Source: Candidatus Methanoperedens sp.
GTDB lineage: Archaea > Halobacteriota > Methanosarcinia > Methanosarcinales > Methanoperedenaceae
Length of the DNA stretch: 64,000 bases
Direction of reading: 5' to 3'
Assembly (NCBI GenBank): GCA_027460525.1
Contig: JAPZAS010000029.1
Location: 1 to 64,000 of the forward strand
In this document: positions 1 through 64,000 of the stretch, piece by piece
Layout: each line of letters opens with the position of its first letter
How positions within the stretch are numbered: position 1 is the first letter of the stretch
Notes under the pieces: generated by a model
The model's database searches: none
What the model saw: only the letters and a program-made list of their open reading frames with translations
Told to the model about the DNA's origin: nothing
Program-made: the position numbers and the translations under genes

Positions 1-14
1 GGGCGCAACCCTTG

Positions 15-74
15 ACGTATGGCTTCGCCATACGTGGGTACTGCGTAAACCGAAGTCTCGGTTTATGAACGCAG
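15..74. repeat. Two adjacent intergenic hairpins
   Basis: Two palindromes precede the first gene. Positions 15-23 pair perfectly with 27-35 over nine base pairs around a three-base loop (ttc). Positions 46-53 pair with 58-65 around the loop agtc, and this stem can extend through ctgcg at 41-45 with cgcag at 70-74. They could be an upstream terminator or a dispersed hairpin repeat. No gene is visible in 1-98. Confidence 0.5.
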
Positions 75-98
75 ATTTGTAAATCGGGTATTGTTTCG

Positions 99-1220
99 AT
101 GGAAATTCTTGATACCTCTGCCCATACCAAAGAAGAATCTGTCAGGCTTCTCTCAAAAGAGCTGGGAAAAAACCCTATTTTAATATTGACAGGGCCGCAG
201 GGAGGGGGAAAAACGACCCTGGCTATCCAGATGCTCACGGGGAACGTGGGAGCAATGTTTGAAGGGAGAGCGCGCTCAGCCCAGCCTGTTGTTCTTATAA
301 GAAAAGACTTTGTTGAGAAAATGAAAGGGGAGCTATATGAGAAAAGAAAGCTTCCCATCTTTGAAGAGGATGAGCCCGTATTTGTCGAAGTTTCGGTGTA
401 TGACCAGGTAAAATTGCTGGTCGAGAACATATTCGATGTAATGGAACTGGGAGAGCCTGAATTGATAAGGCAGATTACCCTTCTGACAAAAAAACTTGGC
501 GCGGTTCCGAAAGGGATTGAACTTATAGCCAGCGATGAAGAGCTTGTAAAAAGAAGACTGTCGCGGCACCTCGACGCAAAGGAACGGCTATCATTGCTCC
601 TGGAAAAAGAAAAAAAGTACGGGATAGAATCAAATCTTCTGGGCATTCAGGGAGCGAAGATCACGGATATTATTAACCGAGATGGAGTGGCTGATTATTC
701 GGATGACCAGATTTCAAGAACGATAAAGGATTTTGACAGGATAATCCCGACAAAAGGATTGACCATAAAAGACTGCCTGCAAAAAATGATTGAAATTTCA
801 AATAACGAGAATAAAGAGAGCGGTTTTCTCGTACTTCATACGGACGAACGGGAAAAAATCATAAGCGACCTTGTGGTGGGAAAGCAGACAAATTCTTTAA
901 TCGGCGTGACGCTTCTTGAGATTTACGTGGGCTTCCGGCAGAACAGGGCGTTATATCGCGCTTATAAACATGAAAAAGAAGGAAGGCTTGAGATCATCCA
1001 CTCCTATACCCCCACTCTGCAGGAACTTGAGTTCATGGCAAGTCCCTGGACTATGCCTACAGAATTCCCCATAATGTCCTCTGCGGATGTCGCAGCAGCG
1101 GAGCGGTTCGATGTCATGGTGTCCGTGGTCGAGTCTGATGGGACGGTGGAATCATCGAGTAAAAAGAGGAAGAAAGAACTTGAGGGGATTGTTTCGGGGA
1201 TAGTTGGGGTTGGGGAATAA
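99..1220 (+). CDS. P-loop NTPase of unknown function
   Basis: A 373-residue soluble protein. A Walker A motif, GPQGGGKTT, lies at residues 32-40 after a short N-terminal segment, so the N-terminal half is a nucleotide-binding P-loop domain. The middle is rich in Lys and Glu and probably helical (roughly residues 95-240). No transmembrane segment or signal peptide is visible. The C-terminus ends in a basic KKRKKE stretch and a Gly/Val tail. I recognise no specific family beyond the P-loop class. It stands alone, 146 bases upstream of a secreted protein in the same direction. No clear Shine-Dalgarno sequence precedes the ATG, so translation may be leaderless or the start may differ. Reality of the gene is likely; function is unknown. 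Confidence 0.8.
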   Translation: MEILDTSAHTKEESVRLLSKELGKNPILILTGPQGGGKTTLAIQMLTGNVGAMFEGRARSAQPVVLIRKDFVEKMKGELYEKRKLPIFEEDEPVFVEVSVYDQVKLLVENIFDVMELGEPELIRQITLLTKKLGAVPKGIELIASDEELVKRRLSRHLDAKERLSLLLEKEKKYGIESNLLGIQGAKITDIINRDGVADYSDDQISRTIKDFDRIIPTKGLTIKDCLQKMIEISNNENKESGFLVLHTDEREKIISDLVVGKQTNSLIGVTLLEIYVGFRQNRALYRAYKHEKEGRLEIIHSYTPTLQELEFMASPWTMPTEFPIMSSADVAAAERFDVMVSVVESDGTVESSSKKRKKELEGIVSGIVGVGE

Positions 1221-1366
1221 TACGCGTGGAGCGAGATTGCATAGATAAAGGCTAATTTATACTGATTATTTCGCAAGATTCTTATACTTTCGAGGTTTAA
1301 GCACTCTGGCGGTATAGTTTTCATGCTCAAAAAATGGGCATCAAAGTCCATGGATTGGTGGTAAGA

Positions 1367-3532
1367 ATGTTCGAGAATAAAAAGTGCAGAGGGCGTGCCC
1401 TCGGGATTGCGGTGGGAATAACGGCGCTTGTGTTGCTGATGGTGGGCGGGGTGTCGGCAAGCGCAGGTTGGTTCATCAACGACACTGCAACAGGCGGGGA
1501 CTGCACCTCTATTGGTACATGGAATGCTGCATCGAAGACCTGCACGCTGACAACTGATTTAACCGGAACAATAGAGATAGATAGCGACGGCATAACCCTT
1601 AGCGGCAATGGTCATACGATAACAGGAAGCTCTACAGGGAACGGGATTTATCTTTCAGGAAGAAACGGCGTCACGATAAAGAATACGAATGTCAGGAACT
1701 TTTCCCACGGCATCTATCTGGACTCTTCCAACAACAACACGCTGAACGGCAACAATGCCTCGAACAACACCTACGGCATAACTCTGTACTCTTCCAGCAA
1801 TAACACGCTGAGCGGCAACAATGTCTCGAACAACGCCGCTGGCATCGCTCTGTCCATTTTTAACAGCAACAACACGCTGAGCGGCAACAATGTCTCGAAC
1901 AACTACGACTACGGCATCATTCTGGACCATTCCAGCAACAACACGCTGAGCGGCAACAATGCCAATTCGAACAACTACAACGGCATATATCTGTCCGGTT
2001 CCAACAGCAACATGCTGAGTGGCAACAATGCCAATTCGAACACCTACAACGGCATATATCTGTCCATTTTTAACAGCAACAACACGCTGAGCGGCAACAA
2101 TGCCAATTCGAACACCTACAACGGCATCTATCTGTCCTCATCCAGCAACAACACGCTGAGCGGCAACAAAGCTAACTCTAACAACGACTACGGCATCTAT
2201 CTGCTCTCTTCCAGCAACAACAACATTTATAACAACGCTTTCAACAACACCAACAATTTTGGTCTTGGAACCGTAGAAAGCAACATCTGGAACACCGCCA
2301 AAACCTCCGGCACGAACATAGTCGGCGGCTCCTATCTCGGCGGCAACTTCTGGGCTTATCCGAACGGCACAGGCTATAGCAAGACCTGCACTGATAACAA
2401 TGGCGATGGGATATGCGACTCAACATACACGCTTGATGGAAGCAATATCGATTATCTGCCACTTGCATACAAGTTCACTTCAACGTCCACCGCCAACGTC
2501 AGCATCTTAGATTTCTCTTTCCAGCCGCAAACCATAAATGTAGCCGCAGGAACTACAGTCACCTGGACTCATCTGGGCTCGGCAACTCATACAGTCACCA
2601 GCGATACCGGACTATTCGATTCAAGCTTTCTTTCTCATGGTCAGACGTTTTCCCGAACCTTCAATGATGCTGGAAATTATGATTATCATTGCAGCATTCA
2701 TCTTTCCATGACAGGAAGAGTAGCCGTTTCCTCTCCGGCTGTCACACCAACCCCCACTCCAACTCCTACGCCAACCCCTGCTCCAACACCTACACCCGTG
2801 CCATTACTGGTATCCTCCATAACCCCGAACAGCAGGAATGCGCAGGTAGGCACGCCAGTCACGATATTCATGTCAGTGATTAATGGCGGAACAGCCAGCG
2901 CGACAGGCGTGAGGGTAGCACAGGCATCCGGTTTGCCTGTAACTGTAACCTACCAGCAGTGGAACGGCACTGCGTTCACAGGTTCGCCGAACACACCTGT
3001 GGACATGCCTGCAGGCGTCTTAGCTAACTTTGTGCTGACCATTAATGCAACACAAGCTTTCAGCACTTCATCGCTGACATTCAATGTATCTGGCACCAAT
3101 GCAGCAGCAGCTCCTATAAGTGGAGTTAACACTCTGACCATCTCAGCAAGTACAGTGCCCAGTGCGGATGTTATCATGATGTCCACGTCATTAGCTGTAA
3201 GTACAGCAGTTAATACACCTGCTGTGTTTGCAGTAGCGACAGCAAACGTTGGGGGAGCCAATGCAACCGGGGTAAGCTTGGTCTTGAGCGTGCCGGCTTC
3301 GATAAGCGGATTATCTTATCAGATAAATGAAACCTATCCTGCGAACGGTACTATCAAAGGTCCGGCAACAGGATTGACCATTAACGTGGGCGCTACTCCG
3401 ACCTTTGCAGTGTTCCTGACACCAACAGCAGCAATAGCCAACGACCCTGCAAACAACAGGATTACGCTTCAACTGGTAGATGGCAGCGGCAAAATAATAG
3501 GAGCACAGTCAGTGGCTGTATCGACTACATAG
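1367..3532 (+). CDS. Secreted beta-helix protein with cupredoxin domain
   Basis: A surface protein. I chose the ATG at 1367, which follows GGTGG and opens directly into a signal peptide (basic MFENKKCRGR, a hydrophobic stretch, then SASAG). The open frame itself begins at 1334, and the numbers below count from there. Residues about 80-330 are imperfect Asn-rich repeats of the pattern NNTLSGNN..GIYLS, typical of NosD/parallel beta-helix (PbH1) proteins. Residues about 387-465 form a plastocyanin-like cupredoxin with a full type-1 copper ligand set: His419, Cys453, His456 and Met459. A Pro-Thr linker follows, then about 250 residues of beta-rich, CARDB-like domains. No C-terminal membrane anchor is evident. 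The copper site suggests extracellular electron transfer or copper binding; this is inference, and the partner is unknown. Confidence 0.9.
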   Translation: MFENKKCRGRALGIAVGITALVLLMVGGVSASAGWFINDTATGGDCTSIGTWNAASKTCTLTTDLTGTIEIDSDGITLSGNGHTITGSSTGNGIYLSGRNGVTIKNTNVRNFSHGIYLDSSNNNTLNGNNASNNTYGITLYSSSNNTLSGNNVSNNAAGIALSIFNSNNTLSGNNVSNNYDYGIILDHSSNNTLSGNNANSNNYNGIYLSGSNSNMLSGNNANSNTYNGIYLSIFNSNNTLSGNNANSNTYNGIYLSSSSNNTLSGNKANSNNDYGIYLLSSSNNNIYNNAFNNTNNFGLGTVESNIWNTAKTSGTNIVGGSYLGGNFWAYPNGTGYSKTCTDNNGDGICDSTYTLDGSNIDYLPLAYKFTSTSTANVSILDFSFQPQTINVAAGTTVTWTHLGSATHTVTSDTGLFDSSFLSHGQTFSRTFNDAGNYDYHCSIHLSMTGRVAVSSPAVTPTPTPTPTPTPAPTPTPVPLLVSSITPNSRNAQVGTPVTIFMSVINGGTASATGVRVAQASGLPVTVTYQQWNGTAFTGSPNTPVDMPAGVLANFVLTINATQAFSTSSLTFNVSGTNAAAAPISGVNTLTISASTVPSADVIMMSTSLAVSTAVNTPAVFAVATANVGGANATGVSLVLSVPASISGLSYQINETYPANGTIKGPATGLTINVGATPTFAVFLTPTAAIANDPANNRITLQLVDGSGKIIGAQSVAVSTT

Positions 3533-3563
3533 GAAAAACACTTCGTTCCTCTCGAATTTCAGT

Positions 3564-3651
3564 GCATCTGGAAAGGAACAAGAGTCAAAGAAAGCAGTCC
3601 CAGAATGAAAGCAAGAATCCCCAGAGCCATCCTGCCTTTTCCAAGCGGCAC
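3564..3651 (-). repeat. Duplicated 3' end of the site-2 protease gene (far copy)
   Basis: These 88 bases match 9824-9911 with three substitutions and no gap. The copy there is the 3' end of the intact M50 protease gene. This one still carries a TGA stop (3560-3562) in the corresponding frame, but it is fused out of frame to an S-layer remnant. Beyond 3651 the similarity fades, with one codon missing relative to the intact gene. Both copies have the same orientation and bracket the 3.65-9.82 kb island. Confidence 0.9.
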
Positions 3652-4190
3652 GTTGTTAAGGGGTTTCTATTTCTGCAGCAGGTGTAGAGTTTAACCCCAT
3701 CTTTGCTAAGAGAGAACCATACCTGTCTTGGGGAAGCTTTGGCATCAATGGAGTTGGCTGTCAATGTCCATCCATCTCCAACATCCCCGGATTTGCGCAC
3801 AGCCAGTATTTTCTTATCAGATGACGCATTGCCCTGCTCGATCACAATCCTTGAAAATTTCTTTGCATTGCCTTTGACTGCAACATATGGCCGGCCCATC
3901 CAGCCCACGACGTCATATTCTCCGGACCCGTCGTATGGAAGGAGTGATCCACCGAATGCTATGAGTATCTCAGTAGAAGTATGTCCGTTTTCCACTACTT
4001 TTAAGGTCATGCTTGCTTTGGTAGTATCCGTACCACAATTGATTTTCCTGTATAATCCCTGCCGATCAGGGTTGCTATATTCAGCGTCTAGGTCTTCAAT
4101 CAGATTTAATGTCATACCAGAATCCAGGGAAATTTGAGGCATTCCATGTCATGGGGTCCGTGGCGGCTCTCCAGGAACATTCGCGGTAGT
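3600..4190 (-). pseudogene. Decayed S-layer (Methanosarcina-type) domain
   Basis: An open frame from 4142 down to 3585 reads like the repeated domain of Methanosarcinales S-layer proteins (PF07752): stretches such as SGMTLNLIEDLDAEY and RQVWFSLSKDGVKLYTC fit that family. The domain's usual opening is also present, but in another frame: just upstream the sequence encodes TWNASNFPGFWYDIKSD and then hits a stop. A frameshift therefore splits the domain near 4095-4120. At its C-terminus the frame runs out of register into the duplicated protease 3' end, so it is truncated there too. There is no signal peptide and no second S-layer domain. It is a gene fragment, not a working S-layer protein. Confidence 0.75.
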
Positions 4191-4220
4191 GATTGGATTA
4201 ACAAAAACTTAATTAAGCGA

Positions 4221-4230
4221 TACTTATATC
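4221..4230 (+). promoter_or_regulatory. TATA box of the ABC transporter operon
   Basis: The sequence tacttatatc lies 13-22 bases before the ATG at 4243. At normal archaeal spacing, transcription would begin at or just after the start codon region, implying a leaderless or nearly leaderless mRNA. No Shine-Dalgarno sequence is seen before this ATG, which agrees. Confidence 0.5.
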
Positions 4231-4242
4231 TAACTGGATTAG

Positions 4243-5154
4243 ATGATTGTATTAAATAATCTTACAAAAACTTTCACGAGAAAATCCTTTCTGGGAAAGA
4301 AGGAAAAAATTGTTGCAGTTGACCACTTAAACCTGAATATAAATAAGGGAGAAATTTTTGGTCTTATAGGACCAAATGGTGCAGGTAAAACCACAACCAT
4401 AAAAATACTTTCAACACTCATTCTACCCGATGAAGGCACTGTGACTGTTAATGGCTATAATGTTAAAAAAGATGCGGAAAAAGTTAGAGAAAATATTGGT
4501 GTTCTTGCAGGCGAATTTACAAGGGCTCTATATTGGCGTTTGTCGGGGAGACAAAATCTAGAATTTTTTGCGAATCTGAGGAATATGCGGAATATAGATA
4601 AGAGAATTGATGAACTTTTAGAGATGTTCGACCTGAAAGATTATGAAAATGATCTCATTATGAAATATTCCACAGGAATGAAGCATAAGCTTGCCCTTGC
4701 AGTCGCATTATTAAATGATCCCCCAATACTATTCCTAGATGAACCACTGAGCGGCATCGACCCTGTGACAACGTTTCAATTAAAAAACATGATAAAAAAC
4801 AAATTCAGGGATAAAACAGTTATCTGGACATCACATAACTTGTATGAGATTGAGGAAATGTGTCATAGAATAGCGTTGATAAATAAAGGGAAGATTGTTT
4901 TGGAGGGACAGCCAGAAGAATTGAAAAAAAAAATATGGGAGTATGAAAAGATTGCCGTGCGGTCAAATAATGCAAGTGCATTCTCCTCATTAGGAGAAAT
5001 AGAGGGAGATCTTGTCATGATAAAAACAAAGAATATCACAGCCACATTTTTAAATATTATGGAGGTTGCAAAAAATAATAACATTAAGATCAATGAGATA
5101 AAAACCCTGAAACCAAGTCTTGAGGAAATATTCATGGCTGGTTTAAAAAAATGA
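4243..5154 (+). CDS. ABC transporter ATP-binding protein
   Basis: A 303-residue ATPase of the ABC-2 (drug, antibiotic or polysaccharide export) type. Walker A is GPNGAGKTT at residues 43-51. The signature region (YSTGMKHKLALAVALL) is near residue 141, and Walker B with the catalytic Glu (ILFLDEPLSGID) follows at about 160. The switch His is in WTSHNLYEIEEM. It carries the C-terminal extension usual for this subfamily. It overlaps the permease gene by four bases, so the two are translationally coupled and form one exporter. It points towards, and converges with, the radical SAM/peptide operon. Export of the modified peptide is an attractive but unproven role; self-immunity is another. Confidence 0.93.
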   Translation: MIVLNNLTKTFTRKSFLGKKEKIVAVDHLNLNINKGEIFGLIGPNGAGKTTTIKILSTLILPDEGTVTVNGYNVKKDAEKVRENIGVLAGEFTRALYWRLSGRQNLEFFANLRNMRNIDKRIDELLEMFDLKDYENDLIMKYSTGMKHKLALAVALLNDPPILFLDEPLSGIDPVTTFQLKNMIKNKFRDKTVIWTSHNLYEIEEMCHRIALINKGKIVLEGQPEELKKKIWEYEKIAVRSNNASAFSSLGEIEGDLVMIKTKNITATFLNIMEVAKNNNIKINEIKTLKPSLEEIFMAGLKK

Positions 5155-5966
5155 CAGATAAAATAAGGACCATAAGCACGTTCATAAAACGAGACTTCAT
5201 GATTTTGTCTACCTATGGATTGGCAATCACCAGCATGGTTCTTTCAACTATTTTTAACCTTTTTTATCTTGCACTTTTCGGTAGCATGTTTAAAGAAAAC
5301 AATCCCTCAGGTATAGCCATGTACGGTGGGGGTTTTATTTCATATATGCTTGTAGGCTCAATTGGTTGGAGTTTCCTATGGAGTATAGTAAATGCCACAT
5401 CCAGCGCACTGAGCGACGAGATGAAAATGGGAACACTGGAATCTATAATGCAGACGAAGACTAGTATAACTACTCTTATTATTGCATATACACTATCAGG
5501 TTGCATTTTTGGTGCTATTTCCACAGGAATCATTTTCGCAGCAGGTTATTTCTTTTTTGGAATTGTAGCTTATAGTGATGCAAACATTTATACTCTCGTC
5601 ATATTTTTCCTGTCAATACTTCTTATGATAGGTTTTGGAATGATATTTGGCGGGTTGACACTTTGGATGAAAGATATAGGTCAAACAGTCCCATTAATTC
5701 AAACCATTGTGATGTTTTTTAGTGGTGTATATTTCCCTATAACCGTTTTGCCAGAATTCTTTCAACCTGTAGCAAAATATATTCCATTTTATTATTCTAT
5801 TGAAGGATTAAGAATATCACTCGTGCCAACTATACAGGCTATAGAAATCATGAAATATATATGGATACTGTCTGGATTATCAATATTATTTTTCTTCGTA
5901 GGTCTTTATATTTTACATAAGGGACTAAATAAGGCAAAGAAGGATGGGAGTTTGGCATTCTACTGA
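5151..5966 (+). CDS. ABC-2 type transporter permease
   Basis: A 271-residue integral membrane protein with about six hydrophobic segments. Examples are the runs around residues 20-45, 60-85, 107-135, 140-165, 175-195 and 235-260. Its layout matches ABC-2 permeases: a cytoplasmic N-terminus, and a GGLTLWMKD segment before the penultimate membrane helices. It overlaps the upstream ATPase gene by four bases. It ends 18 bases from the convergent TraB-family gene. Codon use is AT-rich, like the rest of the island and unlike the mevalonate operon beyond 9.8 kb. The substrate cannot be read from the sequence. Confidence 0.9.
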   Translation: MTDKIRTISTFIKRDFMILSTYGLAITSMVLSTIFNLFYLALFGSMFKENNPSGIAMYGGGFISYMLVGSIGWSFLWSIVNATSSALSDEMKMGTLESIMQTKTSITTLIIAYTLSGCIFGAISTGIIFAAGYFFFGIVAYSDANIYTLVIFFLSILLMIGFGMIFGGLTLWMKDIGQTVPLIQTIVMFFSGVYFPITVLPEFFQPVAKYIPFYYSIEGLRISLVPTIQAIEIMKYIWILSGLSILFFFVGLYILHKGLNKAKKDGSLAFY

Positions 5967-5984
5967 AAAAATTTAGTTGTGAGT

Positions 5985-6701
5985 TCAGTAGTGGCATATA
6001 TTTCTTAGATTATCCAGTTTAATGATCTCTAGATCAAAATCCATTAATGCTTTGCAAATTCCTTCAACATGGGCGTTGCCTATAATCACTGCCATGTTGC
6101 TATTCTCCTTATAAATTCCTCTAATTTTTTCTGCCATATACAGATTTCTCTCATCTATTAAAATTTGTTTGAGGACAGGATAATTTCTAGCAAATATTTC
6201 TTCGTATCCTTCTTTTTCACATTCCTTCCTTTTCTTTTCGACCCCTGCTCTATCCAGCAATGATCCTCGCAAACATCCCAAAAAAAGGTTTATTCTCTCT
6301 TTAAGTGACATTCTCTTTCCTATAAGTTCTGCAACAGCAGACCTATCCATGTCTATCGGAAAAATTTTTGCACCGATTTCCGTTGCAACACGAATTGCTG
6401 TTTTAAATTCTTCACCAATATTAAAATATCTTGTTTTTTTTGCACTGGTTATTTGGTAGGCAGCAAGACTTGTTTCAATTCTTAAACCTCTTCTTAAATA
6501 TATGTTTTCTTTCATTTTTTTACGAAAGTAATAACGTTCCTCTTCTTTGGAGGTTTTACCTAGTAAAGTATTATACCCTAACTCATCCAGTTCCACGCAT
6601 ACAGTGGAGGGCATTCTTTCCACGATTACTTGTCTTAATTTTTCATTTAAATCTTCAACATGCCGGACGCATACAACGGTAATCATAACAACTTTTTTCA
6701 C
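5985..6701 (-). CDS. TraB/PrgY-family protein (putative peptide-processing or immunity protein)
   Basis: A 238-residue protein resembling the TraB/PrgY/Tiki superfamily. The N-terminus has VRHVEDLNEKL, then a segment rich in Val ending VCVELDELGYN, which corresponds to the family's conserved His and the E-L-D region. A second His-containing motif, GNAHVEGI, is near residue 220, and a central IGAKIFPIDMDR also fits the family. The usual GTAH opening is altered. Family members include PrgY/TraB, which shut down self-made peptide pheromones, and Tiki-like metalloproteases. It is the last gene of the operon: its ATG overlaps the stop of the upstream radical SAM gene by four bases. That position suggests leader removal, peptide turnover or immunity. 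No membrane segment is evident. The role is inference. Confidence 0.75.
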   Translation of the reverse strand: MKKVVMITVVCVRHVEDLNEKLRQVIVERMPSTVCVELDELGYNTLLGKTSKEEERYYFRKKMKENIYLRRGLRIETSLAAYQITSAKKTRYFNIGEEFKTAIRVATEIGAKIFPIDMDRSAVAELIGKRMSLKERINLFLGCLRGSLLDRAGVEKKRKECEKEGYEEIFARNYPVLKQILIDERNLYMAEKIRGIYKENSNMAVIIGNAHVEGICKALMDFDLEIIKLDNLRNICHY

Positions 6702-8023
6702 TTGAACGGATTTTTATATGCCTCAGGTAGTTTTTCCCATTGAATGGCCCATGGGCAGTTATCCATATTTTTCGATTTTACAAACGCTGCTGCATGACAG
6801 GCTGTACAAATATGAAAATTTTGACATTCACCACACATTTCTTTATTAGGACACTTTAATTGATAGAAAAAATCAATAAGAGGAGACATGTATATTTGCT
6901 TTAGATCCGTTTTAAAGATATTACCTATTGAATACTCAAAAGCAAGGCATATCTTTACATTTCCGTAAACATCTATTGCTATCATATTATATCCTGCACC
7001 ACAGTTCTTCCTTTCGTCAGACAAAGTCACTTCAGTTTCAAAACTCTCGAACCAGGGCTTTACATAGAAATTTTCGTCTGTATACTTTTTACTTAACTCA
7101 ATCAACATTGCATTTGCTTTATTCTTCTGCTCTTTTGTTAATTCAAGGTTTTTACCTTCGGCTCTTCCTGCCGAAATCGTCATACCCACTTTAAGTCTTC
7201 TTACACCACTTTTTTTAGCAACCTTTATTACATCTTCAATTTCCATAAGATTCTTAGGATTTAATGTCATTGTGAAGCTGACGGGTATATGTGGGGAAAG
7301 AAGTTTTGCAGATTTTACCGCTCTCTCCCATGATCCTTTTACCCCTCTTATGGAGTCATGTGTTTCAAGTTTTCCATCTAAACTTATACTTGCAGTAAAT
7401 TTACAGCATCCACTTTTGGAAATATCCACTATTTCGCTTGTTAACTTGCTGTCTATATTATATCCGTTCGTTGATATGTCAACAACCAAGAACTTTTGAG
7501 AGCAGAATTTCAAGATTTTAAGAAAGTCTTTGCGAACAAAGGGATCACCTCCAGTGAGCACAATCTTTCTCGTACCATTATCATAAACAGAATTTAGAAT
7601 TTTTAATATTTCCACAGTGGAAAGGACTTCCTCCAGATTTTTTCCGGCATTTACATAACAATGTTTGCACATTAAATCACATCTTTGCGTAAGTGTCAAA
7701 GAAACATCCACAGGCACAAAATATTCTCTGCTACCTAATATGGTTCCATGACTCTCTGGAGATATATTATGAAAAACCACATGTCCTTTTTTTTCGCTTT
7801 CTCGCAAAAATTTAGCTACAAGACCATAAACCTTAGAAAGATGATCATCATGCCTCTGGGCAAGTATCTTAGAAATTTCGTCAATATTATGTTTTCCATC
7901 ACATAATTCTAATATTTCTGCACCAATGGGGTTAAGATAACAATGAGGTGTATCCAATTTCCAGATTATACTCTCCTTAGGAGAAAGGTTTAGGGTGGTA
8001 TCTTCACTTAGTGTGGGGTACAT
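6698..8023 (-). CDS. PqqD-radical SAM-SPASM peptide maturase (second enzyme)
   Basis: A 441-residue enzyme. I chose the ATG at 8023 because GGAAAG sits 8-13 bases upstream; a longer start at 8041 is possible. Residues 1-90 resemble a PqqD-like RiPP recognition element (NPIGAEILELCDGKHNIDEI). The radical SAM cluster motif is C115-x3-C119-x2-C122, with a GGDPF segment after it. The C-terminus is a Cys-rich SPASM/twitch domain starting at CGAGYN and including CPNKEMCGECQNFHICTAC, for auxiliary iron-sulfur clusters. Enzymes of this layout install thioether or C-C crosslinks in peptides (AlbA, PqqE and relatives). It overlaps the upstream paralogue and the downstream TraB gene, so all three are coupled. 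It is a homologue, not a copy, of the first enzyme; the two may act on different residues. Confidence 0.92.
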   Translation of the reverse strand: MYPTLSEDTTLNLSPKESIIWKLDTPHCYLNPIGAEILELCDGKHNIDEISKILAQRHDDHLSKVYGLVAKFLRESEKKGHVVFHNISPESHGTILGSREYFVPVDVSLTLTQRCDLMCKHCYVNAGKNLEEVLSTVEILKILNSVYDNGTRKIVLTGGDPFVRKDFLKILKFCSQKFLVVDISTNGYNIDSKLTSEIVDISKSGCCKFTASISLDGKLETHDSIRGVKGSWERAVKSAKLLSPHIPVSFTMTLNPKNLMEIEDVIKVAKKSGVRRLKVGMTISAGRAEGKNLELTKEQKNKANAMLIELSKKYTDENFYVKPWFESFETEVTLSDERKNCGAGYNMIAIDVYGNVKICLAFEYSIGNIFKTDLKQIYMSPLIDFFYQLKCPNKEMCGECQNFHICTACHAAAFVKSKNMDNCPWAIQWEKLPEAYKNPFK

Positions 8024-9372
8024 ATTAACTGCTCTTTCCATTTACAATGTGTTGCATTGTTACTGTAAATATCTGCATGAGCATGGCATCCAAAACAAAG
8101 ATATATACGCCCGCAGTCACTGCACATCTCAGAATTGGGCGCCTTAAGGTCTTTGCAAAATTGTGTATGAATAGATTTCAAAATCTCCTCTACACTTTGT
8201 TTTGAAACATCACCTATAGTATAATCCCATAAGTTACATGATTTGATAACTCCTATAGAATTTATGAACATGGATCTGTATCCTGCACCACAATTTCCTC
8301 CAATTATTTTTAACAATTCGTTTTGTTTCATTAGTATTTCTTCTTTAATGGATTTTTCTTCATTATCTCCAGAAGGTAATGGTAGTTCGATCTTGAGATT
8401 ATCTTTTGTTCGTACATTAAAATTCTTATGTGAGTACTTTTGAGAGAATTTTTCTATATCCCTTCCTATAGACATCATCTCATCAACAGTTAAAGAAAGG
8501 TCATGTTTAGTTGCTCTACCGAGAGAAATAACTCTTCCTACTGCAAAGACATTTGCACCAAGTTTATCAGCAAGTTTTATTGTATCTTCTATTTTATCTT
8601 TATTTAACCTGAAAGCCATCATGCCTACATGAGTTAAAATTCCTACTTCAGATAATAGCCTTATAGCATTTGTGGCTTTTTCAAAAGAACCTTTTTTTCC
8701 TCTAATATAGTCATGGGTTTCTTTGTCGGGACCGTCCAAGCTTACTTGAATCATTTCGAGGTTTTTATATCGAGACAGCTTCTCCACAATATCTTTATTT
8801 ACTCTATAGCCTGATGTTAAAAGTCTTACTTTAAATTTATCCTCACAAAAATCTAGAATTTGAAAAATGTGTGGATAAGCAAGCGGGTCTCCTCCTGTTA
8901 TACTTATCAGCCTTGTACCAGCCCTATGAAATCCATCTAAAACTTTTATCCATTTTTCGAATGATACTTCATTTCTCTTTCGAGCTCCCGCTTCAGCATA
9001 GCAATGAATGCAACTTAAATCGCACTGGGAAGTAATCTCTACTGTGATAGCGATTGGTGCCCAAAAATTTTTATTACCTCCAATAATAGGTTTTTCAAAC
9101 ATTTCTCCGTTAGTAAATAGGATATTTCCTCTTTCTTCACTTTTTTTCGAAAAGTTAATAACTAAGTCTCTTACTCGTTCAATACTATCATTATATTTTT
9201 TAGCGAGCATTCCACAAATCTCATCCAGAGAATGTCTTCCATCACATAGTGATAATATATCCGCAGCGGGACGATTTAAAGTCTGGAGCGGAACAGGGCC
9301 GGTGTAAAGCGTACCCCCTTCCGGCGTTATGTGAAGCATCATTTCCTTTGCGAGTATTGGGTATTTGTTCAT
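8008..9372 (-). CDS. PqqD-radical SAM-SPASM peptide maturase (first enzyme)
   Basis: A 454-residue enzyme. The ATG at 9372 is preceded by AGAGGA and aligns with the paralogue; the frame opens earlier at 9432, but that extension is a Phe/Ile-rich run with no ribosome binding site. Residues 1-90 form a PqqD-like domain (LNRPAADILSLCDGRHSLDEI), which in RiPP enzymes binds the leader peptide. The cluster motif is C117-x3-C121-x2-C124, followed by SITGGDPLAY. The SPASM region begins CGAGYRS and ends with the CSDCGRIYLCFGC block and a final Cys. It lies 52 bases downstream of the 39-residue Cys-rich peptide gene and is most simply its modifying enzyme. The nearest functional analogues by layout are sactipeptide maturases; the exact bond made cannot be predicted. 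Confidence 0.92.
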   Translation of the reverse strand: MNKYPILAKEMMLHITPEGGTLYTGPVPLQTLNRPAADILSLCDGRHSLDEICGMLAKKYNDSIERVRDLVINFSKKSEERGNILFTNGEMFEKPIIGGNKNFWAPIAITVEITSQCDLSCIHCYAEAGARKRNEVSFEKWIKVLDGFHRAGTRLISITGGDPLAYPHIFQILDFCEDKFKVRLLTSGYRVNKDIVEKLSRYKNLEMIQVSLDGPDKETHDYIRGKKGSFEKATNAIRLLSEVGILTHVGMMAFRLNKDKIEDTIKLADKLGANVFAVGRVISLGRATKHDLSLTVDEMMSIGRDIEKFSQKYSHKNFNVRTKDNLKIELPLPSGDNEEKSIKEEILMKQNELLKIIGGNCGAGYRSMFINSIGVIKSCNLWDYTIGDVSKQSVEEILKSIHTQFCKDLKAPNSEMCSDCGRIYLCFGCHAHADIYSNNATHCKWKEQLICTPH

Positions 9373-9394
9373 CGTAGTATTCCTCTTATTTATG

Positions 9395-9424
9395 ATAAAA
9401 AAATAAAAAATAAAATTTATTAAT
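9395..9424 (-). terminator. T-rich spacer after the precursor gene (partial terminator)
   Basis: Between the peptide stop codon and the first radical SAM gene, the transcribed strand carries runs of T interrupted by single A residues (about 25 bases). Archaeal termination favours such U-rich tracts. Partial termination here would give more precursor than enzyme mRNA. This is inference from sequence only. Confidence 0.4.
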
Positions 9425-9544
9425 TTAGACAATACACGTTACTTGTGGTAATGGTAGACATAAGATTTTCCATTGCCATGCTTTGCATGGAACTACACAT
9501 GGTACACTAATACTATCATTTACGTATTCTGGTTCTTCCATCAT
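9425..9544 (-). CDS. Putative RiPP precursor peptide, 39 residues, four Cys
   Basis: A small gene of 40 codons including the stop (TAA, 9425-9427). The ATG at 9542-9544 is followed by a second ATG. A very strong Shine-Dalgarno sequence, GGGAGGTGAG, sits four bases upstream (9549-9558), much better than those of most genes here. The N-terminal 15 residues are acidic and hydroxylated (MMEEPEYVNDSISVP), as expected for a leader. The rest is a hydrophobic core with Cys16, Cys20, Cys29 and Cys37, Pro15, Pro19, Pro31 and Pro33, and Trp23 and Trp25; it starts CVVPCKAWQWKILC. There is no signal peptide. It is the first gene of the operon, before two PqqD-radical SAM-SPASM enzymes and a TraB-family protein. 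That context makes it the likely substrate. I recognise no known precursor family. Confidence 0.8.
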   Translation of the reverse strand: MMEEPEYVNDSISVPCVVPCKAWQWKILCLPLPQVTCIV

Positions 9545-9663
9545 TATTCTCACCTCCCTTTTGTTTATTGACTACTTGGCCACCTATCGATTAATTCATC
9601 GACTGCAAGTCATGAATCCACCCGTTTTTATCCCTACGGATAATGTAATGGTGGATCATGTTC

Positions 9664-9678
9664 GTATAAATGTTTCGA
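9664..9678 (-). promoter_or_regulatory. Promoter of the peptide-radical SAM operon
   Basis: On the minus strand the sequence tcgaaacatttatac has a purine-rich BRE-like stretch followed by the TATA box TTTATAC (plus 9664-9670). Transcription would start near 9640, giving a leader of about 95 bases before the peptide ATG. The leader contains a small hairpin (9587-9591 with 9598-9602). A long leader with a strong ribosome binding site contrasts with the near-leaderless genes nearby. Confidence 0.5.
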
Positions 9679-9818
9679 TTTAATTCGAGACTCCGTAATT
9701 TAATTTTGTGATTAAACTCTTATTTATGGGGATGGAACCAAGGATATCAATATGCATGGATTACCGTGTTGTTAATTCAAATAAAATTCGAAGAATTATT
9801 GCTGATTTTGTAGGGAAT

Positions 9819-10901
9819 TCATTGCATCTGGAAAGGAACAAGAGTCAAAGAAAGCAGTCCCAGAATAAAGGCAAGAATCCCCAGAGCCATCCTGCCTTTT
9901 CCGAGCGGCACTTCGTCATTAAGTGGTTTTGGATGCCCTGCGGCAGCGAAAAATGACAGGAAAAGTCCCCATAATACCCATAAAAATCCATCGCTTTTCT
10001 GGAAATAAGTCACGTAAAATCCAAGTGAAATAAGTAAAAACGGCATAACTGTTGAGACATGCCTGGCTTTCTCACCCAGCATTGCGCGAAGCACATGCCC
10101 ACCGTCCAACTGCCCGGCAGGCATGAGGTTCAAGGCTGTCACAAACATCCCGACCCAGCCTGCAAATGCGATCGGATACGAAATCAACGCAGTATTCAAC
10201 GGGATAAAACGAGTTATAAATTCAAACAAGAGTGGACGGGATAATTGAATCTGAAAAAACTCTGAGGTTTGGGTAACAGGAGGTTGAAAAAGTCCTACGA
10301 TAGTCACAACGATTGAAACAAAAAGCCCGATCAGAGGACCTGAAACACCTACGTCAAACAGGGCTTTGCGGCTGGGTATCGGTCCGCGGTGTTTGATCAC
10401 TGCCCCCATTGTTCCAATCCCCAAAGGGAACGGGATAAAGTAAGGCAACGAAGTGCGCATGCCATGTTTTTTTGCAATCAGGTAGTGCCCAGCCTCATGA
10501 GACCCCAGCACTGCCATGATTGCAATGGTGAACGGGATACCCTTTAAGATGCCGGATGGGTTGCCTATCGGGTCAGCACCAAAAAGAAATGAACCCATCA
10601 CCATCGTAGTAATAACAGTAGCGATTGCCAGAGCCACGTTTATCCATCGCCTCTCGCGGGCTGGAGTAAAAGGCGAGGCTATGAGCATGTGCTCACCAAG
10701 CTCGTACTTAACAGATAACTGATAATTCTTTTCCGTAAAAACAGGCCATAATTTTTGATAGATTATCCTGATATCTTCCTTAGGGATCCCAAAGAAAAAG
10801 ATATTACCATTCTCGTGCTGGATATCGTAAATAGAAAAAAACTGGTTGATTTTTTCCGCCAGTTCTTCGTCTACCCCGGACTTATTATGGAGATTGTTCA
10901 T
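9819..10901 (-). CDS. Site-2 protease-type membrane metallopeptidase (M50)
   Basis: A membrane zinc peptidase of about 360 residues. The zinc-binding HEAGH is in a LGSHEAGHYLIAKKHG context, and the third ligand is in NLMPAGQLDGGH; both are diagnostic of family M50. Six or so hydrophobic segments surround them. The N-terminal 80 residues are soluble. I used the ATG at 10901; a TTG two codons earlier is also possible and neither has a clear ribosome binding site. Such proteases cut transmembrane substrates in the lipid bilayer. It follows the DUF35 gene closely, so it looks like the last gene of the mevalonate-entry operon. Its 3' end is duplicated at 3564-3651. Confidence 0.92.
   Translation of the reverse strand: MNNLHNKSGVDEELAEKINQFFSIYDIQHENGNIFFFGIPKEDIRIIYQKLWPVFTEKNYQLSVKYELGEHMLIASPFTPARERRWINVALAIATVITTMVMGSFLFGADPIGNPSGILKGIPFTIAIMAVLGSHEAGHYLIAKKHGMRTSLPYFIPFPLGIGTMGAVIKHRGPIPSRKALFDVGVSGPLIGLFVSIVVTIVGLFQPPVTQTSEFFQIQLSRPLLFEFITRFIPLNTALISYPIAFAGWVGMFVTALNLMPAGQLDGGHVLRAMLGEKARHVSTVMPFLLISLGFYVTYFQKSDGFLWVLWGLFLSFFAAAGHPKPLNDEVPLGKGRMALGILAFILGLLSLTLVPFQMQ
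9824..9911 (-). repeat. 3' end of the site-2 protease gene (intact copy of direct repeat)
   Basis: This is the last part of the intact M50 gene. It matches 3564-3651 at 85 of 88 positions, in the same orientation, and forms the right-hand border of the 6.2 kb AT-rich island. The arrangement of intact gene, insert, then an orphan copy of its 3' end is what integration into a gene's 3' end leaves behind. Confidence 0.9.
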
Positions 10902-10915
10902 TTGCAATATACTAC

Positions 10916-11323
10916 TTACTTAACAGACTCAAGAGGGATAAATTTTGTCCCGTAGTATATCATTCCCTTCTCGCTCTCTTCACCCAGCCTTCTGAATGCG
11001 GATTTTACCCTCATGCCTATATGAATGTCATCATGCGCACATATCACCTGTGAAGTAAGGCGGGGACCTTCATCCAGTTTTATTATGGCAAGTATGTAGG
11101 GTGTTTGCTTCGCATAATCCTTTGCAGCGCTGTGCACAATGGTATAAGTCACCACCTCTCCTTTTCCGTTGAATTTAAACGGGACTATCACACCATGCCG
11201 CCTGCATTTCGGGCACATGTTCCTGGGCGGATAGTAATACTCGCCGCATTTTTCACATCGTGTGCCTATGAGGTTGTACAGGTTCTTGAGTCTTCTCCAG
11301 AATCTTGGAACTGACATATTCAT
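10916..11323 (-). CDS. DUF35 acyl-CoA-binding zinc-ribbon/OB-fold protein
   Basis: A 135-residue protein with an N-terminal helix, a four-Cys zinc ribbon ([18 protein letters not shown]) and an OB-fold C-terminal half. In archaea this protein bridges acetoacetyl-CoA thiolase and HMG-CoA synthase in one complex, so that the thiolase product is channelled to the synthase. Its start overlaps the thiolase stop by four bases. The gene order synthase-thiolase-DUF35 matches that complex exactly. All four zinc-ribbon Cys are present. Confidence 0.93.
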
Positions 11324-12489
11324 CTCTCCCTTGAGAATATATGAACTACGGCTGTGCCGCCTGAACCGCCCACGTTATGGGTGAGACCGATTTCGGCGCC
11401 ATCTATCAGCCGCTTGCCAGCCTCGCCTCGCAGTTGGAGCGTTATTTCAACAGCCTGTTTTACTCCTGTAGCACCGACAGGATGACCGCATGCTTTCAAT
11501 CCACCTGATGGGTTTATGGGTATTTTCCCTCCGATGGCGGTCATGCCCTCTTCTGTGGCTTTTCCCCCTTCGCCCTTTTTTACAAAACCGAGGTCTTCGA
11601 TAGCGCAGATTTCTGCAATCGTAAAACAGTCATGCACTTCGGCAAAGTCGATATCTCCGGGCTTAAGCTTCGCCATCTTATAAGCCCTGTTTGCAGCCGC
11701 AACAGTGGCGTCAAGCGTTGTTATATCAGGTCTATCGTGGAGCGATAGGGTGCCGCTTGCCTGCGCGGAAGCTTTTACGTATATCGGAGTATCAGTGTAT
11801 TTTCGTGCTATCTCTGCGGGTGCAAGTACAACAGCGGAAGCACCGTCTGTAATCGGCGAGCAGTCAAAAACACGCAGCGGGTCTGCCACCATGACCGAAT
11901 TCAGGACAGTGTCTATGGTAATCTCATTCCGGAACTGCGCTTTTGGATTCATGGTGCCGTTGTGGTGGTTCTTAACAGCAACACTTGCGAGCTGTTCCTG
12001 CGTAGTTCCGAATTTATGCATGTGCAGCCTGGCAATCATGGCATAAAGACCCGGGAACGTTGCACCCATTATTCCTTCCCATTCACGATCCGCGGCAGCA
12101 GCAAGGGCATCGGTTGTGGTCTCGACGCCTACATCGGTCATTTTTTCAGCCCCTCCGGCTATTACAATATCATGATAGCCGGATGCCACGGCAATAATCC
12201 CCTGGCGAAGTGCTAACCCGCCAGAAGCGCACGCTGCCTCAACGCGGGTTGAGGCCACATGCAGGCTTGCCAGTCCGGAATAATCTGCTATAAGGGCGCC
12301 GAGATGCTCCTGCTCGATAAACCGCCCGCCGCTCATGTTACCCACATAAAGCGCATCGATTTTCCCGCCCTGAACATCAGCATCTTCTATTGCGCTTACC
12401 CCAGCCTCTACAAAAAGTTCCCTGAAGGATTTATCCCATAATTCGCCGAATTCCGTGCATCCCACTCCGATAATCGCAACATCTCTCAT
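11320..12489 (-). CDS. Acetyl-CoA C-acetyltransferase (archaeal thiolase)
   Basis: A 389-residue thiolase of the archaeal type, condensing two acetyl-CoA to acetoacetyl-CoA, the first step of the mevalonate pathway to isoprenoid lipids. The nucleophilic Cys is in [12 protein letters not shown] (near residue 87), the catalytic His is in the [11 protein letters not shown] region, and a C-terminal [14 protein letters not shown] motif is complete. GAGGTGATTTC precedes the ATG. It lies ten bases after the HMG-CoA synthase gene and overlaps the DUF35 gene. Length is normal. Confidence 0.95.
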
Positions 12490-12498
12490 GAAATCACC

Positions 12499-13539
12499 TC
12501 ATAATTTAATCTTGCCTTTATGTTTCGCATACGTAGCGTAATTGATGTATATAGGGTTAGCCAGCAATTCTTCTACGGTTGGAGCGCCATTGCGTATCTC
12601 CTCGATTCTGTCAGTAACTGTTATGCTGAAAGCATCGCTTCCAGCGCCAGAACCAAAAGCCGTCACGAATATTCTCTCACCAGGCTTGGCAATATCAAGC
12701 GTGGCAGCCAGTCCCATCATGCAGGAGCCCGAATATGTGTTCCCAAGACGCGATACCACAAGCCCGGGTTTGATCTGCTCGTTGGTGAAGCCAAGCATCT
12801 TTGCCACGCGCATGGGGAACTTGCCGTTCGGCTGGTGAAATATGGCATAATCGTAATCAGAAGGTTTTGTACCAATTTTTTCCATTAGACCGCAGGCGCA
12901 TGATGTCACATGTTTAAAGTATCCCGGCTCGCCCGTAAACCGCCCTCCGTGTTCAGGGTAGGGCATTCCCTCCCTCCTCCAGAAGTCCGGCGTATCCGTG
13001 GTGAAAGAATATGTTGACTCGATATCCGCAACAGTATTTTCCCTTCCTATTATGTATGCCACACCCCCTGCGGCGGCTGTATATTCAAGTGCATCGCCAG
13101 GCGCCCCCTGCGAGACATCAGAACCGATTGCCAGTCCAAGCTCGATCATGCCTGCGCCGACCAGACCCATGCATGCCTGTATGGCAGCCGTACCTGCTTT
13201 GCAGGCAAACTCAAAATCCGCTGATGTCAGGTTAGGAGTTGCACCTATAGCCTCAGCCACAACCGTACTTGTGGGTTTTACGGCATAGGGATGGCTTTCT
13301 GAACCCGTGTAAATAGCCTCTATTTTTTCAGGGTTTACTCCTGCACGGTTAACCGCATGACGCGCAGCCTCTACCGCGATTGTTATGGTATCTTCATCCA
13401 TGTCGGGCACGGATTTTTCATAAACCATAAGCCCGTCGATTATACTATTAGAATTACTACCCCATACTTTAGCTATCTCTTCCACCTTGATTCGATAGCA
13501 GGGTATGTAAGCGCCATATGATACAATTCCAACATTCAT
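12499..13539 (-). CDS. Hydroxymethylglutaryl-CoA synthase
   Basis: About 346 residues. The catalytic Cys is in [11 protein letters not shown], with the active-site Glu in [12 protein letters not shown] and the His in [10 protein letters not shown]. It makes HMG-CoA from acetoacetyl-CoA and acetyl-CoA for isoprenoid synthesis. The frame can be read from a GTG at 13548, but that codon is part of the ribosome binding site GAGGTG; the ATG at 13539 (MNVGIVSYG) is the better start. It is followed by thiolase and DUF35 genes, its known partners, and preceded by an XRE-type regulator. Confidence 0.96.
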
Positions 13540-13560
13540 TTTTTTCACCTCGTTTAAAAA

Positions 13561-14343
13561 TTAATGTTTTACATCGTGCGATTGGAGTGCACGAACAAGA
13601 TCGGGAATCTGCATGACTGTAGCTACGAGCGGCACATGTTCTATTTCCGCAATTTTAACAGCGATTATGTCAACCTGAGATGCGGAAAGCCCGTGGATTA
13701 CAACTAAAGCAGGTTTCAGATTGGTGACTCTAAGGGCTACCATGGGCGACCTGCCTGTGGATACGTTTGTGAAAATCATGGCTCTTTCAGAACTCCATCC
13801 ATACAGCTTCTGGAATTCGTTGTAAGAAAGCGCAAGTATTGCTTTTAAACTGTCGACTATGGTGTAGCCGTATAATGGTTTTATAAATTCGCTGCCCGGG
13901 ATGTAAACTACCTCTCCCTTCACAAGGTTTGTAAGTTCTTCAACAGAAATAGGCGATAGGTATTCATGTATCTCGTATATGGCATCTGCGCTGAACCCCC
14001 CCCGCAGCATGCCTTCGTAGGAACGGGTTTTTGCCCCGCCGCGTGCTGCATCCATTTCAAGGATTGCCTCCACAATCCTGCTCACGATAAAAATACCCGG
14101 GGATTTTCTCCTGCCGCTTTCGTAATCGCTTATCACGGAGGGTGAAACTTTCAGAAAAGTTGCAAGGTCGGACTGGGAGATCTCAAAATTGGCGCGCCAT
14201 TTTTTTAATGTCTCCCCGGGATTGTCGGAGAGCGTGATTTCCCCAGCCATTTTTTCAGCTAATTTGTTCCTGATGTCCTGATATTCACCATTTATGCCAG
14301 GAGCAGGATGTGCAGGCGTAGCAATAGCTGCTTTGTCGGTCAT
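13561..14343 (-). CDS. XRE-family HTH regulator upstream of HMG-CoA synthase
   Basis: A 260-residue DNA-binding protein. Residues about 45-100 are a Cro/CI-type helix-turn-helix (ISQSDLATFLKVSPSVISDY, then ESGRRKSP). The rest (about 110-255) is a ligand-sensing-like domain I cannot assign precisely. It is directly upstream of, and in the same direction as, the HMG-CoA synthase gene, 21 bases away. It probably controls the mevalonate operon and itself. A TATA box lies about 30 bases before the ATG, so the mRNA is nearly leaderless. The effector is unknown. Confidence 0.88.
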   Translation of the reverse strand: MTDKAAIATPAHPAPGINGEYQDIRNKLAEKMAGEITLSDNPGETLKKWRANFEISQSDLATFLKVSPSVISDYESGRRKSPGIFIVSRIVEAILEMDAARGGAKTRSYEGMLRGGFSADAIYEIHEYLSPISVEELTNLVKGEVVYIPGSEFIKPLYGYTIVDSLKAILALSYNEFQKLYGWSSERAMIFTNVSTGRSPMVALRVTNLKPALVVIHGLSASQVDIIAVKIAEIEHVPLVATVMQIPDLVRALQSHDVKH

Positions 14344-14369
14344 ATTAATGGCGGGTTATGATGTGAAGG

Positions 14370-14410
14370 CATATAAAACTAACGAAGGCGACTTCGTCAA
14401 ATAACGAAGT
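14370..14410 (-). promoter_or_regulatory. TATA box of the XRE regulator and adjacent hairpin
   Basis: The minus-strand sequence agttttatat (14371-14380) is a TATA box placing the start of transcription near 14345, at the regulator's ATG. Just upstream, 14391-14397 (acttcgt) pairs perfectly with 14404-14410 (acgaagt) around a six-base loop. This hairpin directly follows the stop codon of the dehydratase gene. It may serve as that gene's terminator or as an operator for the regulator. Confidence 0.5.
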
Positions 14411-14411
14411 T

Positions 14412-15656
14412 TTAGATAAATTCCCTAGGGTCAGCAATCACCCCGTGCAGCGCACTCGCCGCCGCGGTTTCAGGCGATGAGAGGTATATCAAACCTCCTG
14501 CACCCATCCTGCCCTTGAAGTTCCTGTTGGAAGTTGAGAGGCAGGTCTCGCCTTCGCAGAGCACTCCCATGTGCGCTCCCAGGCATGGACCGCAGCCCGG
14601 AGGAGCAATGATAACACCTGCCTTTAAGAGAATGGCTATTATGCCCGATTCCGTGGCTTTAATCAGAATGGAGCGCGAGGCTGGAAGCACAACCGTCCTG
14701 ACTTTGACCTTTTTGCCGCGAAGGATCTTTGCCACTACTTCCAAATCCTCATACCTGCCGTTGGTGCACGAGCCTATGAAAACCTGGTCGAGCAGGATTC
14801 CTGCGACTTCACTCACCGAAGAAACATTATCCACTTCGTGCGGCTTCGCTACCTGAGGTTCAAGGTCGTTAACGTCGAAATTGTATTCTTCGCAATACTG
14901 CGCCTCCTCATCGGCATAAACAGGGGTGTATTTTTCTTTCGCTTTTCCTTTCAAGTATCCGAAGGTTTTTTCATCAGGCGGCACGATGCCTGTTTTTGCA
15001 CCCATCTCGATGGACATGTTGCAAAGCGTCATGCGCTCCGGTATTGACAATCCGCTTATAGTTTCGCCGTAGTATTCAATTGCTTTATAATTTGCTCCGT
15101 CAGTGCCCACTTTTTTGATGATGCAAAGCGTAAGGTCTTTTGCGGACACACCTTTGGTTAATTTGCCTTCAACTGTTATCCTTATGGTGCGCGGAACACG
15201 AAGCCAGAGCTTTCCTGTTGCGAAAATCTCTGCCATGTCCGTTGCCCCTACGCCAGTGGCAAATGCCCCGAAGGCGCCGTAGGTGCAGGAATGCGAGTCA
15301 GCGCCTATTATGAGTTTTCCAGGCAGGGCGAACCCGTGTTCAGGCAGCAACTGGTGACAGATGCCCTCGCCCACATCGAAGAAATTCGTGATCCCCTGCT
15401 CGCGAAGCCATTTCCTTATGCTTTGCTGCAGCTTTGCTGCGGTTTCATTGTTTGCAGGCGCGATATGGTCAAAGGGTATGATTATCCGCTTCGGATTCCA
15501 TACTTTTTTTGCGCCCATCTCGTTGAATGCCTTTACAGCGAGCACGCTCGTGCCGTCGTGCGCCATGGCATAGTCTATATTGGCTATTACGAAGTCATCT
15601 GCCTTCGCAGGTTTACCAGAGGCGCGGCTGAGGATTTTTTCACTTATGGTAGGCAT
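14412..15656 (-). CDS. Aconitase-family dehydratase large subunit (isopropylmalate/homoaconitate type)
   Basis: A 414-residue protein of the LeuC/HacA family. The three iron-sulfur Cys are in FIGSCTNGR and PPGCGPCLG. Conserved motifs include [30 protein letters not shown] and the closing RNFKGRMG. It would isomerise 2-isopropylmalate (leucine synthesis) or homocitrate-type acids (in methanogens, towards coenzyme B). The two cannot be told apart here, and the small subunit is not in the window. It stands alone between the XRE regulator and an Lrp-family gene. The start gives a normal N-terminus ([14 protein letters not shown]). Confidence 0.9.
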
Positions 15657-15697
15657 TTCTTCTTTAAAGGGTTTTTAAAAATAAATAGTATTTGCAG

Positions 15698-16276
15698 TTA
15701 TTTCCAGATCTTTCCGCTGTAGCTATTGGTCACAGGACAGCCAAGACACCTGTTCGATATATGGTGCGTGCACTCCCTGCAGTTGCACCCGTTACCGCAC
15801 GGCGGGGTATCGCTGTAATCGAAATTCATTCTAACAGGCAAAATCAAATCCTTCATAGGGGTAATCACAATGCTGACCTTGGCGCTGCTGACTACTGGAT
15901 TATTTCGCAGATGTCCATCCACAATCGCTTCAAGGGTTGCAATATCCTCACCCACAAAAAAAAGACACAGGTTGTGTTCTCCTGACACAATAAGACCGTT
16001 CAGGAAATAAGGGCAGTCTTTGAAAATATCAAGCACGGAAGAGGTATTTTTAGCCATCACATCAACCTTGGCCATATACAGGTTGACTTTCTTTAAATTC
16101 ATGCCCACGACATGGGATAATGCTCCTTTTTGTTTGAGCTTGTGAACCCTGGCGCTGACAGAGGGCTGGGATATCTTGAGTTTTTCAGCCATATCGTTCT
16201 GGGACATTTCGGGGTTTCGCTCAAGCAGGGATAGTATCTCCCTGTCTCTTTTGTCAAGGTCAAGAAATTCTCGCAT
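15698..16276 (-). CDS. Lrp/AsnC-family regulator with Cys-rich C-terminal tail
   Basis: A 192-residue regulator. The N-terminal 60 residues are an Lrp-type winged helix (LDKRDREILSLLERNPEMSQ). A RAM-like alpha/beta domain follows to about residue 150. Unusually, the last 35 residues hold six Cys: 160, 164, 166, 169, 177 and 180, in a CGNGCNCREC...CLGC pattern suited to an iron-sulfur cluster or zinc. This suggests a redox- or metal-responsive regulator rather than an amino-acid sensor. It is divergent from a ferredoxin-like gene and probably controls it through the shared 125-base intergenic region. Both sides have TATA boxes. Family assignment is firm; the sensing role is inference. Confidence 0.88.
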   Translation of the reverse strand: MREFLDLDKRDREILSLLERNPEMSQNDMAEKLKISQPSVSARVHKLKQKGALSHVVGMNLKKVNLYMAKVDVMAKNTSSVLDIFKDCPYFLNGLIVSGEHNLCLFFVGEDIATLEAIVDGHLRNNPVVSSAKVSIVITPMKDLILPVRMNFDYSDTPPCGNGCNCRECTHHISNRCLGCPVTNSYSGKIWK

Positions 16277-16294
16277 AAACCTGATATTTGCAGA

Positions 16295-16375
16295 AGTTAT
16301 TATATAGTTTTCTATTATTTACAATCAAATCTCCAAGTTTGCCTATATAATAGAACAATTAAGTTTATAAATTAT
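16295..16375. promoter_or_regulatory. Divergent promoters between Lrp-like and ferredoxin genes
   Basis: A minus-strand TATA box, ctatataata (about 16297-16306), serves the regulator. On the plus strand, ctatataata at 16342-16351 and ttataaatta near 16366 are TATA candidates for the ferredoxin gene. The first two are inverted copies of the same ten bases, so the region is nearly symmetric. The AT-rich stretch between them is the obvious place for the regulator to bind. Confidence 0.5.
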
Positions 16376-16401
16376 AATGCAGATATAAACATGATAAAAA
16401 C

Positions 16402-17103
16402 ATGAAAAGAAGTATAGTATCCATAGATGAAGAGAAGTGTAACGGCTGCGGCTTGTGCATCCCCAGCTGCGCGGAAGGAGCTATCAAGCTCATAAATGGA
16501 AAAGCGAAGCTTGCGGACGAGCGGTTCTGCGATGGTCTCGGCGCATGCCTCGGGCACTGCCCGCAGGATGCGATTACGGTAATAGAAAGGGAAGCGCCGG
16601 AGTTTGATGAGGCAGCGGTAAAAAAGCACTTGATGCCGAAAAAGCCTGTGATGGCATCGCACGGCTGCCCCGGAAGCATGGCGATGGACTTCAGAAGTGC
16701 AAAAAAAGCTAATGTTGCAGCAGCGGCGCGCCAAAACTCGGAACTGAGGCAGTGGCCTGTGCAATTGACCCTCGTATCGCATGGTGCGCCTTATTTCAGG
16801 GATGCTGAACTTCTCGTAGCCGCGGACTGCGTTCCGTTCGCTTACCCGAATTTCCATTCTGACTTCCTTGCGGGAAAATCGCTGATTATAGGCTGCCCCA
16901 AGCTGGATGATGCCGGGTTTTATGTGGATAAACTCACGGAGCTGCTGAAGAATAATAATATCAGGGGAATAACGCTTGTGAATATGGAAGTGCCCTGCTG
17001 CTTCGGGTTGCAGAGAATAGTGGAGGAGGCTGTGGCGAAGTCGGGGAAGGTTCTGCCCATTCAACAGACGGTGATTACGATAAAGGGAGAAAAGCAACAG
17101 TAA
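16402..17103 (+). CDS. Ferredoxin-domain protein with Cys-containing C-terminal domain
   Basis: A 233-residue protein. The N-terminal 65 residues are ferredoxin-like: C13-x2-C16-x2-C19-x3-C23, then C43-x4-C48-x3-C52, so the second cluster motif is irregular and one ligand may come from elsewhere. The C-terminal part has scattered conserved-looking Cys (HGCPGSM, ADCVPF, IGCPKLDD, PCCFG) that could hold another cluster. There is no membrane segment. It is divergent from the Cys-tailed Lrp regulator. It is probably a soluble electron carrier or a partner of a redox enzyme; the specific partner is not visible. Confidence 0.82.
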   Translation: MKRSIVSIDEEKCNGCGLCIPSCAEGAIKLINGKAKLADERFCDGLGACLGHCPQDAITVIEREAPEFDEAAVKKHLMPKKPVMASHGCPGSMAMDFRSAKKANVAAAARQNSELRQWPVQLTLVSHGAPYFRDAELLVAADCVPFAYPNFHSDFLAGKSLIIGCPKLDDAGFYVDKLTELLKNNNIRGITLVNMEVPCCFGLQRIVEEAVAKSGKVLPIQQTVITIKGEKQQ

Positions 17104-17183
17104 GTCGTGGTTCAATAGTGCATCACTGCGCTCAACCGATACCTTAAAGTACCATACCGCCAAAATTAGCACTCCCCTATCAT

Positions 17184-17217
17184 CCGTAGGAGACGATAGT
17201 CGATTACTACGGGAGGA
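17184..17217 (+). promoter_or_regulatory. Leader hairpin overlapping the ribosome binding site of the L1 operon
   Basis: CCGTAG (17184-17189) pairs with CTACGG (17207-17212), and an inner CGA/TCG pair (17194-17196 with 17200-17202) extends the stem past an internal loop. The 3' arm shares its last two G residues with the Shine-Dalgarno GGGAGGA (17211-17217). Archaeal L1 is known to repress its own operon, so this could be the control site. It does not clearly match the published L1 site. Confidence 0.4.
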
Positions 17218-17224
17218 ATACTAT

Positions 17225-17866
17225 TTGGAACAGGAAATAATCACAGAAGCTGTGAAACAGGCACTTGAGAAGTCCTCACAGCGCAAATTTTCAGAAAGCA
17301 TCGACCTTGCCATAAACCTTAAGAACCTCGATATGAACCAGCCGCAGAACAGGATCGACGAGGAGATAATCCTGCCCAATGGCATTGGTAAACCCATTAA
17401 GATCGCCGTCTTCGCAAAAGGCGAGACCGGGCAGAGGGCAAAAGGCGCGGGCGCGGATTACGTTTTTGACCCGGATGAAATCGCAATTCTCGGCGAGGAT
17501 AAAGGAAGGGCGAAAGCTCTTGCCGAAGAGGTCAATTTTTTCATAGCAGAGGCTGCGTACATGCCTGCCATAGGTAAAACCCTGGGTCAGGTGCTCGGTC
17601 CCCGGGGGAAAATGCCCATACCGCTCACGCCTGACAAGGATATTGTGCAGATTATCAACAAATCAAAGAACTCCATAAAGGTCAGGTCAAAGGACAAGAT
17701 GACGTTCCATATCTCAATTGGAAGAAAAGAAATGGATCCCCAGAAACTGTCTGAGAATATCGCGACAATAATTAACCGCATCGAGCACAGGTATGAGCGG
17801 GGCTTATACAACGTGAAATCGATTTATGTTAAGACTACCATGGGACCTGCTGTGAGGGTGGTATAA
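17225..17866 (+). CDS. rpl1: Ribosomal protein L1 (uL1)
   Basis: A 213-residue archaeal L1, which binds 23S rRNA at the mobile stalk near the E site. Recognisable stretches include RKFSESIDLAINLKNLD, PNGIGKPIKIAVFAKG and LGPRGKMPIPL. Translation starts at TTG (17225) with GGGAGGA eight bases upstream; no ATG fits. It is followed immediately by the L10 gene, whose ATG abuts its stop, and then by L12: the standard archaeal order. Confidence 0.97.
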   Translation: MEQEIITEAVKQALEKSSQRKFSESIDLAINLKNLDMNQPQNRIDEEIILPNGIGKPIKIAVFAKGETGQRAKGAGADYVFDPDEIAILGEDKGRAKALAEEVNFFIAEAAYMPAIGKTLGQVLGPRGKMPIPLTPDKDIVQIINKSKNSIKVRSKDKMTFHISIGRKEMDPQKLSENIATIINRIEHRYERGLYNVKSIYVKTTMGPAVRVV

Positions 17867-18892
17867 ATGGAAGCAGAAGCAGCGCACCGCAGCATCCATA
17901 TCCCAAAATGGAAGAAAGACGAGATAGAGGACATTAAGAGATTAATGACTACTAATTCTTCAGTAGGCGTAGTTGGAGTTGTGGGTATACCTTCAAACCA
18001 GCTCCAGTTAATGCGAAAGAACCTGCGCGGCCTGGCGAATATCAAGATGTGCAGGAATTCGCTTATCGAGCGTGCCATTAACGAATCGTCTGATGATTTT
18101 AAGAAGATTGATAAATATGTGGAAGACCAGACAGCGCTATTATTCACCAACGAGAATCCCTTCAAGCTATACAAGATTTTAGAGAAGGGCAAGACCTCCG
18201 CCCCGATAAAACCCGGTGGGGTAGCTCCAAAGGATATAGTGGTGCAGAAAGGTCCAACCTCATTTCCGCCCGGACCGATTGTTGGAGAACTGACAGGTGC
18301 GGGAATCCCGGCAGGGATAGAGGGCGGGAAGGTTGTAATCCGGGAGACAAAAACAGTAGCTAAACAAGGCGATGTGGTGGATGCAAAGCTTGCATCCATC
18401 CTTGCCCGTCTTGAGATTCATCCTGTTGAACTGGGTTTTGAACTCAGGGCTGTCTATGAAAAGGGCATCATATATGAGTCAAAGCTCCTTTCAGTGGATG
18501 AAACAAAATACATAAGTGACCTGACATCTGCTGTCCAGCGGGCATTTAATTTATCCATCAACTCGGCATATCCGGCGAAAGCCACGATAAGCACGCTGAT
18601 TGCAAAAGCAGCGTCCCAATCAAGGAACCTTGCTATAAATGCCGAAATAATAATGCCTGATATCATTGATGTGCTGCTGGCGAAAGCAAATTCACAGATG
18701 CTGTCCCTTGCTCATGTCGCATCGGCGAAGGATGCAAATGCGATTGGCAGCAAATTAAAAGAAAAGCTTGCAGCGGCGCCAAAGGTCGAGGCGAAGCCAG
18801 AGGCAGCGCCAGCAGAAGCAAAGGCAGAGAAAAAGAAGGAAGAACCCAAGGAAAGCGATATTGCAGCGGGCTTGGGCTCGCTGTTCGGTTAA
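17867..18892 (+). CDS. rplP0: Ribosomal protein L10 (uL10/P0)
   Basis: A 341-residue archaeal P0, the base of the ribosomal stalk that recruits L12 dimers and GTPase factors. The N-terminal rRNA-binding domain (IPKWKKDEIEDIKRLM) is followed by the insertion domain and helices that bind L12. The acidic, Ala-rich C-terminus ends in ESDIAAGLGSLFG, the factor-binding motif shared with the next protein. Its ATG directly follows the L1 stop codon. Confidence 0.97.
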   Translation: MEAEAAHRSIHIPKWKKDEIEDIKRLMTTNSSVGVVGVVGIPSNQLQLMRKNLRGLANIKMCRNSLIERAINESSDDFKKIDKYVEDQTALLFTNENPFKLYKILEKGKTSAPIKPGGVAPKDIVVQKGPTSFPPGPIVGELTGAGIPAGIEGGKVVIRETKTVAKQGDVVDAKLASILARLEIHPVELGFELRAVYEKGIIYESKLLSVDETKYISDLTSAVQRAFNLSINSAYPAKATISTLIAKAASQSRNLAINAEIIMPDIIDVLLAKANSQMLSLAHVASAKDANAIGSKLKEKLAAAPKVEAKPEAAPAEAKAEKKKEEPKESDIAAGLGSLFG

Positions 18893-18913
18893 GATACGTA
18901 AAAGGTGATTAAA

Positions 18914-19228
18914 ATGGAATATGTATATGCAGCGCTTATATTACACAGCGCAGGAAAGAAAGTGACAGAGGAAGGAATTACTGCCGTGGTTAAGGCGGCA
19001 GGTATAGACGTTGATGCAGTTAGAGCCAAAGCGCTTGTTTCAGCCCTTGAAGGCGTCAATATAGAAGAAGCAATCTCAAAGGCTGCGTTTGCAGCTCCGG
19101 CAGCGGCAGCGCCTGCAGCGGCGGCAGCAGCACCGGCAGCAGCGGCTGAGACGCCAAAGAAGGATGAGAAGGTAAAAGAGAAAGCTGAAGAGAGCGGAAT
19201 GGAAGGGCTCGGCGCCTTGTTCGGCTGA
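18914..19228 (+). CDS. rpl12: Ribosomal protein L12 (P1)
   Basis: A 104-residue archaeal P1 stalk protein. The N-terminal dimerisation domain begins [16 protein letters not shown], an Ala/Pro hinge follows, and the C-terminus is [11 protein letters not shown], matching the end of L10. An upstream GTG at 18905 is in frame but falls inside the ribosome binding site AAAGGTGAT, so the ATG at 18914 is preferred. The T-rich sequence after the stop (near 19238-19260) may terminate the operon. Confidence 0.96.
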
Positions 19229-19278
19229 GAACTTGCATTCTTCTTAATTTTTTTTGGTTTATAAATTTTTATAATTGT

Positions 19279-20049
19279 TTACAATACTTCTAATCTCGCA
19301 AATTTAACAAGGGCCCTGCGTATCACGTCTTCTTTTTCAGGTCTATATAATTCCTTTATGCCGCAGGATTCATTATAAAGGTCTAAGCCGCGTATTACCA
19401 CAATGGGAGTACCTCCGTTTCCCTCGCCCATCAGGATATTCGCGAAACCTGCTATTTCATCCACAACAGCTTCGTTTTTTACTTCAAGCAATTTCCCGAA
19501 AAGGTCCTCTGTCCCTCTCCAGTCCCTTGTTGCTTTTATGCCCGCAATCCCGATGGCAGCACCTGTCTGACCCATCCTGAACGCCCTGCCGTTGGTATCA
19601 GTGATGATAACGCTAACTTTGTTACCTGTGAAATTGAATATGGATTCCTTTATTCCCAGCGCGCTTTTATCTGGGTCTTCCGGGAGCAGAAGGATGTTCT
19701 CACTTCCTTCAACATTGGAGTGGTCGATGCCTGCATTGACGCATATGCTTCCATTTCTTGTGCGCACGAGAAGAAAAGGCGATTCAACCAATATTTCACT
19801 GCTTTCATCGATTACTGCCTGTACGAATCTGGGGTCGTTGGTGTTTCTTTTTGCGATAGCTTTTGCTTTCCCCGTTACTTTAATTTTATTCAGCGGGATA
19901 ACCCTGCCCTCGGATTTGGATACAATAGTGGAGGAAATAATTACGATATCGTGCTCTTTGAGTTGGGTTTTTTCACTCAAGAGGCGTGCAATGTCATCCC
20001 CGGCTTTGATCAGAGGGATATTTTCAACAGCAAATGCAGTTGTATTCAA
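19279..20049 (-). CDS. cofE: Coenzyme F420:L-glutamate ligase
   Basis: A 256-residue enzyme adding gamma-linked glutamates to F420-0 using GTP, the final step of F420 synthesis. Family motifs include SSTIVSKSEGR, the VNAGIDHSN loop, ITDTNGRAFRMGQTGAAIG and GFANILMGEGNGGTP. Translation probably starts at a TTG (20047-20049), with GGTGAGG upstream. Presence of this gene supports a methanogen-like F420 metabolism. It converges with the ribosomal operon and follows the pyrophosphatase gene in the same direction. Confidence 0.95.
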   Translation of the reverse strand: MNTTAFAVENIPLIKAGDDIARLLSEKTQLKEHDIVIISSTIVSKSEGRVIPLNKIKVTGKAKAIAKRNTNDPRFVQAVIDESSEILVESPFLLVRTRNGSICVNAGIDHSNVEGSENILLLPEDPDKSALGIKESIFNFTGNKVSVIITDTNGRAFRMGQTGAAIGIAGIKATRDWRGTEDLFGKLLEVKNEAVVDEIAGFANILMGEGNGGTPIVVIRGLDLYNESCGIKELYRPEKEDVIRRALVKFARLEVL

Positions 20050-20111
20050 GAAGATTCCTCACCCTTTAAAAAGTGGGCGGAATAATAACGTTTTCTAAAA
20101 AGTTACAGCCT

Positions 20112-22178
20112 TCATCCCAGAAGGTTGTATTTGAGAATCAGCGCAGCAAACAGTATCGCCACTATGTTCATTACTTTTATCAGCGGGTTGATAGCCGGAC
20201 CTGCTGTGTCCTTCGTGGGGTCGCCCACGGTATCCCCGACCACGGCTGCAGCATGTGTCGGGTTCCTGCTGCCGTCAGGGAGTTTCTTTCCTCCAAGGTT
20301 TCCGGACTCGATGTATTTCTTGGCATTGTCCCAGGCTGCGCCTCCCGCAGTCATCATGAGCGCCAGAAGCAAACCCGAAATAATCACGCCGATAAGCAAA
20401 CCGCCAAGAGCTACCGGACCGAAGATAAAGCCTATAACCAGGGGTGATAGCACTGCGAGAAGCCCGGGTACCACCATCTCCTTTTGAGCAGCCACAGTGA
20501 CAATATCCACGCAGCGCCCGTAATCAGGCTTTGCTTTCCCTTCCATGATACCTGCAATTTCCCTGAACTGGCGCCTTATTTCAGACACTATGGTGGATGC
20601 TGCCCTTCCGACTGCTCTCATCAGGAAACTTGCGAACAGGAAAGGAATCATGCCTCCTATAAGAAGTCCTATCAAGACCATAGGGTCTGAGAGTTTAAGA
20701 ATCAATTCAGGTTTACCCTGCTGTACCAGCAGATTGTTAATCTCGCTACTGTAAGCAGCATAGAGCGCAAGAGCACCGAGAGCTGCCGAACCTATGGCAT
20801 AACCCTTCGTGACCGCTTTTGTAGTGTTCCCCACCGCGTCAAGCGGGTCTGTAATATCCCTGACATCCTTGGAAAGCTCTGCCATTTCAGCTATGCCGCC
20901 TGCGTTATCCGTTATCGGGCCATATGCATCGATCGAAATTATGATGCCCGTAACAGAAAGCATGGCTGCTGCCGCTATGGCGATACCATATAACCCCATA
21001 GCAGGGTTGGACGCACCACCGTTAACGAAATATGAAATCAATATCCCGGCGCAGATAACAAGCACAGGTAAAGCCGTGCTCTGCAAACCCACAGCAAGAC
21101 CGGTTATGATATTTGTCCCTGGACCTGTCACAGAAGCGTTGGCAATGTCCTTTACAGGAGCATGCGTTGTTGCTGTGTAATATTCCGTAATGATTATCAT
21201 CGCTGCCGTAACGCCAAGACCCACAAGCGCGCTTATGAACAGACCCTTATTTCCATCCATCAACTGCTGTGTGATTAAGTAGAACAATACCACTGAAATC
21301 GCTCCAGCCACGATTGCGCCTTTATACATCGCCCCCATTATGTCGCCCGATTTCCCCAGCTTTACGAAGAACGTTCCGATTATGGATGCTATAATCGCTG
21401 CGGCGCCCAGCATAAGTGGATAGATGATCGCATTTTGATATGTTGATAAAACCGTGACGCCAATAAGCATGGCACCAAGCGCTGTCACTGCGTACGTTTC
21501 GAAAAGGTCTGCCGCCATTCCGGCGCAGTCGCCCACATTATCGCCCACGTTATCCGCAATCACACCCGGGTTGCGCGGGTCGTCTTCAGGTATTCCGGCT
21601 TCCACTTTTCCCACAAGGTCTGTGCCCACATCTGCTGCTTTTGTGTATATCCCGCCGCCAATCCTGGCGAAAAGGCTTATGAGCGAGGCACCGAAGCCGA
21701 AACCCACGACTTTTTCAACAGCCTTTGCATCCCCTCCGAATGCGATATATAATCCACTTACACCGAGGAGCGCAAGGCTGGCAACGGAAATCCCTGTTAC
21801 GGCTCCTCCTTTGAAAGCCACGCTCAGGGCTTTCTGCATGCCCTCTTTTGCCGCATTGGCACAGCGCACATTGCTTCGGACAGAGATGTTCATACCAAGA
21901 TAACCGGCAGCGGCTGACATAACAGCACCGAAAACAAATCCGACGGCAGTCTCAGTGTTAATTGCCAGCGCAATCAAAACAGCAAGTATAACCGCAATTA
22001 CTGCGACTGTCTTATACTGCCTGTTCAGGTAAGCCATAGCGCCTTCCTGTATGGCAGATGCGATGGATTTCATCCGATCGCTTCCGGCATCAAGTTTGAG
22101 TATATACAAAGCAAGATACACGGCAAATAATAAACCGATTACGCCCGCAAGCGGGGCTGAGTACAATAACGAGTCCAT
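20112..22178 (-). CDS. hppA: Membrane proton-translocating pyrophosphatase, K+-independent type
   Basis: A 688-residue protein with about 16 membrane segments that pumps ions using pyrophosphate. Substrate-binding signatures are present: [13 protein letters not shown] with downstream [12 protein letters not shown], and the late [14 protein letters not shown]. The motif [10 protein letters not shown] has Lys where K+-dependent enzymes have Ala, which is the established mark of K+-independent, proton-pumping forms. I chose the ATG at 22178, preceded by AGGAGG at ideal spacing; an upstream start at 22202 would add eight residues. It conserves energy from pyrophosphate released in biosynthesis. 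Confidence 0.96.
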
Positions 22179-22247
22179 AATTCCTCCTGATTTCCCGCCC
22201 ACTTGGTGCTATGGATATATATTATTTACCTATTGAAAAAGCCAGGG

Positions 22248-23225
22248 GTGGATATTTATACAGCAAACATCTTAAACGAAATTATGCATTTCGACCCGCA
22301 TCGCGCCGCAAGCATGATAGACTCACTGGAAACTGATGCCGCGACCAAAGCTTCCATGCTCAAGGCATTCAAACGCAGGATTGAACTTTTTGGCGGCAAT
22401 ATTCATTTTTTCAGGGAGCCTTTCACCCCGGTTTCCCTGACAGGCACTCAATGCTCACTTTACTGTAAACACTGCAATTCGCATTACCTGCGCCACATGC
22501 TGGACGGTTCGGGCGGGAAATTATACTCGCATGCCGGTCTTTTAAAAGAAAAGGGCGCAGAAGGGATACTGCTGAGCGGGGGAAGCGCAGCTGACGGAAG
22601 CGTTCCCACGTACGCACATGCCATGGATATCCTTAAAATCAGGCAGGAGATGAAACTAAAAATCAGCGCGCATACAGGCATTGTGGATGACCTGCAGGCG
22701 CATATGCTTTCGGAGTATCTTGATATGGCGCTCATGGACGTTATCGGGGACGATGAAACCATACACGATATACTGGGCATAGATGCCTGCGTCCGGGATT
22801 ATGAGGATTCACTGAGAGCGCTATCATCTGCAGGGATTCCCCTTGCCCCGCATATCATTGTGGGCTTGCATAACGGGAAACTGAGAGGAGAGTTGAAAGC
22901 CCTTGAAATAGTGAGGAAATTCAATCCAGAAGTTGTGGTAATAGTGGTATTCATCCCTACAAAAGGAACTGCGCTGGAAGGGATTGCCCCGCCACGGCTG
23001 GAGGATGTGGTCAAAGTGATTACAAAGGCGAGAGGGATGTTTGACATCCCGCTTTCGTTGAGCTGCGTGCGCCCGGGAGGAAGGTATCGTTCGATGCTTG
23101 ATAAGTATGCCATTCTCTCCGGGATCGACAGGATTGCAGTGCCTACAAGGAACGCCTATGAAATAAGCAGGCAACTGGGATTGAATATCGTTGAAATCAG
23201 GAAAATGTGTTGTTCATATAAATGA
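22248..23225 (+). CDS. Biotin-synthase-like radical SAM protein (COG1856 type)
   Basis: About 325 residues. The cluster motif is CSLYCKHC within a TGTQC context, followed by LLSGGSAADG. The overall form resembles archaeal homologues of biotin synthase (COG1856), some of which act in pairs as lipoyl synthases (LipS type). No partner gene is adjacent, so the substrate is unknown. The start is uncertain: the frame is open from a TTG at 22203, but a TATA-like stretch (22212-22222) overlaps that region. The GTG at 22248 (then DIYTANILNEIM) would suit a near-leaderless mRNA. The gene is divergent from the pyrophosphatase. Confidence 0.8.
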   Translation: MDIYTANILNEIMHFDPHRAASMIDSLETDAATKASMLKAFKRRIELFGGNIHFFREPFTPVSLTGTQCSLYCKHCNSHYLRHMLDGSGGKLYSHAGLLKEKGAEGILLSGGSAADGSVPTYAHAMDILKIRQEMKLKISAHTGIVDDLQAHMLSEYLDMALMDVIGDDETIHDILGIDACVRDYEDSLRALSSAGIPLAPHIIVGLHNGKLRGELKALEIVRKFNPEVVVIVVFIPTKGTALEGIAPPRLEDVVKVITKARGMFDIPLSLSCVRPGGRYRSMLDKYAILSGIDRIAVPTRNAYEISRQLGLNIVEIRKMCCSYK

Positions 23226-23226
23226 T

Positions 23227-23946
23227 TTAAATAACCTTTTCAACTTTTGTCTTTGTATAATAATCAAAGAACTTAATATATCCCTTTTTTCTGTAGAACA
23301 GCACCCCTACCAAAACATCAAAAGGCAGGAAGAAGACCTTTCCTATGTTTCTTATGGCGCACTCAAGCACGTTGACCTTATCCCCGTTTGTTTTTACGAC
23401 TCTGATCTTCATAGCGTATTTACCAATCGTCTGCCCGCTGTATGTTTCCATGATAACAAAATAGACATATGCTAATAGAAGTACTATTTGAAGATATATT
23501 ATAACAGCAAATGCATCGAATTTTAGCCAATTTTTTAATATTAAAATATTAGTAGCTCCAAATAGCAAGAATAATGCAAAATCGATCAGCGCTGCAAAGG
23601 CTCTCCTTATCAATATTTGAGCGGAAAAGGTATAGTTCCCATCATTTTTGATTATTTCCTTTGCATCTTTCCATAATCGTGCATCCACTTCCTGCAGCAT
23701 GCCATAGGTAATTCTTCCGTACTCTGAAAGCCTGTAATTCTTTTTCTCAGTGAGTTCAACAAAACCTTTCATCTTCCTCAAATGAAAATTAAGATTTCCC
23801 TCTTCAAGGTTGAGTGTGTGCAGAATCTCTGTGTACGACATTTCTATGTTTTCATGAAGAAGGGCTATTATTTTCACCCTGATTTCATGAGAAAGAACTT
23901 TAAAAAACTCTACTGCCTTTAGTTCTTTTATTTGTTCAATTGTCAT
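23227..23946 (-). CDS. Winged-helix HTH fused to an RDD membrane domain
   Basis: A 239-residue protein. Residues 1-85 are an ArsR-like winged helix (LSHEIRVKIIALLHENIEMS, then LEEGNLNFHLRKMKGF). Residues about 105-235 are an RDD domain with three hydrophobic segments (the RRAFAALIDFALFLLF start, a YVYFVIMETYSGQTIGKYA centre). A DNA-binding domain tethered to the membrane could sense an ion or the membrane state and act on nearby promoters. It converges with the COG1856 gene and is divergent from the redox module at 24.1 kb, which it might control. Confidence 0.85.
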   Translation of the reverse strand: MTIEQIKELKAVEFFKVLSHEIRVKIIALLHENIEMSYTEILHTLNLEEGNLNFHLRKMKGFVELTEKKNYRLSEYGRITYGMLQEVDARLWKDAKEIIKNDGNYTFSAQILIRRAFAALIDFALFLLFGATNILILKNWLKFDAFAVIIYLQIVLLLAYVYFVIMETYSGQTIGKYAMKIRVVKTNGDKVNVLECAIRNIGKVFFLPFDVLVGVLFYRKKGYIKFFDYYTKTKVEKVI

Positions 23947-24087
23947 TTTGTGATTAATTGCTTTACTTAATCGTTATTACCTTTAATCTTTATGTTTAAT
24001 CATTACTTTTCTTCCTGTGCTACAAAAACATTTGTTTTGGATACTTTATTTTTGTTCCTGACGCACAATTATTTTTTTTATTGAATA

Positions 24088-24098
24088 ATTATAAATAT
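24088..24098 (+). promoter_or_regulatory. TATA box upstream of the redox module
   Basis: An attataaatat-like box lies about 50 bases before the ATG at 24145, which has its own ribosome binding site (GTGAGGT). The palindrome ggctttaagcc lies between them and may be an operator. The rest of 23947-24144 holds no gene that I can see. Confidence 0.45.
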
Positions 24099-24144
24099 GG
24101 TGAATCCTAATGAATGAAAATGGCTTTAAGCCAGTGAGGTATAT

Positions 24145-25026
24145 ATGAAGATTGGAAACTTTAGGCCAGTATTAAGTTTGGCAATATTGGTATTGATGAC
24201 GACACTCTTTATCGGAATAGCTGCGGCACAAGCGGGCCCGGCTCTGAGCGGAAACGCTCTGATGATGAAGGGATGGATGGATTATTCAGAATGGTTCGTG
24301 ATTGTTACGCTTTTTCCGAGCATAATAATAATGCTCTTTATAGCGCTCAGCCTTCATGTCGCCAGACCCATGGTCGTACGATATCTAAACAGGATGACTC
24401 TCAGGCTCGGTGCTGATATACTATGGGAGGCATGGATAATAGGAAGAGATGTTTTAATACTTATTCCAGTTGCACTTATAGGTATATTTATTGTTCCAAG
24501 GGTGCAGGCTGATTGGAACACTGGCGTTTTTATACCGGCTTTCGTGCTTGGTATTATAACCCTGGTGTACAAGCTTGCCACTGATACGGATGCGAATAAG
24601 ACCAAATACATGGTCGCAACCGGGCTTACGGCTCTGACATTTGTCGCAGTCCTGGTTCCATATTCAATCGGACCGCTCTGGGAAGCAAAAGGCTCCGAAT
24701 TTTTTATGAGCACATATTTAATTCCTTTATCGAATGCTGATACAATTAAGGATGTAAAAACTGCAATGGACGATGCCGTAAATGCAGCGCAAAAAGGTGA
24801 TAATTCAAGCGCCCTCATCAAAGCTCAGGATGCCTATGCGATATATGATAAACTCGGAGACAGTTTGAAGACATGGGACAGCGCGAAATATTCGCAGGTC
24901 GAAGACGCATTCACTGCCCTTACGAATGCAGCAAAGAGCGGCGATGTTGCAGGAATGAAGGCTGCACAAAGCACTATCACTCAGATACTGGATGAATATG
25001 CAGCGACACTTGGTGTGTTGGGATGA
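24145..25026 (+). CDS. Membrane protein of unknown function with helical C-terminal domain
   Basis: A 293-residue protein. The N-terminus is a signal or first membrane segment (MKIGNFRPVLSLAILVLMTT). Four further hydrophobic segments fall around residues 52-74, 96-118, 125-143 and 155-175. The last 95 residues are soluble, helical and Ala-rich, with two weakly repeated halves (roughly 205-250 and 250-290). I do not recognise the family. It is the first gene of a run with a ferredoxin, an FrhB-like protein and a multihaem cytochrome. That suggests a membrane partner in electron transfer; this is inference from context. Confidence 0.85.
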   Translation: MKIGNFRPVLSLAILVLMTTLFIGIAAAQAGPALSGNALMMKGWMDYSEWFVIVTLFPSIIIMLFIALSLHVARPMVVRYLNRMTLRLGADILWEAWIIGRDVLILIPVALIGIFIVPRVQADWNTGVFIPAFVLGIITLVYKLATDTDANKTKYMVATGLTALTFVAVLVPYSIGPLWEAKGSEFFMSTYLIPLSNADTIKDVKTAMDDAVNAAQKGDNSSALIKAQDAYAIYDKLGDSLKTWDSAKYSQVEDAFTALTNAAKSGDVAGMKAAQSTITQILDEYAATLGVLG

Positions 25027-25077
25027 AACATCCACTTTCCGAAGATGACCTCTTAAGGTCATTTTCCGGAGGATTAT

Positions 25078-25326
25078 ATGCCCAGATATAACGTATATGT
25101 CAACCAGTCCCAGTGCTTCGCCTGCGGTATATGCGAGGACATGTGTCCGCGGAGGGTATTCAGGTTAAAACCCACGGATTTTAAGGGGCCTGAGTATGAA
25201 GAAAGGATCCCGCAGTGGATGGGGACGATCACAGAAGTGGTCGCCGAGGACATGTGCTTTGGCTGCCGTCTCTGTGAGAACCAGTGTCCTGTGGGGATAA
25301 TCGAAATAACCAAAAGGGAGGTCTAA
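25078..25326 (+). CDS. Two-cluster ferredoxin
   Basis: An 82-residue 2[4Fe-4S] ferredoxin. The cluster motifs are CFACGICEDMCP (with a CPRRVF continuation) and CFGCRLCENQCPVGI, both complete. A spacer of about 35 residues between them includes a Trp (PQWMGTITEV). It is a soluble carrier. It lies 51 bases after the membrane protein gene and two bases before the FrhB-like gene, so it most likely passes electrons to or from that flavoprotein. Confidence 0.93.
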   Translation: MPRYNVYVNQSQCFACGICEDMCPRRVFRLKPTDFKGPEYEERIPQWMGTITEVVAEDMCFGCRLCENQCPVGIIEITKREV

Positions 25327-25328
25327 GG

Positions 25329-26516
25329 ATGTATCTTGACATTGAAAAATATGCAGACAGCAGGCTCGTAAAACCCGTTGCACGGGAATGCTGTGTTTAC
25401 TGCGGCGCATGTGTATGCGTGAACCCGAGCCCCGGAGTAGGTTTTGAAAACGGGGAACTGGTGTTCGATGAAGAGAGTATCATGTTCGATAAAGACCTGC
25501 AGGTCTGCCCGGTCATAAATGCCAACCACTCGACAACATATCCCAGACCTCCCGTTATGGAAGGTCAGACCGTCGATGAGCTTCTCGGTCCTTATCTTGA
25601 AATTTGTTCTACAAAAAGTACTGACGAGAGCGTTCTCCGAAAAGCACAGATCGGAGGAACAGTCACATCGTTGCTTCTGCAGGGGATGAAGGATGAGGTC
25701 ATTGATTCAGCCCTCCTTGTGGACAAAGACAAAGGATGGATCGGAAAACCCAGACTTGCCGCAACCCCTGAAGAAATCCTCGAATCCGCAGGCACCAAGC
25801 TTTCAGAGGCATCTGTTCTCACCTGCTGGCGGGATGCGATAAAAGCGGGATTTAAGAATCTTGCAATAGTGGGTATGCCCTGCGTAACCATAGCAGAGCA
25901 CCTCATTGACGGATCCCCTGATTTCAAAGAGTTCGGTGATGTACATAAGCTGAAAATAGGAATATTCTGCATGGAGGCTTTCAATTACCGCGGGCTTTTT
26001 ACCGAGTTCCTGAAGGATAACCAGAAAATAAAACCCTCCAATATCCAGAAAGTAGATGTAAAAGGCAGGATGATAATCCATGAGATAACGGTTGAGGATA
26101 AGATTGCAGTACATACCTATAGCTTAAAAGAACTCCATAAATACGGCCTGCTTGGCTGCCTTCCCTGCCATGATTATGCAGCAGAATATGCTGATATCTC
26201 GATAGGGTCTGTGGGAAGCGAAGATGGCTGGAATACCACGATTGTCAGGACAGAACTCGGAAAAAAGATACTGGATTCGGCAGTGGCATCAGGGCTTCTG
26301 GCAAAAAAAGAATTGAAAGACCTCGAACATCTAAGAAAAGTAGCTGCACTCAAGAAGGCATTGAAAATCGGAGAGAAAACAAGAGAACCACCATCAAAAG
26401 TAACCAGGGACTGGATTGTCGCTGAAACGACAGTACAGGATTATACATATCCTGGGATTTTAAAGCCGATCTTAAAAGAACAGGCAAAAGAGAAAGGGTC
26501 GCAGGCACTCTGGTAA
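25329..26516 (+). CDS. F420-reducing hydrogenase/dehydrogenase beta-subunit family protein (FrhB-like)
   Basis: A 396-residue protein of the FrhB/FpoF/FqoF family, which binds FAD and iron-sulfur clusters and exchanges electrons with coenzyme F420. The N-terminus carries a Cys-rich site (ECCVYCGACVCVNPSPG). The C-terminal half has family features such as GMPCVTIAEHL, KIGIFCMEAF and LLGCLPCHDYAAEYADISIG. The ATG at 25329 follows GGGAGGTC. No hydrogenase large or small subunit is nearby, so it is probably an F420-linked dehydrogenase module working with the ferredoxin and perhaps the cytochrome gene downstream. Direction of electron flow is not determined. Confidence 0.92.
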   Translation: MYLDIEKYADSRLVKPVARECCVYCGACVCVNPSPGVGFENGELVFDEESIMFDKDLQVCPVINANHSTTYPRPPVMEGQTVDELLGPYLEICSTKSTDESVLRKAQIGGTVTSLLLQGMKDEVIDSALLVDKDKGWIGKPRLAATPEEILESAGTKLSEASVLTCWRDAIKAGFKNLAIVGMPCVTIAEHLIDGSPDFKEFGDVHKLKIGIFCMEAFNYRGLFTEFLKDNQKIKPSNIQKVDVKGRMIIHEITVEDKIAVHTYSLKELHKYGLLGCLPCHDYAAEYADISIGSVGSEDGWNTTIVRTELGKKILDSAVASGLLAKKELKDLEHLRKVAALKKALKIGEKTREPPSKVTRDWIVAETTVQDYTYPGILKPILKEQAKEKGSQALW

Positions 26517-26603
26517 GGGCGGCGAGAAACGACTTGACAATGGTTTTATCTCCTTGAACGACCAGAATAATATCCCGGACAACCCCATGAGGAGGGATGA
26601 TGT

Positions 26604-27803
26604 ATGAGATTAAAATTAATATACGGAATAATATTAGGTTTAATGTTCATGTGGATAATTCCAGCAGTGCATGCTGAAGGAGAATTTCAGTTAAGCTATT
26701 CCTGTACCAGCTGTCACCAGGAGAGGTATAACGAATGGTCCCGCTCGATGCATGCGCTGGCAGTTAACGACCCGATTTTTGAGGCAGCATACCTGAGAGC
26801 CTATCAATCCGACCCCAAATACAGGAACTTCTGCCTGACCTGCCACTCCCCAACGACCAGGATAACCAACGATTTCAACCTGACAAAATCGATATCTGTT
26901 GAAGGTATTACCTGCAGTTTCTGCCATTCAGTCACAGGAGTTGAGAATAACAATTTTACCTTCAATCCAAATAACCCAATGCAGGGACCTTATAATGATT
27001 CAAAGACAGATGCACATGCTTCTGCATACTCGGCGCTCCATACAAAATCAGAGTTCTGTGCAGGATGCCACGAGTTCTCGATCAACGGCGTGCCCATCTC
27101 CGATACCTATTCGGAATGGAAGGAAGGACCCTATGCAGCCGAGGGAAAGCAATGCCAGGACTGCCATATGGAGACAAAAAGCGGGGCTGCAGCGGAGAAC
27201 GGGACAATCCGGGATAAGGTTTACCAGCACTTCTGGTACGGTGGACACACCGGGCAGTTCTTACAAAATGCTTTTCAGATAGAGTCATCGATGCAGAGAA
27301 CAGGAAACCGGGTCAAAGTTACGATCAATATTACCAACAACAACGTGGGTCACATGATTCCAAGCGGTCTCCCCTCAAGAAAGGTGGTTCTGGACTTTAA
27401 GGCAAGCGACGAGCAGGGACGGGAGATATTCAGTGACCAGAAAGTTTACGCCAAGACTCTTGTCGACCAATATGGTAATGAAGTGGCTGACTTCTGGAAG
27501 GCGGTCTCCATAGCCAAGGATAACAGATTCAAGCCGAAAGAGAGCAGGCTAGAGGTGTTCGAGTTTGATGTGCCAGATGGAACAGGTAAACTGGATACGC
27601 AGGCAACGTTGACCTATCAGCTGCAAGCAGAGATTATTACCACGGAAACGGAATCTGTGAACGTGGAATTAGCAAAGGTAAGCAACACCACAACATTCAA
27701 CATGGCAGCCCAGGCAACGCCAAAAGGAACGCCGGCACTGGGATGGGTTGGGATTCTTATAGCCATGACAGCAGCCGTATTGGTAATTAGAAGAAAAAGA
27801 TAG
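26604..27803 (+). CDS. Secreted, membrane-anchored pentahaem cytochrome c
   Basis: A 399-residue protein with a signal peptide (MRLKLIYGIILGLMF, cleaved near AVHA). It has five CxxCH haem-binding motifs starting at Cys34, 77, 104, 152 and 184, then a beta-rich domain of about 170 residues. The C-terminal hydrophobic segment (GWVGILIAMTAAVLVI) ends in RRKR, which anchors it outside the membrane. The haem part resembles cytochrome c554-like proteins. GGAGG lies seven bases before the ATG. It follows the FrhB-like gene by 87 bases. Multihaem cytochromes in methanotrophic archaea carry electrons out of the cell; that role is plausible but inferred. Confidence 0.93.
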   Translation: MRLKLIYGIILGLMFMWIIPAVHAEGEFQLSYSCTSCHQERYNEWSRSMHALAVNDPIFEAAYLRAYQSDPKYRNFCLTCHSPTTRITNDFNLTKSISVEGITCSFCHSVTGVENNNFTFNPNNPMQGPYNDSKTDAHASAYSALHTKSEFCAGCHEFSINGVPISDTYSEWKEGPYAAEGKQCQDCHMETKSGAAAENGTIRDKVYQHFWYGGHTGQFLQNAFQIESSMQRTGNRVKVTINITNNNVGHMIPSGLPSRKVVLDFKASDEQGREIFSDQKVYAKTLVDQYGNEVADFWKAVSIAKDNRFKPKESRLEVFEFDVPDGTGKLDTQATLTYQLQAEIITTETESVNVELAKVSNTTTFNMAAQATPKGTPALGWVGILIAMTAAVLVIRRKR

Positions 27804-27904
27804 CAAGCCAAAAGGAACGTGGAAGAGCCGTTGAACCGAATGATGGCTGGATGGCTCTCCGGGCTCGCAAAGAAGGCATCCTGTCCTTAATCTAAATTGA
27901 AAGT

Positions 27905-28462
27905 ATGGAACTAAAGCTGGATAAAGATGAATATCCCGTTGGCTATGCAAGGATTGGTGGCGGAGTTCTGGTTTTAACGAACTTGCGGCTTTTAATAGAC
28001 CGCGGGTTCAGGATATTCGGAGAAAAAACAAAATCAATCCGGATAAAAGACATCACAGACGTGAAATTCAATAAGAGCTTCTTGTTCGGAACAGGTATCG
28101 ATATAAAATATGTAGAAGATAACAGGGAGCATACCATTTTTACAGAATTTACTGCCGCAACAGAGGCAAAAGAAATTACAGATAAGGTTCGCTCTTTGCT
28201 GAAAGGAGGTATTCTGGCACCCGTTGAAGTTCCAAAAGGGGAGGTAGGAAGGATTTCATTGGAAGAAGCAGAGCAAATTGCGCTGAATTTTATGGAAAAA
28301 AAAGCCAGTAATCTTAAAGTTGATGAAATAAGACATATTGCAGGGGCATGGAATATTATCCTGTCAAATCAGGATACATATGCTGTTGTTGTGGGCGATG
28401 ACGGGGAAGTGGAAGCATGGAAGAAGATAACTAAAAGCCAGGGATCAGGAACTTTCAGGTGA
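27905..28462 (+). CDS. PH/GRAM-like domain protein
   Basis: A 185-residue soluble protein. The first 95 residues resemble a bacterial PH/GRAM fold (YARIGGGVLVLTNLRLLIDRG, with IRIKDITDVKFNK). The C-terminal 75 residues look like a small alpha/beta domain (LEEAEQIALNFMEKKA, then WNIILSNQDTYAVVV). No signal or membrane segment is present. The function is unknown. It stands alone after the cytochrome gene and converges with the next gene. Confidence 0.8.
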   Translation: MELKLDKDEYPVGYARIGGGVLVLTNLRLLIDRGFRIFGEKTKSIRIKDITDVKFNKSFLFGTGIDIKYVEDNREHTIFTEFTAATEAKEITDKVRSLLKGGILAPVEVPKGEVGRISLEEAEQIALNFMEKKASNLKVDEIRHIAGAWNIILSNQDTYAVVVGDDGEVEAWKKITKSQGSGTFR

Positions 28463-28465
28463 GCA

Positions 28466-28969
28466 TTATTTAAAGTCCTGTCCAAAAATTTTTAAAGTAT
28501 TACTCTTCCTGAGCCTGATCCTCAAAACATCGGCTGCACTGCTTAAATCAGTATCATAAAGGTCTTTTATCTTCGAATTGTATACCAATGTATAGACTTT
28601 CCTTATATCCGCCTCTGCCCTCTCTTTCAAACTCGCATCTTCAGGCGCCAGAATGGTTTGGAACTCATTTTGATTTGACAATACGAAGCTTCTTAAGTCT
28701 TCTGTGGTTTTCATGCCGGGAAGAAGGCGAAGCGCTCTGATAACGGGTAGACCCCTCGTTTTCCGATGTTTTGGACCGTCATGAAGATACAAGCCGAACT
28801 TTGAATCTTTTGTTTTTATTATTGCTGTGAGGGTCAGCGCCCCTGCCCCGCTGCACACCTCGACCTTCTCGCCGAGGACAGAATAACCCATTTCAGATAA
28901 CTCTTTCCCTGCGAATTGCAGGAGTGAGAGTTCATATTCTTTTTCAGGAATGCCCCAGTAATCGGTCAT
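28466..28969 (-). CDS. Hypothetical protein
   Basis: About 167 residues from the ATG at 28969 (MTDYWGIPEKEYELSLLQFA). A longer open frame extends to 29197, but the extra part is low-complexity and crosses hairpins. A TATA box (tataaatatc on the minus strand, plus 28991-29000) would start transcription right at 28969, so the shorter gene is preferred. The protein has a Cys in a VEVCSGAGALTLTAIIKTK strand and a KERAEADIRKVYTL helix. I do not recognise the family. Confidence 0.7.
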   Translation of the reverse strand: MTDYWGIPEKEYELSLLQFAGKELSEMGYSVLGEKVEVCSGAGALTLTAIIKTKDSKFGLYLHDGPKHRKTRGLPVIRALRLLPGMKTTEDLRSFVLSNQNEFQTILAPEDASLKERAEADIRKVYTLVYNSKIKDLYDTDLSSAADVLRIRLRKSNTLKIFGQDFK

Positions 28970-29257
28970 AGCAGCAAGCAGGTAGGGATGGATATTTATA
29001 GATATCTGAATCCTGTGGATTAGAATGCGCGCACTCCGTGCGTGGTTGAGTTCAGCGCCGCTATCGCGGATAAGCACTTCGCTTCGCTCGGGGGCTGCTT
29101 TCAGATATGAACTGTTTTTCGGCTGAATATAATAAATATAATTATAAAAAACACTCATCATCAACATAATATATATAATCATGAGCAAAAAATTCATATA
29201 TTATGGCCATAGATATAAAGTTAGTGACCACGATTAATTGCTACTTATATATACAAT
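28970..29257. other. Intergenic region with small hairpins and divergent promoters
   Basis: This stretch holds the TATA box of the gene to the left, several short GC-rich palindromes (gcac/gtgc and ccgc/gcgg near 29025-29060), then an AT-rich part. The box gatataaag near 29212-29220 is a likely promoter for the KaiC-like gene. No gene is seen. Confidence 0.4.
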
Positions 29258-30145
29258 ATGCGCGATAAACACCCTATCCACACCACCCTCAGCACGGATG
29301 CGATGAGGATACTTGAGCGTTATGAGAAGGAGCTCGGGACAAAGAATGCTGTGCTTGAGCGCGCTCTACTCGGTATGGACAAGCTCAGGTTCAAAGAAAA
29401 GATAGACATTCAAAATATCAGCAGGATCATCAAAAGGGTAAAAACCGGTGTTCCCGGCTTTGACGGGCTTGTTGAAGGGGGCATACCCGAAGGCTTTGTC
29501 GTGGTGGTAACAGGTCCACCGGGTACTGGAAAGACCATATTTTCACTGCAGTTTTTGCTTGAAGGAATAAAGAATAGCGAACGATGTATTTTTTTTTCTT
29601 TCGAGGAAATGGCGGACCAGCTTATAAAGCAGACCCTTCGCTTCGGATGGGATATCGGAGAGTATATCGATAAAGGATATCTTGAGATCTTCGGGTTCAG
29701 CAGGTTTTCAACAGAGGAGATAATTGAAATCATTAATATTTTCAAGCCCAATAGGATTGTTTTTGATTCACTTAATGTATTTCCTGATGTCGGGGAGTTC
29801 AGGCGGTCCATGCAGTGGCGGAATATCCTGAAGGAAATAAAGGACATGAAGATAACGTGCTTCGCTATCACTGAAAAAAGATATAGCGCTGAAGTAAAAG
29901 AATTTGATGATTTCGATTTTATGGGCGATGCTATCATTTTTTTCGATAAGAGGCAGAAGCATGATCTGGATCCATACCCGACCCATTATATTCAGATCCA
30001 AAAAATGCGATTGACAAAAGTCAATGAAATACCCAACTCGTTCATTTTTACAAACCACGGAATGACGCTCATGGGTACCAATCTGGAAAAAAAACTTGTG
30101 GATTCTTCCAAGGCTCAGAAACAGGTACAGGGGATCATGGTGTAA
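29258..30145 (+). CDS. KaiC/RAD55-like RecA-superfamily ATPase
   Basis: A 295-residue ATPase. The first 45 residues look like a ribbon-helix-helix-type segment (HTTLSTDAMRILERYEKELG). The RecA core follows: Walker A GPPGTGKT (near residue 90), SFEEMADQLIKQ, and Walker B RIVFDSLNVF near residue 170. It has a single ATPase domain, unlike double-domain KaiC. Such proteins are common in archaea, often linked to signalling, with mostly unknown roles. The last 187 bases of the gene are repeated at 31318-31504, beyond a toxin-antitoxin pair. Confidence 0.88.
   Translation: MRDKHPIHTTLSTDAMRILERYEKELGTKNAVLERALLGMDKLRFKEKIDIQNISRIIKRVKTGVPGFDGLVEGGIPEGFVVVVTGPPGTGKTIFSLQFLLEGIKNSERCIFFSFEEMADQLIKQTLRFGWDIGEYIDKGYLEIFGFSRFSTEEIIEIINIFKPNRIVFDSLNVFPDVGEFRRSMQWRNILKEIKDMKITCFAITEKRYSAEVKEFDDFDFMGDAIIFFDKRQKHDLDPYPTHYIQIQKMRLTKVNEIPNSFIFTNHGMTLMGTNLEKKLVDSSKAQKQVQGIMV
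29959..30145 (+). repeat. 3' end of the KaiC-like gene (intact copy of direct repeat)
   Basis: The last 187 bases of the intact gene match 31318-31504 at 180 positions with no gap, including the stop codon. The similarity ends at the stop. The 1.17 kb between the copies holds VapB, VapC and a glycosyltransferase remnant. Confidence 0.92.
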
Positions 30146-30257
30146 TCCGCGGCATCCGTGTTCTATTTCGTTTTAATTGCATAGGTACTGTGGTCCATGG
30201 TGGTTGTCTGGGGTTATTCTTTCCCTTGCAGAAAAAGGGCATCAATGGATGCTGGCA

Positions 30258-30267
30258 ATATATAAAT
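30258..30267 (+). promoter_or_regulatory. TATA box of the toxin-antitoxin pair
   Basis: The sequence atatataaat lies 25-34 bases before the antitoxin ATG, predicting a nearly leaderless transcript. No ribosome binding site is seen before that ATG. The flanking AT-rich bases are the likely autoregulatory site for the antitoxin. Confidence 0.45.
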
Positions 30268-30291
30268 ACTATTAAATCACTATAAGTTTTT

Positions 30292-30540
30292 ATGGCTGAT
30301 ACTACTACATTAACACTAAAATTCAAAGGAATCGAAGCACATCTTCTCAAACAGATGGTTGATCTGGGCTTGTTCAACAGTAAATCAGAGGCGATTAGAT
30401 CTGCATTAATAAAATACGCTATAGACCTTAACCTCCTTGATAAAAAAACAATATGGCAGGAGATACAGGCAACTAAAAGGAGAAAAGTAAGCTCCGAACA
30501 ACTAGCAGTAGATATTCAGAGTATACGTGATGAAGCATAG
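30292..30540 (+). CDS. vapB: VapB-like antitoxin (ribbon-helix-helix)
   Basis: An 82-residue DNA-binding antitoxin. The N-terminal TTTLTLKFKGIEAHLLKQMV and FNSKSEAIRSALIKYA form a ribbon-helix-helix domain. The charged C-terminal tail (TKRRKVSSEQLAVDIQSIRD) would wrap the toxin. It overlaps the VapC gene, as in type II systems. It lies inside the segment bracketed by the KaiC 3'-end repeats, and such modules often stabilise inserted DNA. Confidence 0.88.
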   Translation: MADTTTLTLKFKGIEAHLLKQMVDLGLFNSKSEAIRSALIKYAIDLNLLDKKTIWQEIQATKRRKVSSEQLAVDIQSIRDEA

Positions 30541-30955
30541 AATCTTTCTGGATACCAACGTTATCATATTCGCCTTTGAATTCCCAGACTCAAATTCAAA
30601 TACGATCATAGAACAGCTAAACGATGGAAAAATAGAGGCTATAATTTCAGAACGCGTAATAAAGGAAGTCTATCGTTATTTTAAAAAATATTATGATAAA
30701 AAACTTGCAGACAGCTTCAGGAATTATCTCTATAAAGCCTGCAGGATACTACTTTCCAAAGACGTTAAAGATACTATGAAAAAATACCGTGGACAAATAA
30801 AAGAAAAAGACTTGGAACAATTAGCTGTTGTGAAGAAATATGGGATTAAATATATCATAAGCCTGGACAGGGATTTCATAGGGCAGGAGGAGTACAGGAC
30901 ACCCAGGCAATTTGTAGAGTTAATCTACGGTGAAAGTAAAGAGAGCGATTTCTGA
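30530..30955 (+). CDS. vapC: VapC-like PIN-domain toxin
   Basis: A PIN-domain ribonuclease of about 141 residues. The first acidic residue is in IFLDTNVIIFAFE, another is in AIISERVIKEVYR, and the C-terminal pair is in YIISLDRDFIG. PIN toxins cleave RNA (tRNA or rRNA) when not bound by antitoxin. The ATG at 30530 lies inside the end of the antitoxin gene; a GTG at 30527 is also possible. The GC content and position fit an inserted module. Confidence 0.9.
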   Translation: MKHRIFLDTNVIIFAFEFPDSNSNTIIEQLNDGKIEAIISERVIKEVYRYFKKYYDKKLADSFRNYLYKACRILLSKDVKDTMKKYRGQIKEKDLEQLAVVKKYGIKYIISLDRDFIGQEEYRTPRQFVELIYGESKESDF

Positions 30956-31019
30956 ATTGGATATATACCCAATGTTCCCCATTCTAGGGCCACAAGCTAC
31001 TTTTTTAACTTTTTTCACA

Positions 31020-31321
31020 TTGAAGTAACAGGCGTTCCTTAATATGCGGGTATAACCGAGATCTTATTGAAATCCCCGCCCACTTCCGCGGCATAATCTT
31101 TCAGCCCTATAATTGATAACGAGGATTTTATCCGCGTCTTTGAGGGTCGCCTTCTCAAATTGCTTCGCGATACTTCTCTTATACTTGCCGGGAAGAAGCA
31201 TATGCAGGTGGTCAATCAGATAATACACAAATGGAATGTGATCCTTCTTCGCCTTGCGCATCTCCAGATAAGCATTGAGGATGACGAAGGCGATAATGAC
31301 ATCGGGTTTGAATTCTTGCAT
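31020..31321 (-). pseudogene. Glycosyltransferase fragment
   Basis: From 31321 the sequence reads EFKPDVIIAFVILNAYLEM, then IPFVYYLIDHLHMLLPGKY and KDADKILVIN. This is the N-terminal half of a family-4-like glycosyltransferase. After VIN the frame shifts: the expected continuation GLKDYAAEVGGDFNKISVIP appears in another frame and soon meets a stop. The true N-terminus and the whole donor-binding half are missing. It begins exactly at the border of the repeated KaiC 3' end, so it was cut there by recombination. It is non-functional. Confidence 0.75.
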
Positions 31322-31504
31322 GATCTGGATCCATATCTGACCCATTATATTCAGATCCAAAAAATGCGATTGACAAAAGTCAATGAAATACCCAACTCGT
31401 TCATTTTTACAAACCATGGAATTACGCTCATGGGTACCAGTCTGGAAAAAAAACTTGTGGATTCTTCCAAGGCTCAGAAACAGGTACAGGGAATCATGGA
31501 GTAA
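31318..31504 (+). repeat. Orphan copy of the KaiC-like gene's 3' end
   Basis: This 187-base direct repeat of 29959-30145 has seven substitutions, mostly silent or conservative, and keeps the frame and stop codon. It has no gene in front of it. It abuts the 3' end of the giant surface-protein gene, which suggests that the KaiC-like and surface-protein genes were once convergent neighbours. Confidence 0.92.
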
Positions 31505-31508
31505 GATC

Positions 31509-34500
31509 TCATGTTTTTTCACCAAAGTGCTGGGCTGCTATTGTGAGATCTGCAATATCCACAACGCCGTCCATATTCACATCATAGCGAGGATAAGGCG
31601 CTACAACAATTTCATTGAAATGCTGTTCGATGATCGTCAAATCTTCGATATTTACGATTCCGTCCTCATTGACATCGTAGCGCGGATAGACAGTTATAGA
31701 TACAACTCCGTTTGTCAAATTCAAAGGAATCGCAACCCCACCGGGATCGCTGATTTTCACATTGGAGAGATTAATTCCGGATGCGCCCGATGAACCGATT
31801 GCAGTAGCGTTGATAATGATGAATGTGCCTGGAGTCGATACATTTGAGTGCCCGAGGACAGCTTCGGAGATATTTACGATCGTACCCAGAGAATTATTTA
31901 TTGTACCGTTATTGAAGAATGTACTTGCTCCGTTCTGTCTAAAAAGATCTCCCTCTGTGATACTGTTGACATTAAGTATGGACTGGTTAAAAGCAATGTT
32001 TAGCTGCGCACCTGCAATTGCATTACCGGATGGATCAATAGATATACTCAAATTAAACATTTGCCCCTGAGATACTGTCTTGTTTGAAGGGCTGATAACA
32101 ACTTTTGCCGCTGTTTGGGTTGGAGTAGGTGTAGCTGTTACAGTTGCAGTTGGAGTAGGTGTATCTGTAGCAGTGGCAGTTGGAGTAGGTGTGTCTGTTG
32201 CAGTGGCAGTTGGAGTAGGTGTGTCTGTTGCAGTTGCTGTTGGGGTAGATGTAGCTGTAGCTGTTGCTGTGGCTGTTGGAGTAGGTGTGTCTGTTGCTGT
32301 TGGGGTAGATGTAGCTGTAGCTGTTGCTGTGGCTGTTGGAGTAGGTGTGTCTGTTGCTGTTGGGGTAGATGTAGCTGTAGCTGTTGCTGTGGCTGTTGGA
32401 GTAGGTGTAGCTGTTGCTGTGGCTGTTGGAGTAGGTGTGTCTGTTGCTGTTGCAGTTGGGGTAGGTGTTGCTGTTGGGGTTGGAGTAGGTGTGTCTGTTG
32501 CTGTTGCAGTTGGGGTAGGTGTTGCTGTTGGGGTTGGGGTAGTAGGTGTGTCTGTTGCTGTTGCAGTTGGGGTAGGTGTTGCTGTTGGGGTTGGAGTAGG
32601 TGTGTCTGTTGCTGTTGCAGTTGGGGTAGGTGTAGCTGTTGCAGTTGCTGTTGGTGTAGGTGTGGCTGTTGCTGTTGGGGTTGGTGTAGGTGTGTCTGTT
32701 GCTGTTGGGGTTGGAGTAGGTGTGTCTGTTGCTGTTGGGGTTGGAGTAGGTGTAGCTGTTGCAGTTGCAGTTGGAGTAGGTGTGTCTGTTGCAGTTGCAG
32801 TTGGAGTAGCTGAGGCAGTTGCAGTTGGAGTAGGTGCTACGGTTACATTCCAGAGCCATTCCTTCGAATCCGAGAGACCAGTTGTAGTATTCAGAGCAGA
32901 AGCAGTTACGTTCCAGAATCCTGCAACTGCGGTGCTGTTGATATATGTGGAACCGTTTACACCGCTCTGATTGAATACCTCTATTCCGTTGATGTACCAG
33001 GTCGCCTTCACGGTCTGGTCGACGGTCACGTTGAAGGAGACAGCCTCACTGGTATTGACGGTGACAGACAGAGATGAACTGTTTGTCTTATTGTTGCTCC
33101 ACGATGTTATGCCTGGGGGGTCGTAGGTGACATTGTTATCCGTTATGAAACTGGAAATGCTCGAATTTGCCCATAAGGACATATTAGAACCGTTGAAAGC
33201 GAAAACTGAGTCGTAATACCTGGTGTCGTTGTTCAGGCCGGTTATGTCGACACTCCTGTCCGTACCGCCTGACTGGTTCGCGGTCTGTGAAGGATCCGAT
33301 AAATCAGAATTTATGGAATACTTAATTTGAGTCAATGCATTGCTCTGGTCTACTGTGAAATTAATTATGCTAAAAGTATCGCCAACCGAACCGTTCGTCA
33401 CATTGGTTATTGAAGGGGTCGTATTAGTATCAAGAGCAATTGCCAGAGGCACCTGTGTATTTTGAGATACAGAAACTGAACTCAAACTTCCTGTGCCGCT
33501 GTTATTAAATGCCCATACTGTTATGTTGGACCAATTTCCTGCACCGGCAGAATTATTATAGAACGTATTCGAACTGCCATTTATCCAGATACCGTTTACG
33601 CTAACATTATAGCTATCTGTAATGTTTCCAGCGCCAGATTGCCAGGTATGGTTGACCCAATGATTTCCTGCTGTATTCTGTAAATTAGCAGGTGCGGGCG
33701 GGATAAAGTTATGTGGTACAGATACATTGCTGTTCGTCGTGAAATTATAGGTAGTCGAATTTGTCCGCAGTGTTGTGTTACTATTGTTATGGGCAAACCA
33801 CTGATAATAATACTTGGTTCCGTTATCTAAATTGGCAACCTTGACAGTCCTATCAGTTCCACCTGTTAAGTTAGAAGTTTGAGCATAACCCGTTAGATCA
33901 GAGTTCTTGGAGTATCTAATGTATGAAATTGCATTGCTTTGATCTATTGTAGCGTTCAAGATTCCCCATGTATCCCCGACTGTACCATTAGCGATATTAG
34001 TAATTGTGGGAGTAGTATTCGTATCAACGTCATTCACAGTAACGGTTATAGTTTCAGAAGCTACAGCACTGTAGTTATCCGTTGTATTGAATTCCCAATA
34101 ATATATTCCCGCATCAGAGTATGTGGGTTTCCACGAAAAGTTTTTTTGAGTTAAATAACCTTTTGTTGCATTAGTTCTGTAGGTCAATACATCATTATCA
34201 ACATCAGTAGAGGATATTGTGAAATTCAGCCATTGACCTTCGTTCACGCTCTTTTTGCCTATTGACTGCTGGACTGGATTATTGTTTGGAACCCTTGTAT
34301 TCTGGCTTATACCCGTTGTATTGATCGTCCCATTGCCTGAACTGTTAAAGGCATATACGGTTATATTGCTCCATCCATGAGCCCCGACTGAAGCATTGAA
34401 ATAAGTGTTTGCAGTGCCGTTTGACCACGTACCGTTATGACTTATGTTATAACTATTTGTGATGCTACCTGAACCGGCCTGCCATGTATGGTTCACCCAG

Positions 34501-37199
34501 AAGTTGCCGTGTGTTTCTGCTAAATTCGTTGGCGATGGTGGTATATAGCCATTAGATGATGACAGAGTCGCCTCGAACTGTATTTCAGAATAACCGTCAC
34601 CATAAGTAAATGTAATATATCCTGTTGAGTTGCTGGTATAAGAGTTCCATTTAGCCCCATTCTTTTTTATATCAAATTTAGTGTTAATCGGAAAATCACC
34701 CATCGTATGTTGTGTAATAACGCTGTGATTTTCACTACTCTCATTCCATTTCTTATAGTAATCTCCTGTGGTATTCCATATATTGACGGTGACATTGACA
34801 GAATCTGATGAAGGTGTTATAGTAAAGTTAAGAATATTTATATCATAAGGATATATTTTTTTAGAATAAGTAATGTAATCTGTACCTACTATGTTAGTGG
34901 TATTACTCATATAAAATCCAGATAAATTATTTGTGGAGTATCTACTAACCATTTCATTAAATACACCTTTCGCTAATTCACTTCTGTTCCAACTTGGTAA
35001 TGAAGGATTGAAAAAATCATAATATATCCAAAATATATTGACCTTGAAATTATCAACACCATAAAACCCAATATTTTTAACTCCTTTTGATACCCCCAAT
35101 TCAAAGACCTCTCTCGTATAATTAGATGGGTCTCTTCCATCAGAAGTGCTATCATTAGTAGTTGCCCAAATCAATCCGTAAACATTATCTTCCCCATAAA
35201 TAGTTTGTTGTTGCTTGAGACCATCGAACCAAGTTGCCATACTATCTGCATCTGCGGTATTTACATGATAAGCAAACCAATCATCTACCAGTCCATCTTT
35301 ACTGAGATTGGTTAAATTTGCACTTGACATTTTCAACTGTGATGCGTGGACACCAGGATATACTCTTAGTGTTGGATATACACTTTTGATAGCATTATAA
35401 ATTTTATTATGACCATAGACATACGCCGTCTGATTACCTCCACCATCATCGGGTTCTTCCTCACTTATTACAACACCATAAAAATCGTTCATATCAAATG
35501 CATTTCCATAACTATCATACGTTATTTGGTCTAAAGTATCGTTTATGGCTATATTCATTAATGTGTTATTATTCTGCAAATCTGCCCAAGTATTAGTTCC
35601 TGGATTCCATAAACTTGCATTATACCAGAAGAATATTCTATTTAATATTCTTGTATGGGTAGAAGCTAAATTGTGTATAACCGATGCATTTGCGTTACAG
35701 CATCTATCTGCTCTGGAAAAAGATTGAATCCAATACCACCCCAAAGAATAATTCTTATACATATTTGCTTGAGTATTATTGTCCAGAACAAACCCATAAA
35801 ATCCAGAATTGACAACCTTACTTATGGGGTTAAAGTCAACTACAATGTAATTATCTCTACCATCCAATGTAGAAACGTTTAATGTAAGATTTCCATTTGA
35901 ATAATTGATTGACCACCCAGTAACATTATATGTTTTTCCATTTTCATAACTTACAACCACCACAGTATTATCTGTTATTTTTAATTTGTTATAAGGAGGT
36001 GACTTTATCACAAATGAATCTACGTTAGTATTATATGGTACTACAAGCAACAACGAATCGTTGTGCGCTGTAATAAAATCAATATTAGATGTGGAGTTTT
36101 TGATAAACGTATAGCTTAAATTTACAGTAAAAGTATCCGTGTTGTTTTTAAAATCGTAAATATTAATTCCATTTTGAATACCAATGCCCGGTATCATAAA
36201 CGATAAATTAGTTATTGAACTTGTGGATTGTGTGAGCGAAATAGAATTATCGGCAGAACTGTTCCAATAACTAGATCTAACTCCAGAATTGTCATTTAAC
36301 TGTAATTGACTAACCGATACTAGATAATCACTATGAATTTCACTTTCGTTTTGGACTCTTTTTAATATCTGAAAATCATCCATCGTTATATTAGAATACT
36401 TGTTTTGCGAGTTTTCTTTTACGGCTAAATATAGGTCACCTGCATTTAGTGTAATAGTTCCTGTATCTGCCTGTTGCCTATCAAGAACTCCATTTACATA
36501 GTGCTTTATAGTACTACCATCATATGTTATTGCAATTTGATACCATTGTTCAGTAACCCAATTGTTTTTTGAACCCTCAACCCATTCGTCTGCCAATCCA
36601 GACCCTTCAAAATATACCAATTTGTTAATAGAATTATAATATACAGCATAACTATATCTGTCATATAATCCACCAGTAGTTATACCTTTATAAATAAAAC
36701 TATTTGAACCAGATAACGGAAATGAATGAAACTTAATCCATATTTTGATTGTAAAATTAGATGACAAATTCAAACTTGGAGAAGTTGGTATATCAACATA
36801 ATCATTTATTCCATCAGTAATTATTCCTGAATTGTATTTTCCAGTTGTCCAATTTGCATCTCCTGTTCCATTTCCATAAAACGTGCCGTTGTTATTATTG
36901 CCACTACTATCATTTACAAATCGTCCATTATTTTTATCCATCTTTAGCCATATCGAAAGGTTTGTAGTATTTATTTGATATGGATCTACCTTGGTGTTAT
37001 TGGATGTTATGTTAGCAAAGAAATCTAAGTAGGAACCATTAGAAACAACCGATATATTACTATTAATATCGTAAGTACCATTTATCGTTATATAAGGTAT
37101 AGCCGATGCTGACTGTGATAATACTAAAGCAAACATTCCAGCAAGCAAAACCAGAAGTAAATAATTTCTTATCAGAGTGCCATATTTATATGGGATCAT
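31509..37199 (-). CDS. Giant secreted surface protein with cohesin and dockerin modules
   Basis: About 1896 residues. I chose the ATG at 37199, preceded by GGAG and opening into a signal peptide ([20 protein letters not shown], ending ASA). An N-terminal LamG/concanavalin-like domain ([20 protein letters not shown]) is followed by a long Asn-rich region and several fibronectin-like beta modules beginning [13 protein letters not shown] or [14 protein letters not shown] Thr/Pro/Ala low-complexity linker of about 240 residues comes next, then a cohesin domain ([20 protein letters not shown]). The C-terminus is a dockerin with two calcium-binding repeats ([16 protein letters not shown] and [16 protein letters not shown]). 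It may self-assemble or bind partners on the cell surface. Length and repeats suggest an adhesin or matrix protein. Confidence 0.9.
32105..32835 (-). repeat. Thr/Pro/Ala-coding tandem repeat
   Basis: Repeats of GTWGCWGTT-like triplets encode (TPTATAT)-type sequence in the giant surface protein. One 60-base unit is perfectly repeated (32281-32340 and 32341-32400), and most of it recurs just before. Smaller units of 6-24 bases vary around it. The perfect copies point to recent slippage, so length is probably variable between strains. Long open frames on the plus strand here are side effects of the repeat. Confidence 0.92.
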
Positions 37200-37430
37200 G
37201 TTGACTCCTGCATGTACAGGACAATTGATATCTGTAAGCTTACCTGTAGGTACAAATTTCCTTTTTCTCTCTTCAATGACTTTTTTCGCAGCTTCGATTG
37301 TTCTTTTGCTTTCACTGATTTTCACATTGGAAAGATTGATCCCTGAGGTACCTGATGAGCCGATTGCGGTAGCGCTGATTTTAATATATGTTCCTGGGGT
37401 GGAGAGTATTCCAAATTTAAGAATTTGCAT
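37200..37430 (-). pseudogene. Cohesin-domain remnant upstream of the giant surface protein
   Basis: In frame with the downstream gene, this stretch encodes [20 protein letters not shown] and INLSNVKIS. That nearly matches the end of the cohesin domain in the giant protein ([20 protein letters not shown]). The rest of that domain is missing, and there is no signal peptide. About 40 charged residues ([19 protein letters not shown]) follow. It is probably the leftover end of a duplicated cohesin gene joined in frame by chance. Confidence 0.65.
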
Positions 37431-37520
37431 TATTCATCAAAGTTCTATGAACACACCCATAACTCTTATGACCATATGATTAGCATGACTATTATAATAA
37501 TTTTTTAAATTTTTAAATAG

Positions 37521-37536
37521 CGATAAATATTTATAG
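37521..37536 (+). promoter_or_regulatory. TATA box of the small Cys-pair gene
   Basis: The sequence cgataaatatttatag is a symmetric TATA-like element about 125 bases before the GTG start at 37662. A short open stretch between the two, which encodes a hydrophobic segment plus a Lys/Glu-rich tail, would be transcribed with it, but it has no usual start codon. Confidence 0.4.
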
Positions 37537-37661
37537 TATCGAGTTGAATTGTATTTTATGTGGTGATGCTGATGACTTGACCTACCATTGTCCTTCTGGT
37601 AGGAGCAATAATTCCGTTCTTTTTCCACAATAGGAAGCAAAAAGAAGAAAAGGAGGAATGA

Positions 37662-37811
37662 GTGTTGGAAATAGTTGAAGTTAAATGTGAGAATTGCGGC
37701 AAAGAAATATATGTGCAGGAAAATCATATCAGAGAAGAAATGTTCTGCACCCTTGGGTGCTTAAGTTCTTACAGAGGAGCAATTTCCTCAAAAGACAGAA
37801 CATTTCACTGA
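37662..37811 (+). CDS. Small Cys-pair (zinc-ribbon-like) protein, 49 residues
   Basis: A short gene starting at GTG (or the next codon, TTG) with AGGAGG five bases upstream, and ending at TGA 37809-37811. The protein has two Cys pairs, VKCENCGKEIY and MFCTLGCLSSY, about 20 residues apart, as in a single zinc ribbon or treble-clef unit. The remainder is charged. I recognise no family. The good ribosome binding site and Cys spacing argue that it is real. Confidence 0.7.
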   Translation: MLEIVEVKCENCGKEIYVQENHIREEMFCTLGCLSSYRGAISSKDRTFH

Positions 37812-38065
37812 TATACTTAGTATTTACTTGAATTATATTCACTGGCAAATGTTTGAAATTTGCCTTACATTCGGCCGTGGGCATAGTCGAGGATATGTTT
37901 AAGAATGAACTATACTTGAATTGTTTAAACAGGATTTAAAATCGGTTAAGTTTTATAATTTAAAAAGCTCTGTGCGCGATTGCTACTGCGCTATGCAACC
38001 TCCAGAGTTAAAAACCCATTCGTGCTTATATTTAACATCCATACAAAGAATCTAAACCAATAGAT
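37812..38065. other. Intergenic region; promoter of the membrane hydrolase-like gene
   Basis: No gene is seen here. A TATA-like cttatattta at 38025-38034 lies about 32 bases before the ATG at 38066 and would give a short or absent leader. Confidence 0.4.
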
Positions 38066-39172
38066 ATGCTATCCGAACACCTCATCTACTCAACAGCCAT
38101 AGCAATAATCGCAGGCATGCTCTGGTATAAATACACAGGCAGAGACCCCTCATGGATCATCATAGTCAGCGCCTATGCACCCGACTTTGATATAGTCGCC
38201 GGGGAGTTGTTCAAAAAATTAGGTATAAACATCCTCATCAACGGCGCTCCAATCAGCCACGGGGATTTCCACAACATAGCCTTCCTGCTGCTTTTCGCCA
38301 CCACGGCGGCGCTTGTGCTGAGGTTGGCGGGCATGAGGTTCTGGGATTCGTTCCTTTTCGCGGGGATTGGGTTCGGGGCGCACATGTTCGAAGATGCGCT
38401 GGTGTTCAAACCGTTTTATACATTTCTCTGGCCGATATCTGAGCAGAAGTTGGGGATCGGGTTATTTGATTATAAGCCTGATCTTTATGGGATAGCGAAT
38501 ACGGATGTGTTGATGGTGGGATTGATCTTAATGGTCTTATGCGGGGGGATAAGAGTCCTGTATGAAGGAAAAGGAGGCATCAGGAGGATTGCAAGATCGG
38601 TTGGTATTGCGGCTGCAATTATGATTTTTATGATATCTGTGTTTAGCATTATCGATATAGGGGTGGTGGAAAAAGTAAATTCGATAAGAGAAAATGGATA
38701 TATTGATAATTGGTCTTTCACGCAGAATGCATCGTGGGATTCAACTATCTATCATAGTGGTAAACATTCAGCCAAAATTGAGATTTGGAATTATGACAAT
38801 AGAATCATAAGAAGATGGGTAAGTGAACGAATATCAGTTAAACCGAATACTACATATCTTTTCTCATCATGGGGCAGGACAGAAGGTGCAGGAGGTACAA
38901 ACACTCCTTGGGTGTTAATAGGGGAAATGGATTCTAACAATACGTTGATAATGGAAAGGAGTCTAAAATTCAACAATGGAACAAATGACTGGACGCAGAA
39001 GCAAATAAAATTTAAGACAAGCAACGATACATACTGGGTTTTAGTATATGCTGATATCTTTAGGGGTTATGGAACTTTCTGGTTTGATGACTTAGAGCTG
39101 TATGCGGAGGGGACTAATAAGAATATAATTCCAAATAGTGGATTTGAATTGGGTTATACATATTACTATTGA
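38066..39172 (+). CDS. DUF457-like membrane protein with C-terminal carbohydrate-binding-like domain
   Basis: A 368-residue protein. The N-terminal 200 residues have several membrane segments and conserved acidic/His positions (APDFDIVAGE, ISHGDFHNI, FGAHMFEDALVF) like the inner-membrane, metal-dependent hydrolase-like family DUF457/YdjM. The last 150 residues are outside the membrane and beta-rich (NWSFTQNASWDSTIYHSGKH, then YGTFWFDDLELYAEG), resembling a carbohydrate-binding module. The fusion suggests action on surface polymers. It lies between the giant surface protein and the polysaccharide locus. Confidence 0.8.
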   Translation: MLSEHLIYSTAIAIIAGMLWYKYTGRDPSWIIIVSAYAPDFDIVAGELFKKLGINILINGAPISHGDFHNIAFLLLFATTAALVLRLAGMRFWDSFLFAGIGFGAHMFEDALVFKPFYTFLWPISEQKLGIGLFDYKPDLYGIANTDVLMVGLILMVLCGGIRVLYEGKGGIRRIARSVGIAAAIMIFMISVFSIIDIGVVEKVNSIRENGYIDNWSFTQNASWDSTIYHSGKHSAKIEIWNYDNRIIRRWVSERISVKPNTTYLFSSWGRTEGAGGTNTPWVLIGEMDSNNTLIMERSLKFNNGTNDWTQKQIKFKTSNDTYWVLVYADIFRGYGTFWFDDLELYAEGTNKNIIPNSGFELGYTYYY

Positions 39173-39461
39173 TATATAAAAACTAACAATTATAGTACAA
39201 TCTGCTGTTTTTTTATGATTTTGATGGGCATATCGATTCAAATCACACATAATATCGAAGCAATTTTTAAGAGTCATCCTATTTACTGAAATGCTATAAT
39301 AAATCAAGAAATATTATCATTGCGCCGCTAACTCAGATGCTAACCAATAAATAATCATTCACAATGTATAATTCTACAGTCCTGGTGCCTCCACAATCCC
39401 CCATGCAACCTCCCCTCCATAAAATAAGCATTCACAACTTTTAAATTGATTACCGGCATCT
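39173..39461. other. AT-rich intergenic region, no gene seen
   Basis: I see no coding frame, tRNA or clear repeat in this stretch. It lies between the membrane hydrolase-like gene and the wecC-like remnant, and probably contains a recombination border. Confidence 0.4.
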
Positions 39462-39737
39462 ATGCACAAAAGATGCAAAATGAAAAACATGAAAACAGGT
39501 GGTGAAGAATTCACAGGCAACTTGGGTGGAAAACCGATATGGAACATTTACATGGCTCTTGAAGGCGCGGATGCCCTTGTGCTGATGACTGTGCACAGGG
39601 AGTTCAGGGAGCTTGACCTGCTGAGGGCGAAGGAGCGCATGCGTATGCCGATACTGATAGATGGGAGAAGGGTGTTTGAGAAGGATGAAGTGAGAGGGCT
39701 GGGGTTTGTGTATATGGGGGCGGGGAATAGGATGTAG
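39462..39737 (+). pseudogene. C-terminal remnant of a nucleotide-sugar dehydrogenase (WecC-like)
   Basis: The open frame ends with GADALVLMTVHREFRELDL, then MPILIDGRRVFEKDEV and GLGFVYMGAGN. This is the last part of a UDP-N-acetylmannosamine or UDP-glucose dehydrogenase. The NAD-binding and central domains are missing; a whole enzyme has more than 400 residues. The first 20 or so residues are unrelated. It is a leftover 3' end at the left border of the polysaccharide cluster, matched by a wecB-like 3' end at the right. Confidence 0.8.
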
Positions 39738-39781
39738 GGGCATTGGCACAAGTTGAGGAAGCGGCAGATAAAAGGCAAAAG

Positions 39782-41236
39782 ATGACAGTAACTACAGCAA
39801 AAAAATTCGCATTAGATATTGGTTGGGTTTTCATTAGTCAGATAATCACATTCGTAACAGGTTTTTTTCTTAGTGTTATCTTGGGCAAATTTCTGGGCGC
39901 GGCACCTTTTGGATTGTATTCGATGACCCTTACGATCTATGCGATTGTAGCATTAGTTGGTGGTATTGGAATTCCTACAGCAATTGTAAAATATGTTGCG
40001 GAGTCTAAACAAGATAAGGATAAGCTAAACATTTTTGTTTCATGTGGTATTATTAATTCATTGGTTTTTGGAGTGATAACGGGTTTAGTTTTATTTGCTA
40101 TATCTGGCATGTTCGCAAGTATCTTTAATATGCCAGAACTAACAGATTTAATCAAAATAATTGCTTTTTCACTCCCATTTCTGGCAGTTAATAACGCATT
40201 GCTTGGCGTGCTCAATGGATTAAGAGAAATGAAGTTATACTCATTTCGTACGATTGTTCGATCTATCTTATTACTTGGCTTTACAACCTTATTAGTCGGT
40301 ATTGGATTTGGCGTTAAAGGGGCAGTTTTTTCGTTGTTGTTATCTGAAATAGGAACACTCTTTCTATTAATATTATATTCAAAGGATTTTTTTAAGTTTA
40401 TTATAAAAGATTACTTTGAAAACACCAAAGAAATGTTAAAATTTGGTAGCCAATTATTCATTGCTAGTGCAGTCTGGATGGTAAATACAAACGTTGACAA
40501 ACTCTTAGTTGGCTATTTTTTGCTGGCAAAGGATGTTGGAATCTATACAATAGCCTTGGCAATTTCTTCTGGTCTTTTAATGATTCCAGGAGCTATATCA
40601 ACTGTAACTTTTCCCGCAATTTCTGAATACAATTTTAAAGGACAGCATGATGCGATTGAGATGCTAATAAATAGGTCTATGAAGTATTCTTTAGTAATTT
40701 TATCTATTTTAGGAATTTGTATAATATTTTTTTCCGAAGATATAATTTTATTAGGGCTTAGACCTGAATTCTTGCCTGCAGTTACACCTATGACAATATT
40801 AGTTTTAGCGATTATATTCTTCGGATCTGTGGCTTCTGTTGGAGCGGCGTTTAGCGCTCTGGGAAGACCTGACATACAGGTTAAGCAAAATGCACCACTT
40901 GTAATAGTTAATGTGATCATTGATATAATTTTAATTCCTGTTTTGGGTATAATAGGGGCTGCAATAGGCACAGCGACATCATTTTTATCATTGATTATAA
41001 TGGAATTTTATTTCTATAATAAATTAAATATAAAAATTAATTATCGAATATTCATAAAAATATTTATTTTCATTGTTCCAATAATAGTATTGTTTTATGT
41101 CTTTAGACAGCAGATAAATATATATTTGCTAATCTTTATTCTCGTTGGACTTTATGCTATATTGATCACTAAATTTATACTTACAAAAGAAGATTTGAAT
41201 GAGGTTATTAAATCGATAGGCATTAGGCCAAATTGA
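39782..41236 (+). CDS. Polysaccharide flippase (Wzx/RfbX family)
   Basis: About 484 residues with some 12-14 hydrophobic segments across the length and no large soluble domain. It belongs to the MOP/Wzx-like exporters that flip lipid-linked sugar units across the membrane (motifs such as GWVFISQIITFVTGFFLS and LGRPDIQVKQNAPL). I chose the ATG at 39782 (MTVTTAKKFALD); a TTG at 39743 would add 13 residues. It is the only complete plus-strand gene of the polysaccharide cluster. It would export the units assembled by the glycosyltransferases that follow. Confidence 0.92.
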   Translation: MTVTTAKKFALDIGWVFISQIITFVTGFFLSVILGKFLGAAPFGLYSMTLTIYAIVALVGGIGIPTAIVKYVAESKQDKDKLNIFVSCGIINSLVFGVITGLVLFAISGMFASIFNMPELTDLIKIIAFSLPFLAVNNALLGVLNGLREMKLYSFRTIVRSILLLGFTTLLVGIGFGVKGAVFSLLLSEIGTLFLLILYSKDFFKFIIKDYFENTKEMLKFGSQLFIASAVWMVNTNVDKLLVGYFLLAKDVGIYTIALAISSGLLMIPGAISTVTFPAISEYNFKGQHDAIEMLINRSMKYSLVILSILGICIIFFSEDIILLGLRPEFLPAVTPMTILVLAIIFFGSVASVGAAFSALGRPDIQVKQNAPLVIVNVIIDIILIPVLGIIGAAIGTATSFLSLIIMEFYFYNKLNIKINYRIFIKIFIFIVPIIVLFYVFRQQINIYLLIFILVGLYAILITKFILTKEDLNEVIKSIGIRPN

Positions 41237-41479
41237 TGAATTAAAAGTTAGGCCATACAGAGGCAAGACGGGTCAATGCATAGTGGTTTCTGCTAAAAAA
41301 TTAGAGGAAATTCACGTTTCTTTGAAACATGAGTCATAAGACAGCAAAATTGAAAAATGGTATCAAATTTAGAAGAGAATGGAAAGAGACACTTGACTAT
41401 AAATAGTGAAGTGCCAAGAAGAAACTGATGCAAGAGACGGTATTGATGGATAAAGTTATTCCATATCTGTGGCAGAGTT
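41237..41479. other. Intergenic stretch without a recognised gene
   Basis: A short open stretch (TGQCIVVSAKKLEEIHVS) has no start codon and no recognised relative. A TATA-like gactataaatag lies near 41396. The region runs into a degenerate insertion-sequence end and may be leftover element sequence. Confidence 0.4.
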
Positions 41480-41534
41480 AAGGTTTAAATATAGAAGCTT
41501 AAATTATTATCCACTCAAAGGGGCGCGCAGTACA
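41480..41534 (-). repeat. Solo IS end, related to the IS3-type element at 44.4 kb
   Basis: Read inward from 41534, the sequence TGTACTGCGCGCCCCTTT... and a later ATTTAAGCTTCTATATTTAAA match the left end of the nearby element with scattered changes over about 55 bases. It is inverted relative to that end. No transposase is attached. The 3' end of the aminotransferase gene runs into it, and its last residues (VLRAPLSG) and stop codon come from this IS end. Confidence 0.75.
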
Positions 41535-42679
41535 TTAATCGATTTATCGATTGATTTATCATTACGTAAAATATCACTAACCTCATTCACAATTAGCGCA
41601 TCTCTTATTATATTTTTTTTATACTGTGGTTCTGTATTAAGATTAAAAATGCGTGATGATACAAATTCGGAGTTAGGAAGCTTTCTTGTGCTATAATAAT
41701 ATTTATGTAAGGGTGGAGAATATAATTGGTACACCAAGACTCCTCGTTTACCCAATTCCGTAATAAACTCTTGTCTATTTATGTCCCTTAATAAACAACT
41801 GTATCTCGAATATACACCAGATTCGTTTTTATATTGAGGATGTATTATTGATGGTGACCGTATTAATTTTCGATATGTACATGCATTTCTTGTTCGTATA
41901 CGTAAATTTTCATCCAAAAAATCTAATTCATTAGAAATTTTTTTTGCCCATTCATTTCTCATTTTGTAAACAAACATTTTTTCTAAAAATTTTGAAATAT
42001 ACGGAATTGTTCTACGTGCTTTTATTTTCTTCCTCTCTAACATTTCCGTAAATGCAAAACCGGAACTATATATCATTCGATACCATTGGTTGCGTAATTT
42101 AGAATATGGTTTCCAATTATTAACTATTCCCATAGCTTTTTCAGCTAATTTTTGATCGTCAGTAAATATCGCCCCCCCTCCTCCAGTTGCATATTCCCCA
42201 GAAGATACATCAATAATTTTTGAATAACCAAAGCTTGTAATTGATGCATCTCCAAAACTTCCAAATTTCTTATCTTTAAATTTTCCCCCGAAAGATTGTG
42301 CTGCGTCCTCTATCACAAACAAAGAATGCGATTCTGCTTGCTCCATTATTTCATCCATTGGCGCTGCTTGTCCAAATTGATGGACAGGAATTACTGCTTT
42401 TGTTCTTGTCGACACCACATCTTTGATGGAGTCTGGATCCATGTTGTAATCTGATGGAGATACATCGCAAAAAATTGGTCTTAGACCGCTATAACTTACT
42501 GCAAATGGTACCACAGGGCAACATATCGAGGGTACAATTACCTCTGATTTCTTTGGTATATCCATTGCTCGCATAACAGCAACTAATGCTGCTGTTCCTG
42601 AACCTGTGCAGATGCAATAGTCTCTGCCAACATAACTTGCAAGTTTTTCTTCCAATAATATAATATCTTTTTTCGGCAT
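41507..42679 (-). CDS. DegT/DnrJ/EryC1/StrS-family aminotransferase
   Basis: A 390-residue PLP-dependent sugar aminotransferase. Family motifs include GSGTAALVAVMRA, the PLP-contact EDAAQSFGG, and SFGYSKIID, in which Lys forms the Schiff base. GGGAGGT precedes the ATG. Its C-terminal residues are encoded by a degenerate insertion-sequence end, so the original terminus may have been replaced. It would transaminate a keto-sugar nucleotide. It follows the FemAB-like gene by nine bases in one operon. Confidence 0.92.
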   Translation of the reverse strand: MPKKDIILLEEKLASYVGRDYCICTGSGTAALVAVMRAMDIPKKSEVIVPSICCPVVPFAVSYSGLRPIFCDVSPSDYNMDPDSIKDVVSTRTKAVIPVHQFGQAAPMDEIMEQAESHSLFVIEDAAQSFGGKFKDKKFGSFGDASITSFGYSKIIDVSSGEYATGGGGAIFTDDQKLAEKAMGIVNNWKPYSKLRNQWYRMIYSSGFAFTEMLERKKIKARRTIPYISKFLEKMFVYKMRNEWAKKISNELDFLDENLRIRTRNACTYRKLIRSPSIIHPQYKNESGVYSRYSCLLRDINRQEFITELGKRGVLVYQLYSPPLHKYYYSTRKLPNSEFVSSRIFNLNTEPQYKKNIIRDALIVNEVSDILRNDKSIDKSINVLRAPLSG

Positions 42680-42688
42680 TTACCTCCC

Positions 42689-43651
42689 TTATATTTTCAA
42701 TATCATATCGGCAAACTTTCCCAATCGTGATAATACTCTATAGTTTTTAAGCTTTTCTTTTTCTGCGCCAAAGCTCTCTTTAAATTTTTGCACCCCTTCA
42801 AGATTACCACTGGCGCCAAAATTGTAATATTTGTGCCCCTCGTTACATGCTTGTTCGATTGAATCTTTTACCAATAAATTTACAGGGTTGTATCTTTCAT
42901 AGCCTTGCGAGTAAACACTTAAAAAGGCAAATACATTTTTACCATAATAATGATCCCCCCACCCGGCTATCAGATTATCGTCTTTAAATGCAAGCTTAAT
43001 TCGCACATGTGGTCTTCCAAATTTATATATATTCTCGTATAATTTTATTGGAAGTGGTGGTTTTTTGTACCCCCATCGTATGGATGATTCAATATACAAT
43101 TTATAAAATTCTCTTACCTCATCTAATGAATTACAATCTAAAATCTCAAAGCCACTTCTATCTGCCTTTCGTATGGCTGTTCTGGTATTTTTTTCAAATT
43201 TGTTCTTCCATATATATTCAAATCCATTTTCCAACGAAAGCATATGTGTATAATTCCATTCTGAATTTACTTGTTTTATCAGTGAATCCTCTGGAACTGA
43301 GAAGTTAGAAAATGGAGGTAGCGATAGATTAAAGGACAAATGTCTCCAGTCAACGATATTTTTCAATATTTTCTGAAGAGTTTCTGATGAGATATCTGAT
43401 AAAGAAAATATTCCTCCGTAACCCAATGGTATAGAATTATAATGATAAAATCCATATTTTTTGTCTTCCATCATTGGAATCAGAACCTCGTTGCCATCTA
43501 TTTCGTACAATCGTGTAGCAATCCGATAGCTATAGGTCTCTTCTAAGATCTTTGCCCATGCGGGGGTGTGGAAAAAATAACTATTTTCAGAGTTTCTAAT
43601 TATTTCTTCCCATTTTGACGTCGAGACTTTTTCATCATATTCAAAATCCAT
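42689..43651 (-). CDS. FemAB-like/GNAT acyltransferase
   Basis: A 320-residue protein of the FemAB/GNAT superfamily, which moves aminoacyl or acyl groups onto cell-surface precursors. Features are FFHTPAWAKILEETYSYRIA near the N-terminus and, in the C-terminal half, AFKDDNLIAGWGDHYYG and YYNFGASGNLEGVQKFKESF. No membrane segments occur. In this setting it may decorate an amino sugar made by the neighbouring aminotransferase. Confidence 0.85.
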   Translation of the reverse strand: MDFEYDEKVSTSKWEEIIRNSENSYFFHTPAWAKILEETYSYRIATRLYEIDGNEVLIPMMEDKKYGFYHYNSIPLGYGGIFSLSDISSETLQKILKNIVDWRHLSFNLSLPPFSNFSVPEDSLIKQVNSEWNYTHMLSLENGFEYIWKNKFEKNTRTAIRKADRSGFEILDCNSLDEVREFYKLYIESSIRWGYKKPPLPIKLYENIYKFGRPHVRIKLAFKDDNLIAGWGDHYYGKNVFAFLSVYSQGYERYNPVNLLVKDSIEQACNEGHKYYNFGASGNLEGVQKFKESFGAEKEKLKNYRVLSRLGKFADMILKI

Positions 43652-43806
43652 TTATAAGCACCCTTTACTTTTCACAATAAATCACCCTCATAAAACCAAA
43701 CCCCAATAGTTCAAAAGGGTAAAAAGCTTTGCTGTAATAATAAACAAGATTTTTACCGATGCTTTTTAGGTTCTCAAGCTTGTCACCTTGTGATTGTCCA
43801 CTCTCT

Positions 43807-44394
43807 TCAGAAGTACATAGAATCAAGCATTTCAATCTTTTTGAATCCTCGTTCTTTTAATGTTGAAGTCAACTGTTTCTTTGTATAATAATGACCTATT
43901 GCTGCTATTCTGTCCTGCTTTTTTATAGCATGAGAAATATAACAATAAGGAAAATAGGGACAGAAATAATTGGGAACAGAGAACAATAATATCCCATCTT
44001 CTTTTAAGACTCTGTAACAATCTTTGAATATAGAATCAATATTATCATTATGCTCAAAAGCACCAAAGGAAATAATCGCCTCAAAAGAAGAATCTTGGAA
44101 TGGTAACTTACAGCCACTCGCAACGGTATAGTTAGCTTCTGGAAATATTTTCCTGGCAGATTCAAAATGAGCATTACTCAATTCTACACCATAAAACTCA
44201 TTAAATTTGTCAGTTAGTTTGATAAAATACTTTGCATCACCACATCCAATATCCAAAATTCTTTTAGCTTCAGGCAGGTATTTTAGTTGTTTTAAATATC
44301 GTTTCGTCCAATAACTTGCAAATAGCTTTTCTCCTTTTGCCAAACTTGGTAATCTCCTTCTTGCTTCTACTTCCCAGTATTCCTTTGTTTTCAT
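43807..44394 (-). CDS. Class I SAM-dependent methyltransferase
   Basis: About 195 residues from the ATG at 44394 (MKTKEYWEVEARRRL). The SAM-binding motif is ILDIGCGDAKYF, followed by EAIISFGAFEHN. The start lies three bases from the border of an IS3-type element, so the gene lost its original upstream sequence, and possibly some N-terminal codons, to that insertion. No ribosome binding site is left. The target is likely a sugar of the surface polymer. The 155 bases after its stop hold nothing recognised. Confidence 0.85.
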   Translation of the reverse strand: MKTKEYWEVEARRRLPSLAKGEKLFASYWTKRYLKQLKYLPEAKRILDIGCGDAKYFIKLTDKFNEFYGVELSNAHFESARKIFPEANYTVASGCKLPFQDSSFEAIISFGAFEHNDNIDSIFKDCYRVLKEDGILLFSVPNYFCPYFPYCYISHAIKKQDRIAAIGHYYTKKQLTSTLKERGFKKIEMLDSMYF

Positions 44395-44452
44395 TTTAGA
44401 CCGCACCCCTTTAAGTAGACAACAAGTTAAGCTTCCATATTTAAAGTTAACG

Positions 44453-44933
44453 CTACTCGAAATTGATCGGTGATTTGTAACCAATCGACGAATGAAGGCG
44501 TTTTGAATTGTATACCTCCTCAATGAAACGGTCTATATTCTGAAGAGCGTCTTTGAATGTCCCGTATTCGTTCAAATAGACCTCTTCACACTTCAAAGTC
44601 TTTATGAGACTCTCCGCAAGCGTTGTCGTATGGTTTGCAGTCTGACTATTTTTCACGCACAGAAGATTGTCTTCTTTCATGAATCGTCGTACTTTCTTGC
44701 TATTAGCAAGATGTCCCCTGTTTCGGAGTTCTACTGTAATCCCTTCTATAACCATATCCTGGAAACTCGATTGCGATATTCTGAATTTCTTCCCTGAGCG
44801 ATATATCAGAATTATCCTCACAAAAAAGCCTATAAGAACTATGCCGCCACGTGTAGTATCCAGACCTGCTGACATCAAGCAATTCCGTAGCCCTATTGAC
44901 ATAGACAGAATCCAAACAATTTGAAATGGCCAT
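44453..44933 (-). pseudogene. IS3-type transposase OrfB, deleted and frameshifted
   Basis: The N-terminal part (LLDVSRSGYYTWRHSS, then EFPGYGYRR) is in one frame and continues as ITVELRNRGHLANSKKV in another, so a frameshift lies near 44745. The part between LLCVKNS and the C-terminal block is missing. That block (LAESLIKTLKCEEVYL to SIGYKSPINFE) keeps the last catalytic Glu region, but the two catalytic Asp segments are gone. The transposase is inactive. Confidence 0.85.
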
Positions 44934-44938
44934 GAACT

Positions 44939-45250
44939 TTACTCCTCCCTTGATATCTCTTCCTGTACCCTCTTTTCCAAGAAATTCAATGCTTTTTTTA
45001 AAAATTCATTCTCAGCATATAGTTTGCCTACTAGCCTTTCCAGTTCTTGATTCCATGCAGCCTCCTTGTAAGTATTGCCACTGAATGCAGAATCTGGATC
45101 CTTTTGGTATTCCAGTCTCCATCTGGATATCATTGTCGGATGAAGGTTGTTCTCACGACTGAGTTGTGCCAGGTTCTTTCCACTCTCAAGCTCCCGAATT
45201 AGGGAGACCTTGAATTCCCGCGTGTACCTTCTTCTTGTCCTTTTTCCCAT
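44939..45250 (-). CDS. IS3-type transposase OrfA
   Basis: A 103-residue OrfA with a helix-turn-helix (YTREFKVSLIRELESGKN, then ARL-like LSRENNLHPTMISRW) and a C-terminal leucine-zipper-like helix (LVGKLYAENEFLKKALNFLE). It binds the element's ends. It appears intact, but without OrfB it cannot catalyse transposition. It could still act on related ends such as the solo end at 41.5 kb. Confidence 0.9.
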   Translation of the reverse strand: MGKRTRRRYTREFKVSLIRELESGKNLAQLSRENNLHPTMISRWRLEYQKDPDSAFSGNTYKEAAWNQELERLVGKLYAENEFLKKALNFLEKRVQEEISREE

Positions 45251-45311
45251 GTAATTCCCTCATAGTGACCCTAGCTTAACTATCTGTCCACTATGAGGGG
45301 CGCAGTCCATT

Positions 45312-46439
45312 TTAATAGTTAATGCAACTTACTAAATATTCAATTTCTTTTTCAGTCATCATTGGATACAAAGGCAGTGTTACTTCATGCGTCCCAACAA
45401 ATTCGGTTTTTGGGAGTATCTCTTCTTTAAATCCAAACATCTTTCGATAATATGTAAAAAGATGAATCGGTGGATAATGAATACTTGTCTGTATTCCTTT
45501 TTCTTTTAATGTATCAATAAAGGCATTTCTTTCAATATTTTTTGATAACAATATCGGAAAGATATGATTTGATGATTTTACCTTATAATTTCTAAATGGA
45601 ATAGAAATCTCAGATATGCTATTTAATCGAATTCTATATTCATCAACAATTTTTCTTCTTTTCTCATTATTTTCATCTAATTTTTTCAATTGAACCAATC
45701 CAAGTGCAGATGCCATTTCGTTTATCCGATAATTAAAGCCTATATCTATCACATCATAGCTATACGCATGCCCCTTATGCCGATCCCAGGTTAGAGTGGT
45801 CATCCCATGTGACCTCATTATCCGTATTTTCTCAGCCAGTGCTTCATTATTGGTTACGATCATTCCCCCCTCTCCAGTCGCCAGATTTTTATTAGAAAAA
45901 AAACTGAAACATCCTATATCTCCAATCGTCCCACATTTTTTACTTTTATATTCTGCTCCTGGTGCATGAGCTGCATCTTCTATCACTTTCAAGTTATGAT
46001 CGCTTGCGATTTTCATTATCGCATCCATATCGCAGGGGTATCCGCCATAATGGACAATGGTAATAGCCTTTGTTTTTGATGTAATCTTTTCGATGATATC
46101 TTCAGGTGATATATTGAAATCGTCTAAACTTGTTATATCAGCAAAAACGGGCTTTGCTCCACAGTAAAGAACAGAGTTTGCAGTTGCCACGAAGGTTAAA
46201 GAAGGAACAATCACTTCGTCGTTTTCCGCGATTCCTAATACTTTGTGAGCAATATGAAGCGCAGCCGTGCCGTTTGCAACACCAAAAGCGTACTTTACAC
46301 CTAGATACTTTGCAAATTCTTCCTCGAACTGTTGGGTAACAGGACCCATCGAGAGCCATTTGGATCTTAATACCTTCGTAACAGCTCCAATTTCTTCTTC
46401 ATCTAAATCAATATCCGACAAAGGGATTTTCCATTCCAT
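45312..46439 (-). CDS. DegT-family aminotransferase (perosamine-synthase-like)
   Basis: A 375-residue PLP enzyme. Motifs are GVANGTAALHIAHKVLG, VIEDAAHAPGA and SFFSNKNLATGEGG, with the Schiff-base Lys in the last. The N-terminal IPLSDIDLDEEEIGAV and the length fit perosamine synthase and related 4-amino-4-deoxysugar enzymes. Its first base is the last of the nucleotidyltransferase gene upstream, and its stop codon lies at the border of the IS3-type element. It makes an amino sugar nucleotide. Confidence 0.92.
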   Translation of the reverse strand: MEWKIPLSDIDLDEEEIGAVTKVLRSKWLSMGPVTQQFEEEFAKYLGVKYAFGVANGTAALHIAHKVLGIAENDEVIVPSLTFVATANSVLYCGAKPVFADITSLDDFNISPEDIIEKITSKTKAITIVHYGGYPCDMDAIMKIASDHNLKVIEDAAHAPGAEYKSKKCGTIGDIGCFSFFSNKNLATGEGGMIVTNNEALAEKIRIMRSHGMTTLTWDRHKGHAYSYDVIDIGFNYRINEMASALGLVQLKKLDENNEKRRKIVDEYRIRLNSISEISIPFRNYKVKSSNHIFPILLSKNIERNAFIDTLKEKGIQTSIHYPPIHLFTYYRKMFGFKEEILPKTEFVGTHEVTLPLYPMMTEKEIEYLVSCINY

Positions 46440-47170
46440 TATACCACCGATGCTATCCCCAGTTTATTAAATATACTATCTATCTCGTTATTTGCCTTTT
46501 CATAATCGTCTGGTCTGCCTATGTCTAACCAATAACCATCATAAACATAACCCTTCACAGTTTCACCGTTAGAGATCAATTTTTTAATGAGATCTGGAAA
46601 ATCGAGATATGTATTTAGTTTAATATATTCTAATACTCTTGGTTCGAATACATAAACTCCCATGCTTACTAAATAATCGATCGATGGCTTTTCTATATAT
46701 TTTGAGATGGTACTTTCCTCAAGTTCAACAACACCAAAATCGATTTTAACATATCTTTTATTAAGTGCTATCGTTGCAACAGCTCCATTTCTTTTATGGA
46801 AATTGACTAATTCAGAATAATTGAGTGTAGTTAAAACATCGCCGTTCATCATCAAGAATGTTTCTTTTAACTCATTCTTTATTAGCCCTAAACCTCCAAC
46901 TGTACCTAAAGGTATATCCTCTCTTGAATATTTAATTTTAACACCATATTTACTTCCATCCCCCAAAAATGCCATGATCAATTCCGATAGGTGTCCGACA
47001 GCCATTATAATTTCATTAATACCACAAGATTTTAATTGCCGAATAACAATCTCAATAATTGGTTTATCGTCAATTGGCATCAAAGGCTTTGGAAAAACCG
47101 TTGTGAATGGTTTTAATCTTGTCCCTTTTCCACCAGCAAGTATTACTGCTTTCATTTCTTCTTTATTCAT
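46439..47170 (-). CDS. Sugar-phosphate nucleotidyltransferase
   Basis: A 243-residue enzyme with the N-terminal signature MKAVILAGGKGTRLKPFT and FPKPLMPIDDKPIIE, which binds the nucleotide and Mg. A central GDVLTTLNYSELV carries the catalytic Asp. It activates a sugar-1-phosphate as NDP-sugar. I chose the ATG at 47170, overlapping the upstream epimerase gene by eight bases. It lacks the left-handed helix domain of bifunctional forms. Confidence 0.9.
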   Translation of the reverse strand: MNKEEMKAVILAGGKGTRLKPFTTVFPKPLMPIDDKPIIEIVIRQLKSCGINEIIMAVGHLSELIMAFLGDGSKYGVKIKYSREDIPLGTVGGLGLIKNELKETFLMMNGDVLTTLNYSELVNFHKRNGAVATIALNKRYVKIDFGVVELEESTISKYIEKPSIDYLVSMGVYVFEPRVLEYIKLNTYLDFPDLIKKLISNGETVKGYVYDGYWLDIGRPDDYEKANNEIDSIFNKLGIASVV

Positions 47171-48155
47171 AAATATCACTTACATTATTTTTATACCAAT
47201 TCCAGGTCAATTGGATTCCCAAGTTAATGGGTATCCTGGGTCGGAACTGTGTAAGTTTTATTAGTTTTTCGGTGTTGGGACATCGACGTCTAGTCGACCC
47301 TTCCTGAACATCCATATATCTTATCTTCAAAGTTGGGTTGATCAACTCTATAATTTTTCTTGCTAATATATCAATTGTTACTTCATTTTCACTGTTGCCG
47401 ACATTAACGATATGTCCTGTAGAGTCCTTGGATTCAGCAAGTTTAATTGTGGCCTGAACCGCATCGTCGATATAGCAGAAGGCCCTGGAATGATTTGGTG
47501 AATATATTTCAAGACAATCCTTTGCATTATATGCTCGAATCATTAACTCAGGAATAACATGGGCAAAGCCCATTCTAGGACCATAAACATTATGATAGCG
47601 AACTATGGTTATTGGGATATTATATTTTTTATAATAGGAAAAGCATACACTTTCTCCTATTATCTTACTTAGACCATATGTTGTTCTGGGAGAGGTTATA
47701 TCTTCAACAGTGAGATTTACAGTCTCGTCAGTAGGAACAGAAACTCCATAGTGTTTCATAGTACCTGCATAAACTTCACTCGTTGAAGAAAATAAAATTT
47801 TTTTGAGATGCTTGTGATTATTCTTAACCCACTCAAAAAGGTTAAGTGTTGAAACAATATTAACATGAAGAACCTTATCTGGGTTATTAATGACATTTTT
47901 TACCCCAATTACAGCAGCTAAGTGATAAATAAAATCATAGTCCAAATCTAAACGGGAAAATGACTGGAGGTCTGTAAGGTCTGCATGTATAAATTCAATT
48001 TGAGAATTATTAATAAATGCCTCAAAATCTGAATCCATTCTACCTCTTGAGAGATTATCCACAACATGAATTTCATTTTTTCCTTGTTGAATAAGTTCTT
48101 TAATCAAATGATATCCAATAAATCCAGCCCCTCCAGTAACCAGTATCTTACTCAT
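47163..48155 (-). CDS. NAD-dependent epimerase/dehydratase (extended SDR)
   Basis: A 330-residue extended short-chain dehydrogenase. The N-terminal GGAGFIGYHLIKELI binds NAD. The catalytic YxxxK is YGLSK, with FSSTSEVYAG before it, and the YHNVYGPRMGF segment is typical of UDP-sugar epimerases and dehydratases. It overlaps the dehydrogenase gene upstream by eight bases and the nucleotidyltransferase gene downstream. The exact sugar cannot be told. Confidence 0.92.
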   Translation of the reverse strand: MSKILVTGGAGFIGYHLIKELIQQGKNEIHVVDNLSRGRMDSDFEAFINNSQIEFIHADLTDLQSFSRLDLDYDFIYHLAAVIGVKNVINNPDKVLHVNIVSTLNLFEWVKNNHKHLKKILFSSTSEVYAGTMKHYGVSVPTDETVNLTVEDITSPRTTYGLSKIIGESVCFSYYKKYNIPITIVRYHNVYGPRMGFAHVIPELMIRAYNAKDCLEIYSPNHSRAFCYIDDAVQATIKLAESKDSTGHIVNVGNSENEVTIDILARKIIELINPTLKIRYMDVQEGSTRRRCPNTEKLIKLTQFRPRIPINLGIQLTWNWYKNNVSDIYE

Positions 48156-49734
48156 ATTTATTACCTTTTATTATATTCCAATGTCCTTTACCGACACCAA
48201 CCAGTTTAAAACCGAGTTGCCTCAATTGTTCTCCTTTTTCATCATCTACCAGATCATTACAATCCAGTATGAGCCCATTTGGTTTGAGAATATCTTTAAA
48301 ATCATTTGGTGTTAAATTAAAGTATTCTTCATGCTTTACCGCCAATATTATCGCATCCATCTCTTTATTTTTCATACGATCTAAAATCTTTTCCACTTTC
48401 AAATCAATTTCTGGCCAATAACTTACAATTGGATCATGTAAAAATATAAATGCTCCAGACTTCACACACTCTTTGTAGAAAATTTCACTGGGAGAATTAC
48501 GTGTATCGGCCACATCAGCTAAATATGAGACCCCCATCAACAACAATTTTTTATCCCTGATATCACCCATGTTTTTTCTTAACAAAGAAAATGAGTGATA
48601 AGTCATTAAATCATTGATATGTACGGCCTCAACAGACATATTTAACTCTCTGGACAGTCCGAATATATTAAAAATAGACCAGTTAGCGAACAGAGGATCT
48701 TTTGATAAGCAATATCCACCAACACCAAAGCCTGGAAGCATTATGTTATTGTGAGTATTCCTTTTTTTTATGGCCTGAATTACTTCGAAAAGGTTTACTC
48801 CAACTGATTCAGCTAATTCAGTCCATTCTTGAATAAATGCTATGTTAGTTGCTCGATAACTATTTTCCAGCAGTTTTCCAAGTTCAGAAGCTGTCGGAGA
48901 TGATAATTCAGTTAAAGGATAATTATTAGTGTCGATGAAGCTTTCAAGAAATTCTCTCACTTTTTTCTTGGAAATTTCATTTACTCCAGAATAGACTCGA
49001 TAAAAGGAGATGATACTTTGCAAATAATTTTTTCCGGGCATTACTCTTTCATAAGAATGAGCTAGTTTTATAGAGGTATTCAATAAATTCCTGTTATTAA
49101 ATTCCAATTCTATGACAGGCAGTATAATCCTTTCACAGGTTCCTATAGGAACTGTTGTTTCAATAATAATCAAACAGGATGGTTTCATCCTCTGTGCTAT
49201 TGTACGCATAGCTTCTTTAAAATTTTCAAGTTCTACAATTGGTTCTCTTACATCTCCAGGACTCTTTTTCCTAACATCCAGGTTGATATCTACAACTATT
49301 ATGTCAGCTACTTCGTAAGCATAAGAATTTGTAGTTGCCATGATGTTTCCATTTTCAAAAGTTCTATCAAAAACCTCTTTCAAGTTTTCATCCGATGAGA
49401 CTATCGGGAGTGATCCCGCATTAATTCTACCCACTTTCCAATAATTTTCAGGGGTTGGTAGATCTACGCCGATTACTGCATATTTAGGGTTTCCCTGCTT
49501 ATTTTTTGCAGAAGAAACTGCAGTTAACATGGCAGACCCGACAAAACCTAATCCTTGAATTATTACATTTTTTTCACAGTTATTTTTCTTAATAAAATTG
49601 TCTATTTCATCTTTTAAAGAATTTACGTGTAAATCAAATGTATAAATATCACCTAACGGTGATTTAGAAATAAATGTCTTAATTTTGTTGGCTTCATAAG
49701 ATTGCTCATTTTTGTGATAATTTTCTTCTTTCAT
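48148..49734 (-). CDS. Nucleotide-sugar dehydrogenase (UDP-glucose/GDP-mannose type), long form
   Basis: A 528-residue enzyme, about 80-100 longer than usual. An N-terminal extension of about 50 residues precedes the NAD site (IIQGLGFVGSAMLTAVSSA). The catalytic Cys is in GFGVGGYCLSKDPLF, and the C-terminal domain has YLADVADTRNSPSEI. It oxidises a hexose nucleotide to the uronate. It differs from the WecC-like remnant at 39.5 kb and may have replaced it. The intergenic stretch 49735-49833 shows nothing. Confidence 0.9.
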   Translation of the reverse strand: MKEENYHKNEQSYEANKIKTFISKSPLGDIYTFDLHVNSLKDEIDNFIKKNNCEKNVIIQGLGFVGSAMLTAVSSAKNKQGNPKYAVIGVDLPTPENYWKVGRINAGSLPIVSSDENLKEVFDRTFENGNIMATTNSYAYEVADIIVVDINLDVRKKSPGDVREPIVELENFKEAMRTIAQRMKPSCLIIIETTVPIGTCERIILPVIELEFNNRNLLNTSIKLAHSYERVMPGKNYLQSIISFYRVYSGVNEISKKKVREFLESFIDTNNYPLTELSSPTASELGKLLENSYRATNIAFIQEWTELAESVGVNLFEVIQAIKKRNTHNNIMLPGFGVGGYCLSKDPLFANWSIFNIFGLSRELNMSVEAVHINDLMTYHSFSLLRKNMGDIRDKKLLLMGVSYLADVADTRNSPSEIFYKECVKSGAFIFLHDPIVSYWPEIDLKVEKILDRMKNKEMDAIILAVKHEEYFNLTPNDFKDILKPNGLILDCNDLVDDEKGEQLRQLGFKLVGVGKGHWNIIKGNKYE

Positions 49735-49833
49735 TTTATTATCTCTTTTTATTTTGGTTAAACACCATTACTTGTTGGTTTTTTATCATTTCAGTCTCAA
49801 CTATTTTTACATAAATTTTCTATTATATATCGT

Positions 49834-50982
49834 CTAATGTTGCATAACTTTTGTTTTTGCTTTAGCTATTATTTCCCTATAAATCTCAACGGTTCTTTCT
49901 GCGATTTTATTCCAATCATATTGTTTTGCTTTTTCCTTTGCAGCATTTCCCATCTCTTCTCTTAATTTGTCATTCTTTAATAATGTTATTATTTTATTAG
50001 CCAAATCTTCAATATTTTCTGATTCAAATATAAAACCTGTCTTTCCGTTATCAACAATTCCAGGATTGGACATATCAGATGCAATTACAGGTACCCCTGA
50101 TGCAGCAGCGTCAAATAGCGCAAATGGCTGGCAGTCCCATCGGGATGGTACAACAACAAGTTTGCAAGCCTTAAATTTTTGGTACTTTTCCATTTCCGAA
50201 ATAAAACCCAAAAACTTTACGTTATTTTCTAAATTTAACTTCCGGGCAAGAGCCTTAAGATTTTTCGCCTGAGAACCAGATCCTACGATATATAGCTTGA
50301 TGCCTGGTATTAATTTAATAACAGTGTAAAGTGAGTTAATTAATATATCCACGCCCTTAATTTTTTCTAATCTACCAATATATAAAATATCAAAATTAGA
50401 TTCTCCTTTATATTTATGCATATCTTCTATTTTATCATAATCAATACCAACTGGATTAATATATATATTAGAATTTGTATTCTTACAAATTAAATCTCGG
50501 ATAGATGGTGCTTCTACAATGATATTTGGAATGCGAGAAATAACATACTTTTCTATTGGTTGGTTAAAAAATGTCCCAATACGATAACCAATATTTGTAT
50601 TATATTCAGCTTCTTTTGATATAATTCCAAGGATGGTCAATAGAACTGGATATCTACCTTTTAAGAGAACCGCTACAAGCGAATAAGGCGGTAGGGTTCC
50701 TTGGGCAGCATGAACAATATCTGGATCTAATTTTAGAACTTTGTGTTTCAAAATCAGAGTTGTAAAAGGAATAAAAAAGGGAACACGAAGGACTTTAGGA
50801 ATTTTAACTATATGAATGTTCAGATTTCCTCTTCTGAACTGTTTTCCTTCTTCACCAATCGTTATTACATGCAAATCAACATCTTTGATGCATGACAAAT
50901 GATACGCTAATCGATCGATATATACCGCAGGGCCTCCCCACATTTTGTGTAGAGGGTATTGACATAACATTGCCACTTTCAT
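49834..50982 (-). CDS. Family-4 glycosyltransferase
   Basis: A GT-B fold enzyme of about 382 residues. The acceptor half begins MKVAMLCQYPLHKMWGGPAV. The donor half has ILYIGRLEKIKGVDILINSL and the EX7E-like region around PFALFDAAASGVPVIASD. It adds a sugar from a nucleotide donor with retention. There is no signal or membrane segment. It lies three bases from the large membrane protein gene, in the same operon. Confidence 0.92.
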   Translation of the reverse strand: MKVAMLCQYPLHKMWGGPAVYIDRLAYHLSCIKDVDLHVITIGEEGKQFRRGNLNIHIVKIPKVLRVPFFIPFTTLILKHKVLKLDPDIVHAAQGTLPPYSLVAVLLKGRYPVLLTILGIISKEAEYNTNIGYRIGTFFNQPIEKYVISRIPNIIVEAPSIRDLICKNTNSNIYINPVGIDYDKIEDMHKYKGESNFDILYIGRLEKIKGVDILINSLYTVIKLIPGIKLYIVGSGSQAKNLKALARKLNLENNVKFLGFISEMEKYQKFKACKLVVVPSRWDCQPFALFDAAASGVPVIASDMSNPGIVDNGKTGFIFESENIEDLANKIITLLKNDKLREEMGNAAKEKAKQYDWNKIAERTVEIYREIIAKAKTKVMQH

Positions 50983-50987
50983 CAAAT

Positions 50988-52892
50988 TTACATCCTATTT
51001 TTTATTGCTCTAACTGTGCCACTATCATAGATTATATTATATTCCGATCCTTCAATAAATGACAGGAATTGGAATCTATCCATCCTAAATTCTTGCGTAA
51101 AACCTTGCGAAGATATCAAGACAGTGTTATCCATCACCTCCTTCCGCAATATCAATATTCCTTCAAGAGGTTGTCTTCCTAAAAATATGTCTCCAGCATC
51201 TTGAGCGGTGAAGGTACTATTTTTATATTGGTAAGGCCACATCACATATGAATCAACATAGATATTATTTTTATTGGATTCTTCAGATACTGAAAGTTGA
51301 TATATCCGCTCTGCGGCATACCTTTCCGAATCTAACAGTACCATTCGTGGCTTACTATCCCATGGAGTTATTGAAATAACGTTGGATATTCCACTCGAGA
51401 TCATAACGATGGCAAAAATCATAGTCAGTGTAAAAATTGCCACTAATTTTCTATGTTCTTTCGTTGAATTAGTGATTACTAATAGTCCAATTCCAACCAA
51501 AAACGCCGAGATTATCTCCATAAAAGAAATCCACCTCCCTGGAAGAGCTTCATAAAACTTGAATAATTGGATACCGGAAACAAAGAATACGAAGCAGGCA
51601 CATAAAATGCCATAATGGATTTGTGGTAGTTGCCTGGTATAATTTCTGCGGAATATTGCTAAAAAACCTATTATCATAAAAAATAAAAAAATAAGTATTG
51701 GAAGAGAACGCCATATTGATTCTAAAACATCATTTTTAATTGCCATTGAAGGGGCGACATCTATTGCTAATGATCGATCAACTTTGAAGGCACTTACCAT
51801 AGAACTGGCTATATGATAGTCTAAAAAACCTGATATAGACCTCCAGTATCCAAGAAGCATGGTAATAAATATGGCAGTCAATGGAATACTAGTAACCTGA
51901 GTTGATTTCGCTGAACCCCCTAAAATCTCGTACATTAGGTAAGATACTATTATGGTTAGTCCCAACAATATTCCCACGGTTGTGGACGGAACAGGATGCG
52001 TTAAAATAACTATAATCATTAATAGTAAAATGAATACTTTGTAAGTGATTTCTTTTCCCTTTTCACGTGATGACCATAAGAAGAAGATAAACATTGACAA
52101 TAACCCTAACCCTAGGGTCATTGCAGTTATCCACCACCCCAATGTGATTTGTGAAGCGCTAACCCCTAGAACTAAAACTGATAATAACCCTATTTTCTCA
52201 TTAAAAAGCTTTCTTCCAATTAAAAATAGAAAGGTTAGACTGAGTACTGCTATAATACTTATGAAGAAAAAGGAGTTTTTAACATTTAATCCTGTAAGTT
52301 GTGATAGTAAAGCTGCGACGATATGTGTCATAGGATATGATTCATAAGACGTATTAATTGGTATATGTCCTTGCAATAGCAATTGTTCTATAAAATTAAC
52401 ATGATAAAGTGAATCCACTCCTGCTTGAAGGGGGAATAGAAAATAAGGATATGCCCTGAGGAGTATTCCCACCATAAGGAGTTTAACCAATATAAAGGCT
52501 GAATAAGCTCTATTGTTGTTATAAAATATTTCAACTGCCAAAATGCTTGAAATGATAGATGCTATTAACAATAAAATAAAAGGCTGAGGCTGAACGCTTC
52601 GTGACCATATGATAAAACTTAGAATTAAAAATCCAAAAAAAAGGATGTTAAGTAGGAACAAAATTGATTTAATCTCTTTCATATTTGTGGAAAAGTCAAG
52701 TGGACTTAGAGTTGAAAGATTTTCTCGGCACAACAGATAGACAATACAAGCTAAAAACACCGTTAAAGACATTTCTTGCAATATAAATGATTTTAATATA
52801 CTCGTGGAATAAACTAAGAGAATAATAGCTCCCACTGCCCCTATGGTACCGAGTTTTTTATCAACATCTGTACTAACGCCAGATACCTTCAC
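50988..52892 (-). CDS. GT-C-type integral membrane protein (glycosyltransferase-like)
   Basis: A 634-residue protein with about 12-14 membrane segments and a C-terminal outer domain of about 110 residues. The first large loop (GVDSLYHVNFIEQLLLQ, then MTHIVAALLSQLTGL) has the Asp and His arrangement of GT-C glycosyltransferases, which use lipid-linked sugars outside the membrane. It may therefore transfer or polymerise the exported units. No polymerase family can be named firmly. Confidence 0.8.
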   Translation of the reverse strand: MKVSGVSTDVDKKLGTIGAVGAIILLVYSTSILKSFILQEMSLTVFLACIVYLLCRENLSTLSPLDFSTNMKEIKSILFLLNILFFGFLILSFIIWSRSVQPQPFILLLIASIISSILAVEIFYNNNRAYSAFILVKLLMVGILLRAYPYFLFPLQAGVDSLYHVNFIEQLLLQGHIPINTSYESYPMTHIVAALLSQLTGLNVKNSFFFISIIAVLSLTFLFLIGRKLFNEKIGLLSVLVLGVSASQITLGWWITAMTLGLGLLSMFIFFLWSSREKGKEITYKVFILLLMIIVILTHPVPSTTVGILLGLTIIVSYLMYEILGGSAKSTQVTSIPLTAIFITMLLGYWRSISGFLDYHIASSMVSAFKVDRSLAIDVAPSMAIKNDVLESIWRSLPILIFLFFMIIGFLAIFRRNYTRQLPQIHYGILCACFVFFVSGIQLFKFYEALPGRWISFMEIISAFLVGIGLLVITNSTKEHRKLVAIFTLTMIFAIVMISSGISNVISITPWDSKPRMVLLDSERYAAERIYQLSVSEESNKNNIYVDSYVMWPYQYKNSTFTAQDAGDIFLGRQPLEGILILRKEVMDNTVLISSQGFTQEFRMDRFQFLSFIEGSEYNIIYDSGTVRAIKNRM

Positions 52893-52897
52893 TCTCT

Positions 52898-53806
52898 CTA
52901 AACCCCCTCTTTTTGCGATTGCGGGGATAGCATTTTTGAAGTATAATACTTAATTATAAGATCAGCAAAGTGAAACAAAAAAGATGGAACCATGTAAAAT
53001 GATTTGATTCCAAAGTTTCTTATTATAAAAATAATATGGTTTCTAACCATGTAATAATTCGTGAGGTATGCTGAAGAAAGTCTAACTCCGCCAAGCTCTG
53101 CTTTATAATGATATACCACTGCCTTTGGCTGGAAGTACAATTTAAATCCTATTTTTCTTATCCTGAAATTAAGATCTACTTCTTCGCATGTGTAATTTCC
53201 CTTGTATGCATTCTCCTCATATCCACCTACTTTTTGGAGCGCATCTTTAAGATATAATGAACATGCATGAACGTCTGGAACTTCCTGAATTTTATCTGTA
53301 GAAATATCAAAATTGCGATACATCAACCCTGTTTTCTTATCAAATATACATGCATAGTTATTCTTGGTCATTTTATAATCGAGACTTAATGGTCCTTTGG
53401 TAAATCGGTCTTTATTCTTTAGTAGAAGTTTAGGAGCAATAGCACCAACATTCTCCCCACTATTAACAAGCTCTTCGAATGTATCCACCAATATTTTCAA
53501 GCAATCCTTTTCCACAACAAGGTCGTCCTCAATAAAAAATATAATTTTGCCCAAGGATAGTGATATTGCCACATTTCTATTAGCAGGAAGTCCGAAACGT
53601 GAAAAATTCTTGTTATAACGAATTCTCGGATTTATTTCGGTATACTGTTGTGAAATTGCCAATGTATCGTCAGAAGATGCATCATCGGAAATAATAAGCT
53701 CCCAATTCGGGTATGATTGTGCTAAAATTGAATCTATGCATTGGGGCAATAGGTTTGCCCGGTTGTAAGTAGGAAGAAGGATAGATACAAGTTCATTTTT
53801 GTTCAT
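52898..53806 (-). CDS. Family-2 glycosyltransferase
   Basis: A 302-residue GT-A enzyme. The opening VSILLPTYNRANLLPQCIDS and ELIISDDASSDDT bind the nucleotide, and the metal-binding acidic motif is FIEDDLVV. A C-terminal amphipathic stretch (LTNYYMVRNHIIFIIRNFG) may associate with the membrane. It overlaps the upstream kinase-like gene by four bases. Confidence 0.92.
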   Translation of the reverse strand: MNKNELVSILLPTYNRANLLPQCIDSILAQSYPNWELIISDDASSDDTLAISQQYTEINPRIRYNKNFSRFGLPANRNVAISLSLGKIIFFIEDDLVVEKDCLKILVDTFEELVNSGENVGAIAPKLLLKNKDRFTKGPLSLDYKMTKNNYACIFDKKTGLMYRNFDISTDKIQEVPDVHACSLYLKDALQKVGGYEENAYKGNYTCEEVDLNFRIRKIGFKLYFQPKAVVYHYKAELGGVRLSSAYLTNYYMVRNHIIFIIRNFGIKSFYMVPSFLFHFADLIIKYYTSKMLSPQSQKEGV

Positions 53807-54825
53807 AGTAGAGCATGCACCTCTCTAAATACACTTGAGTTATAATTTTGAGGTATTTCAACTTCATAAATAGGCACTTCTTTCAAAAATTTTTCTAAAT
53901 TTATCCTCAAGCGATCCCAATGCATTGCAATTCCACTCATAGGAAAAACAAAGGTATATGCTAGCATATATTTATAAAAATGCAGGAGTATCATTTCTCC
54001 TCGATTATTTTCAATCAATTTACCAACAGCTTCATTAAGGCTGATGTTATTCTTTTTAATGGTTCCTTTATTTGTTCGGCTAATAAAGAAAAGTGCATCC
54101 AACCTGGCTGAGTTCGCTATTGATTTATCGCACTTCTTATAATCGGCTTTATTATGGAGGTATTTAATTAAATTAATTCGATCAAAAATGCCATTGAATT
54201 CTTCGGTTGATAGATACTTGCATTTAAAGTCAAAAGTTATTGGAGAAATAGGAAAACATAGTATTTTATCTTTTTGGATAATAACTCTATCATCACCCAA
54301 CCATTTGAATCCATCTTTTCGAACAAAATCCATAGTGAGTGTTGATTTAAAAGCACTGGGTCTTCCTGCCAATATATACCCTTTATTATTATTAGTGACA
54401 CCAGCAGCATGAATGAAAAGGTGACCTTTTTTACAGAGTTTATATTCAATGAATGGCTGCAGTATAAAATTTTGAGGCACTCGATCATGGAAAAGTGCTT
54501 CTGATCCAGATACTTTACCGTTATAATTTATAGTTGTTGACCCATCTTCAAATCCAAATATTTCTACTTCCCATTTTGCTCTTCCTCCGGAATCCTTGCA
54601 ATAAAGATAATTTTCTTTGATATGGTATTTATGGTCTAGAAGATAGCAATCATTATTTGAAGGAGTAAATTTTCCTATGTTAAGTATAATGTCTGGTGCA
54701 TCCATTTCTTTAACTTCAAAAAACGCGAAGGGTAAATTTAAATCTCTTACGTAATCACGCTTATTATCTCGGATTATTTGAAATTTTATTAAATTGTGGA
54801 TATTATAGTTAAGTATTTGTTTCAT
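53803..54825 (-). CDS. HPr-kinase-like P-loop protein with altered Walker A (paralogue 1)
   Basis: A 340-residue protein related to the C-terminal kinase domain of HPr kinase (HprK). The P-loop is GRPSAFKS at residues 154-161: the Lys and Ser are kept, but the Gly before Lys is replaced by Phe, which may weaken ATP binding. WLGDDRVII follows, where HprK has its acidic site. The first 120 residues are beta-rich and shared with the next gene. No HPr or phosphotransferase gene is in the window, so it likely has another substrate. It overlaps the next gene by 17 bases. Its role in the polysaccharide cluster is unknown. Confidence 0.75.
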   Translation of the reverse strand: MKQILNYNIHNLIKFQIIRDNKRDYVRDLNLPFAFFEVKEMDAPDIILNIGKFTPSNNDCYLLDHKYHIKENYLYCKDSGGRAKWEVEIFGFEDGSTTINYNGKVSGSEALFHDRVPQNFILQPFIEYKLCKKGHLFIHAAGVTNNNKGYILAGRPSAFKSTLTMDFVRKDGFKWLGDDRVIIQKDKILCFPISPITFDFKCKYLSTEEFNGIFDRINLIKYLHNKADYKKCDKSIANSARLDALFFISRTNKGTIKKNNISLNEAVGKLIENNRGEMILLHFYKYMLAYTFVFPMSGIAMHWDRLRINLEKFLKEVPIYEVEIPQNYNSSVFREVHALL

Positions 54826-55852
54826 TAATTATCGCCAAAATTTTTTCAAATGTTTTTGTATCGTACTTTTGTGGGACTTCAACTTTATAAAAAGGTATGT
54901 TTTCAGGCAAGTGATTCTTCAGATTCTCTTTATACATCTTCCAATGATTCGCAAACTTGCTATCTGGGAAAATATATGAGTACTCCACCAAATGCTTAGT
55001 AAATGGGAGAGATTCAAGTTTCTGGCTCACAACCAAATGACAAATTAATTCATCACGTGATATCCTATTTACCTTAAATTCATCTTTTGGGATTAGAAGA
55101 AAAACAGCAGACAACATACATTCATTAATTATTGAATTTGGGAATACTTCCATAGGATATAATGTCGTAAATATTTTAATATATCCAAAAGTCATTTTAT
55201 ATAATAAATTTTTCAGACCTAAAATAATATTACTTTTAACTCCAATATTTTTTTTGATTAATGGGGATAAATTATAAGTAAAAATATTTAATTGTGAAAG
55301 AAAACCAACAGCTTTCTTATCATGGATTATTGTGTAATCATCGCTTAAAAAGTCCCATCCTTCCTCGACAAAATGTAATGCAATTGTGGTTTTGCCAGCA
55401 CCACTTCGTGAAGGAAATAAAATACCACGGGAATTTTTGTTTATGCATGACCCATGGATAAATGGATAGCCTTTCTGATTCATTTTAATACGCATTAAAA
55501 TATCTATTAAATGACCAGATATAGCCATACTACTTAAAAAATTACCCGAAACACGAACTATAGTATTTTCATTCTCAAACCCAGATATTTCAAATTTCCA
55601 TTTTGTAAATTTATACGAATCCTCACTACAATACAAATAATCTTTTTTAATATAATATATATTATTAATGATTTGGCAATCTGAATTTGCAGGATCAAAT
55701 TTTCCTAAATACACAATAAAATCATATTCTTTACTATTTTCACTTTCAAAACTTTTATATTTGCTACATACTTTATTAAATTGATATTTAGATGACCCTG
55801 TATTCACAAGTTTAAATTTTATTGTGTTATGAATATTATAATATTTTTCCAT
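54809..55852 (-). CDS. HPr-kinase-like P-loop protein with canonical Walker A (paralogue 2)
   Basis: A 347-residue paralogue of the downstream gene. Here the P-loop is canonical, SRSGAGKTT (Lys154), followed by GWDFLSDDYTIIHD with the acidic pair expected for phosphate transfer. The two proteins share their N-terminal domain (YNIHNTIKFKLV compared with YNIHNLIKFQII), the YCxxD-type segment and the C-terminal IPFYKVEVPQ/VPIYEVEIPQ ending. One intact and one altered P-loop suggest a hetero-pair with an active and a regulatory subunit. This is inference. Confidence 0.78.
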   Translation of the reverse strand: MEKYYNIHNTIKFKLVNTGSSKYQFNKVCSKYKSFESENSKEYDFIVYLGKFDPANSDCQIINNIYYIKKDYLYCSEDSYKFTKWKFEISGFENENTIVRVSGNFLSSMAISGHLIDILMRIKMNQKGYPFIHGSCINKNSRGILFPSRSGAGKTTIALHFVEEGWDFLSDDYTIIHDKKAVGFLSQLNIFTYNLSPLIKKNIGVKSNIILGLKNLLYKMTFGYIKIFTTLYPMEVFPNSIINECMLSAVFLLIPKDEFKVNRISRDELICHLVVSQKLESLPFTKHLVEYSYIFPDSKFANHWKMYKENLKNHLPENIPFYKVEVPQKYDTKTFEKILAIINETNT

Positions 55853-55876
55853 TTTAAATAAACCAAATACTTTTTA

Positions 55877-56029
55877 TTATAAGAAAGTTTCGAAAAAGGG
55901 TTCAAACTTCCACAGTGTTTCACCTGAATTATCTACATCCCACACCATTTTCATTTTTCTCTTTTTCCAATTCTCTCGCGATCTCAAATTGATTACATTG
56001 TGTAGATTATAATATAATGTCTCGTTCAT
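55877..56029 (-). pseudogene. 50-residue stub of a third HPr-kinase-like paralogue
   Basis: The frame from ATG 56029 gives MNETLYYNLHNVINLRSREN, which resembles the beginnings of the two following genes, and stops after 50 codons. The P-loop domain is missing. It sits directly upstream of the paralogue pair, as expected for a tandem duplicate that lost most of its length. It could be a small functional N-terminal domain, but decay is the simpler reading. Confidence 0.6.
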
Positions 56030-56041
56030 TTTAAATCACTC

Positions 56042-56704
56042 TTAAACTTTCTCCGCTACTATTAATGGGCACTTTCCAAATATGTGAAAATGTTTTGCCA
56101 AAAATTCATTATCATTTAAAAGAGGAAACTCTACAGATTCAATGGATTTTATTTTTAACCCAGACCGCTTTATCATACGGCTCCAGCCATATGAACTATG
56201 TGAAAATTTATGAAGTTTTGAGTGTCCAAGTTTTATCCCAATTATATCATACCAATTTGGTGCTGTAAAAATAAATCTTCCTCCTCTTTTTAGTAGCGTA
56301 TATATTTTTGTTAAATATCTATTAGCAATATCAGGGTCTAAATGCTCTAGAACATCCAGAGCTGTAATATAATCAAATTCTAAATTTCTAAATTCTTCAT
56401 TTGGTTCTATGATATCCCTCTTAATAATCAAGATATTCTTATAGTCGGAGAATCTCTTAGAACAGAAAACTACAGCATTGTCATCTGTGTCCACACCATA
56501 CACAAAATTGAACCTATCTGTGATACGATCAATTAACTCGCCTGTCCCGACACCGATATCGCATAATATATCACCACCTTCAATTTTCAGAGAAACTTTA
56601 TTCATTTTTTTTGCATTTAAATTTAGACAATAAGAGTATTGTTTATGCAATTCATCATAATCAATTGGACCTTTTATATTACCATCTCCATATTTTTCGA
56701 ACAT
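56042..56704 (-). CDS. Class I SAM-dependent methyltransferase
   Basis: A 220-residue methyltransferase. The SAM motif is ILCDIGVGTGELI, then VYGVDTDDNAV, and motif IV is DYITALDVLEHLDP. A positively charged C-terminal part may contact the acceptor. It is one of four methyltransferases in the cluster. No N-terminal extension or membrane segment is present. Confidence 0.88.
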   Translation of the reverse strand: MFEKYGDGNIKGPIDYDELHKQYSYCLNLNAKKMNKVSLKIEGGDILCDIGVGTGELIDRITDRFNFVYGVDTDDNAVVFCSKRFSDYKNILIIKRDIIEPNEEFRNLEFDYITALDVLEHLDPDIANRYLTKIYTLLKRGGRFIFTAPNWYDIIGIKLGHSKLHKFSHSSYGWSRMIKRSGLKIKSIESVEFPLLNDNEFLAKHFHIFGKCPLIVAEKV

Positions 56705-56747
56705 AGTTTATTAAATTGATATTAAGTGATTTTACCTATAATCTTAT

Positions 56748-57227
56748 TCATTCAATCACATTAAGATTACGTATATATTTTTTTAGTTCATATATTAATT
56801 TATTTTCTTTTTGTTTAATAGAGGAATATTCTTCAATATTTTTCAATTTTTGTTCTAAATCTTTTATGTTTTCGACTATTATTAAAATCCCCTCTTTCTC
56901 CAATTCTTTTGCAATATCCATTTGATGATCATCAAAATGTTCTTTAAATTGTTTTCTTCGAGGTACAACAATATTTAATTTATTATGTTTCAATGCAGAA
57001 ATTATACATCCAACACCAGCATGAGATACTATTACCCTTGAGTTTTCAAATAATTTCTCAATTTCTTCATTAGAAGTAAATCTAAAATATTCTGCATTTT
57101 CAGGAATATATTTTGTATTGCTGATTTGCATTATTACCTTCTCATCTATTTTTCCTGCAATGTAATCCATTTCTATAATAAGTCTAGAAAAGTCCCATGA
57201 ACTTGTTCCCACCGTTACAAAGATCAT
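56748..57227 (-). CDS. Alg13-like glycosyltransferase donor-binding subunit
   Basis: A 159-residue protein like the C-terminal half of UDP-GlcNAc transferases (Alg13, PssE, EpsF types). The start MIFVTVGTSSWDFSRLI and the central VIVSHAGVGCIISALKHNK with IVVPRRKQFKEHFDDHQ are family signatures for nucleotide-sugar binding. It needs a partner for the acceptor and membrane; that partner is the overlapping upstream Alg14-like gene. Confidence 0.92.
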   Translation of the reverse strand: MIFVTVGTSSWDFSRLIIEMDYIAGKIDEKVIMQISNTKYIPENAEYFRFTSNEEIEKLFENSRVIVSHAGVGCIISALKHNKLNIVVPRRKQFKEHFDDHQMDIAKELEKEGILIIVENIKDLEQKLKNIEEYSSIKQKENKLIYELKKYIRNLNVIE

Positions 57228-57700
57228 ACCACACGCCCCTTATACATTGCTTTTCTATAAAATCTAAGCATACTCTTCCATTGAACTAAAAACAAATCTG
57301 CTATTGGGTAGATAATTCTTCCAGTGCCGGAAGGCTGATTTACTCGAGCTATACTTTCTATATAAATTATTTTTGCTCCAAATAACTTACCTAAATAACA
57401 AAGTGGAATGGTAGATCCTCCACCTGTACTTACTATCACTTGTGGTTTTTCTGTAAGTAAAATCCTTAAACATGAAAACATTAGCTTAATCATGTAAAAC
57501 AATTCAATAGGAATTATAAAAACTCTATGCTTAACATTATATTGCTCTCTAACATAATATACACCAGCAATCTCTTTTAAATCCCTCGTAGTTTCAGCAA
57601 AAGTAGTAACAAAAAATATTTCATGACCCCCAAAAGCTTCAATAATGCTCAACATCTCATCAAGATGTCCACCCTCTGCGCACTCAAGACAAATTTTCAT
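57224..57700 (-). CDS. Alg14-like glycosyltransferase membrane subunit
   Basis: A 158-residue protein like Alg14/PssD, which anchors Alg13-type subunits to the membrane and binds the lipid acceptor. Features are CLECAEGGHLDEMLSIIEAF at the N-terminus, VIVSTGGGSTIPLCYLGKLF centrally, and KIIYIESIARVNQPS. It overlaps both neighbours by four bases. Together the pair would add a GlcNAc-type sugar to a polyprenyl carrier. Confidence 0.92.
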   Translation of the reverse strand: MKICLECAEGGHLDEMLSIIEAFGGHEIFFVTTFAETTRDLKEIAGVYYVREQYNVKHRVFIIPIELFYMIKLMFSCLRILLTEKPQVIVSTGGGSTIPLCYLGKLFGAKIIYIESIARVNQPSGTGRIIYPIADLFLVQWKSMLRFYRKAMYKGRVV

Positions 57701-58422
57701 ACTTGGCCAACCTTTTCGGCTGTTACTAACAAACTACCACCAAGTAGGTTTACTAAAGGACTCGATTCAATTAATGGTTCCATCTTTTTTATAAGTTTCC
57801 AGATTCCTTTCGGATTTGATGGAGCAAAACTTATTCCATTTATATTCCTAACAGTAAAACCGCACTTAGAAAATCTTCGCTTCACATATAGATAATTTAA
57901 CGGGCGATGCCCTCTTGTCTTCCAGCTCTTTCCAAACTTTGCTCTATATTGCACAAAAGCCAAAGGATTCCATTCATTTCCCTCCACTGCGAACAAAATT
58001 CCACTTTGTTTCAAAACCCTATTTATCTCTTTGATGGGTTCTGTGATGTCTGAAAAATGATGTAATATTGCCCCACAAAATACTGCATCCATTGATTCAT
58101 CCTCAAAAGGTAGATTAATTCCATCCCCACAAATATATTCACAATTTTTATCTATATTCTTGGCGATTTTGACATTGCTGTATGTAATATCTAACCCAAT
58201 AACACTATCGAATGATCTTTTGAGATATGGTGTAAATGCAGCAGTTCCACATCCAAAGTCTAAAACACGTTGTGCATTTATTTCAAAGACACCCAAGAAC
58301 TTAAGAACTCTTAAGATTTTTTTTTCATCCCATGGATTAGTTCGATATTTTAAACCCATAATTTCAAATGCATTTTTATGATATGAAATTTCGTCATTAG
58401 CATATTGGATTTCTTTTTTCAT
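57697..58422 (-). CDS. Class I SAM-dependent methyltransferase
   Basis: A 241-residue enzyme. The SAM site is VLDFGCGTAAFTPYL, followed by VIGLDITYSNVKIAK and the motif AVFCGAILHHFSD. The C-terminal part is basic (LNYLYVKRRFSKCGF). It overlaps the glycosyltransferase gene upstream and the Alg14-like gene downstream by four bases each. It probably methylates a sugar of the surface polymer. Confidence 0.9.
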   Translation of the reverse strand: MKKEIQYANDEISYHKNAFEIMGLKYRTNPWDEKKILRVLKFLGVFEINAQRVLDFGCGTAAFTPYLKRSFDSVIGLDITYSNVKIAKNIDKNCEYICGDGINLPFEDESMDAVFCGAILHHFSDITEPIKEINRVLKQSGILFAVEGNEWNPLAFVQYRAKFGKSWKTRGHRPLNYLYVKRRFSKCGFTVRNINGISFAPSNPKGIWKLIKKMEPLIESSPLVNLLGGSLLVTAEKVGQV

Positions 58423-59609
58423 TTAACACCTTTTGTTGTCGTATTTTGATTGGATTGTACATATATCGCCTCTGTCTTTTCAGCAATTTTCTCCCAAGAA
58501 TAATTCTTAACTTTCATTTTCCCATTTAGTCCCAATTTTTTTTTCATATCTTCATTCTCTAACAAGTAAATTATAGCATTAGCTAATGCCTCTGTGTTTT
58601 TTGGTTGAACCAATAAACCATTTTCTCCGTCCTTAACAATATCTGGTATTCCACCAATATTTGATGCTACAATCGGAACACCACATGCCATTGCCTCTAA
58701 ATTTACAATGCCAAAACTTTCGGTATTCATTGTTGAAGGGAGTATAAACACATCCGCTGCCTTATAATATAATGGCTTCAAACCATCTTCGACAAATCCC
58801 ACAAATCTAACATTTTTTTCAACCCTTATTTTTTTTGATAGGATCTCAAGTTCATCATGCATCACACCTTTTCCAGCAAATACCAACTCAACATCGGACA
58901 CATTTTTTATGATCTTTGGCATCGCCTTTAAAAGCACTTCTGGACCTTTATATGGAGATAGATAACCAAAGAATAACAATATTTTTTTATTAAGAGGAAG
59001 ACACAATTTCTTTCTGCAATCTTCTTTCGAATAAGAAATATTAAAATCCCTATAATTTATCCCGTTTGGGATCACAACGATTTTTTCCCTGTACTTTCTC
59101 AAGAACTTCGATTCATTAATATAATATTCTGAAGGAGAAATGATAGCATCCGCATAGCTTAAAACCTTATCAACCAGATATTTATTATGAAAGGCTACAC
59201 CTACTCTGCGAATAAGTCCACCATAACTTTCCACCCAATCGCCATGATATGTAACTATGAATGGATTTTTATTTTTCTTTGCATATCTTAAACCTGCTAA
59301 AGGTCCTGGTGGAATATCAAAATGTGTATGAATGATATCCACATTATGATCCATAGGTTTTTTGAACATTCCGAATGAGATATTAGAGGTATGTATCCTG
59401 AAATTTGTACCATAACGATAAATTGTCACGTTTTCATTTTTGTCGATTGAATCATCAGAATTAATTGAAGTAGTGAACACATTGACTTCATGACCTCGCT
59501 TGGCCATCTCAGCAGATAGATAATATGCTGCCAGAGAAGAACCACCGTATACATAGTCCTTATGCTGTTGGCTGTATGGAAACTTTGTGACAAAATAGCC
59601 AATCTTCAT
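58419..59609 (-). CDS. Family-4 glycosyltransferase
   Basis: A 396-residue GT-B enzyme. It has a Gly-rich N-terminus with YVYGGSSLAAYYLSAEMAKR, and the donor half shows LLFFGYLSPYKGPEVLLKA and the EX7E motif in SFGIVNLEAMACGVPIVAS. It overlaps both neighbouring genes by four bases. The linkage made is unknown. Confidence 0.93.
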   Translation of the reverse strand: MKIGYFVTKFPYSQQHKDYVYGGSSLAAYYLSAEMAKRGHEVNVFTTSINSDDSIDKNENVTIYRYGTNFRIHTSNISFGMFKKPMDHNVDIIHTHFDIPPGPLAGLRYAKKNKNPFIVTYHGDWVESYGGLIRRVGVAFHNKYLVDKVLSYADAIISPSEYYINESKFLRKYREKIVVIPNGINYRDFNISYSKEDCRKKLCLPLNKKILLFFGYLSPYKGPEVLLKAMPKIIKNVSDVELVFAGKGVMHDELEILSKKIRVEKNVRFVGFVEDGLKPLYYKAADVFILPSTMNTESFGIVNLEAMACGVPIVASNIGGIPDIVKDGENGLLVQPKNTEALANAIIYLLENEDMKKKLGLNGKMKVKNYSWEKIAEKTEAIYVQSNQNTTTKGVK

Positions 59610-61054
59610 TTTTTTCTTCCCATATATTTGAAAAAAAATTTTGCCGACTTAATCATCCCATTCAATTCATGCAATCCGTTCTTTCGCAACACATTACCCA
59701 TCGCTATCGGTATATATGAAGTGGTTAAATAATATTCCTTCAGCCCTCGATCCACATAATTTTCTATATCTTCCTTCGTAAAATCAGGATACGATACAAT
59801 ACATTTCTGGAATCCATCCTTATCAAGAGATTCCTCTAGATCATCAACCAATAAAAAATTATTCTCTTTAACCCAATTATAGAACTCTGTTCCCGGCATC
59901 GGTGTTGCTATCGAAAATTGAGCGATATTTGGTTTAATTTCTTTAACAAATTTTATAGTCTTGTCTGCAGTTTCTTTTGTCTCCCCTTGCATGCCAAAGA
60001 TAAAATCTGCCAGAATCATTAGCCCAGCCTTTTTAGCATCTTTTGTAAATTTTCTGCTATCATCGGTTGTAATTCCTTTCTTTATATTTCGTAGTATCTC
60101 GTCGCTTCCGGATTCATATCCCACATCCAATAGCCTACAACCAGTTTCTTTCATTATTTTCATGGAATCGTAATCGAGGTTTGCCTTTGAATTGCACGAC
60201 CATGCGATATCAAGTTTCCTTCGTTTAATTTCGCCGCAAATTTCTTTTATCCGTTTTTTACTTATTGTAAATGTATCATCCTCGAAGAATATCTCTTTCA
60301 CTTCGTGGACTTCTTTACTAATATATTCAATCTCATCCACCACATTCTCAACACTTCTAACTCTATGTTTTCTGCCCATTAAGGTCTCTGGCCATGAACA
60401 GAACGTGCATTGATTTGGGCATCCCCTCCCTGTAAATATCTGAACCATTGGATAAAGTGTATGACCTAAGAAATAGTCTTTTATATTAAGATGCTCTATG
60501 TATATTTTTGAAACAAAAGGAATTTCTTCGAGTTCTTCAGATATGCTAAAGTTTCTATTTAAATTGTGTATAATCTTGTTATTCGACTTATATGAAATTC
60601 CTTTGACAAGCTCTAAACTACTTCCTTTTTCTAATATTTCAGCAATATCCCTGATGGTGTAATCATATTCAAATCTTGCTGCAATATCCACACCCGCGTC
60701 TAATATTCGTTCTTGAAACTGAGAAACTGGGGGACCGACCAACACTGAAATTGATTCAACCTCGGAGGTTATTGTTTTTGTGACTTCTATATCATTACTA
60801 AGGCTTTGAAAATTACTGTCCGCCACTACTAAATCTGGTTTAAATTTTTTAACATCTTCTTTCACATTTTCTAAGTTCCATCCCCAAGCAGGTGCATCCA
60901 CAAGACGGACTTTATGACCTTCTTTTTCAAGAACCCCGGTAGCATAGGATAACCAGATAGGATAATATAAAGCACCGCCTCTGCATCTTGCAGCCCATCT
61001 CGAATTTCTGCTATAACGTGGAACAAATGGGGGATTTAACATATATATTTTCAT
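59606..61054 (-). CDS. B12-binding-domain radical SAM enzyme
   Basis: A 482-residue enzyme. The N-terminal 150 residues look like a cobalamin-binding domain (MLNPPFVPRYSRNSRW, then VRLVDAPAWGWN). The radical SAM motif is CPNQCTFCSW near residue 215, followed by EIFFEDDTFTISKKR. The C-terminal part (KFVKEIKPNIAQFSIATPMPG) fits this class. Such enzymes methylate unreactive carbons or rearrange rings. In a polysaccharide cluster it may C-methylate a sugar or lipid carrier. It overlaps the glycosyltransferase gene by four bases. Confidence 0.92.
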   Translation of the reverse strand: MKIYMLNPPFVPRYSRNSRWAARCRGGALYYPIWLSYATGVLEKEGHKVRLVDAPAWGWNLENVKEDVKKFKPDLVVADSNFQSLSNDIEVTKTITSEVESISVLVGPPVSQFQERILDAGVDIAARFEYDYTIRDIAEILEKGSSLELVKGISYKSNNKIIHNLNRNFSISEELEEIPFVSKIYIEHLNIKDYFLGHTLYPMVQIFTGRGCPNQCTFCSWPETLMGRKHRVRSVENVVDEIEYISKEVHEVKEIFFEDDTFTISKKRIKEICGEIKRRKLDIAWSCNSKANLDYDSMKIMKETGCRLLDVGYESGSDEILRNIKKGITTDDSRKFTKDAKKAGLMILADFIFGMQGETKETADKTIKFVKEIKPNIAQFSIATPMPGTEFYNWVKENNFLLVDDLEESLDKDGFQKCIVSYPDFTKEDIENYVDRGLKEYYLTTSYIPIAMGNVLRKNGLHELNGMIKSAKFFFKYMGRKK

Positions 61055-61066
61055 TATTAGTCCTCT

Positions 61067-62272
61067 TTATCGTGTTGATTCGGCTCGCTCCCATAAAATA
61101 GAATACTTTTTGAATATGAAATCATACCAAGCAAAAATCATAGTATATTCATTCAGCAAAACATAGTACATGATTCTTGATATAGAGACCATTGAGCTTT
61201 TATGTTCTACTTTGTCGGTTTTATTTAATTTAGATTTTAAATATAGTAGTAAGGATAGCAACCCGACAAAAATTATCACGGTCGAAATGAAATGTATAAC
61301 AACGACCTCAAGATCCCATACAACAACATACATTAGCGGTATCCCAAGAAGAATGAAAGGAGAAAGCATTGTCAATGTCTTATGAGACGGAAATACAATA
61401 AATGCATATAAATTGCGGGGGCATAAGAAAAAGAAAAAATGTTTAAATATATTTTGAATAGTACCTGTACTTGTTCTTTTTCTCTGTTTTATTTGATCCT
61501 CATATGTCGTTGCTGCAGGCTCATAAACTGATGCAAGAGGTTCATATTTGATTTTATATCCCTTTCGCCTAACCTGTATGGTCATATCAAGATCCTCGCT
61601 AATAGTTAATGAATTGAAGTCCATGAGATCTTTTCTCCAAGCGCTAATTGTTCCTATAACAGTTGAAATACTATCCAACAAAGATTCTCCCTTCATGATA
61701 ATATCTTCAATTTCCCAGTAAAACATTTCAGAACTGGTAAGTGTTTTATTGGGATTGGAGACTATATATCTTCCACTAACCGCTCCCACATCTGGATTCT
61801 TAAAATGGGGCATCATTTCCATTAATACATTTTTATCAAATAATGAATTTGCATCTGTAATAAGTACAATATTCCCTTTCGCATGATTTTTACTCAAGTT
61901 AATTGCAGATGATTTGCCTTTTCTTTCTTTTTCTCTTATTAATTTTAATGGTGGATCAGAATCTTGCGTAATAATATTTTCAACAAGTTCAACTGTTCTA
62001 TCTTTTGACCCTGAATCTACAACTATTACTTCATATTTATCTTTTGGATAATTTAAGCAAAGCAAATTTTCAATTCGTCTTTTTATCACCTTTTCTTCAT
62101 TATATGAAGGAACTATTATGGAAACAAACGGTTGGTAAGAATAATCCTTTTCATAAGGTTTTTTCATGTAAGATATCATAACCATCAAGAATGGATAACC
62201 GACAAATTTCCAAATCAATAGAAATGATAAAATATATAATATCAGAATTATCCAGTTCATATTACCATCCAT
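61067..62272 (-). CDS. Membrane-bound family-2 glycosyltransferase
   Basis: A 401-residue protein. An N-terminal hydrophobic segment (WIILILYILSFLLIW) precedes the GT-A domain: FVSIIVPSYNEEKVIKRRIE, VIVVDSGSKDRT and the metal site LITDANSLF. The C-terminal segments (roughly 295-375) cross the membrane three or so times. The QxxRW-like region is RRKGYK...QIKQRKRTSTGT. It resembles processive or lipid-carrier glycosyltransferases. Confidence 0.92.
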   Translation of the reverse strand: MDGNMNWIILILYILSFLLIWKFVGYPFLMVMISYMKKPYEKDYSYQPFVSIIVPSYNEEKVIKRRIENLLCLNYPKDKYEVIVVDSGSKDRTVELVENIITQDSDPPLKLIREKERKGKSSAINLSKNHAKGNIVLITDANSLFDKNVLMEMMPHFKNPDVGAVSGRYIVSNPNKTLTSSEMFYWEIEDIIMKGESLLDSISTVIGTISAWRKDLMDFNSLTISEDLDMTIQVRRKGYKIKYEPLASVYEPAATTYEDQIKQRKRTSTGTIQNIFKHFFFFLCPRNLYAFIVFPSHKTLTMLSPFILLGIPLMYVVVWDLEVVVIHFISTVIIFVGLLSLLLYLKSKLNKTDKVEHKSSMVSISRIMYYVLLNEYTMIFAWYDFIFKKYSILWERAESTR

Positions 62273-62289
62273 TAATAATTAAATTTTTT

Positions 62290-62445
62290 TTAAATTTTTC
62301 CATATCCGCAGGCTCCCCCCTTCCGCCAGTTATTGATGCTCAGCACCGTGATGTAATGCTTCTTAGATAAGTGCTTCACGAACTGATGGGGTCTGTTGTG
62401 CTGGGATTTTTTTAGATCGACATTTGATGTTATTAAGACATTCAT
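62290..62445 (-). pseudogene. N-terminal fragment of a glycosyltransferase (51 residues)
   Basis: The frame from ATG 62445 reads MNVLITSNVDLKKSQHNRPH, then QFVKHLSKKHYITVLSINNW, and stops soon after. This is the opening of a family-4-like glycosyltransferase. It begins five bases after the wecB-like remnant, so an old wecB-glycosyltransferase operon was cut here. The missing remainder might correspond to the fragment at 31.0-31.3 kb, but that is only a suggestion. Confidence 0.7.
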
Positions 62446-62450
62446 TTTTG

Positions 62451-62640
62451 TTAACTTCCCATCTTAGCCACTCTTGCGATTCTCTCCGCCGCCCTCCCAT
62501 CTCCGAACGGATTCCTCCATCCATTGCTCCTTGCAAGCATATCCCTAGCACATTTCATAATCACCTCAGGATCCCCGTCCCAGCAAGCGCATTCGACCCG
62601 ACCTCGACCGTCTCGGGTCTATCGTGAGCTCGTTCTGTTT
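62451..62640 (-). pseudogene. C-terminal remnant of UDP-GlcNAc 2-epimerase (WecB-like)
   Basis: The sequence encodes THDRPETVEVGSNALAGT in one frame and then, one base out of register, DPEVIMKCARDMLARSNGWR and NPFGDGRAAERIARVAKM before a stop. These are the last 60 residues of WecB-type epimerases. The N-terminal 300 residues are missing and the remainder has a frameshift. With the wecC-like remnant at 39.5 kb, it suggests that a UDP-ManNAcA pathway once lay here. Confidence 0.82.
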
Positions 62641-62714
62641 GAATACCACTTGCTAACCTCTGCAGTTTATTTACATTCACCATCTTCATATAGTATGATA
62701 CACCCTTTAACAAA

Positions 62715-63365
62715 TTATTGCCTTTCAACATGAACAACCATCCCTGGTCCGTAGTTATAATACTCTATTTTTTTAATATCTGTTTTGAAATTATCTAATA
62801 GAGATTGCAGCTTTTTTTTAGTATAATAATAGCACTTTATTTTTCTATAATAAAGCAGGATCTCTCTAAGTGGGGTCTGGAGTGAATATAATGAAGGGAC
62901 ACTAAATATGATTTTGCCGCCATTATTTGTAGAGTTAAACATGTTAGTTAATATTGGCTTAGGGTCTTTGAAATATTCAAATACGCCTAATGCTATACAA
63001 ACATCAAAACCTTTTGGCAAACCTTGTGTGATATCACCAACCTTTAACTCTGCTTTAACATTATTCCTATCACAAAAATCTTTAGCAATTTTTATCATTT
63101 CTTTCGAAATATCTATTCCCGAAACTTCAGCTCCATTTTTTGAGCATTCAACGACAAGCTTTCCTGAACCGCAACCGATATCCAGAATTCGCTTCCCTGA
63201 AATTGGAGTGGATAACTCTAAGGAAATTTTTAATCTTTTTATCAAACCAGGGCGTCTAAGCCAAGTATTTATTATACTATCAAAAACGCCTTCTGGTTTT
63301 TCGTAATATGAATCAAAATCCAATGCGAGATTTTCAAAATATTCCTCTACTCTCGTATTATTCAT
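62715..63365 (-). CDS. Class I SAM-dependent methyltransferase
   Basis: About 216 residues from the ATG at 63365 (MNNTRVEEYFENLALDFDSY). The SAM site is ILDIGCGSGKLVVECSKNG with SGIDISKEMIKIA after it, then ALGVFEYFKDPK. A later start than the open frame is preferred because it overlaps the upstream stop by only eight bases. It probably acts on a sugar or lipid precursor. Confidence 0.88.
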   Translation of the reverse strand: MNNTRVEEYFENLALDFDSYYEKPEGVFDSIINTWLRRPGLIKRLKISLELSTPISGKRILDIGCGSGKLVVECSKNGAEVSGIDISKEMIKIAKDFCDRNNVKAELKVGDITQGLPKGFDVCIALGVFEYFKDPKPILTNMFNSTNNGGKIIFSVPSLYSLQTPLREILLYYRKIKCYYYTKKKLQSLLDNFKTDIKKIEYYNYGPGMVVHVERQ

Positions 63366-64000
63366 GCAAAATTTCCTCCCGTATCGAAGCAAATCTGAAC
63401 TCTTTTAATAATTTCTTAAACTTCTTTTCTGTAGAAGATAATTTATAATAATGGTACCATTTAAGACTATTTACCCTCGGTTGATCAGAATCCAATTCCC
63501 ATGGATGTATATAAAAAATTACATATCGATTTTCTTTGTTAATCCTATTTATGGCGTACTTAATAAACCAATAAGGAAATAATCTCAGATAAAAACCTCC
63601 TGCTATTGGTATATTTTTATGCACAAATGGAAGTCTATAAACTGAAAGTGGAATCTCTAAAAATTCCTCAACCGGATCAGCTTCCTTCTTTATGTTTGCC
63701 GATGAGATATGATATGGTGATAAAGGGGCATCTGGTACGCCATATAGATGGGTTTTTATTGGGAATACGCTCGAATCATATTTCAACCCATTCCTCTTTA
63801 GTACATCTATTGCCCATGCAGTTTCTTCCATAACAGTAAATTGGCAAGCCCGATATCCCATTACTTTATCCCCAGTTATCTTTTCCAATATTCTAACGGA
63901 TTTTATCAAATCCTCTTCAAATTCAGATTGTGTTTGCTGTGTAATCGGAGTATGGCTATATCCATGTGTGGCTATTTCATGATTTTCTTCTCTGATCCTC
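63358..64000 (-). CDS. Polysaccharide deacetylase family protein (partial, runs off window)
   Basis: The gene enters from beyond the right edge of the window, so its N-terminus is missing. The visible part begins with REENHEIATHGYSHTPI, carrying the His-x3-His zinc ligands of NodB-type deacetylases. It continues with MGYRACQFTVMEETAWAID and ends in FYIHPWELDSDQPR. It would remove N-acetyl groups from an amino sugar polymer or precursor. About 210 residues are seen. Confidence 0.88.
   Translation of the reverse strand, partial: RIREENHEIATHGYSHTPITQQTQSEFEEDLIKSVRILEKITGDKVMGYRACQFTVMEETAWAIDVLKRNGLKYDSSVFPIKTHLYGVPDAPLSPYHISSANIKKEADPVEEFLEIPLSVYRLPFVHKNIPIAGGFYLRLFPYWFIKYAINRINKENRYVIFYIHPWELDSDQPRVNSLKWYHYYKLSSTEKKFKKLLKEFRFASIREEILHE

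What the first reader, a model, noticed from the sequence alone, without database searches (positions are those of the whole stretch)
5985..9678. A candidate undescribed archaeal RiPP cluster: Cys-rich peptide, two PqqD-radical SAM-SPASM enzymes and a TraB-family protein
Seen: a promoter, a 39-codon Cys-rich gene with a GGGAGGTGAG ribosome binding site, two overlapping maturase genes each with an N-terminal PqqD-like domain and C-terminal SPASM, and a TraB-family gene coupled to them, all on the minus strand. Known: PqqD domains bind leader peptides, and SPASM radical SAM enzymes crosslink peptide Cys or other residues (AlbA, PqqE). Two different enzymes for one precursor, plus a TraB-like protein, is not a layout I can match to a named class.
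Basis: partly seen in the sequence, partly recalled or inferred. Interest (0 to 1): 0.9.

Follow-up and report, generated by a model that had tools for sequence, protein, structure and literature searches.

The report
Archaeal subtilosin-like modified-peptide gene cluster
A horizontally acquired gene cluster in an archaeon encodes a tiny cysteine-rich peptide, two peptide cross-linking enzymes of the kind that make the bacterial antibiotics subtilosin and sporulation killing factor, a probable peptidase and an exporter; it matters because no such peptide from archaea appears to have been characterised.

Summary
On the minus strand lie a 39-codon, four-Cys gene with a strong RBS (9544-9425), two RRE(PqqD)-radical SAM-SPASM maturases (9372-8008 and 8023-6698, overlapping) and a TraB-family gene (6701-5985, 4-nt overlap). 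The RiPP reading is well supported; "undescribed class" is too strong. Both enzymes fall in the AlbA/SkfB sactipeptide-maturase clade, and not in haem or cofactor families.

The decisive evidence is comparative. The closest maturase relative in the phylum (G310 = MAG Yes46-13) directly follows a 41-aa Cys-rich peptide with the same RBS and the same start, MxExPEY. An RBS+leader pattern hits only these two genomes among 393. More distant relatives (Thermoplasmatota, Bacillota) also have short Cys-rich peptides upstream; one starts MEEPIY beside the window's MEEPEY. Such peptides precede 6 of 9 family maturases versus 1 of 250 control genes.

TraB occupies the position held by a protease in related clusters, so it is probably the leader peptidase (inferred). 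What is unusual is two divergent maturases for one precursor, plus TraB. I rate it a new variant of a known kind.

The parts
9425..9544 (-). Precursor peptide gene, 39 aa, MMEEPEYVNDSISVPCVVPCKAWQWKILCLPLPQVTCIV; short leader (about 14 residues, MEEPEY motif), then a core with 4 Cys
   Evidence: leader shared with G310 and G571 precursors
9549..9558 (-). Ribosome binding site GGGAGGTGAG of the precursor gene
   Evidence: same AAAGGAGGTGA-type site in the G310 precursor
9665..9677 (-). Possible archaeal BRE/TATA element CGAAACATTTATA (untested)
   Evidence: read from sequence
8008..9372 (-). Maturase 1 (P0002, 454 aa): N-terminal PqqD-like RRE, radical SAM (CDLSCIHC at 117), full 7-Cys SPASM
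6698..8023 (-). Maturase 2 (P0003, 441 aa): RRE, radical SAM (CDLMCKHC at 115), full 7-Cys SPASM; overlaps maturase 1 by 16 nt
5985..6701 (-). TraB/PrgY/GumN (TIKI-fold family) protein, 238 aa, no C-terminal membrane domain; His14, Glu37, Glu98, Glu184, His211 kept; probable peptidase
4243..5154 (+). ABC transporter ATPase of the cognate exporter, convergent with the biosynthetic operon
   Evidence: 37-39% to the ABC of the G571 and G640 clusters
5151..5966 (+). ABC-2 permease of the cognate exporter
9818..9916 (.). Right copy of a 99-nt direct repeat: the 3' end of the M50 peptidase gene (9819-10907)
3558..3656 (.). Left copy of the direct repeat, 94% identical, 6260 bp away
1221..9817 (.). 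Segment absent from sister genomes, where the M50 3' end adjoins window position about 1220 directly; the 4243-9544 part is 34-35% GC against 45-50% for its neighbours

Best explanation
A horizontally acquired RiPP cluster of the AlbA/SkfB (sactipeptide-like) kind. The 39-residue precursor is translated from a gene with a strong ribosome binding site. Its short MEEPEY leader is held by the PqqD-type RRE domains of the two maturases (inferred from RRE biology). The radical SAM centres, with the SPASM auxiliary clusters, join the four Cys thiols to other residues of the core, most likely as thioethers, each costing 2 H (inferred; bond type not shown). The two divergent maturases probably each make part of the cross-links on the same peptide (inferred from one precursor and two enzymes). 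The TraB/TIKI-family protein, translationally coupled to the second maturase, probably removes the leader (inferred from position). The convergent ABC ATPase-permease pair exports the product and/or protects the producer. The product is most likely an antagonistic or signalling peptide. Shown here: the genes, domains, conserved peptide position and leader, family clade, exporter kinship, and island insertion. Inferred: chemistry, division of labour, leader removal, function.
For: Domains over cut-offs. Best NCBIfam and PDB-sequence hits of both enzymes are AlbA and SkfB; the G310 relative matches AlbA over its full length, 220 bits. The predicted N-terminus is strands followed by three helices, as in an RRE, and the best fold matches are SkfB, SuiB, TigE and CteB among radical SAM peptide maturases (low-confidence model). 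In the tree, AlbA/SkfB-type enzymes including both window enzymes split from other archaeal PqqD-SPASM enzymes with 100/98 support. The G310 maturase, found by protein search, follows MAEIPEYGVTGTECAACLACVACAGTPTPDLEFFLVSLISL with the same RBS; the RBS+leader pattern hits only the window and G310 in 393 phylum genomes, 0 in the control, and among 36 hits in GTDB only the G310 record has a maturase. Further precursors upstream of maturases in G571 (MPMEEPIYEDTATPGC...), G518, G925, G903 and an Anaerococcus plasmid; 6/9 family versus 1/250 control genes, Fisher p 1.5e-9. Protease next to the maturase: S8 in G571 and G640, CPBP in skf. ABC homologues beside the maturases.
Against: No product or bond is shown. 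Scores for AlbA/SkfB are far below the equivalog cut-offs (152.7 versus 850). No relative was found with both maturases, and TraB is in none of the other clusters, so the roles of the second enzyme and of TraB rest on this one locus. The only precursors with the strict MxExPEY leader are those of the window and G310. The G640 maturase has no precursor upstream (short contig arm). The core Cys pattern of the window (Cx3Cx8Cx7C) differs from the CxxCxxC type of G310, G925 and Anaerococcus.
Confidence: 0.82

Rival explanations
1. TraB is not the leader peptidase but a self-protection or shut-down protein that destroys mature peptide re-entering the producer, as proposed for PrgY/TraB of Enterococcus pheromone plasmids; the leader is removed by a host protease or not at all.
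For: PrgY/TraB are thought to degrade endogenous peptide pheromone (PMC7117660). P0004 keeps the invariant His/Glu residues. Leaders of some RiPPs are removed by proteases encoded outside the cluster (PMC10885120).
Against: P0004 lacks the C-terminal membrane domain of the pheromone-type proteins, it is coupled to the maturase operon rather than to the exporter, and related clusters have a protease in that slot.
Confidence: 0.3
2. The enzymes make carbon-carbon or non-alpha thioether (ranthipeptide-type) cross-links, or the two make different bond types, so the product is not a sactipeptide.
For: Sequence kinship at 25-35% does not fix the regiochemistry; SuiB (a side-chain carbon-carbon cross-linker) is the second-best fold match; the core holds WQW and K residues.
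Against: AlbA and SkfB are the best matches by profile and by sequence, and precursors of relatives are dominated by Cys.
Confidence: 0.3
3. The peptide is modified into a small redox cofactor or carrier (PQQ- or mycofactocin-like) rather than an exported peptide.
For: PqqE and mycofactocin enzymes share the fold, and the host lineage is rich in redox chemistry (inference).
Against: Mycofactocin and PqqE profiles are far below cut-off; a drug/peptide-type ABC pair belongs to the cluster in relatives; the cluster is absent from sister genomes, unlike a core cofactor pathway.
Confidence: 0.07
4. The small ORF is a chance reading frame and the two radical SAM enzymes act on something else.
For: Short ORFs are common (1125 start-stop pairs of this size in the window), and no profile matches the peptide.
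Against: RBS, Cys content, position and shared leader with relatives; 1 of 250 control genes has such a peptide upstream.
Confidence: 0.03

Closest known systems
Sporulation killing factor cluster (skfA-skfB-protease-ABC ATPase-permease), e.g. Anoxybacillus pDSM15939_1
   Same: Precursor directly upstream of an RRE-rSAM maturase, then a protease gene, then ABC ATPase and permease; SkfB is the best solved-structure relative of both window enzymes.
   Different: SkfB is a single maturase with a Twitch domain, one auxiliary cluster (PMC6231123); the window has two maturases with complete SPASM motifs, a TraB-type instead of a CPBP-type protein, a much shorter leader, and a convergent ABC pair.
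Subtilosin A / AlbA system (NF012164)
   Same: AlbA is the top profile for P0002 and for the G310 relative; full SPASM; short-leader Cys-rich precursors in the clade (G310, G925, Anaerococcus).
   Different: 152.7 and 133.8 bits against a cut-off of 850; window core has no CxxC spacing; two maturases.
Thuricin CD (TrnC and TrnD)
   Same: Two dissimilar rSAM maturases in one cluster (PMC8172795).
   Different: Thuricin CD has two precursors; here only one small Cys-rich ORF was found.
Archaeal RiPP clusters of the 2025 survey (PMC12144867)
   Same: rSAM-modified RiPP clusters (ranthipeptides, sactipeptides) were predicted across archaea.
   Different: Only lanthipeptides were characterised there; the passages read do not describe this layout, and supplementary data could not be read.

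Membership tests
Sactipeptide maturase (AlbA/SkfB type) | N-terminal RRE (PqqD-like) domain | tested here: met
   PF05402 E 1.3e-7 and 9.2e-8, over cut-off; predicted strands then helices at residues 4-80, pLDDT mostly 77-88 apart from about 60 in residues 11-30
Sactipeptide maturase (AlbA/SkfB type) | Radical SAM CX3CX2C motif | tested here: met
   CDLSCIHC, CDLMCKHC
Sactipeptide maturase (AlbA/SkfB type) | SPASM Cys set CX9-15GX4C...CX2CX5CX3C...C | tested here: met
   CX12GX4C, CX2CX5CX2C and a last Cys in both enzymes; the last pair is CX2C rather than the published CX3C
Sactipeptide maturase (AlbA/SkfB type) | Score over the NCBIfam AlbA or SkfB equivalog cut-off | tested here: not met
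   152.7/850 and 129.7/300 (P0002), 133.8/850 and 147/300 (P0003): relatives, not members of these equivalogs
Sactipeptide maturase (AlbA/SkfB type) | Clusters with AlbA/SkfB-type enzymes apart from other PqqD-SPASM enzymes | tested here: met
   100/98 branch in a 14-sequence tree; order within the clade unresolved
Sactipeptide | S-C-alpha thioether bonds in the product | not testable with these tools
   needs mass spectrometry and NMR
RiPP cluster in general | Precursor gene next to the modifying enzyme, conserved in relatives | tested here: met
   6/9 family loci versus 1/250 controls; shared MxExPEY leader
RiPP cluster in general | Dedicated exporter | tested here: met
   ABC pair homologous to those in the G571 and G640 clusters
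Thuricin CD-like | Two maturases with two precursors | tested here: not met
   One precursor only in the intergenic regions
TraB/PrgY/TIKI family | Profile match over cut-off | tested here: met
   PF01963 38.2 bits versus 26.8
TraB/PrgY/TIKI family | Conserved His/Glu catalytic set | tested here: met
   His14, Glu37, Glu98, Glu184 and His211 invariant in 19-20 homologues; correspondence to the 2His/2Glu set of a solved enzyme not aligned
TraB/PrgY/TIKI family | Peptidase activity | not testable with these tools
   needs assay
SynChlorMet, haem (AhbC/AhbD/NirJ), mycofactocin, PqqE | Score over the NCBIfam cut-off | tested here: not met
   all at least two-fold below cut-off

The most novel reading that the evidence does not exclude
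The two divergent AlbA/SkfB-type maturases act in turn on one short-leader archaeal peptide and install two different sets of cross-links, and the TraB/TIKI-family protein is a new type of RiPP leader peptidase; this would be the first characterised archaeal sactipeptide-like product.
Probability: 0.3. Interest if true: 0.75.

Novelty: new variant of a known kind. Interest (0 to 1): 0.55.

Why it matters
Predicted radical-SAM peptides are common in archaea, but in the papers read only lanthipeptides have been made and shown. This is a compact, complete, apparently transferred cluster with a recognisable leader (MEEPxY) linking Halobacteriota and Thermoplasmatota, so it can be expressed and tested directly. 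It would tell whether archaea use sactipeptide-type chemistry, how two maturases share one substrate, and whether TraB/TIKI proteins, widespread and mostly without known substrate, process modified peptides.

Tried and rejected
The search for related loci with P0002 in GTDB genomes and IMG/VR, and with P0009 in IMG/VR, found no close relative: not phage-borne as far as held. Alignment search of IMG/VR gave only distant radical SAM enzymes, not pursued. Searching the order (186 genomes) with P0002 gave no orthologue; the best genus hits are an eCIS-linked enzyme of another clade. Thirty-five of the 36 GTDB hits of the leader pattern, and all 8 IMG/VR hits, lack a maturase nearby and are chance or ordinary genes. 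TraB relatives in the phylum are not beside maturases, so TraB gives no independent link to RiPPs. A tree test could not tell whether P0002 and P0003 are sister copies (p-AU 0.139). The peptides have no useful solved-structure match; the lactoferricin hit (E 0.009) is judged chance. The first structure job failed. The claim that the promoter is real could not be tested. Literature searches for TraB with RiPP leader removal found nothing relevant.
Full report
What is there. On the minus strand the window holds a 39-codon gene (9544-9425), two radical SAM genes (9372-8008 and 8023-6698) and a TraB-family gene (6701-5985). The maturase genes overlap by 16 nt, and the TraB GTG start overlaps the second maturase stop by 4 nt. 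Both enzymes pass Pfam cut-offs for PqqD, Radical_SAM and SPASM and carry CX3CX2C and a full seven-Cys SPASM set.

Is the peptide real? In the window only one other place combines a ribosome binding site with a 25-60 codon frame of at least four Cys. The stronger test is comparative. The order of the host (186 genomes) has no orthologue of the maturases. In 393 genomes of the phylum the best relative of P0003 outside the window, by far (E 2.2e-61), is in G310. About ninety bases upstream of that gene ends a 41-codon frame, MAEIPEYGVTGTECAACLACVACAGTPTPDLEFFLVSLISL, with AAAGGAGGTGA before it. The window has MMEEPEYVNDSISVPC... after AAAGGGAGGTGA. A pattern made of the RBS and MxExPEY hits exactly two genomes of 393, the window and G310, with none for the reversed control. 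The pattern was written after seeing both peptides, so what it tests is how rare the motif is elsewhere. In 84,980 GTDB genomes it hits 36 places (the window's own genome left out); only one has a maturase, and that is again G310, record JASEFB010000002.1, archaeon isolate Yes46-13.

A wider circle. The G310 enzyme found further relatives in Thermoplasmatota (G518, G571, G640), in a Bacillota-type phylum (G903, G925) and on an Anaerococcus plasmid. Upstream of the maturase lie MPMEEPIYEDTATPGCGEGLLFFCGLDEQYFCSGLLFNFWCSVPQRPFVLAVE (G571), MEIPAPEYEAPSRGCSALCANMCLPGKIGFMATGPFNMIELS (G518), METPKMNAAPICVGCMACGECIICGPTPSGTECAAVAVGLSAFYN (G925), MNTPAYKGKKIAGCVGCAVVGLNPGLVSFPCIPWYVAAAV (G903) and MKPEIVAMGNGCKLCAGCTGCMFCGPSPAAGVGVAGFVGFF (Anaerococcus). 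With fixed rules, 6 of 9 family maturases have an RBS-led Cys-rich small frame within 400 nt upstream; 1 of 250 other genes in the same and control loci has one (Fisher p 1.5e-9). G640 has none and its contig is disturbed there. The G518 peptide fails the rule for want of a recognised RBS, and the skfA gene (189 bp) is longer than the rule's limit.

Which enzymes? AlbA and SkfB are the top NCBIfam profiles and SkfB the top solved structure by sequence for both enzymes, all well below equivalog cut-offs. The G310 enzyme matches AlbA along its full length at 220 bits. A low-confidence model of P0002 (pLDDT 59) has an RRE-like N-terminus; the best fold matches include SkfB, SuiB, TigE and CteB. 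In a tree the window enzymes, G310, the Thermoplasmatota and Bacillota enzymes and SkfB form one side of a 100/98 branch, apart from other archaeal PqqD-SPASM enzymes. Within that side P0002 leans to the G310/AlbA-like group (84/92) and P0003 is unresolved; sisterhood of the two is neither shown nor rejected (p-AU 0.139).

The rest of the cluster. P0005 and P0006 have their best relatives in the clusters of G571 and G640 (ATPase 37-39%, E about 1e-73; permease 28-31%, E about 1e-25), so the exporter belongs to the system. In G571 and G640 the gene after the maturase is an S8 subtilase-family protein; in an skf cluster it is a CPBP endopeptidase; in G903 two TldD/PmbA-type genes follow. In the window that slot is TraB. 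P0004 keeps His14, Glu37, Glu98, Glu184 and His211, invariant in 19-20 homologues, but lacks the membrane domain; its model (pLDDT 78) matches only TraB-family chains, at modest TM-score. TraB/PrgY proteins are held to degrade peptide pheromones (PMC7117660), and a TIKI-family enzyme has been shown to be an endopeptidase with a 2His/2Glu site (PMC6254334). Leader peptidase is therefore the best guess, by position, not by test; a 2023 review of RiPP leader proteases does not mention TraB or TIKI (PMC10885120).

How it got there. The cluster is 34-35% GC against 45-50% for its native neighbours. A 99-nt direct repeat, the 3' end of the M50 peptidase gene, flanks it at 94% identity. In sister genomes the M50 gene end adjoins the gene at window 99-1220 directly, within about 10-30 bp in four of them, with about 720 bp in a fifth. 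The segment 1221-9817, including a NosD-cupredoxin gene and an S-layer fragment of native-like GC, is thus extra here, perhaps from more than one event. No recombinase was seen in it.

Mechanism. Shown: genes, domains, coupling, conserved peptide position and leader, clade, exporter kinship, insertion. Inferred from AlbA/SkfB: the RRE holds the leader; radical SAM chemistry joins Cys thiols to core residues with loss of 2 H per bond. Inferred from anatomy: two enzymes share one substrate; TraB removes the leader; the ABC pair exports or protects.

Known or new. rSAM-type archaeal RiPP clusters have been predicted in numbers (PMC12144867), with only lanthipeptides characterised in that paper. 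Two maturases occur in thuricin CD with two precursors (PMC8172795). So this is a new variant of a known kind, not a new class.

Noticed in passing
L037 5403-6698, L038 8224-9543, L039 257-1612, L040 7874-9382 (genus relatives G060, G046, G044, G052): A different PqqD-rSAM-SPASM enzyme sits beside eCIS_core (DUF4157) proteins and contractile-injection baseplate genes; possible peptide modification linked to an archaeal contractile injection system.
   Followed up: partly
window 9425-9544: The precursor core CKAWQWKILCLPLPQVTC resembles bovine lactoferricin CRRWQWRMKKLGAPSITC (phmmer E 0.009); probably chance or convergence on an antimicrobial-like WQW pattern.
   Followed up: no
window 3558-4142: A 99-nt copy of the M50 gene end is joined to a truncated S-layer gene piece; with the NosD-cupredoxin gene (1334-3532) it fills a site that is empty in sister genomes, so the site looks like an insertion hot spot (G055 has about 720 bp of other DNA there).
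   Followed up: partly
window 39743-63909: Long AT-rich region (about 30-35% GC) of glycosyltransferase-, sugar-nucleotide-, methyltransferase- and flippase-like genes (read from sequence), with another radical SAM gene at 59606-61054; looks like a surface polysaccharide island.
   Followed up: no
L070 9990-16629: The G310 cluster is followed by several ABC transporter genes, including a fused ABC exporter, in a row.
   Followed up: no
L162 8209-9900: In G640 an N-terminal fragment of the cluster's own ABC ATPase is fused in frame upstream of the maturase, where the precursor would be expected; duplication or assembly fault.
   Followed up: partly
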